Source: Lucinisca nassula
Lineage: Eukaryota; Mollusca; Bivalvia; Lucinida; Lucinidae
DNA: 64,000 nucleotides
Direction: 5' to 3'
Assembly (NCBI GenBank): GCA_963580285.1
Contig: OY757013.1
Coordinates: 129,825,027 to 129,889,026, forward strand
Under the pieces are notes generated by a model. The model was given only the letters and a program-made list of their open reading frames with translations, searched no databases and was not told the origin of the DNA. The stretch's first letter is position 1; each line of letters starts with the position of its first letter. This document shows positions 1 through 64,000 of the stretch, piece by piece. A program made the translations under genes and the position numbers.

Positions 1-345
1 CAATATATGCCTGAGCCGTTAGAGAACATCGGATCGCATTCCCCACCTGTGGGCAATATTTGCCCGAGAGCCGTTAGTTATATTTCCCGCCTGAGAACAA
101 TGTTTGCCCGAGCCGTTAGTTACATACTCCGCATAAGAGCAACAATTGCACGAGCCATTGGTTACACTACCCACCTAAGAGCAGTATTTACCCGAGCCGT
201 TAGTTACATGTACATTCCCTGCCTGAGGGCAATATTTGCTCTTGCTGTTTCATTCCCCACCTGAAAGCAATATTTGCCCCAGCCTTTACTTACATTCCCC
301 GCGTGATAGCATTGGGCTCGGGCAAATATTCTTCTCAGGCGAGAA
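1..345. repeat. Degenerate tandem repeat, about 42-bp unit
   Basis: The motif GAGCCGTTAGTTACATTCC, followed by CGCCTGAGAGCAATATTTGCC, recurs about every 42 bases for seven or so diverged units. The last stretch (about 305-345) carries the same motif in inverted orientation, so the array ends in a potential fold-back. The open frame at 7-264 merely translates the repeat. Confidence 0.75.
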
Positions 346-641
346 TGTGATCACTTGACCCATGTCAAGAATATCAATAACTAATACGGTCCATGTAAAT
401 CTGTGAAAGCTACTTTTTTTGTAAATGCACCACATTGAGCGATAAAGACCGGGGCTTATCCGTTTGTTGACATGACCGTAAAGAGAAACAATCTAGTAAA
501 CACACATGTCTGTTTTGTAAAAAAGGATTTTGGCGTCAATATAGTTTTGAATTTCTATTTCGTGAGATATCTTAAGCAGTGTAGTTGGATCATTTAAATA
601 TTTAGTATTTTGAAGCGTAACCAGTTAAATAGAAATGTAGG
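346..641. other. Unrecognised AT-rich stretch
   Basis: No coding signal, terminal repeats or similarity to the window's repeat families was seen. Confidence 0.4.
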
Positions 642-1001
642 CAATGATCAGGATCGATACAATTAACCCACAGCCCCATCAGAGACACCAAAAGTAAACA
701 AACACAAACATGAAATAACTAGACCCAAATGGAAACATCAATAGCGGAAAGCCAAAAGGTCAGTTACTTTCCCACATAATGGCCAATTGGCTATCCAAAA
801 CAACAACAAAAATAAAATAAAAGCAATGCACACACTCAAAGGCAAACCATAATAAAAAATAAACCGCGACAGAAGAGCCGCCTTAAAAACGATCAGTAAA
901 ACGAACTCCACTTGGTGGCTTAAATCGATTTTACGAGGCTGCAATCCTCACCCTTGCTTCCGTCGCGATTTAGGCGAGTAATGTTTTGAGTCTGCTTGAA
1001 A
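642..1001 (-). mobile_element. Family A (Penelope-like 3' region), partial
   Basis: Reads on the minus strand and ends at the family's common 3' terminus. Its 5' side stops at the GCGGACTGAA position and abuts the 3' terminus of the next A copy, so the two form a head-to-tail pair like a Penelope pseudo-LTR arrangement. Confidence 0.7.
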
Positions 1002-1003
1002 AA

Positions 1004-1473
1004 CAGAAGTGGAGGCAATGATCAGGAATCGATACAATTAACCCACAGCTCCCATCAGAGACACCAAAGGGAAAGAAACACAAACATGACACAACAGACC
1101 CAAATGGAAACACCAATAGCGGAAAGCCAAAAGGACAGTCACTTTCCAACAAACGGCCAATAGGCTATCCAAAATAAAATAATATAAGCAACACAAACAC
1201 TCAAATACAAACCATAACAAAAATAAACAGACAGAAGAACCGCCTTGGAACGGTCAGCGGAAACGAATTCCACTGGGGGCTTAAATCGATTTTACGTGGC
1301 CACAATCCTCGCCCTTACTTCCGTGGCGATTAAGACAAATAATTTGTTCAGTCCGTATGAAGGCCTCCCAACTCATCAGTGCAACATCTCCGTGAATACA
1401 AAATATCAAACAACCACAGAGATGAAAGCCTCCTAACTCATCAGTTTAACATCTCCGAGAACACATAAAATCA
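1004..1473 (-). mobile_element. Family A (Penelope-like 3' region)
   Basis: Minus-strand copy running from the common 3' terminus back through the AAATCGATTTTACG and CTCATCAGTGCAACATC landmarks, then lost. It is upstream partner of the 642-1001 copy in minus-strand orientation. Confidence 0.7.
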
Positions 1474-2192
1474 ACTCTAAGTTATAATTTCTAAAATTCG
1501 ATTTTTTTTCTAGTATTTCTTGAAACTAAATGAAATCAACAACAACACTAATAAATAAGAATTTTATAAAAAAAAAAAAAAAAAATCAATTTACTGGTGT
1601 CAAAGGATTTTCGCCCATTTGTCGACAGGTTTTCTGTGGTATGCAACAAAAACACATTTAACCCGTTCCAAGAAATGGGGAAGATTCAATTTTCTTTGAA
1701 CATAATTGTAACTCGTGATCGAGATAAAAATCTGATTCAAACTTATACGTAGAATCAAAGATAATTGTAAAAGAACGAAATTACACGTTACTTTAAAACA
1801 TTTGTGCTACTCTACTCAAACTCAACTCAACATAATTTTATTTTCACTAAGGGCCCCCCATATTGGCAACATGAGACACGAAACAAACATTTTCAAACAT
1901 ATGTATATGGCATAATGAACTATTTCAAAACTGAGCTGAAGTATCTTTGTAAAGGGAATAGGAGCTTTTTTCGTGACGTACATCCGGTTCTAAAAATAGA
2001 ACGGGAAAAGCCCTGGCCGTCATCTGTCGTATTGCTTCAAAGGCAGTGGGACAGATAAAGTGTTAATTACAGCGTAAAACAGTGGAATTCTTTTTAACTT
2101 TTTGGGAATTCTAATGTTAGATAATAGGAGAAACACCGATATGCTGCCAGATGTGAAATTTCGCATTACGAAAATGATATATTGTACATACG

Positions 2193-2196
<4 letters not shown>
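1474..2196. other. Unrecognised AT-rich stretch
   Basis: Contains a poly-A run near 1569-1584. Short open frames here show no recognisable domain. Confidence 0.4.

Positions 2197-2257
<61 letters not shown>
2197..2257. repeat. (CT)n microsatellite
   Basis: About 30 uninterrupted CT dinucleotides. The RERERE-type open frames across it are artefacts. Confidence 0.95.
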
Positions 2258-2260
<3 letters not shown>

Positions 2261-2398
2261 GGAACATTAAATTCAAAACAAACGTAGAACACCCGTTCAG
2301 GGCATAAGAATGAAACACTCCTTCGCAAGTGCAAGATTTTACAGTAAAATCTGGTAGATTTGTAGATTGGTTCAACCTGCCCAGCCCTTAGGTTTACA

Positions 2399-2588
2399 TT
2401 AACCCATTTGGTACCGGAAACCCCAAAAGGGCTAAGTGACAAACAGTGCAGATCTGGGCCAACACTGTTTGCCACTGGGCCATTTTCCAAATAAACTTTG
2501 AAGAAAACACAACCTGACACCCCTAAATTTTGAAAATGACTCCTACTATATATAAGGAGGAAGATTCCATTTGGTACAAAAAGGGTTA
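2399..2588. mobile_element. Possible piggyBac-type MITE (O-like)
   Basis: Left end TAACCCATTTGGTACC is mirrored by CCATTTGGTACAAAAAGGGTTA on the right. The interior contains the ACAGTGCAGATCTGGGCC ... ACACTGTTTGCC pairing also found in the better TTAA-ended copy at 14787-14986. Confidence 0.45.
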
Positions 2589-2621
2589 TGGACTTCTTGG
2601 ATACAGGGATCAATCAAACCT

Positions 2622-3016
2622 CTCTCTCATCTCAACGGTCGCGTGTCATTGAAGTGAGTTGGAGTGGTTGTCGACGGCATGACGTCGAGCCAACATTGAC
2701 TCGAAGTCCGTCTCTAAGTCCACTCATTAGTTGTTTTTTTTTCGACTGTCAGTATGTTTATTTGTCTAACAGTCCGTCCGTTCGTCTGTTAGTCAGTCAG
2801 TCATTCAGTCAGTCGGTCTGCGTGTCGTCTGTCTGTCTACTGTCAGTTTGTCAGTCAAACCTCTTCTCTCTGTCTCTCTCTCTCTCTCTCTCATGCCAAC
2901 GGTCATGTGACAATGAAGTGAGTTGGAGAGGGTGTCGACGGCATGACGTCGAACCAACATTGACTCAACGCCCCTCCGTCAGTCCACTCATTAGTATATT
3001 TCGACTGTCAGTATGG
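2622..3016. repeat. Imperfect direct duplication with CT/GTCA simple repeat between
   Basis: A roughly 130-base segment containing GAAGTGAGTTGGAG, GTCGACGGCATGACGTCGA and TCGACTGTCAGTATG occurs at about 2622-2755 and again at about 2890-3016, separated by (GTCA/GTCT)n and (CT)n sequence. Period is about 268 bases. Confidence 0.7.
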
Positions 3017-3046
3017 AGATTTAAATTGCGCATGTAGACAGATCGT

Positions 3047-3190
<144 letters not shown>

Positions 3191-3680
3191 CTTGGATAGC
3201 GAATAAAACGAAAGTTACGTAAAGACTTATTTCATGAATAACGGTATCTCAAGCCATTGACATGGGTCATTCACGAAAAGATTGTTGTCAATTAAAAACG
3301 GATTTGGGATAAATGAATTTCGCTAATGAAAGCAAAATACTATTCTCTCCTTCTCGAGGCATTATTTCAATGAAAACGGGTATATTTTCTATCAAAATGT
3401 CTGAATATTGTTAGCATTTTAAGTTCCGCCAATACATTTGAATAGCGATGGCCGTTTCAATTGACGGCCAGTACTTTGCGCATGCGCAAGAATGACGTCA
3501 TAAACGGAATTCCTAAAACCTCCTATAGCCTGATATTTGTTTGTAGGGCAGCATGCCCTACAATTAAACGTTGTATGTACAAAAGCGGGGCTTGTAAGGG
3601 TATATATTAGTTTCGTTAATTTTGCTCAGAAATATTGATTTTGTGTTCCCAGGCATACTGAAGTTATCATAGCATATACC
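3191..3680. other. Unrecognised stretch
   Basis: Nothing with coding or repeat-family character was recognised. GGGCAGCATGCCCTAC near 3546 is a small inverted repeat. Confidence 0.4.
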
Positions 3681-4245
3681 AACGTAAAGGCTTATGTTGG
3701 AAGGTACCTGATGCTCTGTCTCTGGTCGGGCCCATCGGAGTTTAACTGTTAGTTTTCGTTTGCTCCAGCATTTCAGTGGTTTCTTGCAGTCGAGTCATCA
3801 CCATTGTTTCGTCTATGTTGTTGTTTGATTTTTGTGTTCACGGAGATGTTGCACTGATGTGTTAGGAGGCCTTCATGCGGACTAAACAAACTATTTGTCT
3901 TAATCACGACGGACGTAAGTGCGAGGATTCTGGCCACATAAAATCGATTTAAGGCCCCCAGTGGATTCGTTTCCGCTGACCGTTCCAAGGCGGTTATTCT
4001 GTTGCGGTTTATTTTTGTTTTGGTTTGTTTTTGGGTGTTTGTGTCGCTTATATTATTTTATTTTGGATAGCCTATATGCCATTTTGTGTGAAAGTAACTT
4101 TCCTTTTGGCTTTCCGCTATTGGAGTTTCCATTAGGGTCTGTTGTCTCATGTTTGTGTTTCTTTCCCTTTGGTGTCTCTGATTGGAGCTGTGGGTTAATT
4201 GTATCGAGATCTGATCATTGCCTCCACTTCTACTTTAGACTGAAA
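3681..4245 (+). mobile_element. Family A (Penelope-like 3' region)
   Basis: Starts with CCAACGTAAAGGCTTATG, which matches the last codons and stop of the Penelope-like ORF at 19,050, then runs the full A sequence to the common CTCCACTTCTA terminus. An isolated 3' fragment, consistent with 5'-truncated retrotransposition. Confidence 0.75.
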
Positions 4246-4274
4246 AAAACACGATTTACGAGACATGAGCGGAA

Positions 4275-4585
4275 ACACATTATCCCACTTTAGTGGGCCC
4301 CGCTTGGACAAAAAGATTAGGCTGTATGGTGTTTCCGACCGCAAGAGTTGCATCCGACCGCAAGGGAGCACTAGTAAACCGCTTGGAAGGTCTTAGCCTG
4401 CCTAGGCAAAGTGGTTGGAGACGGTCCAACCTTGCATATAAATGCTATAAGTTTGTTTGGACGGAGTGGCTTGATAAGCCATTTCATCTCAGTTTCGGCT
4501 AAACGTCTTACAAATCGGAAGCAAAGTCTCCAAATTAACCTAACTCGTGTTGACTGGGACGTTAAACCTCAATTTAAACTAAAAT
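4275..4585 (+). mobile_element. Family C SINE-like element, diverged
   Basis: Diverged copy recognised by AGTAAACCGCTTGGAAGGTC, the GCCATTTCATCTCAGTTTCGGC block and the tail GACGTTAAACCTCAA. Confidence 0.6.
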
Positions 4586-4887
4586 CCCACATTCAGTTTC
4601 AAATTGGTGTTTGGTCCTATTGAATTACAGCTCTGGTCGACTGCGATTTCATAGCAGATGGGTCGGTGACCCACATTTGTTTTTATCATTTTATCAGTCA
4701 AAATTGAACTTCGAGTGTAGTTTCATTAGTTTTTACATGCAATTTAATTGGGTGCATTCTCATTACTCCACACTTTGTCCAGCTAAACTGACGTGTATAT
4801 GATATTTATTACACGAAGTTGCACGGCAGTTTATGACCCCCATCCAGTTATTCAGTAGAAAACCCCATGTACACCAATAGAAGACGT
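4586..4887. other. Unrecognised stretch
   Basis: No repeat family or coding signal was recognised. Confidence 0.35.
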
Positions 4888-5326
4888 TGACAATGTCTCA
4901 CCTCTGTGGTTCTTTGATTATTTGTGTTCACGGAGATGTTGCACTGATGAGTTAGGAGGCCTTCATGCGTACTGAACAAATTATTTGTCTTAATCGCGAC
5001 GGAAGTGAGGGCGAGGATTGTGGCCACGTAAAATCGATTTAAGTCCCCAAGTGGAAATCTTTCCACTGACCGTTCCAAGGCGTTTCTTCTTTGGCGGTTT
5101 ATTTATGTTGTTGTTTGTTACTTACTGTGTGTATCACTTGTGTATGTTTATTTTGGATGGCCATATGGCCATTTTGTTGGAAACTTACTGTCCTTATGGC
5201 CTTCCTTTGTTTAGATTTCGATTATGGTCTAGTCGCTTAATGTTTGTTTTTCTTTCCCTTTGGTGTCTTTGATGGGTGGAGTAAGTTAATTGTATCGATT
5301 CCTGATCTTTGTTTTACTTCTACTTT
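4888..5326 (+). mobile_element. Family A, 5'-truncated
   Basis: Starts inside the family at CACCTCTGTGGTTC and ends at the common terminus TTTTACTTCTACTTT. The variant resembles the copy at 17,562. Confidence 0.7.
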
Positions 5327-5494
5327 ACCTATCACATGCAAACTGAAATGGGCTGAAACCAAGAACGCCCAGGCACACACACAAAAACAGCAGCAGTAAC
5401 AACAGCAACAAACAATATTTAGGACATTTAAGCAGTAAGGCATGCTATCAAAGGAAATCAGATCTATGAAATAACACTTGGATATTAAAAAAGT

Positions 5495-5742
5495 TCAGCG
5501 GAAAGCCAAAAGGACAGTTATTTTCCCCTTAAAATGGCCAACTGGCTATCCAAAACAAAAATATATGAGATACACACACTCAAAGACAAACCATAAAACA
5601 AATAAACCGCGACACAAGAACCGCCTTCGAACTGTCAGTGAAAAGCACTTCACCTAAATCGATTTTACGAGGCCGAAATCCTCACCCTTACATCCGTCGC
5701 GTTTTAGACAAATAATTTGTTAGTCCGCATGAAGGCTTCCTA
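5495..5742 (-). mobile_element. Family A, partial, in tandem
   Basis: Minus-strand copy lacking its 3' tip. Its 5' end stops just upstream of CTTCATGCGG and abuts the 3' terminus of the next A copy, repeating the arrangement at 642-1473. Confidence 0.65.
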
Positions 5743-6252
5743 ATAGAAATGAAGGCAATGATCGCAAACCGATATAATCAACCCAGACCCCCAATCAGAT
5801 ACACCTAAGGATAAGAAACACAAACATCCAATGACTAGACCATAATGGCAACATCAATAGCGGAAAGCCAAAAAGACAGTTACCTTCCCACAAAACTGCC
5901 AAACGACCATTCAAAACAAAAACGATATCTGGGAGTGGGGGGAAGAGTGGGGCTTAAATCGGTTTTACGCTGCCACAATCCTCGCCCTCACATCCGTCGC
6001 GATTAAGACAAATATCTTGTTCTGACCGCATGAAGGCCCCATAACTTATCCGTGTAACATCGCCGAGAACACAAAAATCAACAACCGCAGAGATGAAACG
6101 AGGGCAAGGACTCGACAGCAAGAAACCACTGAAATGCTGGGGCAAAAGAAAACCAACAGTTATACTACGACAGGCTCGGCCAGAGACAGAGCATTAGGAT
6201 TAGGTACCAACCAACAGTACATCAAATTGAATTCTAATTTTCAGCAAGCCTT
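5743..6252 (-). mobile_element. Family A joined to Penelope ORF end
   Basis: Minus-strand A copy that continues at its 5' side into the C-terminal coding sequence of the Penelope-like element (6253-6402). It is one of three independent ORF-to-A junctions in the window. Confidence 0.75.
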
Positions 6253-6402
6253 GACGATGTAACCGTCATAGAATCTGAGGGTGTAATTAAAGATGTAAGC
6301 AAAGATGTCAACAGTGAATGGGTTAACAACATACAGTCTGTGGTGTAACATTTATTCTGTACCCAATCTTTTAATATCGAAGATTGAAAAACTGAATTTT
6401 CG
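6253..6402 (-). pseudogene. Penelope-like RT, C-terminal fragment
   Basis: Read on the minus strand, this encodes a decayed tail of the same protein as 17,321-19,056: residues corresponding to IGY..., VNPIT and DSMT are recognisable, ending where the A sequence begins. The stop codon has mutated, so the frame runs on. Confidence 0.6.
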
Positions 6403-6774
6403 AAAAGTTTATATAATATGTATAACATTACACACATGTATACAACTAAATGGTACATGTATATATTATGTAAAACTGCATTAATTTACTGTTTTTCAAA
6501 TGAGTTGCTGACGTCAATAGTCATCAAACAATTTCAAGTAAAAAATTCCCTTCCATGACTGCCCTGTAGTATGTTATATTAGCCATTACATGCGAAAACG
6601 TATCTACGAACACGTGTGTCGACTGACTACTTAGATCGGCTTGCGCTTCCCAACAGTCTTCTCAGAATCCTCGCTGTGCGCTTAAAGAACATCCCTTACG
6701 CAAACCATTAAGAAAACATCCTTCACACAAATACATTGTAAATACGGCCGACAAAATGAAAATATTAGGATTGT
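6403..6774. other. Unrecognised stretch
   Basis: AT-rich, no recognised element. Confidence 0.35.
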
Positions 6775-6930
6775 TTTATTACTGTTCAAAATATGGGTTG
6801 TGGGTGCGCTTTAGAACCGCCTCATCAAGGCGGCTCTAACGAGTATACACAATCTAAATTTTACATTCTAACAAGTACCAACAATCTATATCTGGCGCAG
6901 AAATGAAGGAAGTATCAAATATTTTCAGCT
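6775..6930. mobile_element. Decayed M1/M2 fragment
   Basis: Central hairpin AGAACCGCCTCATCAAGGCGGCTCT is present with extra ACAATCTA arm copies, but neither tip is recognisable. Confidence 0.6.
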
Positions 6931-7003
6931 GTAAAGTGCTTATTATACGGGTATGAATGACGTCATTGTAGCACATGGATGTGTGATCTTAATGGTCTGC
7001 TTT

Positions 7004-7303
7004 GGTTATTTGTTTGAATAGGAGTTTAACGTCCCCGTCAATACTATTTAGGTCATTTTTGAGACGCAGCTTCCAATACTTTGGACATTTTGCCCGACAT
7101 TGAGATACAATAACATCTCAAACTCTGCCGCCCAAAGGAAATCAAAAGGCTTACATGCAGTGTTTTGAGTAATCCAAACCACTTTGCCTGGGCAGGTTTA
7201 GTCCTTCTAAGCGGTTGGCCAGTACTCATGTGCGGTCAGTTTTAGCTCTGCACAGAAGCACCATGCAGCCCAATCTATTTCTTCAAGACCCGATGGGCTG
7301 GGC
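7004..7303 (-). mobile_element. Family C SINE-like element
   Basis: Minus-strand copy from the tail complement GTTTAACGTCCCCGTC to the head complement CTTCAAGACCCGATGGGC. Near full length (about 295 bp). Confidence 0.75.
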
Positions 7304-7666
7304 CGGAATGATCTGCTATGTACGCACAGGTCTGATGATACGGTTTTCTTGAAGCGGCTTATGTAATAAATATATCGCACGAAAACTGATGTATACAACC
7401 ACAGAGTGGCAACAGATATAATTCGTTTATGTTCCCAAAGTACATAGAAACTGTCAGTGAAATGAGTTATATCGCTACAAATTAATAAAGTATGATATTG
7501 GCCACTTTTCATCAATAGCTTATAGAACAGGGGGATAAATACGTGGTCAGGTTTCTTCAGATGGCAATAAACACTTTTATCGCCGCATCAGTATTGCAGT
7601 GATGGGTAAGCGAAACGTCCGTACGATGACTATAAAGTCAGGAGTGTTAAGTGACAACGGAATGCT
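7304..7666. other. Unrecognised stretch
   Basis: The 102-residue minus-strand frame crossing 7207-7515 begins in the C element and shows no domain. Confidence 0.35.
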
Positions 7667-7745
7667 TTGATTCTTTGTTTGAATTGAGATTAAACGTCCC
7701 CGTCAATACTGTTTAGGTCATATTGGAGACCTGCTGCCAAATTAA
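7667..7745 (-). mobile_element. Family C tail fragment
   Basis: Only the 3' tail is left (complement TTAAACGTCCCCGTC). It is cut a few bases before the M2 copy at 7749. Confidence 0.65.
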
Positions 7746-7748
7746 AAA

Positions 7749-8027
7749 CATTACGATAACACACCCGTGCGACATAGTGCATTAATCCACATCTCCAAAA
7801 TGGTTACTTTTCTGATGAAAATCCATGATATGTTTCTTATATTTACTGCAAACATAGGTTGTGGGTGCTCGTTAGAACCGCTTCATTGAAGCGGTTCTAA
7901 CGAGTACCCCCTACCTATGTCTTTGAGTAAAAATAAGAAAAATAATGTTTACCCCCGTAAACCGCAGTTTTCTCTATACAAAGTGGGATGTCAGGGGTGT
8001 TCATTTCACGGAATTGTTCACCTGATG
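7749..8027 (+). mobile_element. M2 element, complete
   Basis: Left tip CATTACGATAAC, right tip GTTCACCTGATG, central GAACCGCTTCATTGAAGCGGTTC. The hairpin carries a C-to-T change balanced by G-to-A on the other arm, so the palindrome is intact. Confidence 0.85.
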
Positions 8028-8100
8028 AAAGTGGATGTATGTTTGAGCGAAATACACACATATTCAAGAGTACAACTATTAGATAAGTCTAGGCTTAACA

Positions 8101-8172
8101 GGGGTATACATTATGTTTTTTATTTCTGTTTCAATACATAGGCTGTAGGTACTTGTTAGAAACGCCTCAACC
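8101..8172. mobile_element. M2 hairpin-arm fragment
   Basis: One arm of the central hairpin only (TTATTTCTG ... TTGTTAGAAACGCCTC). Confidence 0.55.
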
Positions 8173-8599
8173 TATTTTTAACAAGAGGACCATAAGTTCC
8201 TGATCGCTCCCATGAGCCCTGTGTATTATTTGGTCCCTCTTCCCCCATCTAAGTGACTATTAGCTTTGGCACTGATAAATATCAAGGCAGATGATGCAAT
8301 AACCAAAATCGGCAGGGTGACTGTTCTTGATCATAATATGCTTCCTTTCGTGTTTAATATATATATATCTGTGAAAAGTTCATGATATTCCATATAGCAA
8401 ACTTTAAGGATAAAAAAAATACATTCAGGAGTGATTAATTTTACATAGCCACTCAATTTTAATATTTCGGCCAATGGTCTTCTTCAGAAAAATTGAATTA
8501 CACAGAAAACTACATTGCTAAAGTCGCCATTGATTTCAAAGGAAATAAACAATGTGAATTCACGAGTGATTGCTCAAGATCAAGGATGGTCCTTGGCTA
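8173..8599. other. Unrecognised stretch
   Basis: No repeat family or coding signal was recognised. Confidence 0.35.
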
Positions 8600-8879
8600 C
8601 ATCATGAAAACACGCCTACATAATTTTGACCCTCTCGAACCCCACTTTTATATAGTAAAACTGGGGTTTGCAGGGGTAAACCTTATTTTTCTTATTTCTG
8701 CTCTAAAATATAGATTGTGTGTACTCGTTAGAACCGCCTCGATGAGGCGGTTCTAACGAGTGCCCACAATCTATATTTTGAGTAGAAATAAGAAAAATAT
8801 CACAATTTTTCATCTTAAAATTTTGCATTTTTAGGCGATAAAGGTGGCAATGTATTTGTATAGGCGCGTTTGAGGAATG
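8600..8879 (-). mobile_element. M1 element, complete
   Basis: Tips CATCATGAAAACACGCCTA and the eroded complement on the right. Central arms of about 50 bases around GCCTCGATGAGGC are almost perfectly paired. Confidence 0.85.
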
Positions 8880-9260
8880 TATAATATGCATCCTTTAGTG
8901 GTCTATGTGTATGTGAAGTTCCATCCATATATTCCATTAGGTAAAGGAAAATCATGTAACGGAAATTGTTAACACCAAAAACTCTGTCAAATGTTAACAT
9001 ATTTTGCCAATTTACAATCCCAAACAGGCTTCCTTTAATGGACTATTTATATGTGAAGTTTCATCCAAATATCTAATAAAGAAAATGAATACAAGTCCAC
9101 AAATCCATGAATAAATATTCAATTTATTGGTCGGAAACACCCACAAACCACTTATTTCGATCTGAAAAGGGCTGTAACTGTAACAAATATTAACATATTT
9201 TGCCAATTAACAGTCCCACACCACTCATTCCCGGTATAAACATGTATGCAAAATTTGAAA
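8880..9260. repeat. Degenerate tandem repeat
   Basis: TCCTTTARTGG...CTATNTRTATGTGAAGTTYCATCCA occurs at about 8890 and 9030, and TTAACATATTTTGCCAATT at about 8994 and 9190. Units are diverged and uneven in length. Confidence 0.5.
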
Positions 9261-10087
9261 AAGAATAAATCTGTGAAAAATTACTCAAGTTATCGATCGC
9301 AAATGGTGCGGACGGATGGACATACACTTGAAGGTATATCATAAAATTCCCACAACTGTCTTGTGGTGGGATATAAAACAGCATTATTCCATCTCTTTCT
9401 AATTTAAAATCCACACGTCCCAAATTTGACCTTGGCATAAAATAGGTCAAAGTTAACATTGGGCTATCAGCGGAGCTATCGTTTGCACCTGCCTTTGGAA
9501 AGATCTATTAACAAAAAGGTAAAGCAAGTCACCCAGTTGTGTGAATTCAGCTGTTACGCAAACAAAGCTGTGGCGTATATGGCCATTTTGTCCGCTTGCA
9601 GAAAGCATGCGAAAGGCACTCTACCGAATCTTCTGGTGGACTCAGCGAATTTGACATATATTGACAACTTCTAAATAGCCCCGCCTAGTCAATTTTATCT
9701 GCGACTACTATAGTATTCAGTCAACCCGTGGAACATACCGAGTCTCAAGACGGTCGGGCCTGTGATTCTGAAGAAGTTCTTTTTATTACATGTTTACTAT
9801 ATTTGGGCATAGCGGCCGTCTTGTCATGTGACCTGGGCCATATAAATATCTGTTCCCTCACTGTCCTAAGGCTGCATATAAAATTTAATTGAAATTGGCC
9901 CAGCGGTCTAGAGAAAATGTATTCTTAACTGTCAATGGACCTGCAATCCAAGTGACCGCTGGCCAAGATCACCAAAATACCTTGACCTTTGGCATTCATA
10001 GACATTCATTTTGTATCTGTTCTTAAATCAGAGGCCACATTATTTTCCGATTGAAAAGCCTAAGGAACCAAATTTGATGTTGCGAAA
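9261..10087. other. Unrecognised region, possible old repeat
   Basis: A 71-residue frame at 9459-9674 shows no domain I recognise. TTAATTGAAATTGGCCCAGCGG near 9885 looks like an old dispersed repeat, but no ends were found. Confidence 0.3.
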
Positions 10088-10337
10088 AATATGCCCAGAG
10101 ACACAAAAGGGAAAGAAACACGAAACAACTAAACCCTAATGAAAACACTACAAACAGAAAACTAAAATGACAGTTACTGTCTCACAAAATGGCCAAAAGG
10201 AAAGACACAAGCAATACGTACAAAGACAAACTATAACGAATGTAAACCGCGACAGAAGAACCGACTTGGAAGGGTCAGTATGAAGTATTTCACACGGGGT
10301 GTGTGTTAAATCGATTTTACGTGGCCACAATCCTCGA
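10088..10337 (-). mobile_element. Family A, partial
   Basis: Minus-strand fragment covering AGAGACACAAAAGGGAAAG to CGATTTTACGTGGCCACAATCC; both ends are missing. Confidence 0.65.
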
Positions 10338-10365
10338 ATGTATGTTCAGTTTGTCAGTTGGTTAT

Positions 10366-10655
10366 CGCCCATCGGGGCTTGAAGAAACATATGGGATGCA
10401 TGATGCTTCAACGCAGAGCTGAAACCGACCCGCACACGAGTACTGGTAAACCGCTTAGAGGAACTAAGCCTGCCCAGGCAAAGCGGTACGAGTCCATGCT
10501 TATAAACCCTATTGGTTTCATTAGGCGGCAGGACTTGAGGTGTCATTTCATCTCAATGTCGGGTAAAAGTCCCACAAAATTGGAAGCAACGTCTCCAAAA
10601 TGACCTTTACAGTGTTGACGGGGACGTTAAACCTAAAATCAAACAAACAAACAAA
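10366..10655 (+). mobile_element. Family C SINE-like element, near complete
   Basis: Head GCCCATCGGGGCTTGAAG, body ACTGGTAAACCGCTTAGAGG and tail GACGTTAAACC followed by (CAAA)n. Confidence 0.8.
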
Positions 10656-10777
10656 TGCTTTATATGTACATATCTATTCGAATACGCATTGTTTTGACTG
10701 TGCGCATTCCGAACAATGAATTGAAGTGAATTTGAATATAGAAACATATGTGACATCTTTCTGGAACTTCATTAAAT

Positions 10778-10960
10778 TGGCCCCGTCAAGCGATTTTGGT
10801 ACTTATCGCGTATGCGAGCAACGAAGGTTCAGGCGAGCCAGCGCATCCGCGCAGTCTCGCCAGAACCTTCGCTGCTCGCTCATACAAGCAGTGAATCAAG
10901 AGGAACCTTCAGACAGAAAGCCATATCCCTGGCCCCTCTGAATTCGCTTGGCGGGGCTCA
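10778..10960 (+). mobile_element. F element (inverted-repeat MITE), internally deleted
   Basis: Left TGGCCCCGTCAAGCGATTTT and right AATTCGCTTGGCGGGGCTCA form terminal inverted repeats. GCGAAGGTTCAGGCGAG and CTCGCCAGAACCTTCGC form an internal hairpin. It lacks about 55 bases present in the copy at 21,088. Confidence 0.8.
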
Positions 10961-11042
10961 AATAGTTGATTACATTATATTAAAACATGCGTTATCCTAC
11001 GTTTACTTTCCAATGCGGAACTTCCCTCTATGATGTGATCGG

Positions 11043-11234
11043 TACCCAGCAGGCACACGTCGCTAGGGCAACGTCAAATCCACGTCGGTGCAACGTCGTG
11101 ACGTTGCATCGGTGCAACGTCGAGACGTTGTACCGCACGACGTTGCACCGACGTAGATGAGACGTTGCATAAATATCATGACGTCGCACCGACGTCGATA
11201 TGGCGTCACAATTACGTCATGTGCCTGCTGGGTA
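11043..11234. mobile_element. K element (MITE) rich in ACGT motifs
   Basis: TA-CCCAGCAGGCACA at the left and TGTGCCTGCTGGG-TA at the right are perfect inverted repeats with a TA at each edge, as after TA-target insertion. The interior is a run of ACGTTGCACCGACGT-type palindromic motifs that can fold on itself. Confidence 0.8.
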
Positions 11235-11555
11235 TTCACCGCATGAATGTTTAACAACATTCATGAACGCCTACACATGTAACACGAACTTTCATACCGA
11301 TAAGTAGAAAACGATTACATTTTGCTACGAACAACGAATCAATTAGCTTTGACCTGAATCCCCGATATGCGCGCCGCCAACAGTTTCCCCATCTATTTTC
11401 TAAATGTCCCCAGGGAAGTAACAATTTGCATATGTTATATAGACCAGGTCAGAACAATATGTATATAAACAATCCGAAATGAAATGTTCGTTGTTCCTTA
11501 AGGACAAGAGTAAATGGAGTTGTAACAACTTAGTCATGCAATTATCAATATTAGG
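11235..11555. other. Unrecognised stretch
   Basis: No repeat family or coding signal was recognised. Confidence 0.35.
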
Positions 11556-11720
11556 CTTAACCCATTTCCTTTTGAACAACCCCACGTTTGCAAGCAGTGC
11601 AGATCCAGATCGGATGACCTCCAGCTCACCTGACCTTGAACAGTGTATATCCAGATCAAAGGGCTCCCACAAAAGTAATCCGACCTGGACCCACGCTGTT
11701 TGTCACTCAGTTTGCAAATT
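11556..11720. mobile_element. O-like element, decayed
   Basis: Starts TTAACCCATTTCC and contains GCAGTGCAGATCCAGATC and CACGCTGTTTGTC, as in the O copies at 14,787 and 2,399. The right end is not clear. Confidence 0.4.
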
Positions 11721-12454
11721 TGAATGAGTGAATTAAATATCAATTAATCCTATCGATGGGTTTTGCAATTTACTCAACAGAACAGGACTTAAGATCCCAG
11801 AATAAAATTGTATTAAACATGACAGACGAACACAACAACATACAGCATAACAAGTTGCGTTTGACTTTGCTTTCCGTGTTATATCGGGGGACTTGTAGTA
11901 TTACTCTACCTCCGAGAAAAAAGGGACTGTTGATTTGCTTACTGGTTTATTAATTTGTTATGTTGTGGTAAGTGTCTGTTGTGGTGGTGCTTAATCTGTG
12001 GCTGTGAGGGCATGGGTGTTGATCTTTCTTTTTTTGTAATTTCGTATGATATCTTGGGTAGGTGTATTCCAAATACTCTTGTTCAGCGAAACTTCTATTA
12101 CTTGAACACGGATGGCTCCTTCATTATGGCTAATTTAAGCTCTTTCTAGAGTCCCATAGCCGAAGATACCTAAATATTCATAAAATTTTATGGAGTTTTT
12201 TTTTTTATCTCAGAAAGGTATGTTGTGTGTACTCATGAAACTCGCCTCAATTAGGCGATTTTAATTATGCATAACTTTATTTTATTGTATAAAAAATAAA
12301 AAAAGCTATCCGTCAGTCATCCTCATTATCACTCATGGCATGTTGCTTTAATTAATCCTACTTAGTGCAGACTAACACTGTCTCGAACATTGTTTCATGG
12401 TCCCAAAGTTATTCTAGCTGTTGTAGTTCGACTAAATTATAATATTATTAACCA
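11721..12454. other. Mostly unrecognised; hairpin remnant inside
   Basis: 12217-12275 holds a decayed M1/M2 hairpin (ACTCGCCTCAATTAGGCGATTTT). The rest shows nothing recognisable. Confidence 0.4.
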
Positions 12455-12559
12455 AGTAATTTCGTATTGGCCATGGTTGCATGTCTGAGGCCGAAGGCTG
12501 AAGAGCCGATGTCTTATACAGTAAACCAAGAACATGTAAAAGAGTCAATACGAAATTAC
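12455..12559. mobile_element. V element, short palindromic repeat
   Basis: AGTAATTTCGTATTGGCCATG at the left is mirrored by CAATACGAAATTAC at the right. Same end sequence as the copy at 13,271. Confidence 0.6.
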
Positions 12560-13270
12560 ATGCCTAATAACCATTTTATTGATAAAGTGTATTCTTGCAT
12601 AAACATCTATGCGCATGGCTGTTTGAAACCATTGTCAAATGAAACGAAAGCCGTCAAACAGCAAAAACCATGTCCAAATCATGAAATTCGCATGCTGTTT
12701 GAACATGGATTTTGAGCTTTTGATATCACAAGACTGGCCTGGGGTTACTTACGTTACGTTGAATGACATCGCCCTGAACGTAGCGGTTTAGGGTTATATG
12801 ATGACGTCAGATGGTTACTGCGTAACAACGTCATTGTAAACAACATTCTGAACCGGCCGCCTGTTGGTTCGCCGGTCACATTTGAAGAGTTTATATGGAG
12901 TTATATGGAGTTTATATGGTGCGTTTGGGTTTTTTTTGTCAACATTTGCTGTCGGAATTGTAAGTTATGCAAGAACAACGATCATCCATGGTTATTTCAT
13001 TGCATTAATATTTGCCGGATCCAATCGGAAGATATTCGAACATTCGGCCTGGCGGCATCATGATCAAACAGCTTCCTCGGCGAATGTTAATGCATGAAAA
13101 ACCATGGTTGATCCCTATAGTATTAATTGACTATCCTTTATTGATCGAAGGCCATCCGTATTAACACCAGGTCAACAAATATTAAACGGAGGTCAAGTAA
13201 TATTAGGCTGAGGTCAAAATCAATTATCATGTTTTTTAGTTGTGTCAATTAATAAATTTGTCATTAACCA
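12560..13270. other. Unrecognised region
   Basis: Contains a short direct repeat TTTATATGGAGT at 12889-12918 and GGTCAAxxAATATTA-type motifs at about 13,170-13,220. No coding signal. Confidence 0.35.
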
Positions 13271-13379
13271 AGTAATTCCTAATTGACCCAGTTACAGGTC
13301 CGAGGTCTGCTGCATTGGCTTCGTTCTCGGGCCAATACAACAGACCTTGAACCTGTAACTGGGCCAATACGACATTACT
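13271..13379. mobile_element. V element, near-perfect palindrome
   Basis: The arms AGTAATTCCTAATTGACCC, then AGTTACAGGTCCGAGGTCTG, are matched on the right by CAGACCTTGAACCTGTAACT and GGGCCAATACGACATTACT. About 40-base arms around a short CATTGG/TTCG centre. Confidence 0.7.
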
Positions 13380-14786
13380 GGATTAAGAACATCATATTAT
13401 TGACCCTGGTTTTCCATATTGGCCCTCCTTTCCTCATGCTAGGCATCGTTTTCCGTATTGTCTCTCTTCTCCCGTACTGATCCTGATTGTCATATGTAAA
13501 GTGCAGGCAGTATTGGCTCTCTCTATATGGTTGATTGATAATATTCTATATTACTTTTCTTGTTGGAGGAAGAGCGGTTGTTGACTTTGCTTTCTGTATA
13601 TTTACATTACCCATATGAGAGAAAATGTAGTATTATGCTTCCATTTGGTGTAAGATTTGGTTTTGTCTTTGGTTTCTGCAGTTTTTTTTTTATCTGACAT
13701 TGTTGGTTATGTGTGGTCTAATCTTCCTCTTGAAGGAATATAGGACGTTGACTTTGGTTTATGCATTTTGCCCTTGTATCTGGTTTGCTTTTGAACCTCT
13801 TCTTGGAGATAAAGGGGCGATGACATTGATTTCAGTATTAGTATTACTCTTCTTCTTTCAGAAGGAGGGGACTGGTAATTTCTGTGTTTTGGTTTGGTAC
13901 GTCGCGTATGAGTCTTCCTTTTAAGCTTGCTCTTGGAGGAAGAGGGTTGTATCTATCGTATATTTGCGTCTACTGTTTTACGTTTAGGTACGTGTAGTAC
14001 TACTCTTCCTCTCTGACTGTTGGCGTTGACATCAGATATTGTATCTGATATATTGGGTGACATAATGGGGCTGTTGCGTTTGGCGTCTGTGTTTTGTATC
14101 CGTTATGTTTGGGAATGTGTTGTATTATTGTTTGCTCTTTTTGATCTCAAGTTGCAGGGATATTATTCTACAATTGTAGTAATTTTGTATCTGAAATGTT
14201 TGCTAATCTTTTGTTCCTTGGACAACTTTGGGGTTGCCGTCTTTGCTGTATGTGTGTTGCAAGTGTTACGCTTTGGAATGGGCAGTATTTTTATTTTTGG
14301 TGTGTGTGTGTGTGTTTTAAGATCTGCTATAATTGGGTCTGTGTTGTTTGACTTATCCTTAGTCTTGGAGACTAAGGGAGTTGTTAAATAGTCTTTTTTT
14401 TTCCTTTGAAGGCGGGTCTTATAATTAATGCATCGCGTTAGAACGTCCACAAAAGATACATTTATGCTATTATAAAATCCCAATTTATATCGTGTACAAA
14501 TGAGGTTTGCTTGTAAAAGTGAGGTTTGCCGCGGTATACATTGTTGTTAATGTTTGGACGGGCGTTCCAACAGTTAAACCACTAGTTGTGTGGCATGTTA
14601 TCTGACCATGACAAAAGTCAGGCTGCCAAATGGAAGAACGTGGCAAATGATATTTCTCTAAATTGTTTTGGAGATTGCGCGGAGTTAAATTGTGACCATA
14701 TTGTGATAAATGACCTGATAGCAAAGTGCAACAAACGTTGATCTTGACATACAGATAAGACGTAGTGTCATGATGAAAATACCTTG
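13380..14786. other. T/G-rich unrecognised region
   Basis: Low-complexity T- and G-rich sequence with a short (TG)n at about 14,298-14,316. The 123-residue frame at 14020-14391 is compositionally biased and matches no family I know. Confidence 0.35.
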
Positions 14787-14986
14787 TTAACCCTTATCTT
14801 GCTGAATATTCATTTAAGCCACACCCATTTCTGTCTATCAACCAATCAAATTACATGATGTAATTTATTGCTACCAATTCATAAACTGAATGCCAAACAG
14901 TATAGATCCTGATCAGAAGCCATCTGATCTGGATCTACACTGTTTGCAAAGATAGGGGTTGTCGCGAACAGCAAGATAAGGGTTAA
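14787..14986. mobile_element. O element, piggyBac-type MITE
   Basis: Perfect inverted ends TTAACCCTTATCTTGCTG and its complement, with TTAA at both outer edges, the target duplication expected of piggyBac-type insertion. No transposase. The interior has a second inverted pair around AACAGTATAGATCC / GGATCTACACTGTT. Confidence 0.8.
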
Positions 14987-15589
14987 AAATGTGTCGACAT
15001 AACAGGCGACTATTTGCCAACAGAATGAGATGAGTGTGGCAGCAGAGACTTTAAACAATTTGTGAATTCTCGATAAGTGAAAAGAGGTTATTGTGAGAAT
15101 CCTCATGTATGGCGTCTAGAGTTAACAGCCGGGAATAGACGTCGTCGCCACCTGTGGGCCATAGAATGCAGAAATTGGAAACATTCGCTCTTGGAGACGA
15201 ACCATCTAGTCCGATTATAGTTATTTCTTCTGAATAAAAATAGCTGTCGCTTCCCTGTGAGAACGGTTCAAGGAAAATCTTTATCAGATGACTGCGATGA
15301 TAAGCATTGAATATCATATTACTAGTCTTTCATTCGACAGCTGTCGAAATACTTCTCACAAAGTACTTGTGATTTACGTACATGCTGGAACGCTAAATCG
15401 GTTAGTATGTGTTCATTTAATTATTGATTGCAGGCGGAATGACCTGGCAAACATATGCGAGAAATTGCACCAAATAGACAGAAAAATGCCCATCGATTAC
15501 CAAGTAAGAATGGCAACATTCAAAGAACGCAGCCATCTCAAGCCACCTAAAGAAAGTAGGTGACATGGAAGTACACACAAAACTGACTA
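14987..15589. other. Unrecognised region
   Basis: Two short frames here show no domain. Confidence 0.35.
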
Positions 15590-15781
15590 CGTAACTCAAC
15601 AATGCAACATCTCCGAAAACACAAAAATTAAACAACCGCAGAGATGAAACAACGGTGAAGTCTCGACAACTAGAATTGACTGAAATGCTGGAGCAAAAGA
15701 CTCCGATGGGCCCGGCCAGATACAGAGCATCTGGCATTAAACAACATTACATAAAATTAAATTTTAATTCTAAGTAAGCCT
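15590..15781 (-). mobile_element. Family A joined to Penelope ORF end
   Basis: Minus-strand A fragment. At its 5' side it meets the TAA stop of the Penelope-like ORF (complement at 15782-15784), the second clean ORF-to-A junction. Confidence 0.75.
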
Positions 15782-15985
15782 TTACGCTGGAAGAGTCATA
15801 TAATTCGAGGCCTGACCCACCGGTGTGCAATAAAAGGGGGATGCAAAGTTATCAACCGTGATTGAGATAAAAACCATGCATGCAGTCTCTCCTATAACAT
15901 TTATGTTTTACCCATTTTTTATATCGAAGAATGATTTTACGAAATTGGGTACTGCAGTTATTGCAAGTTTATATTTTTCTGCATG
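15782..15985 (-). pseudogene. Penelope-like RT, C-terminal fragment
   Basis: Minus-strand remnant covering the last roughly 65 residues of the same ORF as 17,321-19,056, including the stretch that reads FNC, VG and ASDSM there. Indels have broken the frame. Confidence 0.65.
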
Positions 15986-16524
15986 TATATGTTAAGACAC
16001 CGTAAAATTCGAGTTCCGATAGACCTTAATGCTTAAAGACACATTTTTTCTCTATATAAAAGGGGTGACCTGATTAATCATCTCCAATAGACAATTCCTT
16101 CGGACCATAGTGCACATCAAAGGCTTATCTTATCTAAGTGATTATGAGGTGATTATGAGCAAGGACTCTCTGAGAGATATGTTTAAAAAGGGGGCTCTAT
16201 AAGAGGAACTCATGTGATGATATATATTTTACTGAGATTGTTTCCACAAAATGTTGTTTTAAATTACTTTTTTTCATTTCTAAAAAAAAGGTAAAGTAAC
16301 ACACTGACATATCCATTGTTTCATTAACTCAAAAGTGAAAAAGCAGACAAACACTGTAATTAACTGATTAATTCAAGATTAAAGCAACCAATTAACATTC
16401 ATTTAATTATTTATTTATATGTATTTTGTGAAAGAATGTGACAAAATCATTTAATGTCTAAAACATTAGCATTTTAAAGTTTCAGTCAAGATGGAACTAT
16501 TTTAGTCACAATCATATCAAAAGT
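15986..16524. other. Unrecognised AT-rich region
   Basis: No repeat family or coding signal was recognised. Confidence 0.35.
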
Positions 16525-17033
16525 TAGAACCCTTTAAACCCCATATTTTTATACAGTAAAACTAATGTATAGAGGGGTATTCATTACTTTTCTGATTTCA
16601 CTCAAAAACTTATTTTGTGGGTCCTCGTCAGAACCGGCAGTTCTAAAGAGGAATCTCAATGTAAAAAACTTATTGTACATTAAAATTGGGGTTTAGAGGG
16701 GTATACATTATTTTTCTTATTTCTACTCAAAAACATATATGGTTGATGCTCGTCTGCGAGGCGGTCCTAAAGAGTACTCAGAATTTAAAAACATATTGTA
16801 CAGTAAAAGTGGGGTTTAAAGGGTATACATTGTTTTTCTTCTTTCTACTAAAAACATACATTGTGGGTCCTCGGTAAAACCGACTCACTAAGGGTGTTCT
16901 AATGCGTACCCACACTATATGTTTTGAACAGAAATATTAAATATATCAGGATTTTTTATCTGAAAAATTTCATTTTCGGTGGTAAAATTAAACCAATGTA
17001 TTTATTTGAATATGCATTTTTGAAATGTTATGG
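16525..17033 (-). mobile_element. M1 element with triplicated left half, decayed
   Basis: The unit GTAAAAxTGGGGTTTAxAGGGGTATACATT...CTCAAAAACATA...GTGGGTCCTCG occurs three times in succession (about 16,553, 16,681, 16,800) before one right half. Hairpins are eroded. Confidence 0.65.
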
Positions 17034-17320
17034 TGGCTAAAAATAAAAACATAATAAAGGTGTGGATGTTTCTTCCATTAAGATCAAAACTAGTACGTAG
17101 TTATCAAACAAATAAAAGAATAGATATGACTTGTCAAACCTATATCCCCAGGTAATTGATTACCCTGCCCTGGTCCCCTACCTGTATGACAGCCAGAATA
17201 CCCCAAGTGTATCTTATCACAAAACTCCATTCTTTAATAAACGATCATTAGGGGGTTATGTCATCAAAAAATGCGTAGTAAATAAAAAGAGCTATATTAG
17301 ATAAACATGTTTGTCTTTCA

Positions 17321-19056
17321 GCCACCAAGTTTGCTGTATGTGTTAACGAAGGCTAAGACAAGCTTCCTACGCTATACTGGTTACCAAAACTTCATAAAAG
17401 ACCTTACAAAACACGGTTTATTGCTAATTCTAGCTCTTGCACTACCACTGAACTTTCTAAATTATTAACTTCCTGTCTTACTGCTATTAAAACGCATGTA
17501 ATTAAATATTGTGATAAAGTCTTTGAAAGATCAGGAAGAAATCTGTTTTGGTCTTTAAACATTCGAATGACTGAATAAATTATTTGTCTAAATCGCGACG
17601 GAAGTAAGGGCGAGGATTGTGGCCACGTAAAATCGATTTAAGCCCCCCAGTGGAAATCTTCCACTGACCGTTCCAAGGCGGCTCTTCTGTGGCGATTTAT
17701 TTATGTTGTTGTGTGTTACTTACTGTGTGTATCACTTGTGTCTTTTAATCTTGGATGGCCATATGGCCATTTTGTGGGAAAGTAACTGTCCTTATGACCT
17801 TCCTTTGTTTAGGTTTCCATTATGGTCTGGTCGCTTAATGTTTGTATTTCTTTCCCTTTGGTGTCCTTTATGGGTGGAGTAAGTTAATTGTATCAATTCC
17901 TGATCTTTGTTTTACTTCTACTTTTTAAATAAATTGAAATCCAGACATTTTCGTGCTTCAAGTTTGTCTACTTACGATTTTTACACTCTTTACACTACAC
18001 TTCCTCATAATCTTATAAACGAAAAGCTTAATGATTTAATTGAATGGGCTTTTCACAGAGAAGATTCTCTCTATCTTGCATGTAATGTCAGAAATGCATT
18101 TTTCACTTCTAAAGAGCATAAGAATTATACACTTTGGTAATGTCAGAAAGTGTGTGATGCCCTCACCTTTCTACTTGACAATATTTATATTAGATTCAGT
18201 ACTAAGTTATTTAGACAAATTGTGGGTATTCCGATGGGTACGAATTGCGCACCTCTGGTGGCTGATCTGTTCTTGTATTGTTATGAAAGAGACTTCATGT
18301 TGTCGCTTTCCATTGATAACCAAACTGAAATTATTGAAGCTTTTAGCTCCACTTCTAGATATTTAGATGATTTATTAAATATTGATAATACCTATTTCGA
18401 TGGTTTGATCAGTCAGATTTACCCCCAGAACTTCAGTTAAATAAAGCAAATTCTTCTGATACTGAGGCCCCGTTTTTGGATTTACATCTATCTATTGTAG
18501 ATGGATTTGTTTCGTGCAAAATTTATGATAAACGCGATGACTTTGATTTTGAGATTGTAAATTTTCCTTTTTTGGATGTTGATGTTCCTCGTGCGCCATC
18601 CTATGGCGATTATATTTCGCAATTAATTCGATTTGCTAGAGTGTGTAGTCATGTAACTGACTTCAACACTCGTAATAAATTATTAACGGCTAAACTCCTT
18701 AATCAGGGTTATCGGTACCATAAACTACGCAAAGCCTTTTCAAATTTTATAGACGCCATTCTGATTTAATTTCAAAATTCAATATTGGACTTAAATCTCT
18801 TCTGCAACAAGGTCTATCGGAACCCGAATTTTATGGTGACTTAGTATATAAATTCAGAAAAATATATAACCGCAATGACTTCAGCACCCAATTTCGTAAA
18901 ATCATTCTTCGATATAAAAAGATTGGGTACAACATGGATGTTATACGACAGACTGCATGCATGGTAGTTAACCCAATCACGGTTGGCAACTTTGCTTCCC
19001 TCTTTAATTGCACGCCGGTGGGTCAGGCCTCAGATTCTATGACGGCTCCAACGTAA
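17321..19056 (+). pseudogene. Penelope-like reverse transcriptase, longest copy
   Basis: Encodes a reverse transcriptase of Penelope-like type. Visible blocks in order: LPTLYWLPKLHKRPYK (about 17,360), the TLYTTLPHNLI palm motif (about 17,980), QIVGIPMGTNCAPLVADL (about 18,215), the catalytic RYLDDLL (about 18,357), and FLDLHLS (about 18,475), a typical thumb-side motif. The tail ends DSMTAPT-stop at 19,056. No GIY-YIG endonuclease was seen after the RT. It is dead: stop codons at 17,354 and 18,138, single-base frameshifts near 18,425 and 18,745, and an A fragment inserted at 17,562-17,928 with loss of about 12 bases. The family assignment rests on motif order and is from memory. Confidence 0.8.
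17562..17928 (+). mobile_element. Family A fragment inserted in the RT
   Basis: Begins near GACTGAATAAATTATTTGTC and ends at the common terminus CTTCTACTTTT, splitting the RT reading frame. One Penelope 3' end has inserted into another copy of the element. Confidence 0.75.
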
Positions 19057-19645
19057 AGGCTTATTGAGAATTAGAGAGATCTTATTCAAGGTAATGTTGG
19101 TTGGTGCCTGATGCTCTGTCTCTGGTCGGGCCCATCGGAGTCTAACTGTTGGTTTTCCTTTGCTCCAGCATTTCGGTGGTTTCTTGCTGTCGAGTCCTCA
19201 CCGTTGTCTCATCTCTGTGGTTCTTTGATTTTTGTGTTCACGGAGATGTTGCACTGATGAGTTAGGAGGCCTTCATGCGGACTGAACAAATTATTTGTTT
19301 AAATCGTGACGGAAGTAAGGGCGAGGATTGTGGCCACGTAAAATCGATTTAAGCCCCACCCCCCCACCCCCCGCCAGTGGAATTCGTTTCGCTTACCGTT
19401 CCAAGGCGGTTCTTCTGTCGCGGTTTATTTTTGTTTTGGTTTGACTTTGAGTGTGTGCAACTCTTATATTATTATGTTTTGGATAGCCAATTGACCATTT
19501 TGTTGGAAAATAACTGTCCGTTTGGCTTTCCGATATTGACGTTTCCATTACGGTCTAGTTGTTTCGTGTTTGTTTTTGTTCCCTTTGAAGTCTTTGATGG
19601 GAGCTGTGGGTTAATTGTGTCGATTCCTGATCATTGCAGTCACTT
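19057..19645 (+). mobile_element. Family A as 3' region of the Penelope-like element
   Basis: Begins at the base after the ORF stop and runs through the whole A sequence. This is the reference junction that ties A to the RT. A C-rich insertion lies at 19,357-19,373. Confidence 0.8.
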
Positions 19646-20909
19646 TAATTATACAGATATATATTACGATAAAATATCCGTGCAACATGCTAACTTTTGA
19701 ATCAAAGAAGATGCAGGTGTTGTTCAGGTTCCATTTTGTATGGAGTGTAAGACAGGAGACGGAAAAGTATGGTTAGAAGAAACCGAGTCATCTGATATGA
19801 ATAAAAAGCATGAGCAAAATTTGATAGTTTGTTACGTATCATAGTTATTCGCACATTGCTGGATACTATGTCTTGTTAAAATAATGTTTCATATGCATAT
19901 AATAAACAAACTAGCCCTATCTCAAAATGAACTGTCTTGGCTTGTATTCAAGCAATATTTAGTATAATAAATGTATATTTATGAAAATTGTTTACTTGAT
20001 AAATACCAGTGAACTGATTTTCAAGGTGAAACCCATTTAGAAAGCTTAGAGTGTCCTCTTTTCTTTAGCAATATACAAAAGTGCACAATGGTATATACAC
20101 ACTTTCGTTTTTTGCCGACGCAAGTTAATGCAAACTAGGTGGCTTTATTGCATATTGCCACATAAATTCAGTACAGTACTTTGTCTCATATTCCCGACAA
20201 AACGATATCTGAACGACGCTTGTTTGTTTTTGGCCCTATAGCATTTTCGGATCCACAGGAGCCGTTTTCCCTGACTGCCACAGGTATATAAGATCGTTAA
20301 TTGCACATACCTATCGTCAAGAAATAAGACTCAATTATAATACTTCATTCCCTGTGAACTTTGATTGGTTGTTCAACACATTAGTGGTTTCATGTCATAA
20401 CAGAAGTACGACACATTTATTCTGGAACAACTTTTCACGCCTATATCTCTTATTTAGAGTCACTTAATTAAGAAGTGATACTTGATAAGATAAATACAAT
20501 TTTTCATTGTTTTCCCTTAGGCGGTAGTTGATTATTCTCACATACTCGATACATCAGCTCTAACTGCCAACCGTAAGACATCCTAGAAGACTGACGAATG
20601 TCTTTTCAAAGTGAGTCTGACATATTGACATTCGGTTTTCCCAAATGTGTACATATGACACGGATGATAAATGAGACACGTAGAAAAGTCTCGATTCCTA
20701 TTTTTCAGCATGTAATCCCTTCAGATTAGACCTTGTGGTACTATATATGCTAAACTATCGGATGTGTCGCCTATATACACAATGCGAAATTAACTAACTG
20801 CTGCATCCCTCGGTTTGAATGAACCACTGAATTCATATATAACTAATCCATGTGAAAGAGTGGATTCGTTCCTATTTCCAAAACGCTTGATTGTCTGGTG
20901 ACAAGTTGT
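19646..20909. other. Unrecognised AT-rich region
   Basis: The longest stretch without a recognised repeat. No open frame of note, no splice-bounded coding pattern I could support. Confidence 0.35.
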
Positions 20910-20985
20910 GATTATGGTTGTAGGTGCTTGTTAGAACCGTCTCACAGAGGCGGTTGTAACGAGTACCATCAACTTATGTCTTGTA
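20910..20985. mobile_element. M2 hairpin fragment
   Basis: Only the central hairpin (TTAGAACCGTCTCACAGAGGCGGTTGTAA) and short arm pieces remain. Confidence 0.6.
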
Positions 20986-21087
20986 ACCTAAAAATGTATA
21001 CTTCAGCAAACATTATAGAAATAGATGCCCAGGGAAAACGAGTATCAACAATTATAGTTTACCAATCACACCAAGAGGAAGATTAAC

Positions 21088-21327
21088 TGGGCCCCGTCAA
21101 GCGATTTTGGTACTTATCGCCTATGCGAGTAGCGAAGGTTCAGGCGAGCCTGCGCAACCGCGCAGTCTCACCAGAACCTTCGCTGCTCGCTCATACAAGC
21201 AGAGAATCAGGAGGAACCTTCAGACAGAAAGCCATATCCCTGGCCCCTCTGAATGGCTGGGCATGCGCAGTTAAAATTTTATCATGACGGAATGCTCGAA
21301 GACATAAATTCGCTTGGCGGGGCTCAA
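21088..21327 (+). mobile_element. F element, full length
   Basis: 240 bp between TGGGCCCCGTCAAGCGATTT and AATTCGCTTGGCGGGGCTCA. Internal hairpin GCGAAGGTTCAGGCGAG / CAGAACCTTCGCTGCTCGC. No coding capacity. Confidence 0.85.
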
Positions 21328-21538
21328 CAAACAATAAAGAAAACATAACAGGAAATAAACGGCAACAAACAGCATAGCAACCCGCTCCCTCTTCCCCACA
21401 AGAGGTGATTACGGTGCAACATACACAGGTAATGAAAATTAGTTAAATAATAATAACAATACACAACCATAAGTACATACAACATGAAAAGCCCCGCCAG
21501 CTACATTAAGTATAAACGCAAATGAGAACCGCCGACTT

Positions 21539-22534
21539 AACACGGTTTATTGCAAATTCAAGCTCTTGTACCACCACTGAACTCTCCAAATTATTAACTT
21601 CATGTTGAACTGCCATCAAAAAGCATGTGATAAAATATTGCGAAAAGTATTCGAAAGATCAGGTAGAAATCTGTTTTGGTCTATACAAATTTCTAATGAA
21701 GTTTTAAATAAATTGAAATCCAGGCGTTTTCATGCTTCAAGTCTGTCTACTTATGATTTTTCCACCCTTTACACTACACTTCCTCATAATCTTATATTAA
21801 AGAAAAACTTAATGGTTTAATTGAATGGACATTTCATAGGGAAGACTTCCTCTATCTTGCATGTAATGTAAGAAATGCGTTTTTCACTTCTGAAGAGCAT
21901 ACACACTATACTTTATGGTCATGTCAGAAGGTGTCTGAAGCTCTCACCTTTCTACTTGACAATATTACATAAGATTTGGTACTAAGTTATTTAGACAAGT
22001 TGTGGGTATTCCGATGGGTACTAATTGCGCACCACTTGTTGCTGATCTGTTTATGTTTTATAATGAGAGAGACTTCATGGTGTCCCTTTCTGCTGATAAC
22101 CAGTCTGAAATCATTGATATTTTAGCTCCACTTCTGAATATTTGGATTATTTATTAAATATTGATAATACCTATTTCGATGGGTTGATCAGTAAAAATTT
22201 ACCCCCCCCCCCACCCAGAACTTCAGTTAAATAAAGCAAATTCTTCTGATACGGAGGCCCCGTTTTGGGATTTACATCTATCTATCGTGGATGGGTTTGA
22301 TTCTTGCAAAATTTATGATAAACGCGATGATTTTGATTTTGAGATTGTAAGCTTTCCTTGTTTGGATGCTGATGTTCCACGTGCGCCATCCTATGGTGTT
22401 TATATTTCACAATTAATTCGATTTGCCAGAGTGCGTAGTCATGTAATTGACTTCAAACCTCGTAATAAAATGTTAACGTCTAAACTTCTTAATCAGGGTT
22501 ATCGGTACCACAAACTACGCAAAGCCTTTTCAAA
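21539..22534 (+). pseudogene. Penelope-like reverse transcriptase, second copy
   Basis: Covers the same protein from TRFIANSSSC to the GYRYHKLRKAFS block. It retains the stretch missing in the 17-kb copy (about 21,690-21,706). The catalytic YLDD has become YLDY (about 22,139-22,150), so the active site is lost as well as the frame. A C-rich expansion at 22,201-22,214 sits in the YPPEL codons. At 22,535 the element is cut by a G-run and unrelated sequence. No A sequence follows. Confidence 0.75.
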
Positions 22535-23079
22535 GGCGGGGGGGGGGGGGGTGCCCATTTGGGGGTATTCTGGCCTTGTACCAATTTTTTTTTTTTTTTT
22601 TGCAGGTAAACAGCATAACATGTGTACTTTATTATGGCATACCTCTGGTCGCTCGCAAGGTTGTTTTTTTTTCGAGCTACAGGCCTTTAAAAGTGGGTGG
22701 GTTAATTTAGCATGACACTGTAGGGTATTTTGAAACTTAACTTTAGTTATTACCTGTGTGCTCTTTCACTGTAATTTGTTCTTAGGTAGACTGAAGGATG
22801 TCTGAAGATGTTTAGAAACATTTTTCAAAACAATATTGCAACTTTGGAAGATAAAATGCTTTTTCCAAATGCTACAATATTTTTACTTATTTTTTAACCT
22901 TAATCATTAAAAGCTTTGAAGTTTTTTGGTAATTTGGGAGGAAACCAATGATGATTCTTGGATAACAGTATCATTTTTAATCCCCCGTCGTGAAGCGGTG
23001 CGGAGATTATAGGAATGGCCTTCGTCTGTCCGTCCGGGCCAGTCCGTCCGTCTGTCTGTCCGTAACACTTTCTTGTCCT
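22535..23079. other. Homopolymer junction and unrecognised sequence
   Basis: G-run at about 22,538-22,551 and T-run at about 22,586-22,601. From about 22,982 the CCGTCGTGAAGCGG...GTCCGTCCGTCTGTCTGTCC leader of the following minisatellite begins. Confidence 0.5.
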
Positions 23080-23885
23080 CTCCATATCTCCTGAACCCTT
23101 TGATAGATCTATATTAAACTTTGGTCAATCATTTGTCTTAGTGACCTGATGTGCAGAACCCATAAATGATCCATGCCAACTCAAGGTCATGGTCACAGTT
23201 GAAGGTCATGAGTTTAAAACATTGAATTTTGTGTCCGTTCCACATCTCTTTTATCCTTGGAAGGATTTTCATTAAACGTTGGTCAAATATTCTTTTTAGT
23301 AAGCTGGTGAGCAGAACCTATAAATAAACCATGCCGGCACAAGGTCAATGTCACATTTGAAGGTCAAGCGTTTGAAACTTTGAATTTTGTGTCCATTCAA
23401 TATCTCCTTTACCCCTGCAAGGATTCTCGTTAAACTTTTGTCAAACATCCCCATCAGTGAGCTGATGTGCAGAACCCATTAATGAACCATACCGACTCAA
23501 GGTCAAGGTCACATTTGAAGGTCACGAGTTTCAAACTTTGATTTTTTTGTCCGCTCCATATCTCCTTTTACTCTCAAAGGATTTTCATTAAAATTCGGTC
23601 AATTATTTCCCTCAGTGAGCTCATGTGCAGAGCCCATAAATGAATCATGCCAACATCAGGTCAAGGTCACATCGGAAGGTCATGTGTTTGAAACTTTGAA
23701 TTTTGTGTCGGTTCCAAATCTCATTTATCCTTCAAGGGATTTTCATTAAATGTTTCATCAAATGAAATGTTCCATCAAATGTCCCCCTCAGTGAGCAGAT
23801 GAGCATAACACATAAATAAACCATTGCAACTCAAGGTCAAGGTCAAAGTTGAAGGTCAGGAGTTTGAAACTTTGAATGCATAACA
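23080..23885. repeat. 158-bp minisatellite, about five units
   Basis: Landmark CAGAACC / CATAAAT recurs at 23,154, 23,312, 23,470 and 23,628 (exactly 158 apart) and at 23,804 after an 18-base insertion. Each unit carries CTCAAGGTCAAGGTCAC and TGAAGGTCA, so the array contains many AGGTCA hexamers on one strand. Confidence 0.85.
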
Positions 23886-24633
23886 CAAAACTAAACAAAA
23901 CTGTACCAGGGATTTGCTTTAAAACTTCGCATAAGCAAGATACTACTAATTTATTTTTTCTGTATCAAAATAAATTGGATACACTGAACAAAAGCTTCAT
24001 TTAAACGTAAACCGCACAAGATACTAAACGTATGTGATTCATTATTGAAACTCAGTCTTCAAGGAACCTAAATACCAAAAATTAAATAAATTAGCTAATA
24101 AATAAAGGAGATGAATCAATCCAAACCAGTGTTGAAAATCAAAAGATGAATTTCCAGTAAGGCTGAAGATCTGGTTTCAGCAAATAAAAACTGCTTTTTC
24201 TCGTGAATTAAAGGAACGCCAGACCTAGTACTCAGAAACAATGGGCGATATGAATTCTTACTTAATTTGCATTTTGGATCATATTTAGTCAAACTGAATT
24301 TTAGAAAATTAAGTAAAATATGCATTTATTCAATTTGACCCTGTTAGTCAAAGGTCATTAATTATTAGTGGACAATCACTCATCGAGAGATTGAAAGGTC
24401 AATACTAATTATTGTCATTTAATTAAGATCAACTGCATATACATCAGAGACGTATCCTTAGAACTGTGGTGCTTGACTGACTGTTAAAATGTTATGGCCG
24501 GCTAACGTCATGCTGAAATTTAGAACAAAATATATCTAACAGTTTACTGTTAAAATTGTATATTTCTTCAAATTTCTCGCTTATTAATAACATTTATTAT
24601 ATGACATCGCGTCTGAGATTGGGGATGGGGGAG
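23886..24633. other. Unrecognised AT-rich region
   Basis: No repeat family or coding signal was recognised. Confidence 0.35.
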
Positions 24634-24848
24634 GGGGCTTATATCGATTTTACGCGGCCGCAATCCTCGCCCTTACTTCCGTCGCGATTTAGACAAAAAG
24701 AGTTTCTTCAGTTCGCATGAAGGCTTCTTAACTCATCAGTGAAACCTCCCCGAGAACACAAAAAGCAAACAACCACAGAGATGAAACAACGCGGAGGAAC
24801 CACTGAGATGCTGGAGCATAATAAAACCAACAGTTAGACTCCGATGGG
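24634..24848 (-). mobile_element. Family A, partial
   Basis: Minus-strand fragment from CTTATATCGATTTTACG to GACTCCGATGGG; the 3' portion is missing. Confidence 0.65.
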
Positions 24849-24849
24849 T

Positions 24850-24935
24850 CATAAAAACCTATGTTGTGGGTAGGCATAAGAACCGCCTCGTCTAATGAAT
24901 ACTCACAACATAGATTTATATGGAGAAATACGGAA
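24850..24935. mobile_element. M1/M2 hairpin fragment
   Basis: CCTATGTTGTGGGTAGGC...GAACCGCCTCG...CTCACAACATAG: arms remain paired although the loop-side half is partly deleted. Confidence 0.6.
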
Positions 24936-25317
24936 AAAAACTATACTTCAATAATCACAGAATACCAACCTTATCTGTTGCTATGAACCCAGACTTTGTT
25001 TCGACTCACTTCCGCATAGTGCAGAATCAAAGAGGTGGAAATTAGGCGTATAATTTCCATTTCTGATCAGCAATGAGTGACACTGACACTGAGTAGGTGT
25101 TAGATGAATCCAGATCGATGAGTTGTTTTGACAAAACTGAAGCAGCAAAAACGCAACATAGAAACAACTTGTCATAAAGAGGGTTGAATAAACTCAGAAA
25201 GCTATATTTGTCTTCTTTCGTTTATGTTGCGAGTTGGTAAATACAGCAAAGTAATGTTGATGTTGCACTTCCAAGGAAGGTGACTTTTTCAGTCGGCCTT
25301 CCGTGAAGATGTTTCAT
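24936..25317. other. Unrecognised stretch
   Basis: No repeat family or coding signal was recognised. Confidence 0.35.
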
Positions 25318-25480
25318 TCGCTCGGATGTTCAATCGGACGCGTGTCTGAAGGATGACTAAGAGGTCGCGGGTTCGATACCTGCCGGGGTCAGCAACAATC
25401 TTTCGCGTAAATCTATCATAAATGTTTTTGTCTACGTCATTATCTCCCTTCATTTGATTGAAGGAGAAAGAATGTGTACT
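25318..25480 (+). mobile_element. tRNA-headed SINE (family Q)
   Basis: TCGCGGGTTCGATACCTGCC is a good internal box B, with a diverged box A region upstream (GATGTTCAATCGGACGCG). The sequence CAGCAACA after it is shared with the copy at 55,596. Not a functional tRNA: the anticodon arm does not pair. Confidence 0.55.
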
Positions 25481-25783
25481 TTACCCGTTAACCGCTTTTC
25501 CATAAACCTGCTCAGGAGAAGTGTGGTTACCTAAACTAGACGGCTCGAGATGGATTGATTCTATAAACTCTCCAAAACAAAGCCACGTTTTAGCTGGCCG
25601 TGATGTAAACAAAGTGACAATGACCCAACAAAAGTTGCCCCTTTCGACGAAACAAACATCCAGTTGGTCATGTATCGTTCATCCGGAAGCTTGCCACTTT
25701 TCGCTTGACTTAGGTGTATGTACATTTTATATTGCTGCATATTAGGTAAGTCGTTCAATGGTGAATAAAGAGCTAGCCGATGA
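25481..25783. other. Unrecognised stretch
   Basis: Overlapping short frames on both strands show no domain. Confidence 0.35.
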
Positions 25784-26019
25784 CATCACGAAAGCACGCC
25801 TATATAATTGTGACCCCCCTCCTTGAAACACCATCTTACATAGTAAGACTGGGGCTTGCAGGGGTAAACCTTATTTTTCTTATTTCTGCTGAAATAAAAA
25901 AAAATCTGCTCTAACATTTAGAGCAGAAATAAGAAAAAAGCACACCTTTTCATCTTAAACATTTCGTTTTTTCGGCGGTAAAGTTTACAATGCATTTGTA
26001 TAGGCATGTTTTCGTAATG
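25784..26019 (-). mobile_element. M1 element, hairpin tip deleted
   Basis: Both tips present (CATCACGAAAGCACGCCTAT and the complement ATAGGCATGTTTTCGTAATG). The centre keeps only the outer arm bases (TTCTTATTTCTGC / GCAGAAATAAGAA); the GCGG hairpin tip is gone. Confidence 0.8.
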
Positions 26020-26100
26020 TAAAAAAAAAAAAAAAAAAAAAAAAACGGTTCTTTGTGCGTAGGCGAGTAGAAAAGGCTCTGGAGTCTCGCCATAGCCTAT

Positions 26101-26545
26101 CATGCTATCAAGTCCGTAAAATGAACACCCAACTAAACCCCATTTTATATAGAGAACTGGGGTTTACAGGGGTATAAATTACAGTGAAATTCCGCCATTA
26201 AGACCGCCTAAAATTAAGACTGATTCTGCTGCAAAAAGCTTATTACGAAGATACAGTTATTCTTTCTTCCTGTTCTCTGCACACAATGTCCTTAGGTCAA
26301 GGAACACGTTTGGGACTGTTCAAAAGTCTACAAGACCACTTTTGAACAGTTCCAAAGGTGGTCTTAATATAGGAATTTTACTGCATTTTGCTTATTTCTG
26401 TTGTGGGTACTGCCTCAACGAGGCGGTTCTAAGGGGCATCCATAACCTATGTTTGGAGTATACATGAGAAAAAATACAACAATGTTTTATTGGAAAAATA
26501 GCCAATTTGAAAATATGAAAGAATGAACTATGATATCGTGATGCT
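26101..26545 (-). mobile_element. M2 element interrupted by a D element
   Basis: Starts with an eroded tip followed by AAGTCCGT and AAACCCCATTTTATATAGAG. It is split at 26,181-26,393 by a D element, then continues with the hairpin and right arm to a tip ATATCGTGATG. That tip is also the first monomer of the 41-bp satellite. Confidence 0.75.
26181..26393. mobile_element. D element (MITE)
   Basis: ACAGTGAAATTCCGCCATTAAGACC at the left and its diverged complement GGTCTTAATATAGGAATTTTACTG at the right. It has an internal hairpin GTTCAAAAGT/ACTTTTGAAC. Second copy at 31,758. Confidence 0.8.
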
Positions 26546-28049
26546 TTTCTGCTCTCAGGCAGGACAAACTATGTTATCGTGCTGCTTTTCTGCTCTCAGG
26601 CATGACAAACTATGTTATCGTGATGCTTTTCTGCTCTCAGGCATGACAAACTATGTTATCGTGATGCTTTTCTGCTCTCAGGCATGACAAACTATGTTAT
26701 CGTGATGCTTTTCTGCTCTCAGGCAGGACAAACTATGTTATCGTGATGCTTTTCTGCTCTCAGGCAGGACAAACTATGTTATCGTGATGCTTTTCTGCTC
26801 CCAGGCAGGGTCAACTATGTTATCGTGATGCTTTTCTGCTCTCAGGCAGGACAAACTATGTTATCGTGATGCTTTTCTGCTCTCAGGCATGACAAACTAT
26901 GTTATCGTGATGCTTTTCTGCTCTCAGGCATGACAAACTATGTTATCGTGATGCTTTTCTGCTCTCAGGCATGACAAACTATGTTATCGTGATGCTTTTC
27001 TGCTCTCAGGCAGGACAAACTATGTTATCGTGATGCTTTTCTGCTCTCAGGCATGACAAACTGTGTTATCGTGATGCTTTTCTGCTTTCAGGCATGACAA
27101 ACTATGTTACTGTGTTATCGTGATGCTTTTCTGCTCTCAGACATGAAAAACTATGTTATCGTGATGCTTTTCTGTTCTCAGGCATGACAAACTGTTTTAT
27201 CGTGATGCTTTTCTGCTCTCAGGCATGACAAACTGTTTTATCGTGATGCTTTTCTGTTCTCGGGCATGACAAACTGTTTTATCGTGATGCTTTTCTGCTC
27301 TCAGGCATGAAAAACTATGTTATCGTGATGCTTTTCTGCTCTCAGGCATGACAAACTATGTTATCGTGATGCTTTTCTGCTCTCAGGCATGACAAACTAT
27401 GTTACTGTGTTATCATGATGCTTTTCTGCTCTCAGGCATGACAAACTATGTTATCGTGATGCTTTTCTGCTCTCAGGCATGAAAAACTATGTTATCGTGA
27501 TGCTTTTCTGCTCTCAGGCATGACAAAATATGTTATCGTAATGCTTTTATGCTCTCAGGCAGGGTAAACTATGTTATCGTGATGCATTTCTGCTCTCAGG
27601 CATGACAGACTGTTTTATCGTGATGCTTTTCTGCTCTCAGGCATGAAAACTATGTTATCGTGATGCTTTTCTGCTCCCAGGCAGGGTCAACTATGTTATC
27701 GTGATGCTTTTCTGCTCTCAGGCATGACAAACTATGTTATCGTGATGCTTTTCTGCTCTCAGGCATGACAAAATATGTTATCGTAATGCTTTTATGCTCT
27801 CAGGCAGGGTAAACTATGTTATCGTGATGCTTTTCTGCTCTCAGGCATGACAAAATATGTTATCGTAATGCTTTTCTGCTCTCAGGCAGGGTAAACTATA
27901 TTATCGTGATGCTTTTCTGCTCTCAGGCAGGACAAACTATGTTATCGTGATGCTTTTATGCTCTCAGGCATGACAAATTATGTTATCATGATGATTTTCT
28001 GCTCTCTGGTATGACAAACTATGTTATCGTGATGCTTTTCTGTTCTCAG
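26523..28049. repeat. 41-bp satellite, about 37 monomers
   Basis: Monomer GACAAACTATGTTATCGTGA then TGCTTTTCTGCTCTCAGGCAT. The GTTATCGTGATG portion equals the terminal sequence of M2. Variants (GCAGGGTCAAC, CTGTTTTATC, AAAATATGTTATCGTAATG, and a 7-base TTACTGTG insertion) recur in blocks, showing higher-order duplication. M2 tips flank the array on both sides. Confidence 0.95.
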
Positions 28050-28291
28050 GCAGGACATTACGATAACATCCGTGTGCTATTATGATGCCTTTCATATCTG
28101 TAGAACAAACGTGTTTTCCGATGATTTTTTTTCTTGTAATTTCCTCACTGAGGTGGTTCCAACGACTATCCATAATTTTTTACGTTTTTAACCCAAATTA
28201 AGGGAAATGATTCTCACGCCTGCAAATTCCCTATTTATCTAAATAAATGTGATATACAGGGGGCTTTAATACACGGACCTGTTAACGTGAT
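28050..28291 (+). mobile_element. M2 element bordering the satellite
   Basis: Left tip CATTACGATAACA follows the last satellite monomer; right tip GTTAACGTGATG. The central hairpin is eroded (TTTCCTCACTGAGGTGGTTCCAACG). Confidence 0.75.
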
Positions 28292-28756
28292 GTAGCTGAA
28301 ATAGGTCGGGCGTCGAAATTTACTAATGGCCTACGAAGGCTCGACAGAGTCTTCTCTGGTCGCGTTAATGTGCGTTAAGCTAAACAAGACAAATATATCG
28401 TTTTTTCAACTGCGAATTGTCGTGTTTTTTTTTTTTTTTTGTTTGTTTTTTTCGAAGGTAAAATTTACAATGTATTTGTAAAGGCGCGTTATCCGAGATA
28501 AGGCTGATTCGAGCCACAGAAGAGTTATCCTGTTATATTCACTAATTTTGAGATATATCTTCGGTTGCTTTTTTTATTGAATAAAGGTTTGTTGTCTACT
28601 CATTAGAATCGCCTCATCGGGTAATTTTGCTAGAAAAAATGAGCAGATTTTGCAAAACCATAAGCTGCAAAGAGTTGTTAGAAAAAGAAACGTGTGCACG
28701 TTTGCCATACTAAATCAGGACAGGGTCGAGTAACGATTGTTGTCTAAAGTCATCCA
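28292..28756. other. Spacer with M1 fragments
   Basis: 28,452-28,497 matches an M1 end (GGTAAAATTTACAATGTATTTG, cut in two here by length limits), and 28,580-28,625 one hairpin arm. The rest is unrecognised, with a T-run at 28,425-28,440. Confidence 0.5.
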
Positions 28757-29032
28757 GCACGTGAAAAAGTCTGTGAAATGAATACCCCCTAAACCCCACT
28801 TTATATGAAGAAAACCTGGGTTTACAGAGATGTGAAATGAATACCCCCTAAACCCCACTTTATATGAAGAAAACCTGGGTTTACAGAGATATACATTATA
28901 TTTCTTATTTCTTCTCCAAGACATCTTGGAACCACTCCAATGAAGCGTTTCTTACGAGGACCCAAAACCTATGTTTGCATAGAGGCGGTTCTAACGATTA
29001 CACACAATCTATGTTTGTAGTATAAATAATAA

Positions 29033-29816
29033 ACAGAAGTGAAAGCAATGATCAGGAATCGATACAATTAACCCGCAGCACCCATCAGAGACATCAAAGG
29101 GAAAGAAGCACAACATGAAACAAGTAGACCCTAATGGAAACATCAATAGCGGCAAGCCAAAAGGCCAATTACTTTTCCACAAAAATGGCCAATTGGCTAT
29201 CCAAAATAAAATAATATAAGCGATGCACACACTCAAAGACAAGTCGTAACAAAAATAAATCGCGATAGAAGTACCGCCTTGGAACGTCCAGTGAAACGAA
29301 TTTCACTGGCGGTGGTGGGGGTGTGGGAGGGGCGGGCTTGGCTTAAATCGATTTTACGTGACCACAATCATCGCCCCTATTCCCGTCGCGATTTAGACAA
29401 ATAATTTCTTCAGTCCGCATAAAGGCCTCCTAACTCATCAGTGCAACATATCCGTGAACACAAAATTCAAACAACCACAGAGATGAAACAACGGTGAGGA
29501 CTCGACAACAAGAAACCACTGAAAGGCTGGAGCAAAAATGACCAACAGTTAAACTCCGATGGGCCCGACCAGAGACAGAGCATCAGGCACCAACCAACAT
29601 TACATAAAATTAGATACTCTCTAATTCTCAGTGAGCCCCCAAATAGAAGCCTCCGTGGTCGAGTGGTTACGCTACTCGCCTTGTAAACCAGGGGTCGCAG
29701 GTTCGATCCCGGGCTTCTCCAGACTTTCGGATGAGTCTTTAAACCGAGGTCCCGTCTCCGTATGACCTTAGCTGTTGGTGGGACGTAAAACTGAAACACT
29801 CACATTGAGCCCCCAA
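29033..29816 (-). mobile_element. Family A inserted in M2, carrying a SINE
   Basis: Minus-strand copy from the common 3' terminus to TTCTCAGTGAGCCCCCAA near the ORF junction. Interrupted at 29,643 by a SINE, making a three-level nest: M2, then A, then SINE. Confidence 0.75.
29643..29805 (+). mobile_element. tRNA-Thr-headed SINE with target duplication
   Basis: Perfect 11-bp duplication TGAGCCCCCAA flanks it (29,632-29,642 and 29,806-29,816). Head GTGGTCGAGTGGTTACGC is box A and GGTTCGATCCC box B; CTTGTAAACCAGGGG resembles the anticodon arm of tRNA-Thr(TGT). Tail GGGACGTAAAACTGAAACAC. Second copy at 49,624. Confidence 0.9.
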
Positions 29817-29985
29817 CCTAGATTACAGTATGTATAAGAAAAATATCGCGTAATTTTATCAGGAAATAATAGCTTTTTTGTTACGTTTGGATTATCTGTG
29901 CCACCGCCTGTTTTGGAAAGAGCTGCTGACCCTGTTTGCCATTGGTCTGTGTTTTTTTAATGTCGTTACTCCATGTTTCGTTTTC

Positions 29986-30270
29986 CATCAAGCGAACAAG
30001 TCCGTGAAATGAAGACCCCCCTAAACCCTACTTTATATAGAGAAAACTGGGGTTTACGGGGGTATTCATTATTTTTCTTATTTCTGCTCCAAGTCATAGG
30101 TTGTGGGTACTCGTTAGAACCGCCTCAATGAGGCGGTTCTAACGAGCACCCAAATCCTATGTTTTGAGCATTTATAAGAAAAATATGAAGGATTTTCATC
30201 AGAAAAGTAGCCATTTTGGAGATGTGAAAAATGCACTACATGTATGTCGTACGGACGAGTTATCGTAATG
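29986..30270 (-). mobile_element. M2 element, complete
   Basis: A well-preserved reference copy, 285 bp. Tips CATCAAGCGAAC and GTTATCGTAATG; hairpin GAACCGCCTCAATGAGGCGGTTC perfect. Confidence 0.85.
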
Positions 30271-30380
30271 CATTCCCTAGTGATATTGTGGGAAAGATTT
30301 GGGATCTGATTGCATCCGTTCCTGATCAGTTCTTACAAGGGAGTGCATTGCCTTTTCATACTGAGTCTCCTGCCCCTAAA

Positions 30381-30432
30381 CCCTATACAGTGTTGACGGT
30401 GACGATAAACCTCAAATCAACCAAACAAACAG
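30381..30432 (+). mobile_element. Family C tail fragment
   Basis: CCCTATACAGTGTTGACGG, GATAAACCTCAAATCAACC and AAACAAACAG match the C 3' end. Confidence 0.6.
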
Positions 30433-30678
30433 AGATTGTAGACAGACAATCGGTTTTGAACAAAAGTAAGGAAGATATTATGATGCCAGGATTCTTTTTC
30501 CGAAAAAAATGTCATTTTTGATCACTGTGTCACACAGGATAATCTTAAAATCGTAATGGGATGTATAGCAAGTCTGACGGCCAAGCGAATATAAAACTTG
30601 TAATGACCTCTGCTTTGCTACATTAAACCATAAAATGCCAATCACGACAATTGTCGTCTGCCGGTTACCTTTATTTAT

Positions 30679-30775
30679 TTTATTTTTTGCAAACAGTGTG
30701 TACTCAGATCAGACTGCTCCTGGCGGAGTAGTCTGATCTGGGCCCACACTGTTTGCTTGTGTGCAAAAAATAATA
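30679..30775. repeat. Inverted repeat related to O interiors
   Basis: GCAAACAGTGTGTACTCAGA then TCAGACT (30,689-30,715) pairs with the segment 30,730-30,756 ending CACACTGTTTGC; outer TTATTTTTTGC / GCAAAAAATAA extends it. Confidence 0.65.
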
Positions 30776-31305
30776 ATAATAAAAAAAAAAACATGCAAAA
30801 AATATCACCAGACGCCATAAGCAGATGACATTTTCAGACGTAGTTTTTCTCGGCGTCTTTAGGATTAAATACTCATTTAGCCATTTTGTCAATACCAAAA
30901 CCAATCGAATATGATATGAACCCGTGCACAGAAAATGGCTGATTTTGATAACTGCGATCACCCTTTTCGCGTAGTTAGATTCGCGTTGTTGCAGGTCTCA
31001 TGAGTCAGCATGCACACTGGTCCATCAGTATAGTGAAACTAGAGGACTCCGATCAGATTGCACCGGTGCACAGACTCATCTGAATCTTTGATAGTCGCTA
31101 CTTCCAACTGGTATGTTCTGCTGCATACAGGCACAATATTGAGAATTTCTTGCTTCTGCTCGATACAATATTAGAAACCAACCATTTCTTAGTAATCAAG
31201 CATAACTGATGCCATCGGGGAATTAAAGAACAAATTAGAAAATCGGACTCGGATAAATAAGTAAATGACCAAACATTTACCCTGCCGATCTATACCATAT
31301 ATTGC
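30776..31305. other. Unrecognised stretch
   Basis: No repeat family or coding signal was recognised. Confidence 0.35.
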
Positions 31306-31317
31306 CACACCTACATG

Positions 31318-31610
31318 CCCCCACCCGTCGGGGCTTGAAGAAATATATGGGCTGCATGATGCTCCAACGCAGAGCTGAAACCGACCCACACACGAGTACT
31401 GGTAAACTGCTTAGAAGATCTAAGCTTGCCCAGGCAAAGCGGTGCGAGTCGGCCCGTTCATGCATATAAACCCTATTGGCTTCATTGAGCGACAGGGCTT
31501 GAGATGTCATTTCATCTCAATGTCGGGACAAACTCCCACAAAATTGAAATCCTCCAAAATGACCTTTACAGTGTTGATGGGGACGTTAAACCTCAAATCA
31601 AACAAACATA
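31318..31610 (+). mobile_element. Family C SINE-like element with target duplication
   Basis: Flanked by a perfect 12-bp duplication CACACCTACATG (31,306-31,317 and 31,611-31,622). 293 bp, (CAAA)n tail. No tRNA box A/B pair was found in its head. Confidence 0.9.
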
Positions 31611-31757
31611 CACACCTACATGTAAATGCATGAGTTCGATGCACCTGCGTTTTTTTGTAACTTGTGAACACGCTGTTCAAATCATTTGAAACAAGGGTCA
31701 CCATGGGATTTTTCCATACACAGATCGAGTTTATGTCCCATTCTAGGAAAAGCAATG

Positions 31758-31968
31758 TACAGTGATATTCCGCCATTAAGACCGACTAAAAGTAAGCCTA
31801 TTTCTGCTTTGAAAAAGCTTATTTAGAAGGTGGCACTTATTCTTTCTTCTTGTTTGCTGCAGACAATGTCCTGTGGTTAGAGACCAGATTTGGGATTGTT
31901 CAAAAGTGGTCTTTAAGACCACTTTTGAACAGTCCCAAAGGTGGTCTTAATATAGGAGTTTTACTGTA
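31758..31968. mobile_element. D element (MITE), complete
   Basis: TACAGTGATATTCCGCCATT at the left; complement of TACAGTAAAACTCCTATATT at the right. TA at each edge suggests a Tc1/mariner-like target. Internal hairpin CAAAAGTGGTC / GACCACTTTTG. Confidence 0.85.
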
Positions 31969-32032
31969 TGTTTTCAAGTGTAAAATTATTGGATCGAAAG
32001 TGTTATAAGAATCTTACATAGGTGTAAGAGGT

Positions 32033-32127
32033 GGATAGAATAATCCGTCCCAGGAGTCACAAGCCGGCATCACTTGACTTGGCAAGTGATACAGTACTGT
32101 GTTCTCGAGGGATGGATTATTCTATCC
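32033..32127. repeat. Small double palindrome
   Basis: Outer arms GGATAGAATAATCCGTCCC and GGGATGGATTATTCTATCC (one mismatch), inner hairpin ATCACTTG / CAAGTGAT. No sibling copy in the window. Confidence 0.75.
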
Positions 32128-32162
32128 TTCCCACACATCATGATAGATTATTTTTCTTGCAT

Positions 32163-32632
32163 ACCTTTCATTTCTGTACGTGCACGTGGCTTATTAATAA
32201 TGTAGTCTCTTCCATTGCTGAAGTCTGTCGTATTGTGATGGCATAACAAAGTCAAGTCGTTACGGACAGTGACGTAAACCGTAAACTTTACCGCCAAAAA
32301 AAAAAAAAAAAAAGTTTAAAGATGAAAAATTGTGATATTTTTGCTGCTGAAAATATAGATTGTTGGTACTCGTTAGAACTACCTCATCGAGGCGGTTCCA
32401 ACGAGTACCAACAATCTATATTTTAAAGCAAAAATAAGAAAATAATGTTTAACCTTGTAAACCCCAGTTTTAATATATAAAAGTGGGGTTCAAGGGGGTC
32501 AAAATTATATAGGTGTGTTTTCTTGATGTCATTTCTGTACGTAGATTATTAATAATGTAGTCACTTCCATTGCTGAGTGATGGCATAAATAAGTCAAGTC
32601 GTTACGGACTGTGACGTAAACCATAACTTCGA
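32163..32632. repeat. Direct duplication of about 105 bp flanking an M1 element
   Basis: TTATTAATAATGTAGTC...TTCCATTGCTGA...AAGTCAAGTCGTTACGGAC and GTGACGTAAACC occur before (32,170-32,290) and after (32,530-32,630) the M1 copy, with a few indels. Confidence 0.8.
32280..32529 (+). mobile_element. M1 element, left tip missing
   Basis: Begins inside the left arm (GTAAACTTTACCGCC), A-run, hairpin TTAGAACTACCTCATCGAGGCGGTTCCAA with mismatches, right tip GTGTGTTTTCTTGATG. Confidence 0.8.
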
Positions 32633-32716
32633 CATGCCTTTCCTCAAAAACAACCGATGTACATCAAACTTGATAATTCTCCATTTTTATTCTACCCTGG
32701 ATAGCATTTCATTGTG

Positions 32717-33028
32717 TATCACGTGAACAAGTCCGTGAAAAGAAGACCCCGTAAACCCCACTTTTATAGAGAAAACTGGGGTTTACGGGGGTATACAATA
32801 TTTTTCTTATTTCTGCTCTCAGGCATAGGTTGTGGGTACTCGTTAGGACCGCCTCATAGATTGTGGGTACACGTTAGAACCGCCTCAATGAGGCAGTTCT
32901 ATCGAGCACCCACGACCTATGTTTGCAGTATAAATAAGAATAAAATATCCCGGATTTTCATCTGAAAAGTAGCCATTTTGCAGATGTGAAATAAATGCAA
33001 TATGTCGCATGGGTGTCTTATCGTAATG
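32717..33028 (-). mobile_element. M2 element with extra hairpin arm
   Basis: Tips TATCACGTGAACAAGTCCGT and TTATCGTAATG. One arm segment (GATTGTGGGTACACGTTAGA after a first GTGGGTACTCGTTAGGACC) is repeated. Confidence 0.8.
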
Positions 33029-33073
33029 TATGGATTTAACAATACAATGTGGGTCATTGTTTGGAAGGGAGAG

Positions 33074-33387
33074 TGTGTGTGTGAATTCGGGTTTAACGTC
33101 GCTTTCAACAATTTTTCAGTCATATCACGTCGGTGTCTGGTTGCGACAGGGAGCTCAATGCTCACGTTTATAGTGCTGTCCCAGACACATTACATGATAC
33201 CACACCCAGTCTCATTAACCTGACACTGGGTCGACCAGTCCTAGCTTTACCCCGTAAATCTGAGTGCCAAGCGAGGAGCATCTAGTACCATTTTTAAATG
33301 ACTTTGGTATGTCGCGGCCCGGGATCGAACCCGTGACCTCCCGTTCCCCGGAGCCGACACTCTACCAACTGAGCTATCGGGGCCGGC
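33074..33387 (-). mobile_element. tRNA-headed SINE (RUDI/MetaSINE-like) with target duplication
   Basis: Perfect 12-bp duplication TGGAAGGGAGAG at 33,062-33,073 and 33,388-33,399. On the minus strand: tRNA-like head with TAGCTCAGTTGGTAGAGTG (box A) and GGTTCGATCCC (box B), central GCTCCTCGCTTGGCACTCAG, then TGAAAAATTGTTGAAAG and GACGTTAAACCCGAATTC, and a short (CA)n tail. The family name is my recollection of bivalve SINEs. Confidence 0.9.
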
Positions 33388-33489
33388 TGGAAGGGAGAGA
33401 CGAAACAGGAGATAAATGAGAGGGACAGTGTAGAAATTGGAAAATAAATCCAAGTCAAGAAACAGAAGACAAGAGAAATAAAAACATTT

Positions 33490-33764
33490 CGTTACGAAAA
33501 CATGCCTATACAAATACATTGTTAACTTTACCGCCGTAAAAACGAAAATTTTATAATGAAAAATTGTCATATTTTTCTTATTTCTGCTCAAAATATAAAT
33601 TGTGGGTTAGAACCGCCCCATCGAGGCGGCTCTAACGAGTACCAACACTCTATATTTTAGAGCAGCAATAAGAAAAATAAGGTATACCCCTGTAAACCCC
33701 AGTTTTACTATATAAAAGTGGGGTTCAAGGGGGGTCAAATTTATATAGGCTTGTTTTCGTGATG
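33490..33764 (+). mobile_element. M1 element, complete
   Basis: Tips CGTTACGAAAACATGCCTAT and GGCTTGTTTTCGTGATG; hairpin arm shortened on the left (GTGGGTTAGAACCGCC). Confidence 0.85.
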
Positions 33765-33833
33765 TCACGCTGCAATGACAGGAAGCTAACGAGTCTCGAG
33801 AAAAACTGTATTCGGCGTTTTGGACCAGGTAAG

Positions 33834-34115
33834 CATTACGAAAACACGCCTATACAAATACATTGTAACCTTTATCGCCGAAAAAAAAATGAAAATTTTA
33901 AGATGAAAAATTGTGAAAATTTCCGTATTTCTGCTTAAAACATAGATTGTTGGGACTCGTTTGAACCACCTCAATGAGGCAGTTCTAACCAATACCAACA
34001 ATCTATATTTCAGAACAGAAATAAGAAAAATAAGGTTTACTCATGTAAACCCAAGTTTTACTTGTAAAAGTGGGGTTCAAGGTGGTCAAAATTATATAGA
34101 CGTGTTTTCGTGATG
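33834..34115 (+). mobile_element. M1 element, complete
   Basis: Follows the previous M1 by only 69 bases. CATTACGAAAACACGCCTAT to GACGTGTTTTCGTGATG. Confidence 0.85.
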
Positions 34116-34329
34116 GACTCAAACCGGCAGAGTGGGTACAGATATACAAACTTTTCAGCAGCGAACACAAAGCTGCTGATCAGACTGCGCGGATGGGTCT
34201 GCGACTTTGTTGTTCGCAAATGCCATAAAGCAGATTTTTACATAGCGCACATAGCGCGAATCATATAGGACGCACTTTTTTCGACAGCAGTGCACGAACT
34301 AAACGTGAGAGGACTATGTAACCTACTAT

Positions 34330-34568
34330 ATGAGCCCCGCCAAGCGAATTTGTGTCTTCGAGCATTCCGTCATGACAAATTTTAACTGCGCATGCCCAGC
34401 CATTCAGAGGGGCCAGGGATATGGCTTTCTGTCTGAAGGTTCCTCTTGATTCACTGCTTGAGTGAGCGAGCAGCGAAGGTTCTGGCGAGACTGCGCGGAT
34501 GCGCAGGCTCGCCTGAACCTTCGCTGCTCGCACAGGCGATAAGTACCAAAATCGCTTGACGGGGCCCA
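34330..34568 (-). mobile_element. F element, full length
   Basis: Reverse-complement of the 21,088 copy, nearly identical in layout: TGAGCCCCGCCAAGCGAATT to AATCGCTTGACGGGGCCCA. Confidence 0.85.
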
Positions 34569-35233
34569 TTTGATAAAGTAAGGTACATGTAGCTCGTCTA
34601 CACGGTACTTGCGTTCAGCCGTGTTTTAAGCAGTCACACAGCCTCTTTGACCGAGGCATTAACACATTTCACCCGAAGTCATTTTTCTAACAGACTATAA
34701 ATCATTTTCTTGTAACAGATGCATAAAGATTGTCATGTTTAGATTCATCAATACTGACAATATGAAGTTACCACCATTTCTGTGTCGCTGTTACATTCAT
34801 GATGTGTAGGCACACTGTCGATTTTGCTATAAATTAAATTTGATCGTCTGCTGGTGTACAATGTAATGAAAACATAAAGATTCTCCCGTACGCACGGGAA
34901 TTGGGCAGGCTCCTACGCGTCCCTCGAAGTCGGATGACCAAAACGATATCCTGAACCGAAGCAATTCAACTTACCAGACTGGGTAGACGATCTGAACGTA
35001 GACGAACTGAATGGGCCTCTGACAGGAAATAGTCCACATGCACATACATTTTTTGTGTACATAAAATATCACTCTGAGAGCCAGTTTTCTGAATCAAAGA
35101 CCGCAAGAAATCTGTGTAATCTCTGGCCTCTTAAAACCCAAGGGTAGACTTTTAAATGGTACAAATTTCGTGGAGAGGCACATAACCTTAGTGGTATTAC
35201 AGCTACCAATTTGTGTATAGGCTGTCCGATAAT
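34569..35233. other. Unrecognised stretch
   Basis: No repeat family or coding signal was recognised. Confidence 0.35.
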
Positions 35234-35420
35234 CATTACGAAATCATGCCTATACAAATAAATTACCGCCGAAAACATGAAATTTTAAGAGGCGGTTCTA
35301 ACCAGTACCGACAGTCTATATTTTAGAAGAAAAATAAGGTTTACCCCTGCAGAGGCCAGTTTTGCTATATAAGTGTGGGGTTCTAGGGGATCAAAATTAT
35401 ATAAGGGTGTTTTCCCGATG
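35234..35420 (+). mobile_element. M1 element, left hairpin arm deleted
   Basis: Tips present (CATTACGAAATCATGCCTAT). The jump from TTTTAAGA directly to GGCGGTTCTAACC removes one arm of the palindrome. Confidence 0.8.
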
Positions 35421-35738
35421 TAAGCACTACTGCAGCAATATGTTCATAAAAATATTATTTTTCATTGCCATTCTCGTGAATAAGACCTGAATGACACTTT
35501 GGAACAGCAATACGAAGTACAGAATGAATTATGCTTTTCAGAAGAAACATATATCCAGTCCGACTTAATCAGTCTATTCTACGTAATACGGAAAACCATC
35601 GAAGTAAGCAAAAAGTCACAGAAAAAGATGAAACGAAAAAGAAGATTTTACATCTTGTTCGTATCAAAGATGGAAAACCATCTGAAAGAATGAGAATGTG
35701 TGTGTCCATCTCTACCTCAGTTCATATAAAGCATTCAT
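35421..35738. other. Unrecognised stretch
   Basis: Two overlapping short frames (35,499-35,743), lysine-rich, no domain recognised. Confidence 0.35.
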
Positions 35739-35984
35739 CATAACGATAACACGCCCGCGCGACATAGTGCATTTTTCACATCCCCAAAATGGATACTTTT
35801 CTGACGAAAATCTGTGATATTTTACTTATTTGTACTGCAAAATGATGCGGTTCTAACGAGTACCCACAACCTATGCCTTGGGACAGAAATAGAAAAAATA
35901 ATGTATACCCCCGCAAACCCCAATATTCTCGTTATAAATTGGAGTTTAGGTGGGAACTCATTTCACAGACCTGTTCACGTGATG
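35739..35984 (+). mobile_element. M2 element, left hairpin arm deleted
   Basis: Tips CATAACGATAACACGCCCG and CTGTTCACGTGATG; only the right arm TGCGGTTCTAACGAGTACCC is kept. Confidence 0.8.
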
Positions 35985-36210
35985 TTTTGGACCGCTAAGA
36001 AGGTCTAAACCTGCACAGGCAAAAACAATGTGCGCCAGACCGTTAAATGCATACAAGCCTTTTGGTTTCATCGGGCGGCAGGGCTCGAGAAGTCATGTCA
36101 TCTCAATGTCGGGTAAAAGACCAACAAAATTGGAAACAACGTTTCAAAATGACCTTAATAGTGTTGACGCCTGACGGGGACGTTAAACCTCGATTCAAAC
36201 AAACAAAGTA
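35985..36210 (+). mobile_element. Family C, 5'-truncated
   Basis: Starts at GGACCGCTAAGAAGGTCTAA immediately after the M2 tip and ends GACGTTAAACC...CAAACAAACAAAG. Confidence 0.7.
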
Positions 36211-36390
36211 TTCATTTTGGCTGAAGGAAATAGCATGACATTTTCAGATGGAACATCCAGTTTGTGCAATACATATATGATCTTAAATGTTATACCTATC
36301 CGTGTCCATAGATAACTTTTTTGCACATTTTGAATTTCCCTTTTCAGCAATTAGCAAATGTTCGTTTGCCTGGGATTTTTTTTTTTTTTT

Positions 36391-36515
36391 TGGTTTTGGT
36401 TTTACGGCCCTTTCAAGATTATTTCACTCATATCGAGCCGATCGTTAATCAGAGGTGGGCGAAAATCGGAGTACCCGGAGAAACACCACCTTACCTTCCG
36501 TTGCAGAACTTGCAT
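36391..36515 (-). mobile_element. SINE family R, fragment
   Basis: Shares with 62,270-62,452 the tail complement GGTTTTGGTTTTACGGCCC and ATATCGAGCCGATCG...AGAGGTGGGCGAAAA. The tRNA-like head is missing here. Confidence 0.6.
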
Positions 36516-36581
36516 GGGAAATGCAATATTGAATCCAAACTAACTGGTTAGCATCTGACGTTAAGGTCTCATTCACACAAT

Positions 36582-36857
36582 CATCACGAAAGCAAGCCTA
36601 TATAATTTTGACGCCCTTGAACCCCATTTTGATATAGTAAAACTGGGCTCTACAGGGGTAATCCTTATTTGTCTTATTTGTACTCCAAAATATAGATTGT
36701 TGGTACTCGTTAGAACCGCCTCGATGAGGCGGTTCTAACGTGTACCCACAATCTATATTTTGAGCAGAAATAACAAATATCACAATTTTAGCTTAAAATT
36801 TTCGTTTTTCCGGCGGTAAAAATCACACTGTATTTGTATAGGCGTGTTTTCGTAATG
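36582..36857 (-). mobile_element. M1 element, complete
   Basis: CATCACGAAAGCAAGCCTAT to ATAGGCGTGTTTTCGTAATG; hairpin perfect at GCCTCGATGAGGC. A further M1 arm scrap with a duplicate right tip follows to about 36,925. Confidence 0.85.
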
Positions 36858-37144
36858 GAAGTCTGCTCTAAAATATAGATTGTCGGTACTCGTTAGAACC
36901 CCCAATCTCTATCTGTTTTCGTAATGGCATTCTGGTCAAGTTTGTAAATCAATACTTCCAAAACAGATAAATATAGGATGGCCAAACACCAAGCTAGAAA
37001 CTAGACCCTCATTATAGCAAATACTGACGAGTACATGTAGAATTACTCGGAAAACGAGTATTGATTGGATAAGATGGATATTCCATCTTAAACATAAACG
37101 GATGTTTTTTGTTGTTGTTTTTTCATCTCGGAACTGACTGCAAA

Positions 37145-37425
37145 TATCATGAAAACATGCCTATATAAATTTGGCCCCCTTGAACCCCACTTTTATATAG
37201 TAAAACTGGGGTTTACAGGGGTAAACCTTATTTTTCTTATTTGTACTCTAAATATATAGATTGTGGGTATTCGTTAGAACCGCCTCAGTGAGGCGCTTCT
37301 AACGAGTACCCACAATCTATATGTTGAGCAGAAATAAGAAAAATATCACAATTTTTCATCTGAAATTTTGCATTTTTTCGGCGGTAAAGTTTATAATGTA
37401 TTTGTATAGGCGTGTTTACGTAATG
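37145..37425 (-). mobile_element. M1 element, complete
   Basis: TATCATGAAAACATGCCTAT to ATAGGCGTGTTTACGTAATG. AATATCAT occurs at both outer edges, a possible 8-bp target duplication. Confidence 0.85.
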
Positions 37426-37501
37426 AATATCATGCGGCTGAGACGCCTGTCCGCGACAAGCGACTTATAAATGTATATAGGTCAGCAATTCCATTGTAAT
37501 G

Positions 37502-37697
37502 CTGTTTGTTTGTTTGATGTGAGGTTTAACGTCCCCGTCGATACTGTATAGGTCATTTTTGAGACGTTGCTACCAATTCTGTGGGACTTTTACCCGACGC
37601 TGAGATGAAATGACATCTCAAGCTCTGTCGCCCAATGAAACCGATAGGGTTCATAAGCATGACCGGTCCGGCTCGCACCGCTTTGCCTGGACAGGCT
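37502..37697 (-). mobile_element. Family C, truncated at the ribozyme repeat
   Basis: Tail complement GTTTGTTTGATGTGAGG at the left. It stops inside TTTGCCTGGACAGGCT, exactly where the hammerhead-bearing repeat starts. Confidence 0.7.
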
Positions 37698-37698
37698 A

Positions 37699-38107
37699 CA
37701 TATTTTCTAGTTCTGTGCTGTATTCCTTGCTTCCAAAGGATAACCCTTTTATAGAACATAAATAACGTCACTACAGCTGGTGTTTGGGAATGTTAGGCGG
37801 CCGTAAAAAGTCTCCCTGCCCTACATCATAGTGTAGTTTATATTTTCTTGTCCTTTGGGATCATTGATTCCATTCTGGAATTTTGAAAATATTTGAGGGT
37901 CACTGATGAGGCCTAATTGGCCGAAACTAGCTAGTCTGGCCCAGAAATAAAAATGTACACTTCATATTTTCTAATTCTGTGGTGTATTCCTTGCTTCCAA
38001 AGGATAACCCTTGTATAGAACATATTTAACGTCACTACAGCTGGTGTCTGGGAATGTGTGGCGGCCGTAAAAAGTCTCCCTGTCCTACACCATAGTGTAG
38101 TTTATAT
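37699..38107 (+). mobile_element. Hammerhead-bearing tandem repeat (retrozyme-like), 1.5 units
   Basis: Unit of 264 bp (CATATTTTCTAGTTCTG at 37,699, repeated at 37,963). Unit order: TCCTTGCTTCCAAAGGATAA, ACGTCACTACAGCTGG, GGCGGCCGTAAAAAGTCTCC, CATAGTGTAGTTTATA, TTCTTGTCCTTTGGG, then the ribozyme. The second unit stops at TAGTTTATAT before its ribozyme. No ORF. Tandem units each delimited by a hammerhead are the hallmark of retrozymes; assignment is inference from structure. Confidence 0.8.
37897..37942 (+). ncRNA. Type I hammerhead ribozyme
   Basis: All catalytic positions are present: CTGATGA (37,903-37,909) and GAAA (37,923-37,926). Stem I is GGGTCA/TGGCCC (6 bp, one G.U). Stem II is GGCC-TAATT-GGCC (4 bp). 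Stem III is ACTA-GC-TAGT (4 bp with a 2-nt loop), followed by C at 37,936, so cleavage is expected between 37,936 and 37,937. The tiny stem III matches the small hammerheads known from Penelope-like elements and retrozymes, which often act better as dimers. Confidence 0.9.
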
Positions 38108-38587
38108 GAATAACAATATCGACCTCTTCGCAAAAACGGCGACGATAAAATATAGTTAAGTCACTATCACCAATTTTCACAAACGGGTTACGGACGGAAA
38201 GAATGACAGAATGACAGAATGACACGGTGATTTTAAGGCACTTTTAGAAAATCAACCGACTTCAGTCGGTCGCTTTTTCTGCGGGTCGTGCAACTGACAT
38301 TGCCAGAAAGTCTCACCAGGCTTCTGATTTCAAAATGAAAAGTATTTGGTAAGTGAAATGTCCGACTCACAATCGTTTCCGACTTTCTATAAATTTTATC
38401 CTTTGAGTTGCGACAAGCAAAATATTGTTTTGGACATTCCAACCGACACTTAACGTTGAATCAACGTTTAAACAACGTTGATTCAACGTTGGGTCAGGGT
38501 ATAATGTCTGAGGGTATATTTGATCCCAGCGAAAGTTCAGATCAGCATTCGCAATGCAGCTGTTTGCTTGCTACGTAAATGTCAGGA
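38108..38587. other. Unrecognised, with an ACGTT palindrome
   Basis: About 38,450-38,500 holds AACGTTGAATCAACGTTT / AAACAACGTTGATTCAACGTT, a self-complementary stretch. The rest is unrecognised. Confidence 0.4.
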
Positions 38588-38676
38588 TCCAGTTGTTCAA
38601 AGCATCATTAGCTTAACGAGCTCGTTAGTGGTCAAAATGTTACCTGTTCTAGCAAGTACACTATCTACAATTCTGA

Positions 38677-38747
38677 TATGTTTGCAGAAAAAATGTGAGT
38701 AGCTTTTGCATATGCAAAAGCTACTCACATTTTTTTCTGCAAACATA
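38677..38747. repeat. 35-bp-arm perfect hairpin without loop
   Basis: TATGTTTGCAGAAAAAATGT then GAGTAGCTTTTGCAT is followed directly by its complement; the only difference is one extra T in the right arm. It lies inside the N element. Confidence 0.9.
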
Positions 38748-38778
38748 TTAGTATATTTACCATATTACATGATCAAAG

Positions 38779-39193
38779 TCGGCCCTCGCAGTGATCTAAA
38801 TCCTACCCCCCCCCCCCCCACCACCACCACCACAAAAGAAAAAAATAGTAATACTAATTTAGATTTGATATAACATTGTGAAAGAATTGCAGCCCCCGCC
38901 CATCGGGGCTTGAAGAAATAGATGGGATGCATGATGCTTCAACGCAGAGCTGAAACGGACCGCACACGTGTACTGGTAAACCGCTTAGAGGATCTAAGCA
39001 TGCCCAGGCAAAGCGGTGCGAGTCGGACCGTGCATGCTTATAAACCATATTGGGTTCATTGGGCGACAGGGCTTGAGATGTCATTTAATCTCATTGTCGG
39101 GTAAAAGTCCCACACAATTGGAAGCAACGTCTCCAAAATGACCTATACAGTGTTGACGGGGACGATAAACCCCAAATGAAACAAACAAACAAA
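38779..39193 (+). mobile_element. Family C with 5' extension, inserted in N
   Basis: An 11-bp duplication ACATGATCAAA (38,768-38,778 and 39,194-39,204) flanks 415 bp. The last 300 are a standard C element (from about 38,892); the first 113 are extra sequence with a C-run and (CCA)n not found in other C copies. Confidence 0.8.
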
Positions 39194-39232
39194 ACATGAT
39201 CAAAATTTTAACGATTTGTTAGCTTACGATGT

Positions 39233-39461
39233 CACTAGTACTGGTAAACCGCTTAGAGGATCTAAGCCTGTCCAGGAACCGCGGTGCGAGGCGGACCGTC
39301 CATGCTTATAAACCATATTGGTTTCATTGGGCGACAGGACTTGAGATGTCGTTTCAACTCAATGTAGGGTAAAAGTCCCACAAAATTGGAAGCAACGTCT
39401 CCAAAATGACTTTTACAGTGTTGACGGGGACGTTTAACCTCAAATCAAACAAACAAACATT
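39233..39461 (+). mobile_element. Family C, 5'-truncated, inserted in N
   Basis: Begins at ACTGGTAAACCGCTTAGAGG and ends in (CAAA)n, 40 bases after the previous C element. Confidence 0.75.
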
Positions 39462-39550
39462 TGTTTTGAATAACTGGCCCCAGTCGAACCAAAGAAGCTC
39501 ATTTATTCATTTTGAGTAGGTAGATTATAGTCTTTGATGTACATATATGT

Positions 39551-39871
39551 ATCACCGGCCCCGATAGCTCAGTTGGTAGAGTGTCCGCTCCGGGGAACGG
39601 GAGGTCTCGGGTTCGATCCCGGGCCGAGACATACCAAAGTCGTTAAAAATGGTACTAGCTGCTCCTCGCTTGGCACTCAGATTTACGGGGAAGAGTTAGG
39701 ACTGGTCGATCCAGTGTCAGGATAATGTGACTGGGTGTGGTATCATGTAATGTGTCTGGGACATGATACTTCAGTGAGGCAGCACTATAAACGTGAGCAT
39801 TGAGCTCCCTGTCGCAACCAGACACCGTCGTGATATGACTGAAAAATTGTTGAAAGCGACGTTAAACCCGA

Positions 39872-39903
<32 letters not shown>
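39551..39903 (+). mobile_element. tRNA-headed SINE (RUDI/MetaSINE-like) with target duplication
   Basis: Perfect 10-bp duplication ACATATATGT (39,541-39,550 and 39,904-39,913). Head CCCCGATAGCTCAGTTGG...GGTTCGATCCCGGGCC, core GCTCCTCGCTTGGCACTCAG, 3' end GACGTTAAACCCGAATTC and (CA)n tail. Confidence 0.92.
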
Positions 39904-39911
<8 letters not shown>

Positions 39912-40212
39912 GTCCTGAAGCATTTTTTTGCTTGACGCGGCTTAAACCTGCATGTACTTACTCAACGTTGAAAAGACGTCTTCGACGTTTAGTCAACGCT
40001 GAGTGCCTTCTGGGATCATACATGTACCTATTAAATCTGGATAGTTTCTTTTGCGAAAGGTCACCACATACTCGTATGACATTTATGAAACGACATTTGG
40101 TTAGTACCTAAAAGGATTCTGTTTAAGATATTACCAAATAGAATACTACAAGCAGTTTCTATAACAACAGGGGAAAATCAGTTTGTAACGGCCGCATACT
40201 GTAAATGAAAGA

Positions 40213-40527
40213 CCGGCCCCGATAGCTCAGTTGGTAGAGTGTCCGCTCCGGGGAACGGGAGGTCACGGGTTCGATCCCGGGCCGCGACATACCAAAGTCA
40301 TTAAAAATGGTACTAGCTGCTCCTCGCTTGGCACTCAGAGTTACGGAGTAGAGCTAGGACTGGTCGACCGAGTGTCAGGATAATGTTACTGGGTGTAGTA
40401 TCATGTAAAGTGTCTGGAACATGATACTTGAGTGAGGCAGCACTATAAATGTGAGCATTGAGCTCCCTCGCAACAGGACATCGACGTGATATGACTGACA
40501 AATTGTTGAAAGCGACGTTAAACCCGA

Positions 40528-40599
<72 letters not shown>
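40213..40599 (+). mobile_element. tRNA-headed SINE (RUDI/MetaSINE-like) with target duplication
   Basis: Second plus-strand copy, 310 bases after the previous. ACTGTAAATGAAAGA / ACTGTAAATAAATGA flank it (40,198-40,212 and 40,600-40,614). The (CA)n tail has grown to about 68 bases. The CVCVCV open frames are its complement. Confidence 0.9.
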
Positions 40600-40603
<4 letters not shown>

Positions 40604-40638
40604 TAAATAAATGATAAGACACGTTGGATCACGCAACA

Positions 40639-40897
40639 TATCACGAAAACACGCCTATATAATTTTGACCCCTTTTAACCCCACTTTTATATAGAAAAGC
40701 TGGGGTTTTCATGGGTAAAAATAATTGTTCTTATTTCAGCTCAAAACATAGATTGTGGGTACTCGAAAGGTTCTGTCGAGTCCCCACAATCTATGTTTAA
40801 GCAAAAATAAGAGAAATATCAGATTTTTTTATGGAAATTTTCAATTCTTGGGTGGTAAAATCTTCCAATACCTTTGTTTAGGCGTGTTTTAATAATG
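40639..40897 (-). mobile_element. M1 element, shortened hairpin
   Basis: TATCACGAAAACACGCCTAT to TAGGCGTGTTTTAATAATG. The hairpin tip is reduced to GTACTCGAAAGGTTCTGTCGAGTCC. Confidence 0.8.
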
Positions 40898-41058
40898 TAT
40901 AACAACAAGACACACATTGTTTACTCTACGTTGAATCAGTCGTGCCAACATAGATTAAACGTTGCGTCCCAGCTGGTATGTAACGATGTCTAACAGTCGT
41001 GACCATTTTATAAAATCACGAGTGTATGATTCTGCTCGTTGTAAACGATTATTGACAA

Positions 41059-41357
41059 TTTTGATTGACTTGAGGTTTAACGTCCCCGTCAACACTGTAA
41101 AGGTCATTTTGGAGACGTTGCTTCCAATTTTGTGGGACTTTTACCCGACATTGAGATGAAATGACATCTCAAGCCCTGTCGCCCAATGAAACCAATAGGG
41201 TTTATTAGCATGGACGTTCCGCCTCCCACCGCGGTTCCTGGACAGGCTTAGATCCTCTAAGCGGTTTACCAGTACTAGTGTGCGGGCCGGATTCAGCTCT
41301 GCGTGGAAGCATCATGCAGCCCATATATTTCTTCAAGCCCCTATGGGCGGGGGCTGC
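41059..41357 (-). mobile_element. Family C SINE-like element with target duplication
   Basis: Perfect 14-bp duplication ACGATTATTGACAA (41,045-41,058 and 41,358-41,371) defines a 299-bp unit: 5' GCAGCCCCCGCCCATAG on the minus strand to the GACGTTAAACCTCAAGTC tail. The best-delimited C copy. Confidence 0.92.
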
Positions 41358-41560
41358 ACGATTATTGACAAAGCAGTTAAAAAAAACTTATGGTTGTCAC
41401 AGACGCTATCATTACGTTACACGCCAGTGACAATGTCACACGGTTATACACGCCGGTAACAATGTCACACGGTTATGACACGTGTGGTCATATAAATTTC
41501 TAACGGAATGACGTTATCCACTGAATGGCAATGACGTTATATGATAAACCGCAGTCATCA

Positions 41561-41754
41561 GGGACCGTCAAGTTGTTCAAAACATCGTTAGCTTAATGAG
41601 CTTGTTAGCTGTTCTAGCAAGTTTAATATATAAAATTTTGTTATTTTTGCTGCAAACATTTTTTCAGCAAAAATAGTAGCATATTTGCTATAACAAATGA
41701 TCAAAGTTTTAATGATACGTTTACTAACATCGTTAGTTTTGAACAACTGGCCCC
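41561..41754 (+). mobile_element. N element, compact
   Basis: GTCAAGTTGTTCAAAACATC then GTTAGCTTAA at the left, AACATCGTTAGTTTTGAAC then AACTGGCCCC at the right: inverted ends of about 28 bases. Interior hairpin TTTTTGCTG/CAGCAAAAA. Confidence 0.8.
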
Positions 41755-42208
41755 TGAGCTACAGTAAATATGGACTGTAAATTATATGGTCACATCGTAG
41801 CCCTATGTTTGATGGACCCTGCACTAATAATCGTATACACCATTAAATCGCCAACATACTATTTGAATATTTCAGAAATGCAAGGCAACGCCTTTTCCTT
41901 TGCTAAAAGTGGTATATTCTTAAAGGTAAGAATTTTATCCTGGAAAGCAAATTATTTCCTTTAATAGGAGACATCTTTTTAGAGGAAGTCTCGAGGATTG
42001 TCTCCCCTGCAAGTCACGGCGAAAAGCAATCAGATGTAGTCATTCGCTTTGAACAAATATTGGGTACCTGTAATAATCCTAATTATAGGGACAGATAGGC
42101 ATAAGCAAACAATACAGACCCAATGCCAGGAGCAGTCTAATCAGGGTCTACATTGTTTGCCATTGCACCTGCACCTTAAGGACTCATTGCTGGATCATGA
42201 AACAAATT
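41755..42208. other. Unrecognised, with O-type remnant
   Basis: CAAACAATACAGACCC...GGGTCTACATTGTTTGCC at 42,099-42,160 is an inverted pair like those in O elements. Confidence 0.4.
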
Positions 42209-42487
42209 TATTAGAAACACGCCTATACAAATACATTATAAAATTTTCCTCCGAAAAAAACGATGCTTTTCAGATGAAAAATTGTGATATTTTTCTTGTT
42301 TCTGCTCAAAATATAGATTGTGAGTTCTCGTTAGAACCGCCTCGTCGAGGCGGTTTTAACGAGTACCCACAATCTATATTTTAGAGCAGAAATAAGAAAA
42401 ATCAGGTAAACCCCTGATAACCTCATTTTTACTTTATAAAAGTGGGGTTTCAAGAGAATCAAAATTATATAGACGTGATTTCTTGAT
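42209..42487 (+). mobile_element. M1 element, left tip eroded
   Basis: TTATTAGAAACACGCCTATA to GACGTGATTTCTTGATG; hairpin GCCTCGTCGAGGC perfect. Confidence 0.8.
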
Positions 42488-42642
42488 GAGGAGAATTACA
42501 GCACGTCCACAAGGTGTCCGAATGTTTAGGATGTTTACGGTATTTATCGATTTTATTATACTAATGACATAAAAAAAGAATATAGAGCAAAACTTCAATA
42601 ACTGGAACACGACTGGCTCGTATTCCTTGGCTAATTCGAGCT

Positions 42643-42943
42643 CATTACGACAACACGCCTATACAAATACATCGTAAACTTTACCGCCTCCCCCCCCCCC
42701 CCCAAAAAAAAAAGCGAAATGTTAAGGGATGAAACATTGTGATATTTTTCCTATTTCTGCTCCAAATATAGACTGTGGGAACTCGTTAGAACCGCCTCAT
42801 TGAGGCGGTTCTAACGAGTTCCCACAATCTATATTTTAGAGCAGAAATAAAAAAAAATAAGGTATACCGCTGTAAACCCCAGTTTTACTATATAAAAGTG
42901 GGGTTCAAGGGGGTCAAAATTATATAGGCATGTTTGCGTGATG
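42643..42943 (+). mobile_element. M1 element with C-run
   Basis: CATTACGACAACACGCCTAT to AGGCATGTTTGCGTGATG. A C-run then A-run expands the left arm; hairpin GCCTCATTGAGGC perfect. Confidence 0.85.
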
Positions 42944-43018
42944 TGACTTTTGAGTTCATATAAAAATAGTTCAATAGCTCCAGATACATGTATCTATATT
43001 TGATTTCATCTTTAAAAG

Positions 43019-43203
43019 GTTTGTATTTTCTTGTCCTTTGGGGACATTGATCCCATTGTGAGTTATGAAAATACTTAAGGGCCACTGATGAAGCCTATTT
43101 GGCCGAAACTAGCTAGTCTGGCCAGGATTTACTCTTACACTCCATACTGTTCAGTTCTGTGACGTATTCTTTGCTTGTAAAGGATAACCCTTTTATAGAA
43201 CAT
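43019..43203 (+). mobile_element. Hammerhead-bearing repeat, partial and diverged
   Basis: Covers TTTGTATTTTCTTGTCC to AACCCTTTTATAGAACATAT, i.e. the unit from just before the ribozyme through the following AGGATAACCC block. It starts at the position where the 38,107 copy stops, as expected of fragments of a circular or multimeric template. Confidence 0.75.
43079..43124 (+). ncRNA. Hammerhead ribozyme, diverged
   Basis: CTGATGA (43,085-43,091), GAAA and the ACTA-GC-TAGT-C stem III are kept. Stem I GGCCA/TGGCC is all Watson-Crick, replacing the G.U of the other copies by C-G. Stem II has an A/C mismatch at its first pair, which should weaken it. Confidence 0.8.
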
Positions 43204-43404
43204 ATCTGTTGTAAATACTCATTAGTATGATCTTAATGAGATGATTCAAATGAGTACACACAGCAGAATCGCCAAGGCGTTAAAATAGTACACATAGCGT
43301 ACCCTATTTTTATTATTATTATTATTATAGAACATCGTAAACTTTGGGTTTGCTTAACTCTTTCTCATTATGCCCCTTTACATGACTCTATATTTAAACC
43401 TTAG

Positions 43405-43708
43405 CTTTTCGAAAACACCCCTATATAAATACATTGTAAACTTTACCTCTGAAAAATCGATTTTTTAGATGAAAAAAATGTGATATTTTTCTTATTTCTG
43501 CTCACAATATAGATTGTGGGTACTCGTTAGAACCGCCTCATCTAGGCGGTTATAACGAGTAGCAAAACCGCCTCATCGAAGCGGTTCTTACGAGTAGCCA
43601 CAATCTAGCAGAAATAAGACAAATAAGGTTACCTCTGTAAACCTCAGTTTTAATATACAAAAGTGGGTTTCAAGGGCGGAAAATTATATTAGGCGTGTTT
43701 TCGTGATG
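43405..43708 (+). mobile_element. M1 element with doubled hairpin
   Basis: Left tip lightly eroded (TTTTCGAAAACACCCCTATA), right AGGCGTGTTTTCGTGATG. Two successive GCCTCATC...GCGG hairpin tips. Confidence 0.8.
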
Positions 43709-43733
43709 GCGACGAAGTCGGCAGGGGCCATTT

Positions 43734-43951
43734 GTTAAAAACTAACGAAATCGTTAGTTTCGTTAGTTAACGAGTCGTTAAAACTTTCAGTATTTAATAT
43801 GACAAATATTCTAATATTTTTGCTGACAAGCTACTCACATTTTTTTTCAGCAAAATTCCAAATTTTTAGATATTGTTCTCGCTTGAACAGTAAACATTAT
43901 TGCCATTGACGAGCTCGTTAAGCTATAATAATTGTCTTGAACAACTGGACC
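43734..43951. mobile_element. N element, diverged
   Basis: GGGGCCATTTGTTAAAAACTA at the left (final base beyond the tip), GTCTTGAACAACTGGACC at the right; includes the GCTACTCACATTTTTTTTC motif seen in the 38,677 hairpin. Confidence 0.65.
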
Positions 43952-44000
43952 AAGTAGTTCGAACTCGCTCTATTTCGAACAAATTTCCGGGGTTCCAAAT

Positions 44001-44265
44001 CATTACGAAAACACGCCTATACAAATACATTGCCATTTTTTGGGCAAAAAATTAGAAATTTTAAGATGAAAAATTATGCTCATTTACTTATTTCTGCTCA
44101 AACCGTGGATTGTGGGGACTCGATAGAACCGCCTCGACGAGGCGGTTCTATCGAGTACCCACAATCTATGCTTTTGAGCAGAAATAAGTAAAATAATGTA
44201 TACCCCCTTAAACCCCAGTTTTACTATATAAAAGAGGGGTTCAACCGGGTCAAAATTATATGATG
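44001..44265 (+). mobile_element. M1 element, right tip deleted
   Basis: CATTACGAAAACACGCCTAT at the left. The right side jumps from AAAATTATAT to GATG, losing AGGCGTGTTTTCGT. Hairpin GCCTCGACGAGGC perfect. Confidence 0.85.
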
Positions 44266-44693
44266 TGCATTCGAGTTATAATTGAGGTTCTGCTGTAACT
44301 TGATTATATAACTTACCAATCATTATTTTCCGTGATTCAGATTCACACTGAATGACTTGTATCAAAGCTAATCCGATAAGAAAATAAGCTGCTAACCGCT
44401 TCCTATGCCGTGCACTCATTTTGAAACATTTGCACACTAATTGTTAAACGGAGAAGACACATGTATTATATAAGTCAAAGTCGAACCAAAACCACTTAAA
44501 ACTATCATGATAGCTCAACTTTCTCTTTTGTATTTAGAAAACGAGTTCTCGAACATTTTAATGTTCAGAAATGCGACACAATCCGAGAATTAAATTTTCC
44601 TGCAATATCGTCGGCATTGCTGTAATCCAAATAAATGTTTGAACGTCAGTGAAAAATATGCATAATTATAGTTTCTCTTAAACGTCATAAACT
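44266..44693. other. Unrecognised stretch
   Basis: No repeat family or coding signal was recognised; the last 19 bases are part of the direct repeat flanking the next M1. Confidence 0.35.
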
Positions 44694-44972
44694 CATTACG
44701 AAAACATGCCTATATAATTTTGACCCCCTTGGACCCCATTTTTTATAGTAAAACTGGGGTGTACAGGGGTAAACCTTATGTTTCTTATTTCTGCTCTAAA
44801 ATATAGATTGTGGGTACTCGTTAGAACCGCCACATCGAGGCGGTTCTAACGAGTGCCCACAATCTATATTTTGAGCAGAAATAAGAAAAATATCACAATT
44901 TTTCATCTTAAAATTTTCATTTTTTCGGCGATAAAGGTGATAATGTATTTGTACAGGCATGTTTGCGTTATG
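44694..44972 (-). mobile_element. M1 element flanked by 17-bp direct repeats
   Basis: CATTACGAAAACATGCCTAT to AGGCATGTTTGCGTTATG. CTCTTAAACGTCATAAA is present on both sides (44,675-44,691 and 44,978-44,994), a few bases outside each tip. Confidence 0.85.
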
Positions 44973-45796
44973 AATTCCTCTTAAACGTCATAAAATTTTA
45001 TCCAGAAATGAACGGGCATATCAGATATGTTACGTAATCCGACCGTATTAATTATACTGCAGCTTTTATGCCACCTGCTTTCGGAGGTAAATGCTTCTTT
45101 AAGCTTCTTTGCTTACATTCTCAAAGATTTATCCGTTTATTAAGCCATTGCCAACTGTTCAGCATATTAAACTAAGCTTGTTCCAAAAATCGCTGTTGTC
45201 TCAAGTCAGTCGCTTAAATCCTCCAATATCTATATTCAGAGAATTCTTGAAAGTATTCGCTGATATCCGAAAAACTTTATTGGAATAGTGCAGTAATGCT
45301 CTTCCGGTACTGCGACCAAACAATATTCTTTAACCCGAGATCTCGCATTGGATAGCAGTTTTCAAAGAAATTGATGAATGAAAGAAATATTTATCTGTAG
45401 TCATAATCCGTTGTGAAAAGACAAGAGTATAGTTGTACCAGCAGGAAAAATAGATAATATAAAAGTTTGGAGGAAACACGGGCATTTAAGCAGTGAACAG
45501 GATTCTTACTGGTTTTGTGTAGAAATATGTTTATGAGCTTTACGGAGAAATATTTATTCCATCTTTCATTACAAATAAACATAAAATATATTTGTCTTTT
45601 CCGAGTTTTATAATCTGACAGTCATAAACGATATAATTACAGGTTAGAAGAGCGAAAATGAGTAAGGTATATACTCTGTACATGTAGGATCATAATCCGA
45701 AAGCACACGCATATAGGATAGTGTTATTTTTCATGTCAAAAATGTTATATCCCATGCCAATACGTGTGAGACATATTTCAGAATAAAGTTTGAGAA
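44973..45796. other. Unrecognised region
   Basis: A 63-residue minus-strand frame at 45,391-45,582 shows no domain. Nothing else recognised. Confidence 0.35.
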
Positions 45797-46062
45797 CATC
45801 ACGAAAACACGCCTATAAGATTTTGACCCCTTAGAACCCCACTTTTATATAGAAAAACAGGGGTTTAGAGGGGTATACATTATTTTCCTTATTTCTGCTC
45901 AAAAACATAGATTGTGGGTACTCGTTAGAACCGTTCTAACGAGTACCCACAATCTATGTTTTGAGCAGAAATTTGAAAAATGTCAAGATTTTTTTCTGAA
46001 AAATTTCATTTTTTTGTGGTAAAATTTTACCAATATATTTGAATAGGCGTGTTTTCGTAATG
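45797..46062 (-). mobile_element. M1 element, short perfect hairpin
   Basis: CATCACGAAAACACGCCTAT to ATAGGCGTGTTTTCGTAATG. The hairpin is loopless: CTCGTTAGAACC directly followed by GTTCTAACGAG, so the GCCTC/GAGGC part is gone but the palindrome stays exact. Confidence 0.85.
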
Positions 46063-46224
46063 GGTGTTTTTTCTAATATGTCCTCGCAGCAGGAATAAGA
46101 TAAAAAAAGCATATATCCTTGTATATCCTTTTTATCTGCTTACAAGGGTATTTTTCAAATGGTCGTGTTTAGGTTATGTGAGAACCGTTATTATATAACC
46201 TTTGAGATGACCACTAGTATAAGA

Positions 46225-46470
46225 CAATGGTTTGACATAGTGCATTCTTTCGAATCTCAAAAAAGTATGTTTCTGATGAAACATTGCTATATTTTGTTCA
46301 TATTTCAGCTACAAACATAGATTGTACATCGCAGTTGCGCGTAAGAACCGCCTAAAACAGAAATGAGAAAAATAATGTATATCCTTGTAAACCCGAGTTT
46401 TCTCTGAATAAATTGGGGGGGGGGGGGGGTTCAGGGTGGTTATTGCAGGGGCTTGTTAACATGACCATCA
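46225..46470 (+). mobile_element. M2 element, decayed
   Basis: GACATAGTGCATTCTTTCG and TTCTGATGAAACATTGC on the left, GGGCTTGTTAACATGACC on the right; G-run at 46,417-46,429; hairpin mostly lost. Confidence 0.65.
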
Positions 46471-46585
46471 CATAAACAATCTTATATGATTTCGACTCAT
46501 TTAAATATGTTCAATAAAAGGGTTATCCTTTGGAAGCAAGGAGTACACCTCAGAACTGAAAAAATATGGAGCATACATGTTTTCT

Positions 46586-46631
46586 GGGCCAGACTAGCTA
46601 GTTTCGGCCAATTAGGCCTCATCAGTGACCC
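46586..46631 (-). ncRNA. Type I hammerhead ribozyme
   Basis: Minus strand: TCATCAG complement at 46,619-46,625 and GTTTC complement at 46,601-46,605. The same stems as the 37,897 copy: GGGTCA/TGGCCC, GGCC/GGCC, ACTA-GC-TAGT. Predicted cleavage between the complements of 46,592 and 46,591. Confidence 0.9.
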
Positions 46632-46848
46632 TCAGATATTTTCAAAATTCCACAATGGAATAAATGATCCCAAAGGACAAGAAAATAAAATCTACACTAT
46701 GATGTAGGGCAGGGAGACGTTTTACCGCCGCCACACATTCCCACACACCAGCTGTAGTGAAGTTAAATATGTTCTATAAAAGGGTTATCCTTTGGAAGTA
46801 AGGAGTACACCACAGAACTGAAAAAAATATGGAGCGTACATGTTTTCT

Positions 46849-46894
46849 GGGCCAGACTAGCTAGTTTCGGCCAATTTGGCCTCATCAGTGACCC
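46849..46894 (-). ncRNA. Type I hammerhead ribozyme
   Basis: Second ribozyme of the dimer, identical core and stems to the first; the stem II loop differs by one base (AAATT versus TAATT on the transcribed strand). Confidence 0.9.
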
Positions 46895-46982
46895 TCAGAT
46901 ATTTTCAAAATTCCACAATGGAATCAATGATCCCAAAGGACAAGAAAATATAATCTACACTATGATGTAGGACACTATGGTG

Positions 46983-47235
46983 TAACCCCACTTTTATACA
47001 GTAAAACTGGAGTTTACAGGGGTACATGTATTCATTATTTTTCTTATTTCTGCTCAAAAACGTAGAATGGGAGTACCAGTTAAAACCGCCTCGCCTCGCT
47101 GAGGCGGATCTAACGAGCACACACAATTTATAATTTGAGCAGAAATATGAAAAACATCAGAATGTTGTTTCTGAAAATTTTCATTTTTGGGTGGGGAAAT
47201 TATCAATATATTTGAATAGGCTTGTTTTCATAACG
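46983..47235 (-). mobile_element. M1 element, left end replaced by the ribozyme repeat
   Basis: Starts at AACCCCACTTTTATACAG, losing the left tip; right tip AGGCTTGTTTTCATAACG. The hairpin has an extra GCCTC. Confidence 0.8.
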
Positions 47236-47244
47236 GTTAGGTTT

Positions 47245-47513
47245 CATCACTTGAACAAGTTCGTGAAATGAAGACCCCCTAAACCCCACTTAATATAGAA
47301 AAAACTGGGGTTCACGGGGTATACATTATTTTTTCTTATTTCTGCTCCAAGACAAAGGTCGTGGGTACTCGTTAGAACCGCCTCAATGAGGCGGTTTTAA
47401 CGAGCACACACAACCTATGTTTTGAGCGTCTATAGGACAAATATCAAGGATTTTCGCCGGAAAAGTAGCCACTTTGGAGGTGTGAAAAATGTACTTATGT
47501 CATACGGGTGAGT
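47245..47513 (-). mobile_element. M2 element, right tip eroded
   Basis: CATCACTTGAACAAGTTCGT at the left, hairpin GCCTCAATGAGGC perfect, right side ends GGTGAGTACAG instead of GAGTTATCG. Confidence 0.8.
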
Positions 47514-47960
47514 ACAGTTTCTCGTATCTGCTTGTGCGACCAGACTACTAGTTTCAGAATAAATACCTTTATGTCCACGGATAGTAGACAGTGTGACTTC
47601 GTTCTAATTTTGAAGAAAAGAACACCAGATTTTAAGGGCAGATGTAAATTGTAAAATATGGTTAATTCATTACTGGAGGAAATACAGTAAAGCTAATAGA
47701 ATTCTGTCTTCTTAGCACTGCTTGAATTCTTCGCAAATGCGCTGGCAAATACTTAGATATGCAAGTCCAAATTTCTTTTCTCCAGATAACCTCAGCCAAG
47801 TGTGAAAGTTAAGGTTAAAATAAGTGTTCAAGCAGCATCTCACGGGCATAAAGCAAAATAACACACAGCAACATTCAATCCCAGCATTCAACCATTTTTT
47901 TTTTGTTTCAGACTGCGCAGCATACGTCACGTGAACAATAGCGATCCTGTAGGAAAAGGG
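47514..47960. other. Unrecognised stretch
   Basis: A 90-residue minus-strand frame (47,712-47,984) shows no domain. Confidence 0.35.
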
Positions 47961-48261
47961 CATTGTGATGACACGCCACGCCAATACAAATGCATTGTAA
48001 CCTTTATCGCCCCCCCCCCCCCCCGAAAAAAAAAGAGAGAAAATTTTAAGATGAAGAATTATGATATTTTTCTTATTTCTGCTAAAAATAGACTGTGGGT
48101 ACTCGTCAGAACCGCCTCATCGAGGCGGTTCCAACGAGTCCCCACAATCTAAGTTTTAGAACAGAAATAAGAAAAATAAAGTTTACCCCTGAAAAACCCG
48201 ATTTTACTATAAGAGTTGGGGGTTAACGGGGTCAAAATTATATAGGCGTGTTTTCGTGATG
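47961..48261 (+). mobile_element. M1 element with C-run
   Basis: Left tip eroded (CATTGTGATGACACGCC), right ATAGGCGTGTTTTCGTGATG; C-run and A-run in the left arm as at 42,643. Confidence 0.8.
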
Positions 48262-48287
48262 CATTTATAATTGTTGAATTATATATA

Positions 48288-48483
48288 ATTTCTTATTTCT
48301 AGTCCAAATAGAGATTGTAGGCGCACGTTAGAACCGCCTCATTGAGGTGGTTCTAACGAGTACCCACAATCTACGTTTTTAGGTAAAAATAAGGAAAATA
48401 ATGAACATTTAGTAAACCCCACGTTTTTCCTATACAAACTGGGATTTAAGGGGTAGTTAATTAGACGGTCTTGTTGCCTTGGT
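48288..48483 (+). mobile_element. M2 element, left third missing
   Basis: Hairpin GAACCGCCTCATTGAGGTGGTTC (one mismatch) and right arm to TCTTGTTGCCTTGGTG. Confidence 0.7.
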
Positions 48484-48505
48484 GAGAATAATTCGAGCAA
48501 GATCA

Positions 48506-48785
48506 CATCACGCTAACAAGTCCGTGAAATAAACACCCCCTTACACCCCACTTTATATAGAGAAAACTGGGGTTTACGGGAGTATACAATACAACTCTTA
48601 TTTCTGCTCCTAGACATAGGTTGTGGGTACTCGTTAGAACCGCCTCAATGAGGCGGTTCTATCGAGTAGCCACAACCTATGTTTTGAGTATAAACAAGAA
48701 TAATTTCATAAATTTTCTTCAGCAAATTTACCGTTTTTGAGATGTAAAAAAATGCACTATGGCGCACGGGTGAGTTATCGAAATG
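48506..48785 (-). mobile_element. M2 element, complete
   Basis: CATCACGCTAACAAGTCCGT to GGTGAGTTATCGAAATG; the first of two copies in the following duplication. Confidence 0.85.
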
Positions 48786-49342
48786 AGTCTGACTTTGCAC
48801 CTTCGGTGTTTGCACTAGCTATTGTTCTACTAGATTTTCAGTGAGTTCAAACATCATTAATCACAGTAACTGCTGATGGAAGAGACGGGAGAGAACATTC
48901 CATTCTGTATTGCTTGTAGACAATCACTTGTACTTGTGTCAAACTTACACCCCACTTTATATAGAGAAAACTGGGGTTTACGGGGGTATACAATACAACT
49001 CTTATTTTTGCTCCTAGACATAGGTTGTGGGTACTCGTTAGAACCGCCTCAATGAGGCGGTTCTAACGAGTAGCCACAACCTATGTTTTCAGTATAAACA
49101 AGAATAATTTCATAAATTTTCTTCAGCAAATTTACCGTTTTGGAGATGTAAAAAATGCACTATGGCGCACGGGTGAGTTATCGAAATGAGTCTGACTTTG
49201 CACCTTCGGTGTTTGCACTAGTTATTGTTCTACTAGATTTTCAGTGAGTTCAAACATCATTAATCACAGTAACTGCTGATTGAAGAGACGGGAGAGAACA
49301 TTCCATTCTGTATTGCTTGTAGACAATCACTTGTACTTGTGT
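48541..49342. repeat. Tandem duplication of about 404 bp
   Basis: TTACACCCCACTTTATATAG begins at 48,541 and 48,945. The two copies, each containing most of an M2 plus about 150 bases of flank, are nearly identical, indicating a recent event. Confidence 0.9.
48945..49188 (-). mobile_element. M2 element, copy created by the duplication
   Basis: Lacks the left tip because the duplication began inside the element. The hairpin here is perfect while the 48,506 copy has TTCTATCGAG. Confidence 0.85.
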
Positions 49343-49623
49343 AATGATAATATGTTTATAATTCTTTGGATTCATTAGAACAAAGTTCTGGCTCCATATG
49401 CGTTTAAAGGTTTCTAATTGATGCGTATTTCTGGCTAATATTATTAAAATATGTATGAATGGTTTATAGCAGAGATTTTGGCAGCCCTAGATTCCGATTC
49501 TGTTTTGATAAATGTAGGTTTTGTATGAGCGTCATTGTAAAATAGAAGTGAAGGCAATGATCAGGATTCGATACAATTAATCCACACCTCCCATCATAGA
49601 CATCAAAGGGAAAGAAATACAAA

Positions 49624-49792
49624 GGGTGAGTGAGTGTTTGAGTTTTACGTCCCACCAACAGCTAAGGTCATACGGAGACGGGACCTCGGTTTAAAAGACT
49701 CACCCGAAAGTCTGGAGAAGCCTGAGATCGATCCTGCGACCTCTGGTTTACAAGGCGAGTAGCGTAACCACTACACCATGTATGCTTCTATT
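49624..49792 (-). mobile_element. tRNA-Thr-headed SINE with target duplication
   Basis: Perfect 9-bp duplication AAATACAAA (49,615-49,623 and 49,793-49,801). Complement of the 29,643 SINE; the box B has decayed. Confidence 0.88.
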
Positions 49793-49994
49793 AAATACAA
49801 ACATTTAACAGCTAGACCCTAATGGAAAGATCAATTGCGGAAAAGTAAAAGGACGGTTACTTTCCCACAAAATGTCTAATTGACTATCCAAAACAAAAAG
49901 ATATAAGCGATACACCCACTCAAAGACAAACCATAACAAAAATAGACCCCTTCAGATGAACCGCTTTGGAACGGTCAGTGAAAAGACTTTATCT

Positions 49995-50073
49995 GTGTGT
50001 GTGTGTGTGTGTGTATGTGTGTGTGTTTGTGTGTGCTCGCGCGCGCGTGCGTGCGTGCGTGTGTGTGTGTGTT
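49995..50073. repeat. (TG)n/(CG)n microsatellite
   Basis: TG repeats interrupted by a short GCGCGC alternating tract. Confidence 0.9.
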
Positions 50074-50372
50074 GGGGGGGATTCTTAAATCGATTTTACG
50101 CAGCCGCAATCCTCGCCCTTGATTACGTCGCGATTTGGACAAATACTTTGTTCAGTCCGCATGAAGGCTTCCTAACTCATCAATGCGAATCTCCGAGAAC
50201 ACAGACACAAAAAACAACAACAACAACAAACAACCACAGGAATGAAACAACGACTCGACAACACGAACCACTGAAATGATGGAGTAAATGAAAATCAACA
50301 GTTAGACACCGGTGGGCCCAAGCAGAGACGGAGCATTAGGTACCAACCGACAAGCATAAGTAAAAGTTTCTT

Positions 50373-50545
50373 TAGAATATAGTGTGTGGATACTCGTTAG
50401 AACCGCCTCGATGAGGCGGTTCTAACGAGGACCTAACAATCTATATTTCTGCTCAAAAGAAATAAGAAAAAAATGTTACAATTTTTTTTTCATATTAAAA
50501 TTTTCCTTTTTTCGGCGGTAAATTTTACAATGTTTTTACAATGCA
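50373..50545 (-). mobile_element. M1 element, right half
   Basis: Hairpin GCCTCGATGAGGC perfect with right arm to TTTACAATG; abuts the next M1 with no spacer. Confidence 0.75.
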
Positions 50546-50811
50546 TCACGAAAACACGCCTATATAATTTTGACCCCCTTTTATATAGTAAAGCTGGGGT
50601 TTCCGGGGGTATACCTTATTTTTCTTATTTCTGCTCTAAAATATAGATTGTGGTTACTCGTTAGAACCGCCTCGATGAGGCGGTTCTAACAAGTGGCCAC
50701 AATCTATATTTTGAGCAGAAATAAGAAAATTATCACAATTTTTTATCTTAAAATTTTCATTTTTTCGGCGATAAAGGCTACAATGTATTTGTATAGGCTG
50801 TTTTCGTAATA
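50544..50811 (-). mobile_element. M1 element, complete
   Basis: CATCACGAAAACACGCCTAT to TAGGCTGTTTTCGTAATAA; 14 bases (CTTGAACCCCACTT) missing from the left arm. Confidence 0.82.
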
Positions 50812-51024
50812 ATACCGATGACCTTCGATTTAACGAAGAAGGTTAGCTATATAAACTGGACTGAAATCATGTGTTAGGTTTGGCAAACAGTGTAGACCCA
50901 GATCAGACATTGCATAGATCAACCTCTACACTGTTGCATTACAACAGGAATTTAAGGGTCAGTCTAAATCGAAGTTCAGGACTTGCTTCGTTGCCTACAC
51001 TCAGAGACAAACGCATTTCGAAAC

Positions 51025-51095
51025 ATTGTAAAAGCATTGTAAAAACACTGTAAAAACGTTGTAGAAAACTGTAAAAACAATGTAAAAACATTGAA
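51025..51095. repeat. Short tandem repeat CATTGTAAAAA
   Basis: Six or seven imperfect 12-base units, apparently grown from the M1 arm motif CATTGTAAA. Confidence 0.7.
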
Positions 51096-51308
51096 AAATT
51101 AGCACCGAAAAAAAGGAAAATTTTAATATGAAAAAAAAGAAATGTGATATTTTTCTTATTTCTGCTCAAAATATGGATTGTGGGTACCCATAATCTTTAT
51201 TTTAGAGCAGAAATAAGGGCAATAAGGTTTACCCCTGTAGTCCCCAGTGTTACTATATAAAAGTGGGGTTCAAGGGGGTGAAAATTATATAGGCGTGTTT
51301 TCGAGATG
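51095..51308 (+). mobile_element. M1 element, left tip replaced by tandem repeat
   Basis: Hairpin tip deleted (GGATTGTGGGTACCCATAATC remains, still palindromic). Right tip ATAGGCGTGTTTTCGAGATG. Confidence 0.75.
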
Positions 51309-51846
51309 ATTTCTCAGTGCTGTCAGTGCTTTGAATTATTCTTGGTGGTAGGAGAAAGTTTGCATGAGTCGCAGTTAAACCATGGAGTAAATTTATCCAA
51401 TTACGAAAACACGCCTATACAAATACATTGTAAATAATTATTTTATCACCCAAAAATCGAAAATTTTTGACGATAAATTGTGGTATTTTTCTTATTTTTG
51501 CTCAAAATATAGATTGTGGGTACTCGTTAGAACCGCCTCATCGACACAACTAAAAATATTGATTGTGGGTACTCGTTAGAACCGCCTCATCGAGGCGGTT
51601 CTAACGAGTGCCCACAATCTTGATTTTAGAGCAGAAATAAGGAAAATAAGGTTTACCCCTGCAGTCCCCAGTGTTACTATATAATAGTGGGGTTCAAGGG
51701 GGGGGGGGGTCAAATTTATATAGGCGTGTTTTCGTGATGATTCGTCAGTGCTGTCAGTACTTTGAATTATTCTTGGTGGTAGGAGAAAGAATAGGAGAAT
51801 AAATTTGCATGAGTCGCAGTTAAGCCATGCAGTAAATTTATCCAAA
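51308..51846. repeat. M1 plus flank, tandem direct duplication
   Basis: The roughly 95-base flank TCAGTGCTGTCAGTGCTTTG...GCATGAGTCGCAGTTAA...AGTAAATTTATCCAA occurs after the first M1 (51,310-51,400) and after the second (51,741-51,846). Confidence 0.85.
51399..51739 (+). mobile_element. M1 element with repeated hairpin arm
   Basis: AATTACGAAAACACGCCTAT to ATAGGCGTGTTTTCGTGATG. The GATTGTGGGTACTCGTTAGA arm occurs twice before the full hairpin. Confidence 0.82.
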
Positions 51847-52312
51847 ATCAGGACTTAACTGCACAAGAAGGAGAACCTCATAATCAAAACATCCATCCGT
51901 CAGTCCATCGGAAATCAGTTAGTGAAAATGACTATGACTTCAAAGCCTACTGGAATGTTTTGATAGTTTCGGCAAGACGATAGATATTAACTCGACAAAA
52001 CCACTGAACTGTCAAAAAATAGAGTTTTTTTAAACTTGCCTCGCCGAAGCAAAAGTGAGATGAGTCACTGAACGTAATGAGTTAGTGAAAATGAAAATGA
52101 CACTTACTGCTACGAACATTTTGATAATCTTCGCATGTTGATAGATATTGACAATACCTAACCAATAAAATTATCAAATGCAAGATTTCGGTTTAAATAT
52201 CCTCGTCGACGCACAAAGTGAGAATCCTGTATTAATAAGTATTCAGAATAAATATAACTTTCAATCCGCTTTGAGTTTCTGTACTTAGGCTACCGTCGAT
52301 ATTTTCACTATC
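51847..52312. other. Unrecognised, weak internal repetition
   Basis: GTTAGTGAAAATGA and GATAGATATT recur about 165 bases apart; units are too diverged to call a family. Confidence 0.4.
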
Positions 52313-52400
52313 AGGATTCGAACCCACGCAGAAGAGATATGAACAGTCATTTGAATGAGAATCCTGAAAGTTATGCGCTGAGCTACCCGGGCCGCCGAAA
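52313..52400 (-). mobile_element. tRNA-like sequence, probably a SINE head
   Basis: Minus strand has GTAGCTCAGCGCATAAC (box A) and GGTTCGAATCC (exact box B), but about 45 bases lie between them and the anticodon arm does not form, so it is not a normal tRNA gene. Confidence 0.5.
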
Positions 52401-52775
52401 TAAAAGTGTCTTCTCAGGAGATGACACATATAGGCTTCTAGGTTACCATCAGATCCTGAATTATATTGCATGTACTGTATTTGCATTTAAAAGAAATAAA
52501 ATACGAGAATTGTTAAATCAAAAGTGTCTAAACCAAAGTCTTATCTGAAACACTTGTAATGCAAAGACTAAGACCTGCCGTTTCTTAGGTAAGGTTACAA
52601 GGCGAGGTATCTGGTCCAATGACATGTTGTCGCGCCTGTCAATCAGCTAGATTCGTGGTTTTAATTGTACCCCTGTCAATCAAGGCTTGGAGAAATAGAC
52701 TGGGTTACATGCTGCTTCAATGCAGAACTGATACCGACCGCATATGAGTACTGGTAAACCGCTTAGAGGGTCTCA

Positions 52776-53008
52776 GTTTGTTGTGAGGCGTAACGTCCAA
52801 CTCAATACTATGTAGGCCATTTTGGAGACGTTGCTTCCTTATTTGAGGGCTCTATACCCGACATTGTGGTGAAATAACATCGCAAGCAAAATGAACCAAA
52901 AGGCTTTATATGCATTGAGAGTGCTGCTCGCACTACTTTGACTGGGCAGATTTAGCCACTCAAAGCGGTTTACCAGTACTCACCATTTTCCAAAGCCCCA
53001 ATGGGCAG
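52776..53008 (-). mobile_element. Family C, inverted, inserted in C
   Basis: Complement tail GAGGCGTAACGTCCAACTC at the left, head complement CAAAGCCCCAATGGGC at the right. Confidence 0.7.
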
Positions 53009-53316
53009 AACCTTGGCAAAGTGGCGCGTGTCTGACTGTCCATGCATATAAACCTTATTGGTTTCATTGGGCTGCAGCGGGAGCAGATGCCAATTCATCT
53101 CAGTGTTGGGTCCCGCAAAAATGGAAACAACGTCTCGTAAAATGATGTTCGAAAAGAATTGCTTATTGTCCTCTAGCTCGATAACGACGTGGGGCACGAT
53201 CAAAACCAATACACACTTGCATAGAACTATTCAATATCGTGTTTAAATGTACATGTTAGACTAAGACATTAAAATTGTCATTTGAATACATGCAGTCATT
53301 GGCTACTGCAGTAAAA

Positions 53317-53387
53317 ATGGTTGGCAGAAGCGTCGACTTAAAATGTGAAATACGGGCTTACATCAAAGTTTGCTCAAAACTTGGTTG

Positions 53388-53418
<31 letters not shown>

Positions 53419-54536
53419 AGCTGATTACTGAAATGTCTACTGCTTTTGGACTATCTTGTGTGTGTTATGACACAGTTCGGCGGTGGAAAAAGAAATTTGA
53501 GTCTGGTGTAGAGTCCATCAAAAATGCCCAGAAATCAGGTAGGCAAAAATCGGCATCTCGTAAAGAAATCGTTTCCAAAAAAAAAAAAAGGAAATCATTC
53601 AAGGAGATGCCAGATTTACAGTTCGTGATATTGCACGAATGGTAGGCATATCACTAACCACGGTTCATAAGCATTTGAAAGTCAGAAAGATTTCTGCAAG
53701 ATGGGCGCCGCATCTTTGGACTGACGAGCAAAAGAGGCAACAAGTTAAAGTTGCCAAAAAGCTGCTACAAATGTTTCCAAAATATGACAAAAAAGCAGTT
53801 TGCCAATGTCGTCACAGGTGATGAAATCTAGGTCCATTTTTTTGAGCCCGTCAGAAAGGTTAGCAATAAGATCTGGGCCACTAAACACAGCAAACGCCCA
53901 AATAATTTGCCAAACTTTCTTTGAGTACAACCTTAAGGTTGTGTATGCCATCTTCTTCTCTGGTGAAGGAGTTGCAATAAAAGTGCCGGTGAAAAAGGGC
54001 AAACGCAACACCGGAAAGTACCACTGGAAAAACTGAAAAAGTATAATCAGAAACGACGCCCTCTCACTGGTTTTAAACATGTCCGTCTTCTACATGACAA
54101 TGCAACCGCTCATAGTTCAGCAATAGTTACGGCGTTTTTGAAGAAAGAAAAAGTAACTGTTTTGCCCCATCCCGTATTCCCCAGACCTTGCCGCATGTGA
54201 TTGCTTTTTGTTTTCGTAATTGAAAGTATTCCTTGCTTGGGGGGGGGTGGGGATACCAGACCCGACAGGCACTTGCATCTGCCATTCATTAGTACCTTAT
54301 TACTGTGCCAAAATCAGCGTATCATGACGCCTTCCAGCAGTGGATACATCGGCTGAAACTGTGCATTGCTAGCCACGGGGATTCGAGGGCAAAAAAGAGC
54401 ACTTTTGAACTAAATACCTTATTACTGTGCCAAAATCAGCGTATCATGACGCCTTCCAGCAGTGGATACATCGACTGAAACTTTGCATTGCTAGCCACGG
54501 GGATTCGAGGGCAAAAAAGAGCACTTTTGGACTAAC
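53317..54536 (+). pseudogene. Mariner transposase pseudogene
   Basis: Cuts and pastes the mariner element in its intact form. From ATG at 53,317: N-terminal helix-turn-helix blocks (EIRAYIK, YDTVRRWKKKFESG), the second HTH (DIARMVGISLTTVHKHL, about 53,620), the first catalytic Asp in VTGDEIW (about 53,812), the second in HVRLLHDNATAHSS (about 54,080), and the third in the SPDLAACD stretch (about 54,180). Broken by a 25-base T-run at 53,388, an A-run at 53,576, frameshifts near 53,640, 53,795 and 54,030, and a 122-bp duplication of the C-terminus. The minus-strand frame at 53,745-54,080 is a shadow. Confidence 0.85.
54293..54536 (+). repeat. 122-bp tandem duplication of the transposase 3' end
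   Basis: TACCTTATTACTGTGCC begins at 54,293 and 54,415; the copies differ at three or so positions. The encoded QQWIH.LK block therefore occurs twice. Confidence 0.9.
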
Positions 54537-54625
54537 TTGAAATTTGATGTCTCTAGACAGAAATAAGCAATTCTTTTCGAACATCCCTTGTATATATACA
54601 GCGTTGAGAGCGATGTAAAACTTAA

Positions 54626-55185
54626 CTGTTCCAGCGTAAAGGCATATGTTGGTTGGTACCTGATGCTCTGTCTCTGGTCGGGACCATCGGAGTCTAACTG
54701 TTGGTATTCGTTTGCTCCAGCATTTCAGTGGTTCTTGCTGTCGCGTCCTCACCGTTGTTTCATCTCTGTGTTTGTTTGATTTTTGTGTTCACGAATATGT
54801 TGCACTGAGGAGGCCTTCATGCGGACTGAACAAATTATTTGTCTTAATCGCGACGGAAGTAAGGGCGAGGATGGTGGCCACGTAAACTCGATTTTAGCCC
54901 CAGTGGAATTCGTTTCCGCTGACCTTTCCAAGGCGGTTCTTCTGTCGCGGTTTGTTTTTATTATTGTTTGTCTTTGGATGTTTGTGTCGCTTCTTTTATT
55001 TTATTTCAGATAGCCTATTGGCCATTTTGTGGGAAATAACTGTCCTTTAGGCTTTCCTCTATTGACGTTTCCATTAGGGTCAATTGTTTCATGTTCGTGT
55101 TTCTTTCCCCCTTGTGTCTCTGGTGGGAGCTGTGGGTTAATTGTATCGACTCCTGATCATTGCATCGCCTTCTATCTTAAATTAA
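54626..55185 (+). mobile_element. Family A, near complete
   Basis: Starts TCCAGCGTAAAGGCATATG (ORF end plus stop) and runs to the common terminus. Directly follows the tail of the broken C element. Confidence 0.75.
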
Positions 55186-55281
55186 ACAAAACAAACTGTA
55201 AGCATATAAAGATATAAAGTAAATCATTCTACCGAAGACACGCAGCGTTATACAGTTGATATTATTACTCACAGACATTGT

Positions 55282-55445
55282 TTAACCCTTATCCTGCTGA
55301 ATTAATTAGTTTCTTCACACCCATTTCTGAAATAAACCAACCAAATTACTCGATATAATGTATTCGTTTATATATTCTATGCGATTTGGATCTCCACTGT
55401 TTGCAAAATGTAGGGTTTATCGTGTCCATCAGGAAAAGGGCTAAC
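55282..55445. mobile_element. O element, piggyBac-type MITE
   Basis: TTAACCCTTATCCTGCTG at the left, CATCAGGAAAAGGGCTAA at the right (diverged). Interior CACACCCATTTCTG and CCACTGTTTGCAAA match 14,787-14,986. Confidence 0.7.
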
Positions 55446-55595
55446 CGAAAATCACCCCTGCAAAACAAACACTACATCCTGGTGTAGTTTCCTCCGATTA
55501 GCGACCTTTGTTTATTTATTAATGCATTTATTGTCTATTTTTGTTGTTTGTTTTCTTCTCTCTATATGAGAAGTAATGTCTAATATATACAACTA

Positions 55596-55760
55596 TGGAC
55601 ATCCGGCCGCGCAAACTCAGTTGGATGCGTATCTGAATGGTGATCAGGAAGTCGCAGGTTCGACACCACCTGTGTCAGCAACATTCGTTATTTGGGATTG
55701 ACAATCCTTTCTACGATCATTCTTTCATTTCTGCTGATTCAACAAGGACATTTTGTAAGT
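55596..55760 (+). mobile_element. tRNA-headed SINE (family Q)
   Basis: CCGCGCAAACTCAGTTGG (box A region), GCAGGTTCGACACC (box B), then CTGTGTCAGCAACATTCG as in the 25,318 copy. Confidence 0.55.
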
Positions 55761-55956
55761 TTTTTTATGAAATGTGTGTATAAGATCGTCAAAGAGAAGT
55801 GTGGTTTAGTAAACGGATCATCTCAATATATCAGTTCGCCTTCATTGCCTACACTTCTATTTTGACCTGAATAGTACTGACTCCGAAGATAAACTCCAGA
55901 CGCACTGTCACATACTAAGGAGTAGGTTTTACTACGTTTCGTTCGCGCCGTTTTGT

Positions 55957-56249
55957 CATTACGATAACACATCCTTGTGATATAGTGCATTTTTCAAAGT
56001 TTTAACCTAAAAATAAGGTATTATTTTTCTGATGAAAAACATTTGATTTTTCTCTTATTTATATTCCAAACATAGGTTTTGGGTGCTCGTGAGCACAGCC
56101 TCATTGAGGCCGTGGTAACGAGTACCCACAACTTATGTCTTGGAACAGAAATTAAGAAAATAATGTGTAACCCCGTAAACCCCATTTTTCTCTATATAAA
56201 GTGGGGTTTAGGGGTGTGGTCTTTATAGCACGGACTTCTTCACGTGATG
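55957..56249 (+). mobile_element. M2 element, complete
   Basis: CATTACGATAACACATCC to CTTCTTCACGTGATG. Hairpin altered: GTGAGCACAGCCTCATTGAGGC then CGTGGTAACGAG. Confidence 0.82.
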
Positions 56250-56479
56250 TAGGGAAGGAATACATAGCAATACCTACCAGAATATACTGAAACGTAATCC
56301 AACGTAGAATAAAACGTAGCAAAGCGTAGCAAGCCATAGGAAACCGTAGGTACATGTAATGCGAACAGTAATATGTTGAGGTATATTGTTTGTTACGTTT
56401 TTGTAGATATTGAATTCGTTTCGTCTACGTTTTAGTACGTTTTACTACAAGCTTTGCCAGGTATACTTTCGTTTATCGA

Positions 56480-56830
56480 ACTGTCACGAATGTTTTAAAA
56501 ATATCCAAAGGTGACACATGTAGCCGTATATAGCCGCATGTACTGAGCGTGCACAAAGTTTCACTACATTTATTGCCGTCCGGCTACGTTTTAAAATAAA
56601 ACGTTAACCCTAAGAACGTGACACTGAGAAATTGGCCTATGTAGCCATATACGTGTATACCCGCATGCGATACGTTTTCACTACGTTTATTACCGTTCAG
56701 CTACGTTTTAAAATAAAACGTTAACCCTAAACACGTGACACTGAGACATTAGCCTATGTAGCCATATTTACCCGTATGTGATACGTTTTCACTACGTTTT
56801 TGTCGTTCTGCCGCGGTTTTAGAGAGAAAC
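56480..56830. repeat. 117-bp minisatellite, about three units
   Basis: CTACGTTTTAAAATAAAACG starts at 56,584 and 56,701. Each unit contains GTTAACCCTAA, ACGTGACACTGAGA and GATACGTTTTCACTACG. The upstream 56,280-56,480 is rich in ACGTAGxAA motifs that may be older units. Confidence 0.75.
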
Positions 56831-57400
56831 AAGAGCTGTCACTATAAGCGCCCAATGCCCCTCGTGGGAGCCAATTTTTATGCCGGTTAAAGTTTTTGTG
56901 ACGAACAGACAGACAAACAAACAAACAGACAGACAGGGCGCAAACAATATGCCCCCGGGGGAGGGGCTCATAAAAACGTAGAAAAACCTAGCCCTCAATA
57001 CATGACAGTGAGACTATGGCCAAACAAACAAATACCACTGGACCAATCAAACATCGCCGTTATAAGATAGGTTGGGAACTGAAATGATTGTTTTGTACGG
57101 CAACCGAAGTGATTGTTTTTGCAAACAGGTAAAAGTGGGTACCTTTAAACCAACAATGAACTGGTGTCCAACTTAAAGCAGCGTAGAGAGGAGCATTTAA
57201 AGAAATGAAGGTAATTTTGAACGTTCATTGAAGTGCAATGAAAGTTAAATAAAATTACCTTAAAATCTATTACTATTGCATTTTTTCAACCATTTTGCGG
57301 CGTTCGAGTCTGGTTTGTGGGCTAAAATTGAAAGTAGAGAACAAATGTGCGCAGTTTTCCTCAGCCCCATTGACCTCATAACGCCTTTATCGTCCATTCA
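56831..57400. other. Old dispersed repeat plus unrecognised sequence
   Basis: ACAAGAGCTGTCACTATAAG ... GACAGACAAACAAACAAACA ... TATGCCCCCGGGGG (56,829-56,970) has the look of a repeat common in molluscs, from memory. Nothing recognised after it. Confidence 0.4.
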
Positions 57401-58091
57401 TATCACGAAGACACGCCTATACAATTCTGAACCCCTTGAACCCCATTTTATATAGCAAATCTGGGTAAAGCTTATATTTTATTTCTGCTCTATAAGTTAG
57501 CTTAGGAGTAAAAAATTGTTGTGTTTCCACTGACATGCTGACAAAAATTCGGTCGGTTAGTATGAGAAACGTTTTTATTGTTCTAGTTTGGCTCTCGAAA
57601 AAAAAAAAGAACAGGATCGGGCCTGTATTTTTTTGTGTTTTTGTTTTTGTACATGCTTTTGGTTAATTAAATGATCATTTTGAGACTTGTACTGTATAGA
57701 TCATGATTCATTTTAGATGCTCAAAAAAGTCAGCTCTGTATTTTGGAAGGTACTAAATGCCCCAAAACTACAAAAAAAATTACTTAAAACGTGATGTTTG
57801 TATGGGAAAATGCAAAGACGATACTGCTTAGGGTCGGAAATTTTATTACTTTTATTGATAAAACTAGTAGAGTCGAGGTGTCTGAAGCAGAGTCGGTCGG
57901 GTTAGCGGAAACACGGCTATTTTAGACCTTATGGGTACTCGTTAGAACCGCCTCGATGAGGCGGTTCTAACGGGTACCCGTAATCTATATGTGAGGCAGT
58001 AAGAAACATATCACAATTTTTCATCTGAACTTTTTTCCATGTTTTGATGGTAAAACGTTCAATGTATTTAAATAGCGTGTTTTCCTGATGT
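57401..58091 (-). mobile_element. M1 element split by an E element
   Basis: Left part 57,401-57,497 (TATCACGAAGACACGCCTAT...TTATTTCTGCTC), right part from about 57,918 with hairpin GCCTCGATGAGGC to GCGTGTTTTCCTGATG. Confidence 0.75.
57526..57917. mobile_element. E element (possible MITE)
   Basis: GTGTTTCCACTGAC...CGGTCGGTTAG at the left and CGGTCGGGTTAGCGGAAACAC at the right are inverted with respect to each other. No coding frame. Single copy in the window. Confidence 0.55.
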
Positions 58092-58164
58092 ATTTGAGGG
58101 AGCCATGGTTTCTTTTGACGTCACAACGCGTGGCCCAATATGTTCACTAAAGTATGAACAGCAT

Positions 58165-58448
58165 CATCATGAAAACACGCCTATTTAATTTTGACCCCCT
58201 TGAACCCCACTTTAATAAAGTAAAACTGGGGTTTGCAGGGGTAAACCTTAATTTTCTTTTTTCTGCTCTAAAATACAGATTGTGGGTACTCGTTAGAACC
58301 GCCTCAGCTAACGAGGCGGTTCTAACGAGTACCAACAATCTATATTTTGAGCAGAAATAGGAAAACAATCGTAATTTTTCGTCTTAAAATCTTCATTTTT
58401 TCGGCGATAAACGTGGCAATGTATTTGTATAGGTGTGTTTTCGTAATG
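58165..58448 (-). mobile_element. M1 element, complete
   Basis: CATCATGAAAACACGCCTAT to ATAGGTGTGTTTTCGTAATG. The hairpin centre has an extra AGCTAAC. Similar GTTYACTAAAGYRT sequence lies on both sides, outside the tips. Confidence 0.85.
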
Positions 58449-58575
58449 ATGACTTTCCAATAGTTTACTAAAGCGTTTTCTGTAAATGCACTGATAATAC
58501 CAATATTTCATTTAACGGCATGTTCCAGATAAACTTCTAAATGGAGAATTAAAGGACAGAGAATACACCCAGCTC

Positions 58576-58800
58576 CATTACGCTAACACGCCTATACAAA
58601 TACATTGCCACCTTTTTCGCCGAAAAAATGGAAATTTTGAGAAGAAAAATTGTGATCTTTTTCTTATTTCTGCTCAAAATATAGATTGTGGGCACTCGTT
58701 AGAAATTAGAAAAATAAGGTGTACCCCCGGAAACCCCAGTTTTACTATATAAAAGTGGGGTTCAAGGGGGTCAAAATCATATAGGCGTGTTTTCGTGATG
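58576..58800 (+). mobile_element. M1 element, right hairpin arm deleted
   Basis: CATTACGCTAACACGCCTAT to ATAGGCGTGTTTTCGTGATG. Jumps from CACTCGTTAGAAATTAG to AAAAATAAGG. Confidence 0.82.
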
Positions 58801-59096
58801 GAATAGTTTGTGCACTTGCACCTGGTGCTAGTGGGCCCCCGGTTTGATCTCCGGCAGCGGTGATTTTCGGCGTCTTGGCATCATTTGCAGGGGTTGAATG
58901 CCATAAAGTTCACCATCCTTCGGATTTGGATGCCATGCAGGGAGTGTCATCTTCTGCATAGGTTAAATACTTCTACCGTAATTACATGATTACTGTGTAG
59001 GCTTTCACCCTGCAAATCTGGAGTGCATATAGTGTACACCGTCTGTGTCCCCTCCTGGGATTCAGACGAAACTGAAAGAAAGAAACAAATAAAGAG
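58801..59096 (+). mobile_element. Possible tRNA-headed SINE
   Basis: GCACCTGGTGCTAGTGGGC...CGGTTTGATCTCCGGC resembles box A/box B spacing; ends GAAACTGAAAGAAAGAAACA. It starts directly after an M1 tip. No target duplication found. Confidence 0.4.
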
Positions 59097-59485
59097 TATG
59101 AATTTAATAGTCCTGCAGAATATGCGATGGCGGACAATATATAAAACAAGAGGGCATGATGGCCATGGATCGCTCACCTGATCCACACTGTAGAAATGAA
59201 ATGGTAGGTAATATAGTACGGTACCTTGTCAGAAGGAAAATACATGCCAAATATGAAGGCTGTATCTAAGTCACCTGATCGTACCACCAGATAATTACAT
59301 TTTCATTATTTACATGTATGTATATATTGTTTTATGTGTTGTACATTTTGTTTTTATCATTCTTAGATAAATAAGTTTTACTCATGTCTTACAGGGGGCC
59401 ACATGGTAGAATAGTTTTATGACTAAATGTGTTTTACCCTCTTAAAATATTGTACAAATAAATAAATCAATCAATGTCTGCGGTT
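59097..59485. other. Unrecognised, with an old dispersed repeat
   Basis: ACAAGAGGGCATGATGGCCA and TCGCTCACCTGATCC (59,147-59,186) resemble a repeat phrase common in bivalve genomes, from memory. The rest is AT-rich. Confidence 0.35.
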
Positions 59486-59718
59486 CACTACGAAAACACG
59501 CCTATACAAATAAATTGTAACATTTATTGGCGAAAAAAATGAAAATTTTAAGATGAAAAATTGTGATATTTTTATATTTAGGCGGTTCTAACGAGTACCC
59601 TCAATCTATATTTTAGAGCAGATATAAGAGAATAAGGTTTACCCCTGTAAACCTAAGTTTTATTATGTAAAGACGGGGTACAAGGGGGTCAGAATTATAT
59701 AGGTGTGTTTTCGTGATG
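59486..59718 (+). mobile_element. M1 element, left hairpin arm deleted
   Basis: CACTACGAAAACACGCCTAT to ATAGGTGTGTTTTCGTGATG. Starts the right arm at TTTAGGCGGTTCTAACG. Confidence 0.8.
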
Positions 59719-59731
59719 TTGACCTAGATTT

Positions 59732-60012
59732 CATCACTAAAGCATGCCTATATAATTTGACCCCATTAAACCCCACTTTTATATAGGTAAACCTGGGTTT
59801 AGCGGGGAATATATTATCTGTTAATTTCTTCTCAAAACATAGTATGTGTGTACTCGTTAGAACCGCCTCGCCGAGGCGGTTCTAACGAGCACCCACAGTC
59901 TATGTTTTATTTTTCAGAAATAAGAAAACTATAAGAATTTTTTAACTGAAAATTTCCATTTTTTGGTAGTAAAATTCTACCAATATATTTGAATAGGCAC
60001 GTTTTCGAAATG
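59732..60012 (-). mobile_element. M1 element, complete
   Basis: CATCACTAAAGCATGCCTAT to ATAGGCACGTTTTCGAAATG; hairpin GCCTCGCCGAGGC perfect. Confidence 0.83.
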
Positions 60013-60029
60013 CAAGGTTCAGTGACTTT

Positions 60030-60168
60030 GCGAGGCGGTTCGAACGAGTACCCATAGCTTATGTTTATTGCAGAAGTATGGAAAAATATAAGATTTTTTC
60101 ATCTGAAAATTTCCATTCCTAGTAGTACAATTCTACCAATATATTCAAATAGGCATGTTTTCGTAATG
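60030..60168 (-). mobile_element. M1 right half, duplicated with flank
   Basis: GCGAGGCGGTTCGAACGAG to ATAGGCATGTTTTCGTAATG. GTTCAGTGACTTxGCG follows both this and the previous M1, so a segment of about 163 bp was duplicated. Confidence 0.75.
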
Positions 60169-60964
60169 CATAGTTCAGTGACTTAGCGCCCTCTTCCCCA
60201 CCCCAACCCCCAACACACACAGGTGCGACATAGCCTTCGGCGAGATTCTTCTATACATAGCTTTCAATTTAACATATATTTTGCTAAAATATAATGACAC
60301 GTATTTATAAAATGCTTTCATTTACACACACAAAAAAAAATGTTTTAAGAACATTGTATTTTTATCTCGACAGATTTTTTTTCTGCCCATTTGATTTATC
60401 GAGGGCCTTCTGGATATTCAGGAAGACCAAGCTTGAAGACGGTGAATCAAGTCAGACCCTTGATGTCGTACAAATCGGCGACAGTCAGGTGGACCCGCAA
60501 TGTAAAGCTCAGTACAGCACTTTGTAACATTGGGCCAATCGATCCAAAATAAATCAGCCTTGTACTCTACACATAGACAAGTACATTTGTTTCTAGGTTG
60601 TATTATGTGTTCTGTATAGACAATCTGCAGCCGAAATTGATATGCAAACAGGATTAGATATTTTTCCACGCCGCCTGATTTGATTGATTTTGATCACTTC
60701 AAAATAGTAAACTGCGCACGAGAAGCAAGTCTATATTTGTGTACAAACTTACTGTCAGTCAAACGCACATCGCAGTTCCAACTGTCCTAGATTTTATTTT
60801 TTGCTCCCTATCTGAGAGTCAAGTATCACTTTTCTCAAGTATACTTATACGGCGTATGAATCTCTGCGGCTACTTTAATTTGTATACGTAGTCAGGCTAT
60901 TTTTGTGATAGAACATCTATATCTGTTTAGCTAGATATAGACCAGCATCTTCTTATCTCATGCT
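60169..60964. other. Unrecognised region
   Basis: C-rich tract with CACACACA at about 60,190-60,220. The frames at 60,294-60,669 show no domain. Confidence 0.35.
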
Positions 60965-61338
60965 ATTGTTAACGGCTAAACTTCTTAATCAGGGTTATCG
61001 GTACCATATACTACGCAAGCCTTTTCAAAATTTTATAGACGTCATTTAGATTTAATTTCAAAATTCAATATTGGACTTTAAACTCTGCTACAACAAGGTC
61101 TATCGGAACCCGAAATTTATGGTGACTTAGTATATAAATTCAGACAAATATATAACCGTAATGACTAGAGCACCCAATTTCGTAAAATCATTCTTCTTTA
61201 TAAAAAATGGGTACAATATAAATGTTATACGACAGACTGCATGTATGGCAGTTAACCCTATCACGATTGAGAACTTTGCTTCCCTCTTTAATTGCATGCC
61301 GATGGATCAGGCCTCAGATTCAATGACGGTTCAAGCGT
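60965..61338 (+). pseudogene. Penelope-like RT, C-terminal third
   Basis: Begins in the TAKLLNQGYRYH block and follows the 17-kb ORF to its end (ASDSMTVQA-stop region at 61,338). Several indels. Here the ORF is followed by an A fragment in the opposite orientation, unlike the three direct junctions. Confidence 0.75.
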
Positions 61339-61344
61339 AAAAAA

Positions 61345-61496
61345 GAAGTGGAGGCAATGATCAGGAATCGATACAATTAACCCACAGCTCCATCAGAGAC
61401 ACCAAAGGGAAAGAGACACAAACATAAAACAACAGAACCTAATGGAAACACCAATAGCAGAAAGCCAAAAAGACAGTTACTTTCCACCAAAACGGC
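61345..61496 (-). mobile_element. Family A 3' end, inverted
   Basis: Minus-strand 3' portion only (AAGAAGTGGAGGCAATGATC to TTCCACCAAAACGGCCA), cut at about 61,497 and followed by A in plus orientation. An inverted pair. Confidence 0.65.
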
Positions 61497-62127
61497 CATC
61501 GGAGTCAAACTGTTTTCTTTTGCTCCAGCATGTCAGTGGTTTCTTGCTGTCATGTCCTCACCGTTGTCTCATCTCTGTGGTTGTTTCATTTTTTGTGTTC
61601 AGAGATGTTGCACTTACGAGTTAGGAGGTCTTCATGCGGACTGAACAAATTAGTTGTCTAAATCGCGACGGAAGTAAGGGCGAGGATTGTGGCCACGTAA
61701 AATCGATTTAAGCCCCCCCCCCAACCCCCCCCCCCCCACACACACACACACACCACACACCGGTGGAATTCGTTTGACTGACCGTTCAAAGGCGGTTCTT
61801 CTGTCGCGGTTTATTTTTGTTATGTTTTTAAGCCAACTGACCCCCGTCGTCCCCCCACCCCCTCAGTGGAATTCGTTTCCGCTGACCGTTCCAAGGCGGT
61901 TCTTCTGTCGCGGTTTATTTTTGTTTTGGGTGTTTGTGTCGCTTATGTTATTTTATTTTGGATAGCCTGTTGGCCATTTTGCGGGAAAGTAACTGTCCTT
62001 TTGGCTTTCCGCTGTTGGTGTTTCAATTAGGGTCTGTTGTTTCATGTTTGTGTGTTTTTCCCATTGGTGTCTCTGATGGGAGCTGTGGGTTGATTGTATC
62101 GATTCCTGATCATTGCCTCCACTTCTA
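61497..62127 (+). mobile_element. Family A with internal duplication
   Basis: Plus copy from ATCGGAGTCAAACTG to CTCCACTTCTATG. The GGAATTCGTTT...GGCGGTTCTTCTGTCGCGG block occurs twice (61,765-61,820 and 61,868-61,920) beside C- and CA-runs. Confidence 0.72.
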
Positions 62128-62207
62128 TGTGCGGTCAATTTCAGCGCTGCGCGGACGCATCATGCAGCCCCATCTTTTTTTTTCCTGCCCCGATGGGCGG
62201 GGGCCGA
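62128..62207 (-). mobile_element. Family C head fragment
   Basis: Complement of the C head: TGCGGTCAATTTCAGCGCTG to CCTGCCCCGATGGGCGGGGG. Confidence 0.6.
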
Positions 62208-62217
62208 TTGTTACTTT

Positions 62218-62258
62218 TTATGTATGTATGTATGTATGTATGTATGTATGTATGTATT
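62218..62258. repeat. (GTAT)n microsatellite
   Basis: About ten TGTA units, followed by a (GTT)n run. Confidence 0.95.
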
Positions 62259-62269
62259 TTTTTGTTGTT

Positions 62270-62452
62270 GTTGTTGGTTTTGGTTTTACGGCCCTTTCAA
62301 GATTATTTCACTCATATCGAGCCGATCGTTAATCAGAGGTGGGCGAAAACCGGAGTACCCTGCTAAAACCCACCTGACCTTCCGTTGCAGAACTTGGCGT
62401 TTCACATAGGACCCGAGCGGGGCTCTAACCACAGCGGTGAGAGACCTAATGA
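62270..62452 (-). mobile_element. SINE family R with tRNA-like head
   Basis: Minus strand: GTGGTTAGAGCCCCGCTCGG head, then CCACCTCTGATTAACGATCG and tail GGGCCGTAAAACCAAAACC. The head region lacks a clear box B. Confidence 0.55.
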
Positions 62453-62454
62453 TC

Positions 62455-62570
62455 AATGTATGTATGTATGTATGTATGTATGTATGTATGTATGTATGTA
62501 TGTATGTATGTATGTATGTATGTATGTATGTATGTATGTATGTATGTATGTATTTATGTATGTATGAGTT
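62455..62570. repeat. (GTAT)n microsatellite
   Basis: About 28 ATGT units; YVCM open frames across it are artefacts. Same motif as 62,218-62,258, on the other side of the R element. Confidence 0.95.
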
Positions 62571-62710
62571 GGTGCATGCATGCTAATAAATAAAAACATT
62601 TTTACCATTTATCTCTCGCCATGAACCTAAAAATCCCGGATCACCCTTCTCGCGTTTACCGATGCCGTATAACCAACCTTTAAAACGAGGCTATCTCTGA
62701 TTTACAGCGA

Positions 62711-62992
62711 CATTACGAAAACACGCCTATACAAATACATCGCAAATTTTGCAGCCGAAAAAGAACGAATTTTTTTAGAGGAAAAAGTGTGGTATTTTTT
62801 CCCATTTCTGCTCAAAGTATATATTACGGATACACGTTAGAACCGCCTCATCGAGGCGGTTCTAACGAGTACCCACAATCTATATTTTAGAGCAAAAATA
62901 AGAATAATAAGGTTTAATCATGTAAACCCCAGTTCTAGTAAAAACGAGTAGAGTTCAATAGGGGTCAGAATTATATAACGTATTTTCTGATG
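62711..62992 (+). mobile_element. M1 element, complete
   Basis: CATTACGAAAACACGCCTAT to ATAACGTATTTTCTGATGAG (right tip eroded); hairpin GCCTCATCGAGGC perfect. Confidence 0.85.
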
Positions 62993-63057
62993 AGAAACGA
63001 GGAATCAGACATGTAAACATGATAACGTAACTTACCGAATGTAATGTAACGTCGGGA

Positions 63058-63336
63058 CATTTCGCAAACACGCCTATACAAATACATTGCCACCTTTATC
63101 GCCGAAAAAATGAAAATTTTATGATTAAAAATTGTAATAATTTTCTTATTTCTGCTCAAAATATAGATGTTGGGCACTGGTTAGAACCGCCTCATCGAGG
63201 CGGTTCTAACGAGTACCCACAATCTATATTTTGGAACAGAAATAAGAACAATACGTTATACCCCCGGAAACCCCAGTTTTACTATATAAAAGTGGGGTTC
63301 AAGGGGGTCAAAAGTATATAGGCGTGTTTTCGTGAA
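63058..63336 (+). mobile_element. M1 element, complete
   Basis: CATTTCGCAAACACGCCTAT to ATAGGCGTGTTTTCGTGAAG; hairpin GCCTCATCGAGGC perfect. Confidence 0.85.
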
Positions 63337-63439
63337 GAATTCCCGCTTTACAGGAAGAAAGTTATGGTAAATAATACTAAATAAATGATAGCAGTGCGTC
63401 TGCCATTACTGACAATGATCAACCTAATTAAATGCAAGA

Positions 63440-63892
63440 AATGCTACTGTTTGAGTGGTCTAATATGGCTGATTAGACCAGTTCTAGCTCCAAAAGTCCA
63501 TACTGAAGACAGAGCAAGAAAAGTTATAGGAAGATAGCTCTATTGATGATGCCTTAGCTCTGGGTTAACGCTGGCATCGCCGGTTAATTTTGCCTCATAT
63601 TTACTGGCACTCCTTCTGATGAGACCTCACCACTTTATTCGTCATTTGTTCCCGCAACTCTGTTGGTACGAGTATGTGGAAGTCCATGTGAGAGGCTTTT
63701 AATGTTTTCTTGTATAGTTTCTTCTGACTACATGATAGCGCTTGCCCATTGCTAGTTCTCCACTGACAGAGGATTTATTTTTGACAAAAGTTCCTCAGGC
63801 ATCCTGATAACATTGCTTGTCTATCTTAACTCCGCATCACTGTCTTTTTCAAGACTTCTGCGTCTGGAATCTTCCCATCAACACTCATCTTT
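63440..63892 (-). pseudogene. LINE ORF2 C-terminal remnant
   Basis: Minus-strand translation, with frame changes, gives VDGKIPDAEVLKK, then KKLYKKTLKASHMDF, then the FGARTGLISHIR block. In many invertebrate LINEs these occur in this order after the reverse transcriptase, ending in a Cys/His motif of the form FxARIGLxSHLR. The upstream RT is not present up to the next M1 at 63,978. Heavily decayed: several stops and shifts. Identification is from remembered family motifs. Confidence 0.55.
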
Positions 63893-63977
63893 TTAAAGTG
63901 TTCTTAGACAACATGTATGATATTGGTTCAGACTTTTGGCATGCAGTTGGAAAACGCTTTGAGTTTGGCATGCGTAT

Positions 63978-64000
63978 TATACGAAAACACGCCAATAGAA
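63978..64000. mobile_element. M1 element, cut by window end
   Basis: TTATACGAAAACACGCC is an M1 tip; the rest lies outside. Confidence 0.7.

Follow-up and report, generated by a model that had tools for sequence, protein, structure and literature searches.

A family of non-LTR retrozymes in Lucinisca nassula whose arrays share a 3' end downstream of the hammerhead cut

Metazoan non-LTR retrozymes, described in Mytilus galloprovincialis, Acropora millepora and axolotl, are small non-coding tandem repeats with type I hammerhead ribozymes, units of 150–450 bp (350–390 bp in the mussel), a GC content below 50%, many genomic copies and target duplications of more than 4 bp (Cervera and de la Pena, 2020, PMC7229834). 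Their copying route and enzyme are not settled in the consulted sections of that paper, which regard Penelope-like elements (PLEs) as strong candidates for the mobiliser, without evidence from junctions, and describe neither a fixed 3' end nor one-monomer arrays, nor in those of a later review, according to which no conserved motif has revealed the autonomous partner (PMC7761336). Junction analyses of this kind were not found for retrozymes in the literature searched, as far as its consulted parts go. The LTR retrozymes of plants likewise contain tandem hammerheads, with circular RNA proposed as template, but are characterised by type III hammerheads, LTRs, a primer site and 4-bp target duplications (PMC7229834; PMC7761336).

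For PLEs, the start of reverse transcription has been located in PAc, an element from Anolis, whose RNA is cut 26 nt into the ORF and in which the reverse transcriptase (RT) starts 111–118 nt into the ORF (Frangieh 2024, PMC11167929). Subtraction of these published figures, made in the present analysis, places the start 85–92 nt past the cut. Starts occur at two adjacent sites in PAc, which requires 172 nt from the beginning of the ORF, reaching 146 nt past the cut, and its start site was reported as not matching the cleaved DNA (PMC11167929).

The window analysed here, a stretch of 64,000 nt from the 2.93-Gb host genome, contains three copies of an element that belongs to the known class of metazoan non-LTR retrozymes and constitutes a new family in it. 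Two of them (37695–38107 and 43021–43205) were absent from the initial annotation, which had described the third. In the following list, phases are counted from the first base after the predicted cut (phase 1) to the cut itself (phase 263).

37695..38107, plus strand: copy A, 1.57 units, with one intact hammerhead (CTGATGA at 37903) and an atypical 3' end at phase 170
43021..43205, plus strand: copy C, 0.71 unit, 82% identical, with CTGATGA at 43085 and its 3' end at phase 88
46501..46974, minus strand: retrozyme insertion, 1.81 units of 263 nt, 5' end at 46974 (phase 144) and 3' end at 46501 (phase 92)
46592..46854, minus strand: complete 263-nt unit from cut site to cut site, the predicted excised monomer
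46849..46894, minus strand: type I hammerhead of the 5' unit, predicted cut 46855/46854 (full descriptor; relaxed Rfam search, 25.7 bits, below gathering)
46586..46631, minus strand: type I hammerhead of the 3' unit, predicted cut 46592/46591 (full descriptor)
46707..46763, minus strand: predicted hairpin domain, phases 92–148, directly beyond the fixed 3' end (circular fold of the majority unit)

The minus-strand insertion (474 bp) carries two complete type I hammerheads 263 nt apart and has direct repeats of 153 nt (97% identity, spacing 263) and 64 nt (95%, spacing 262). Each hammerhead has CTGATGA, GAAAC, a GTC cut triplet, a stem I of 6 bp and a stem II of 4–5 bp, and stem III, as read from the sequence, is short and palindromic in both. 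All elements of the two head-to-tail units claimed in the initial annotation (repeats, motifs and stems) were thus recovered, and the cut that it had placed at the complement of 46,591 coincides with the one predicted here. The full hammerhead descriptor found three sites in the window, vs a mean of 0.007 in 150 first-order Markov samples; the hammerhead of copy C, in which a stem II pair is broken (judged by eye), was missed by it. Comparison with Rfam, which the same annotation had proposed as a check, gave weaker evidence: under relaxed limits Hammerhead_1 matched at 46849–46894 only (25.7 bits, E 8.6e-4, gathering 34), and over the whole window there was no match at gathering thresholds. 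Under relaxed limits the other hammerhead (46586–46631) gave RF00008 and RF03152, far under gathering, and RF00163 was not listed. Single-molecule folds of the ribozyme windows were unremarkable (z -1.03 and -1.16), and the circular fold of the majority unit was moderately stable only (z -2.2; 4 of 100 shuffles equally good). No hammerhead pattern was found in scans of viral and prokaryotic contigs, and a search of a phage collection returned chance-level matches only (best E 6).

The unit, with a GC content of 0.411 and a longest open frame of 67 codons when in tandem, is non-coding. Both its GC content and its length of 263 nt fit the figures for metazoan retrozymes, the length being below that of the mussel repeat, and the type I hammerhead sets it apart from the plant LTR retrozymes. 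Whereas PLEs encode RT and GIY-YIG, the retrozyme is non-coding, has a full type I hammerhead and forms multi-lap arrays of a tiny unit.

Two genome searches with queries of different phase yielded 67 matches (best 40 scored of 6177 first-look candidates) and 91 matches (best 40 scored of 5569). Copies are therefore numerous, as in other metazoan retrozymes, with thousands of first-look candidates, and nearly all of those sampled are tandem, so that the outcome named as adverse in the initial annotation, units elsewhere that are never tandem, does not hold. With type I hammerheads and many tandem copies in the genome, its view of a retrozyme-like tandem element stands; the fixed 3' end, the one-monomer arrays and the PLE link are additions to it. 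The sample comprised 64 non-redundant loci, the three window copies included, with copy lengths of 0.71–8.27 units; left out were overlapping fetches (L001–L008, L048, L054, L055, L058, L068, L072) and presumed segmental duplicates with the same flanks as a kept locus (L018; L052 with L054). Single-lap copies are under-sampled, because both samples were chosen by similarity to multi-unit queries.

In 56 of the 64 loci, the 3' end lies at phase 84–95, i.e., 84–95 nt downstream of the cut (mode 91), vs about 3 loci expected by chance for a 12-nt stretch (binomial p 2.5e-66, the stretch having been chosen post hoc). Other 3' ends were found in L015 (phase 62), L016 (28), L057 (194), L066 (79), L074 (83), L076 (102) and copy A (170), and L036, whose 3' end was cut off by the fetched stretch, is also counted outside the 56; in L057 and L074 a further piece is present, ending at phases 92 and 91, respectively. 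The same 3' end was obtained with the second query, which itself ended at phase 170, so the choice of query does not explain the site: of the rows that begin within the first 7 query bases, 25 break off before the end of the query, 21 of them at query positions 330–337 (about phase 90) and the remaining four at 318, 322, 326 and 345. The distance from the cut is similar to that of the internal start of PAc, an element with which the retrozyme also shares partial tandems (PMC11167929).

The 5' ends, on the other hand, are scattered. An excess at phases 138–156 (16 of 64 loci, p 9e-6), where the 3' arm of the predicted hairpin is located, was seen in 14 of 41 loci of the first sample plus window copies and in 2 of 23, near chance, in the second, and is given little weight since it was not repeated there. 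Only one of the 64 loci (L029) has its 5' end within 2 nt of the cut, the position expected for run-off from a cut linear RNA.

Units resemble each other more inside arrays than between them. Divergence in the first sample was 2.36% within arrays (151 pairs) vs 3.96% between (6854 pairs), 37 of 39 arrays being closer inside, and in the second sample 5.12% (97 pairs) vs 6.61% (2388 pairs), with 21 of 22 closer inside and L067 as the exception. Fourteen of the 39 arrays were near-identical inside (0.0–1.2%) while lying 2.6–4.3% from others. Allele concordance, computed on the first sample only, was best at phase 37, uniform in 37 of 39 arrays and concordant in 161 of 165 pairs (shuffles: mean 84, maximum 108); at phases 16, 20 and 50, 157/164, 152/168 and 149/172 pairs were concordant, each above all 1000 shuffles. 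Since alleles are uniform inside arrays while arrays differ, each array would derive from one monomer, and such descent fits what reverse transcription round a single circle predicts, although unit homogenisation at the DNA level may account for the likeness in part. We consider it decidedly unlikely that a linear multimeric transcript of the array is instead reverse-transcribed from an internal or 3' site, without a circle. Arrays are long enough for such a template, and the in vitro reaction of PAc ran on unprocessed linear RNA, with no need of the hammerhead (PMC11167929). Changes private to one unit should in that case pass on by position, however, whereas position within the array gives little register (same-position vs different-position divergence of 3.90 vs 3.98%, and 6.40 vs 6.67% in the second sample). 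Neither the 14 near-identical arrays nor the largely uniform alleles inside arrays are predicted by a linear template. As a separate observation on the 39 arrays, phases 11–50, which lie between the cut and the 3' end, deviate from the majority at 4–7%, the rest of the unit at about 1–3%, as if this part were freer to vary.

Homologous junction-spanning sequence without the insertion was found for 23 loci. Among eight clean empty-site cases, two are blunt, four have lost 1–4 nt of target and two have duplicated it (4 nt in L071, 13 nt in L047). A single 13-nt duplication (13–17 nt), seen against the empty site, surrounds the whole 6.8-unit array of L047, and L029 shows a repeat of about 63 nt plus 98 nt of extra sequence on the 5' side. 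In these two clearest cases the duplications would fit the length of more than 4 bp given for metazoan retrozymes (PMC7229834), whereas L071 overlaps its empty site by 4 nt and most rows have none. Indeed, a near-end target duplication is absent in most of 41 rows (L047 is clear, L021 borderline and offset), which was counted against the explanation preferred below. At the 3' junction, 1–4 nt match the target in 8 of 8 loci, with a mean of 2.1 vs 0.47 for random flanks and 0.96 for ends paired with the targets of other loci. In PAc, by contrast, the start site is reported not to match the cleaved DNA (PMC11167929), a difference that speaks against the explanation preferred below.

These junctions also bear on the origin of the arrays as ordinary satellite DNA spread by unequal crossing-over, the hammerhead being a relic, which we regard as highly improbable. 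The tandem arrangement agrees with it, as does the discovery of the first animal hammerhead in satellite DNA (PMC7229834). However, satellite spread does not account for dispersed insertions with a fixed 3' end, for the insertion-free homologous sites or for one duplicated target site around 6.8 units. The diverged arrays L041 and L045 differ more inside than between arrays, so no continuing homogenisation takes place there, and the ribozyme is hardly a relic, with the core intact in 110 of 123 units and the 13 bases spanning the cut in their exact common form in 107 of 124.

Target-primed reverse transcription generally leaves a fixed 3' end, 5' truncation and microhomology at the junction. 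In the retrozyme these features are thus compatible with a circular template copied by an RT of LINE type, and the long target duplications of L047 and L029 would suit such an enzyme; nevertheless, we hold this unlikely, given that most insertions lack target duplications and that the start is internal, near the PLE distance from the hammerhead cut. PLE insertions without target duplication and with microhomology have been described, along with others carrying 9–10 bp (PMC3846280).

The host genome contains PLEs of its own. A GIY-YIG search gave 138 matches (best 150 scored of 746 candidates), and one family (L086, L092, L094, L116) combines RVT_1 and GIY-YIG in one ORF (34.2 and 29.9 bits in L116) with a minimal hammerhead of 7-bp stem I and palindromic stem III, which Rfam did not list in L086. 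L116 unites the PLE features of RT and GIY-YIG in one ORF, hammerhead and tandem copies, and copies about 3.7 kb apart in tandem occur at six places (best 40 scored of 276 candidates). Of 19 computed 3' ends, 13 lie 56 nt beyond the hammerhead cut, in front of a TA repeat, and four at 83–98 nt, and two copies continue into the next unit; L113–L115, read by eye, end at the first site. Two adjacent end sites are therefore common to this family and PAc (PMC11167929), and were not seen for the retrozyme. The best candidate for the mobiliser is PLE machinery: copies of PLEs themselves end at fixed sites, at comparable distances beyond the hammerhead cut, and geometry, junctions and co-occurrence favour it. 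Counted against the link is the main end site of the genome's PLE, at 56 nt and not near 91. Local alignment of the retrozyme with the leader of one PLE family detected no significant shared sequence (score 29 vs a shuffle mean of 23.9, p 0.146). In 15 other GIY-YIG-flanking stretches (L078–L085, L087–L091, L093, L095), no convincing hammerhead was found in the 13 covered by a loose motif search or the 10 covered by a stricter stem scan (L078–L082 lie outside the latter); L081 and L088 contain the motif strings without stem I in the loose search.

Some details of the PLE ends may be added. Among copies L096–L115, TTTTTT precedes GTATATA in 9 of 14 that end at the first site, and the two run-on copies carry TTTT; match lengths hint at the same contrast for tandem-internal copies. 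The TA repeats that follow PLE ends vary widely in length, as though they arose when reverse transcription began.

As far as can be read from sequence, then, the family consists of tandem type I hammerhead units with a fixed 3' end about 91 nt past the predicted cut, variable 5' ends and arrays each apparently made from one monomer, and these data support a circle as the putative template and an internal start. We consider it probable that the element is a non-autonomous, non-coding non-LTR retrozyme copied by RT from a fixed internal site of a circular RNA, with PLE machinery as the best candidate for the copying. The array transcript would be cut by its hammerheads into monomers, which a host ligase would close into circles; RT would start inside the circle at about phase 91, primed by a nicked target matching the last few nucleotides, would run for up to about eight laps and would come off at varying positions, perhaps often when it reached the hairpin at phases 92–148 once more. 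From that start a linear cut monomer would give only about 91 nt of cDNA, so that closure of the circle lets the whole unit be copied, and the role of the ribozyme may accordingly be to close the template for an internal start.

A broader reading is more tentative, and we put it slightly short of an even chance: Penelope-type RTs would copy circular RNA by rolling round the circle in target-primed reverse transcription that begins at a fixed internal site, the hammerhead of retrozymes and PLEs would exist to make the circle, and the hairpin past the start would be both the binding site of the enzyme and a place where laps end. The 5'-end hotspot that failed to recur in the second sample weighs this down somewhat. 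On this reading, copying from an internal start would break off after some tens of nucleotides unless the template were circular. The fixed start, at nearly the PLE distance from the cut, and the one-monomer arrays make it directly testable how, and by whose enzyme, animal retrozymes return to DNA, and they hint at a reason for the retention of a self-cutting ribozyme in both PLEs and retrozymes.

Several features of the surroundings are of separate interest. Two stretches of the window, 18389–19056 and 22188–22715 (plus strand), hold ORF fragments in which the end of a Penelope-type protein may be recognised. For the first, at least 8000 protein relatives were found, several with a precomputed PF26215 label, and the RT-like ORFs of the window, in three pieces, gave no Pfam match over the cut-off and one weak match below it. 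Repeats of one family, their halves inverted and matching perfectly or nearly so, lie around the element (45835–47424) and at 42700–42960, and the same family is a target of retrozyme insertion elsewhere (L065, L027). Three further retrozyme copies (L020, L042, L046) sit at nearly one place of another repeat (..TTTTACATA / TATAGGG..).
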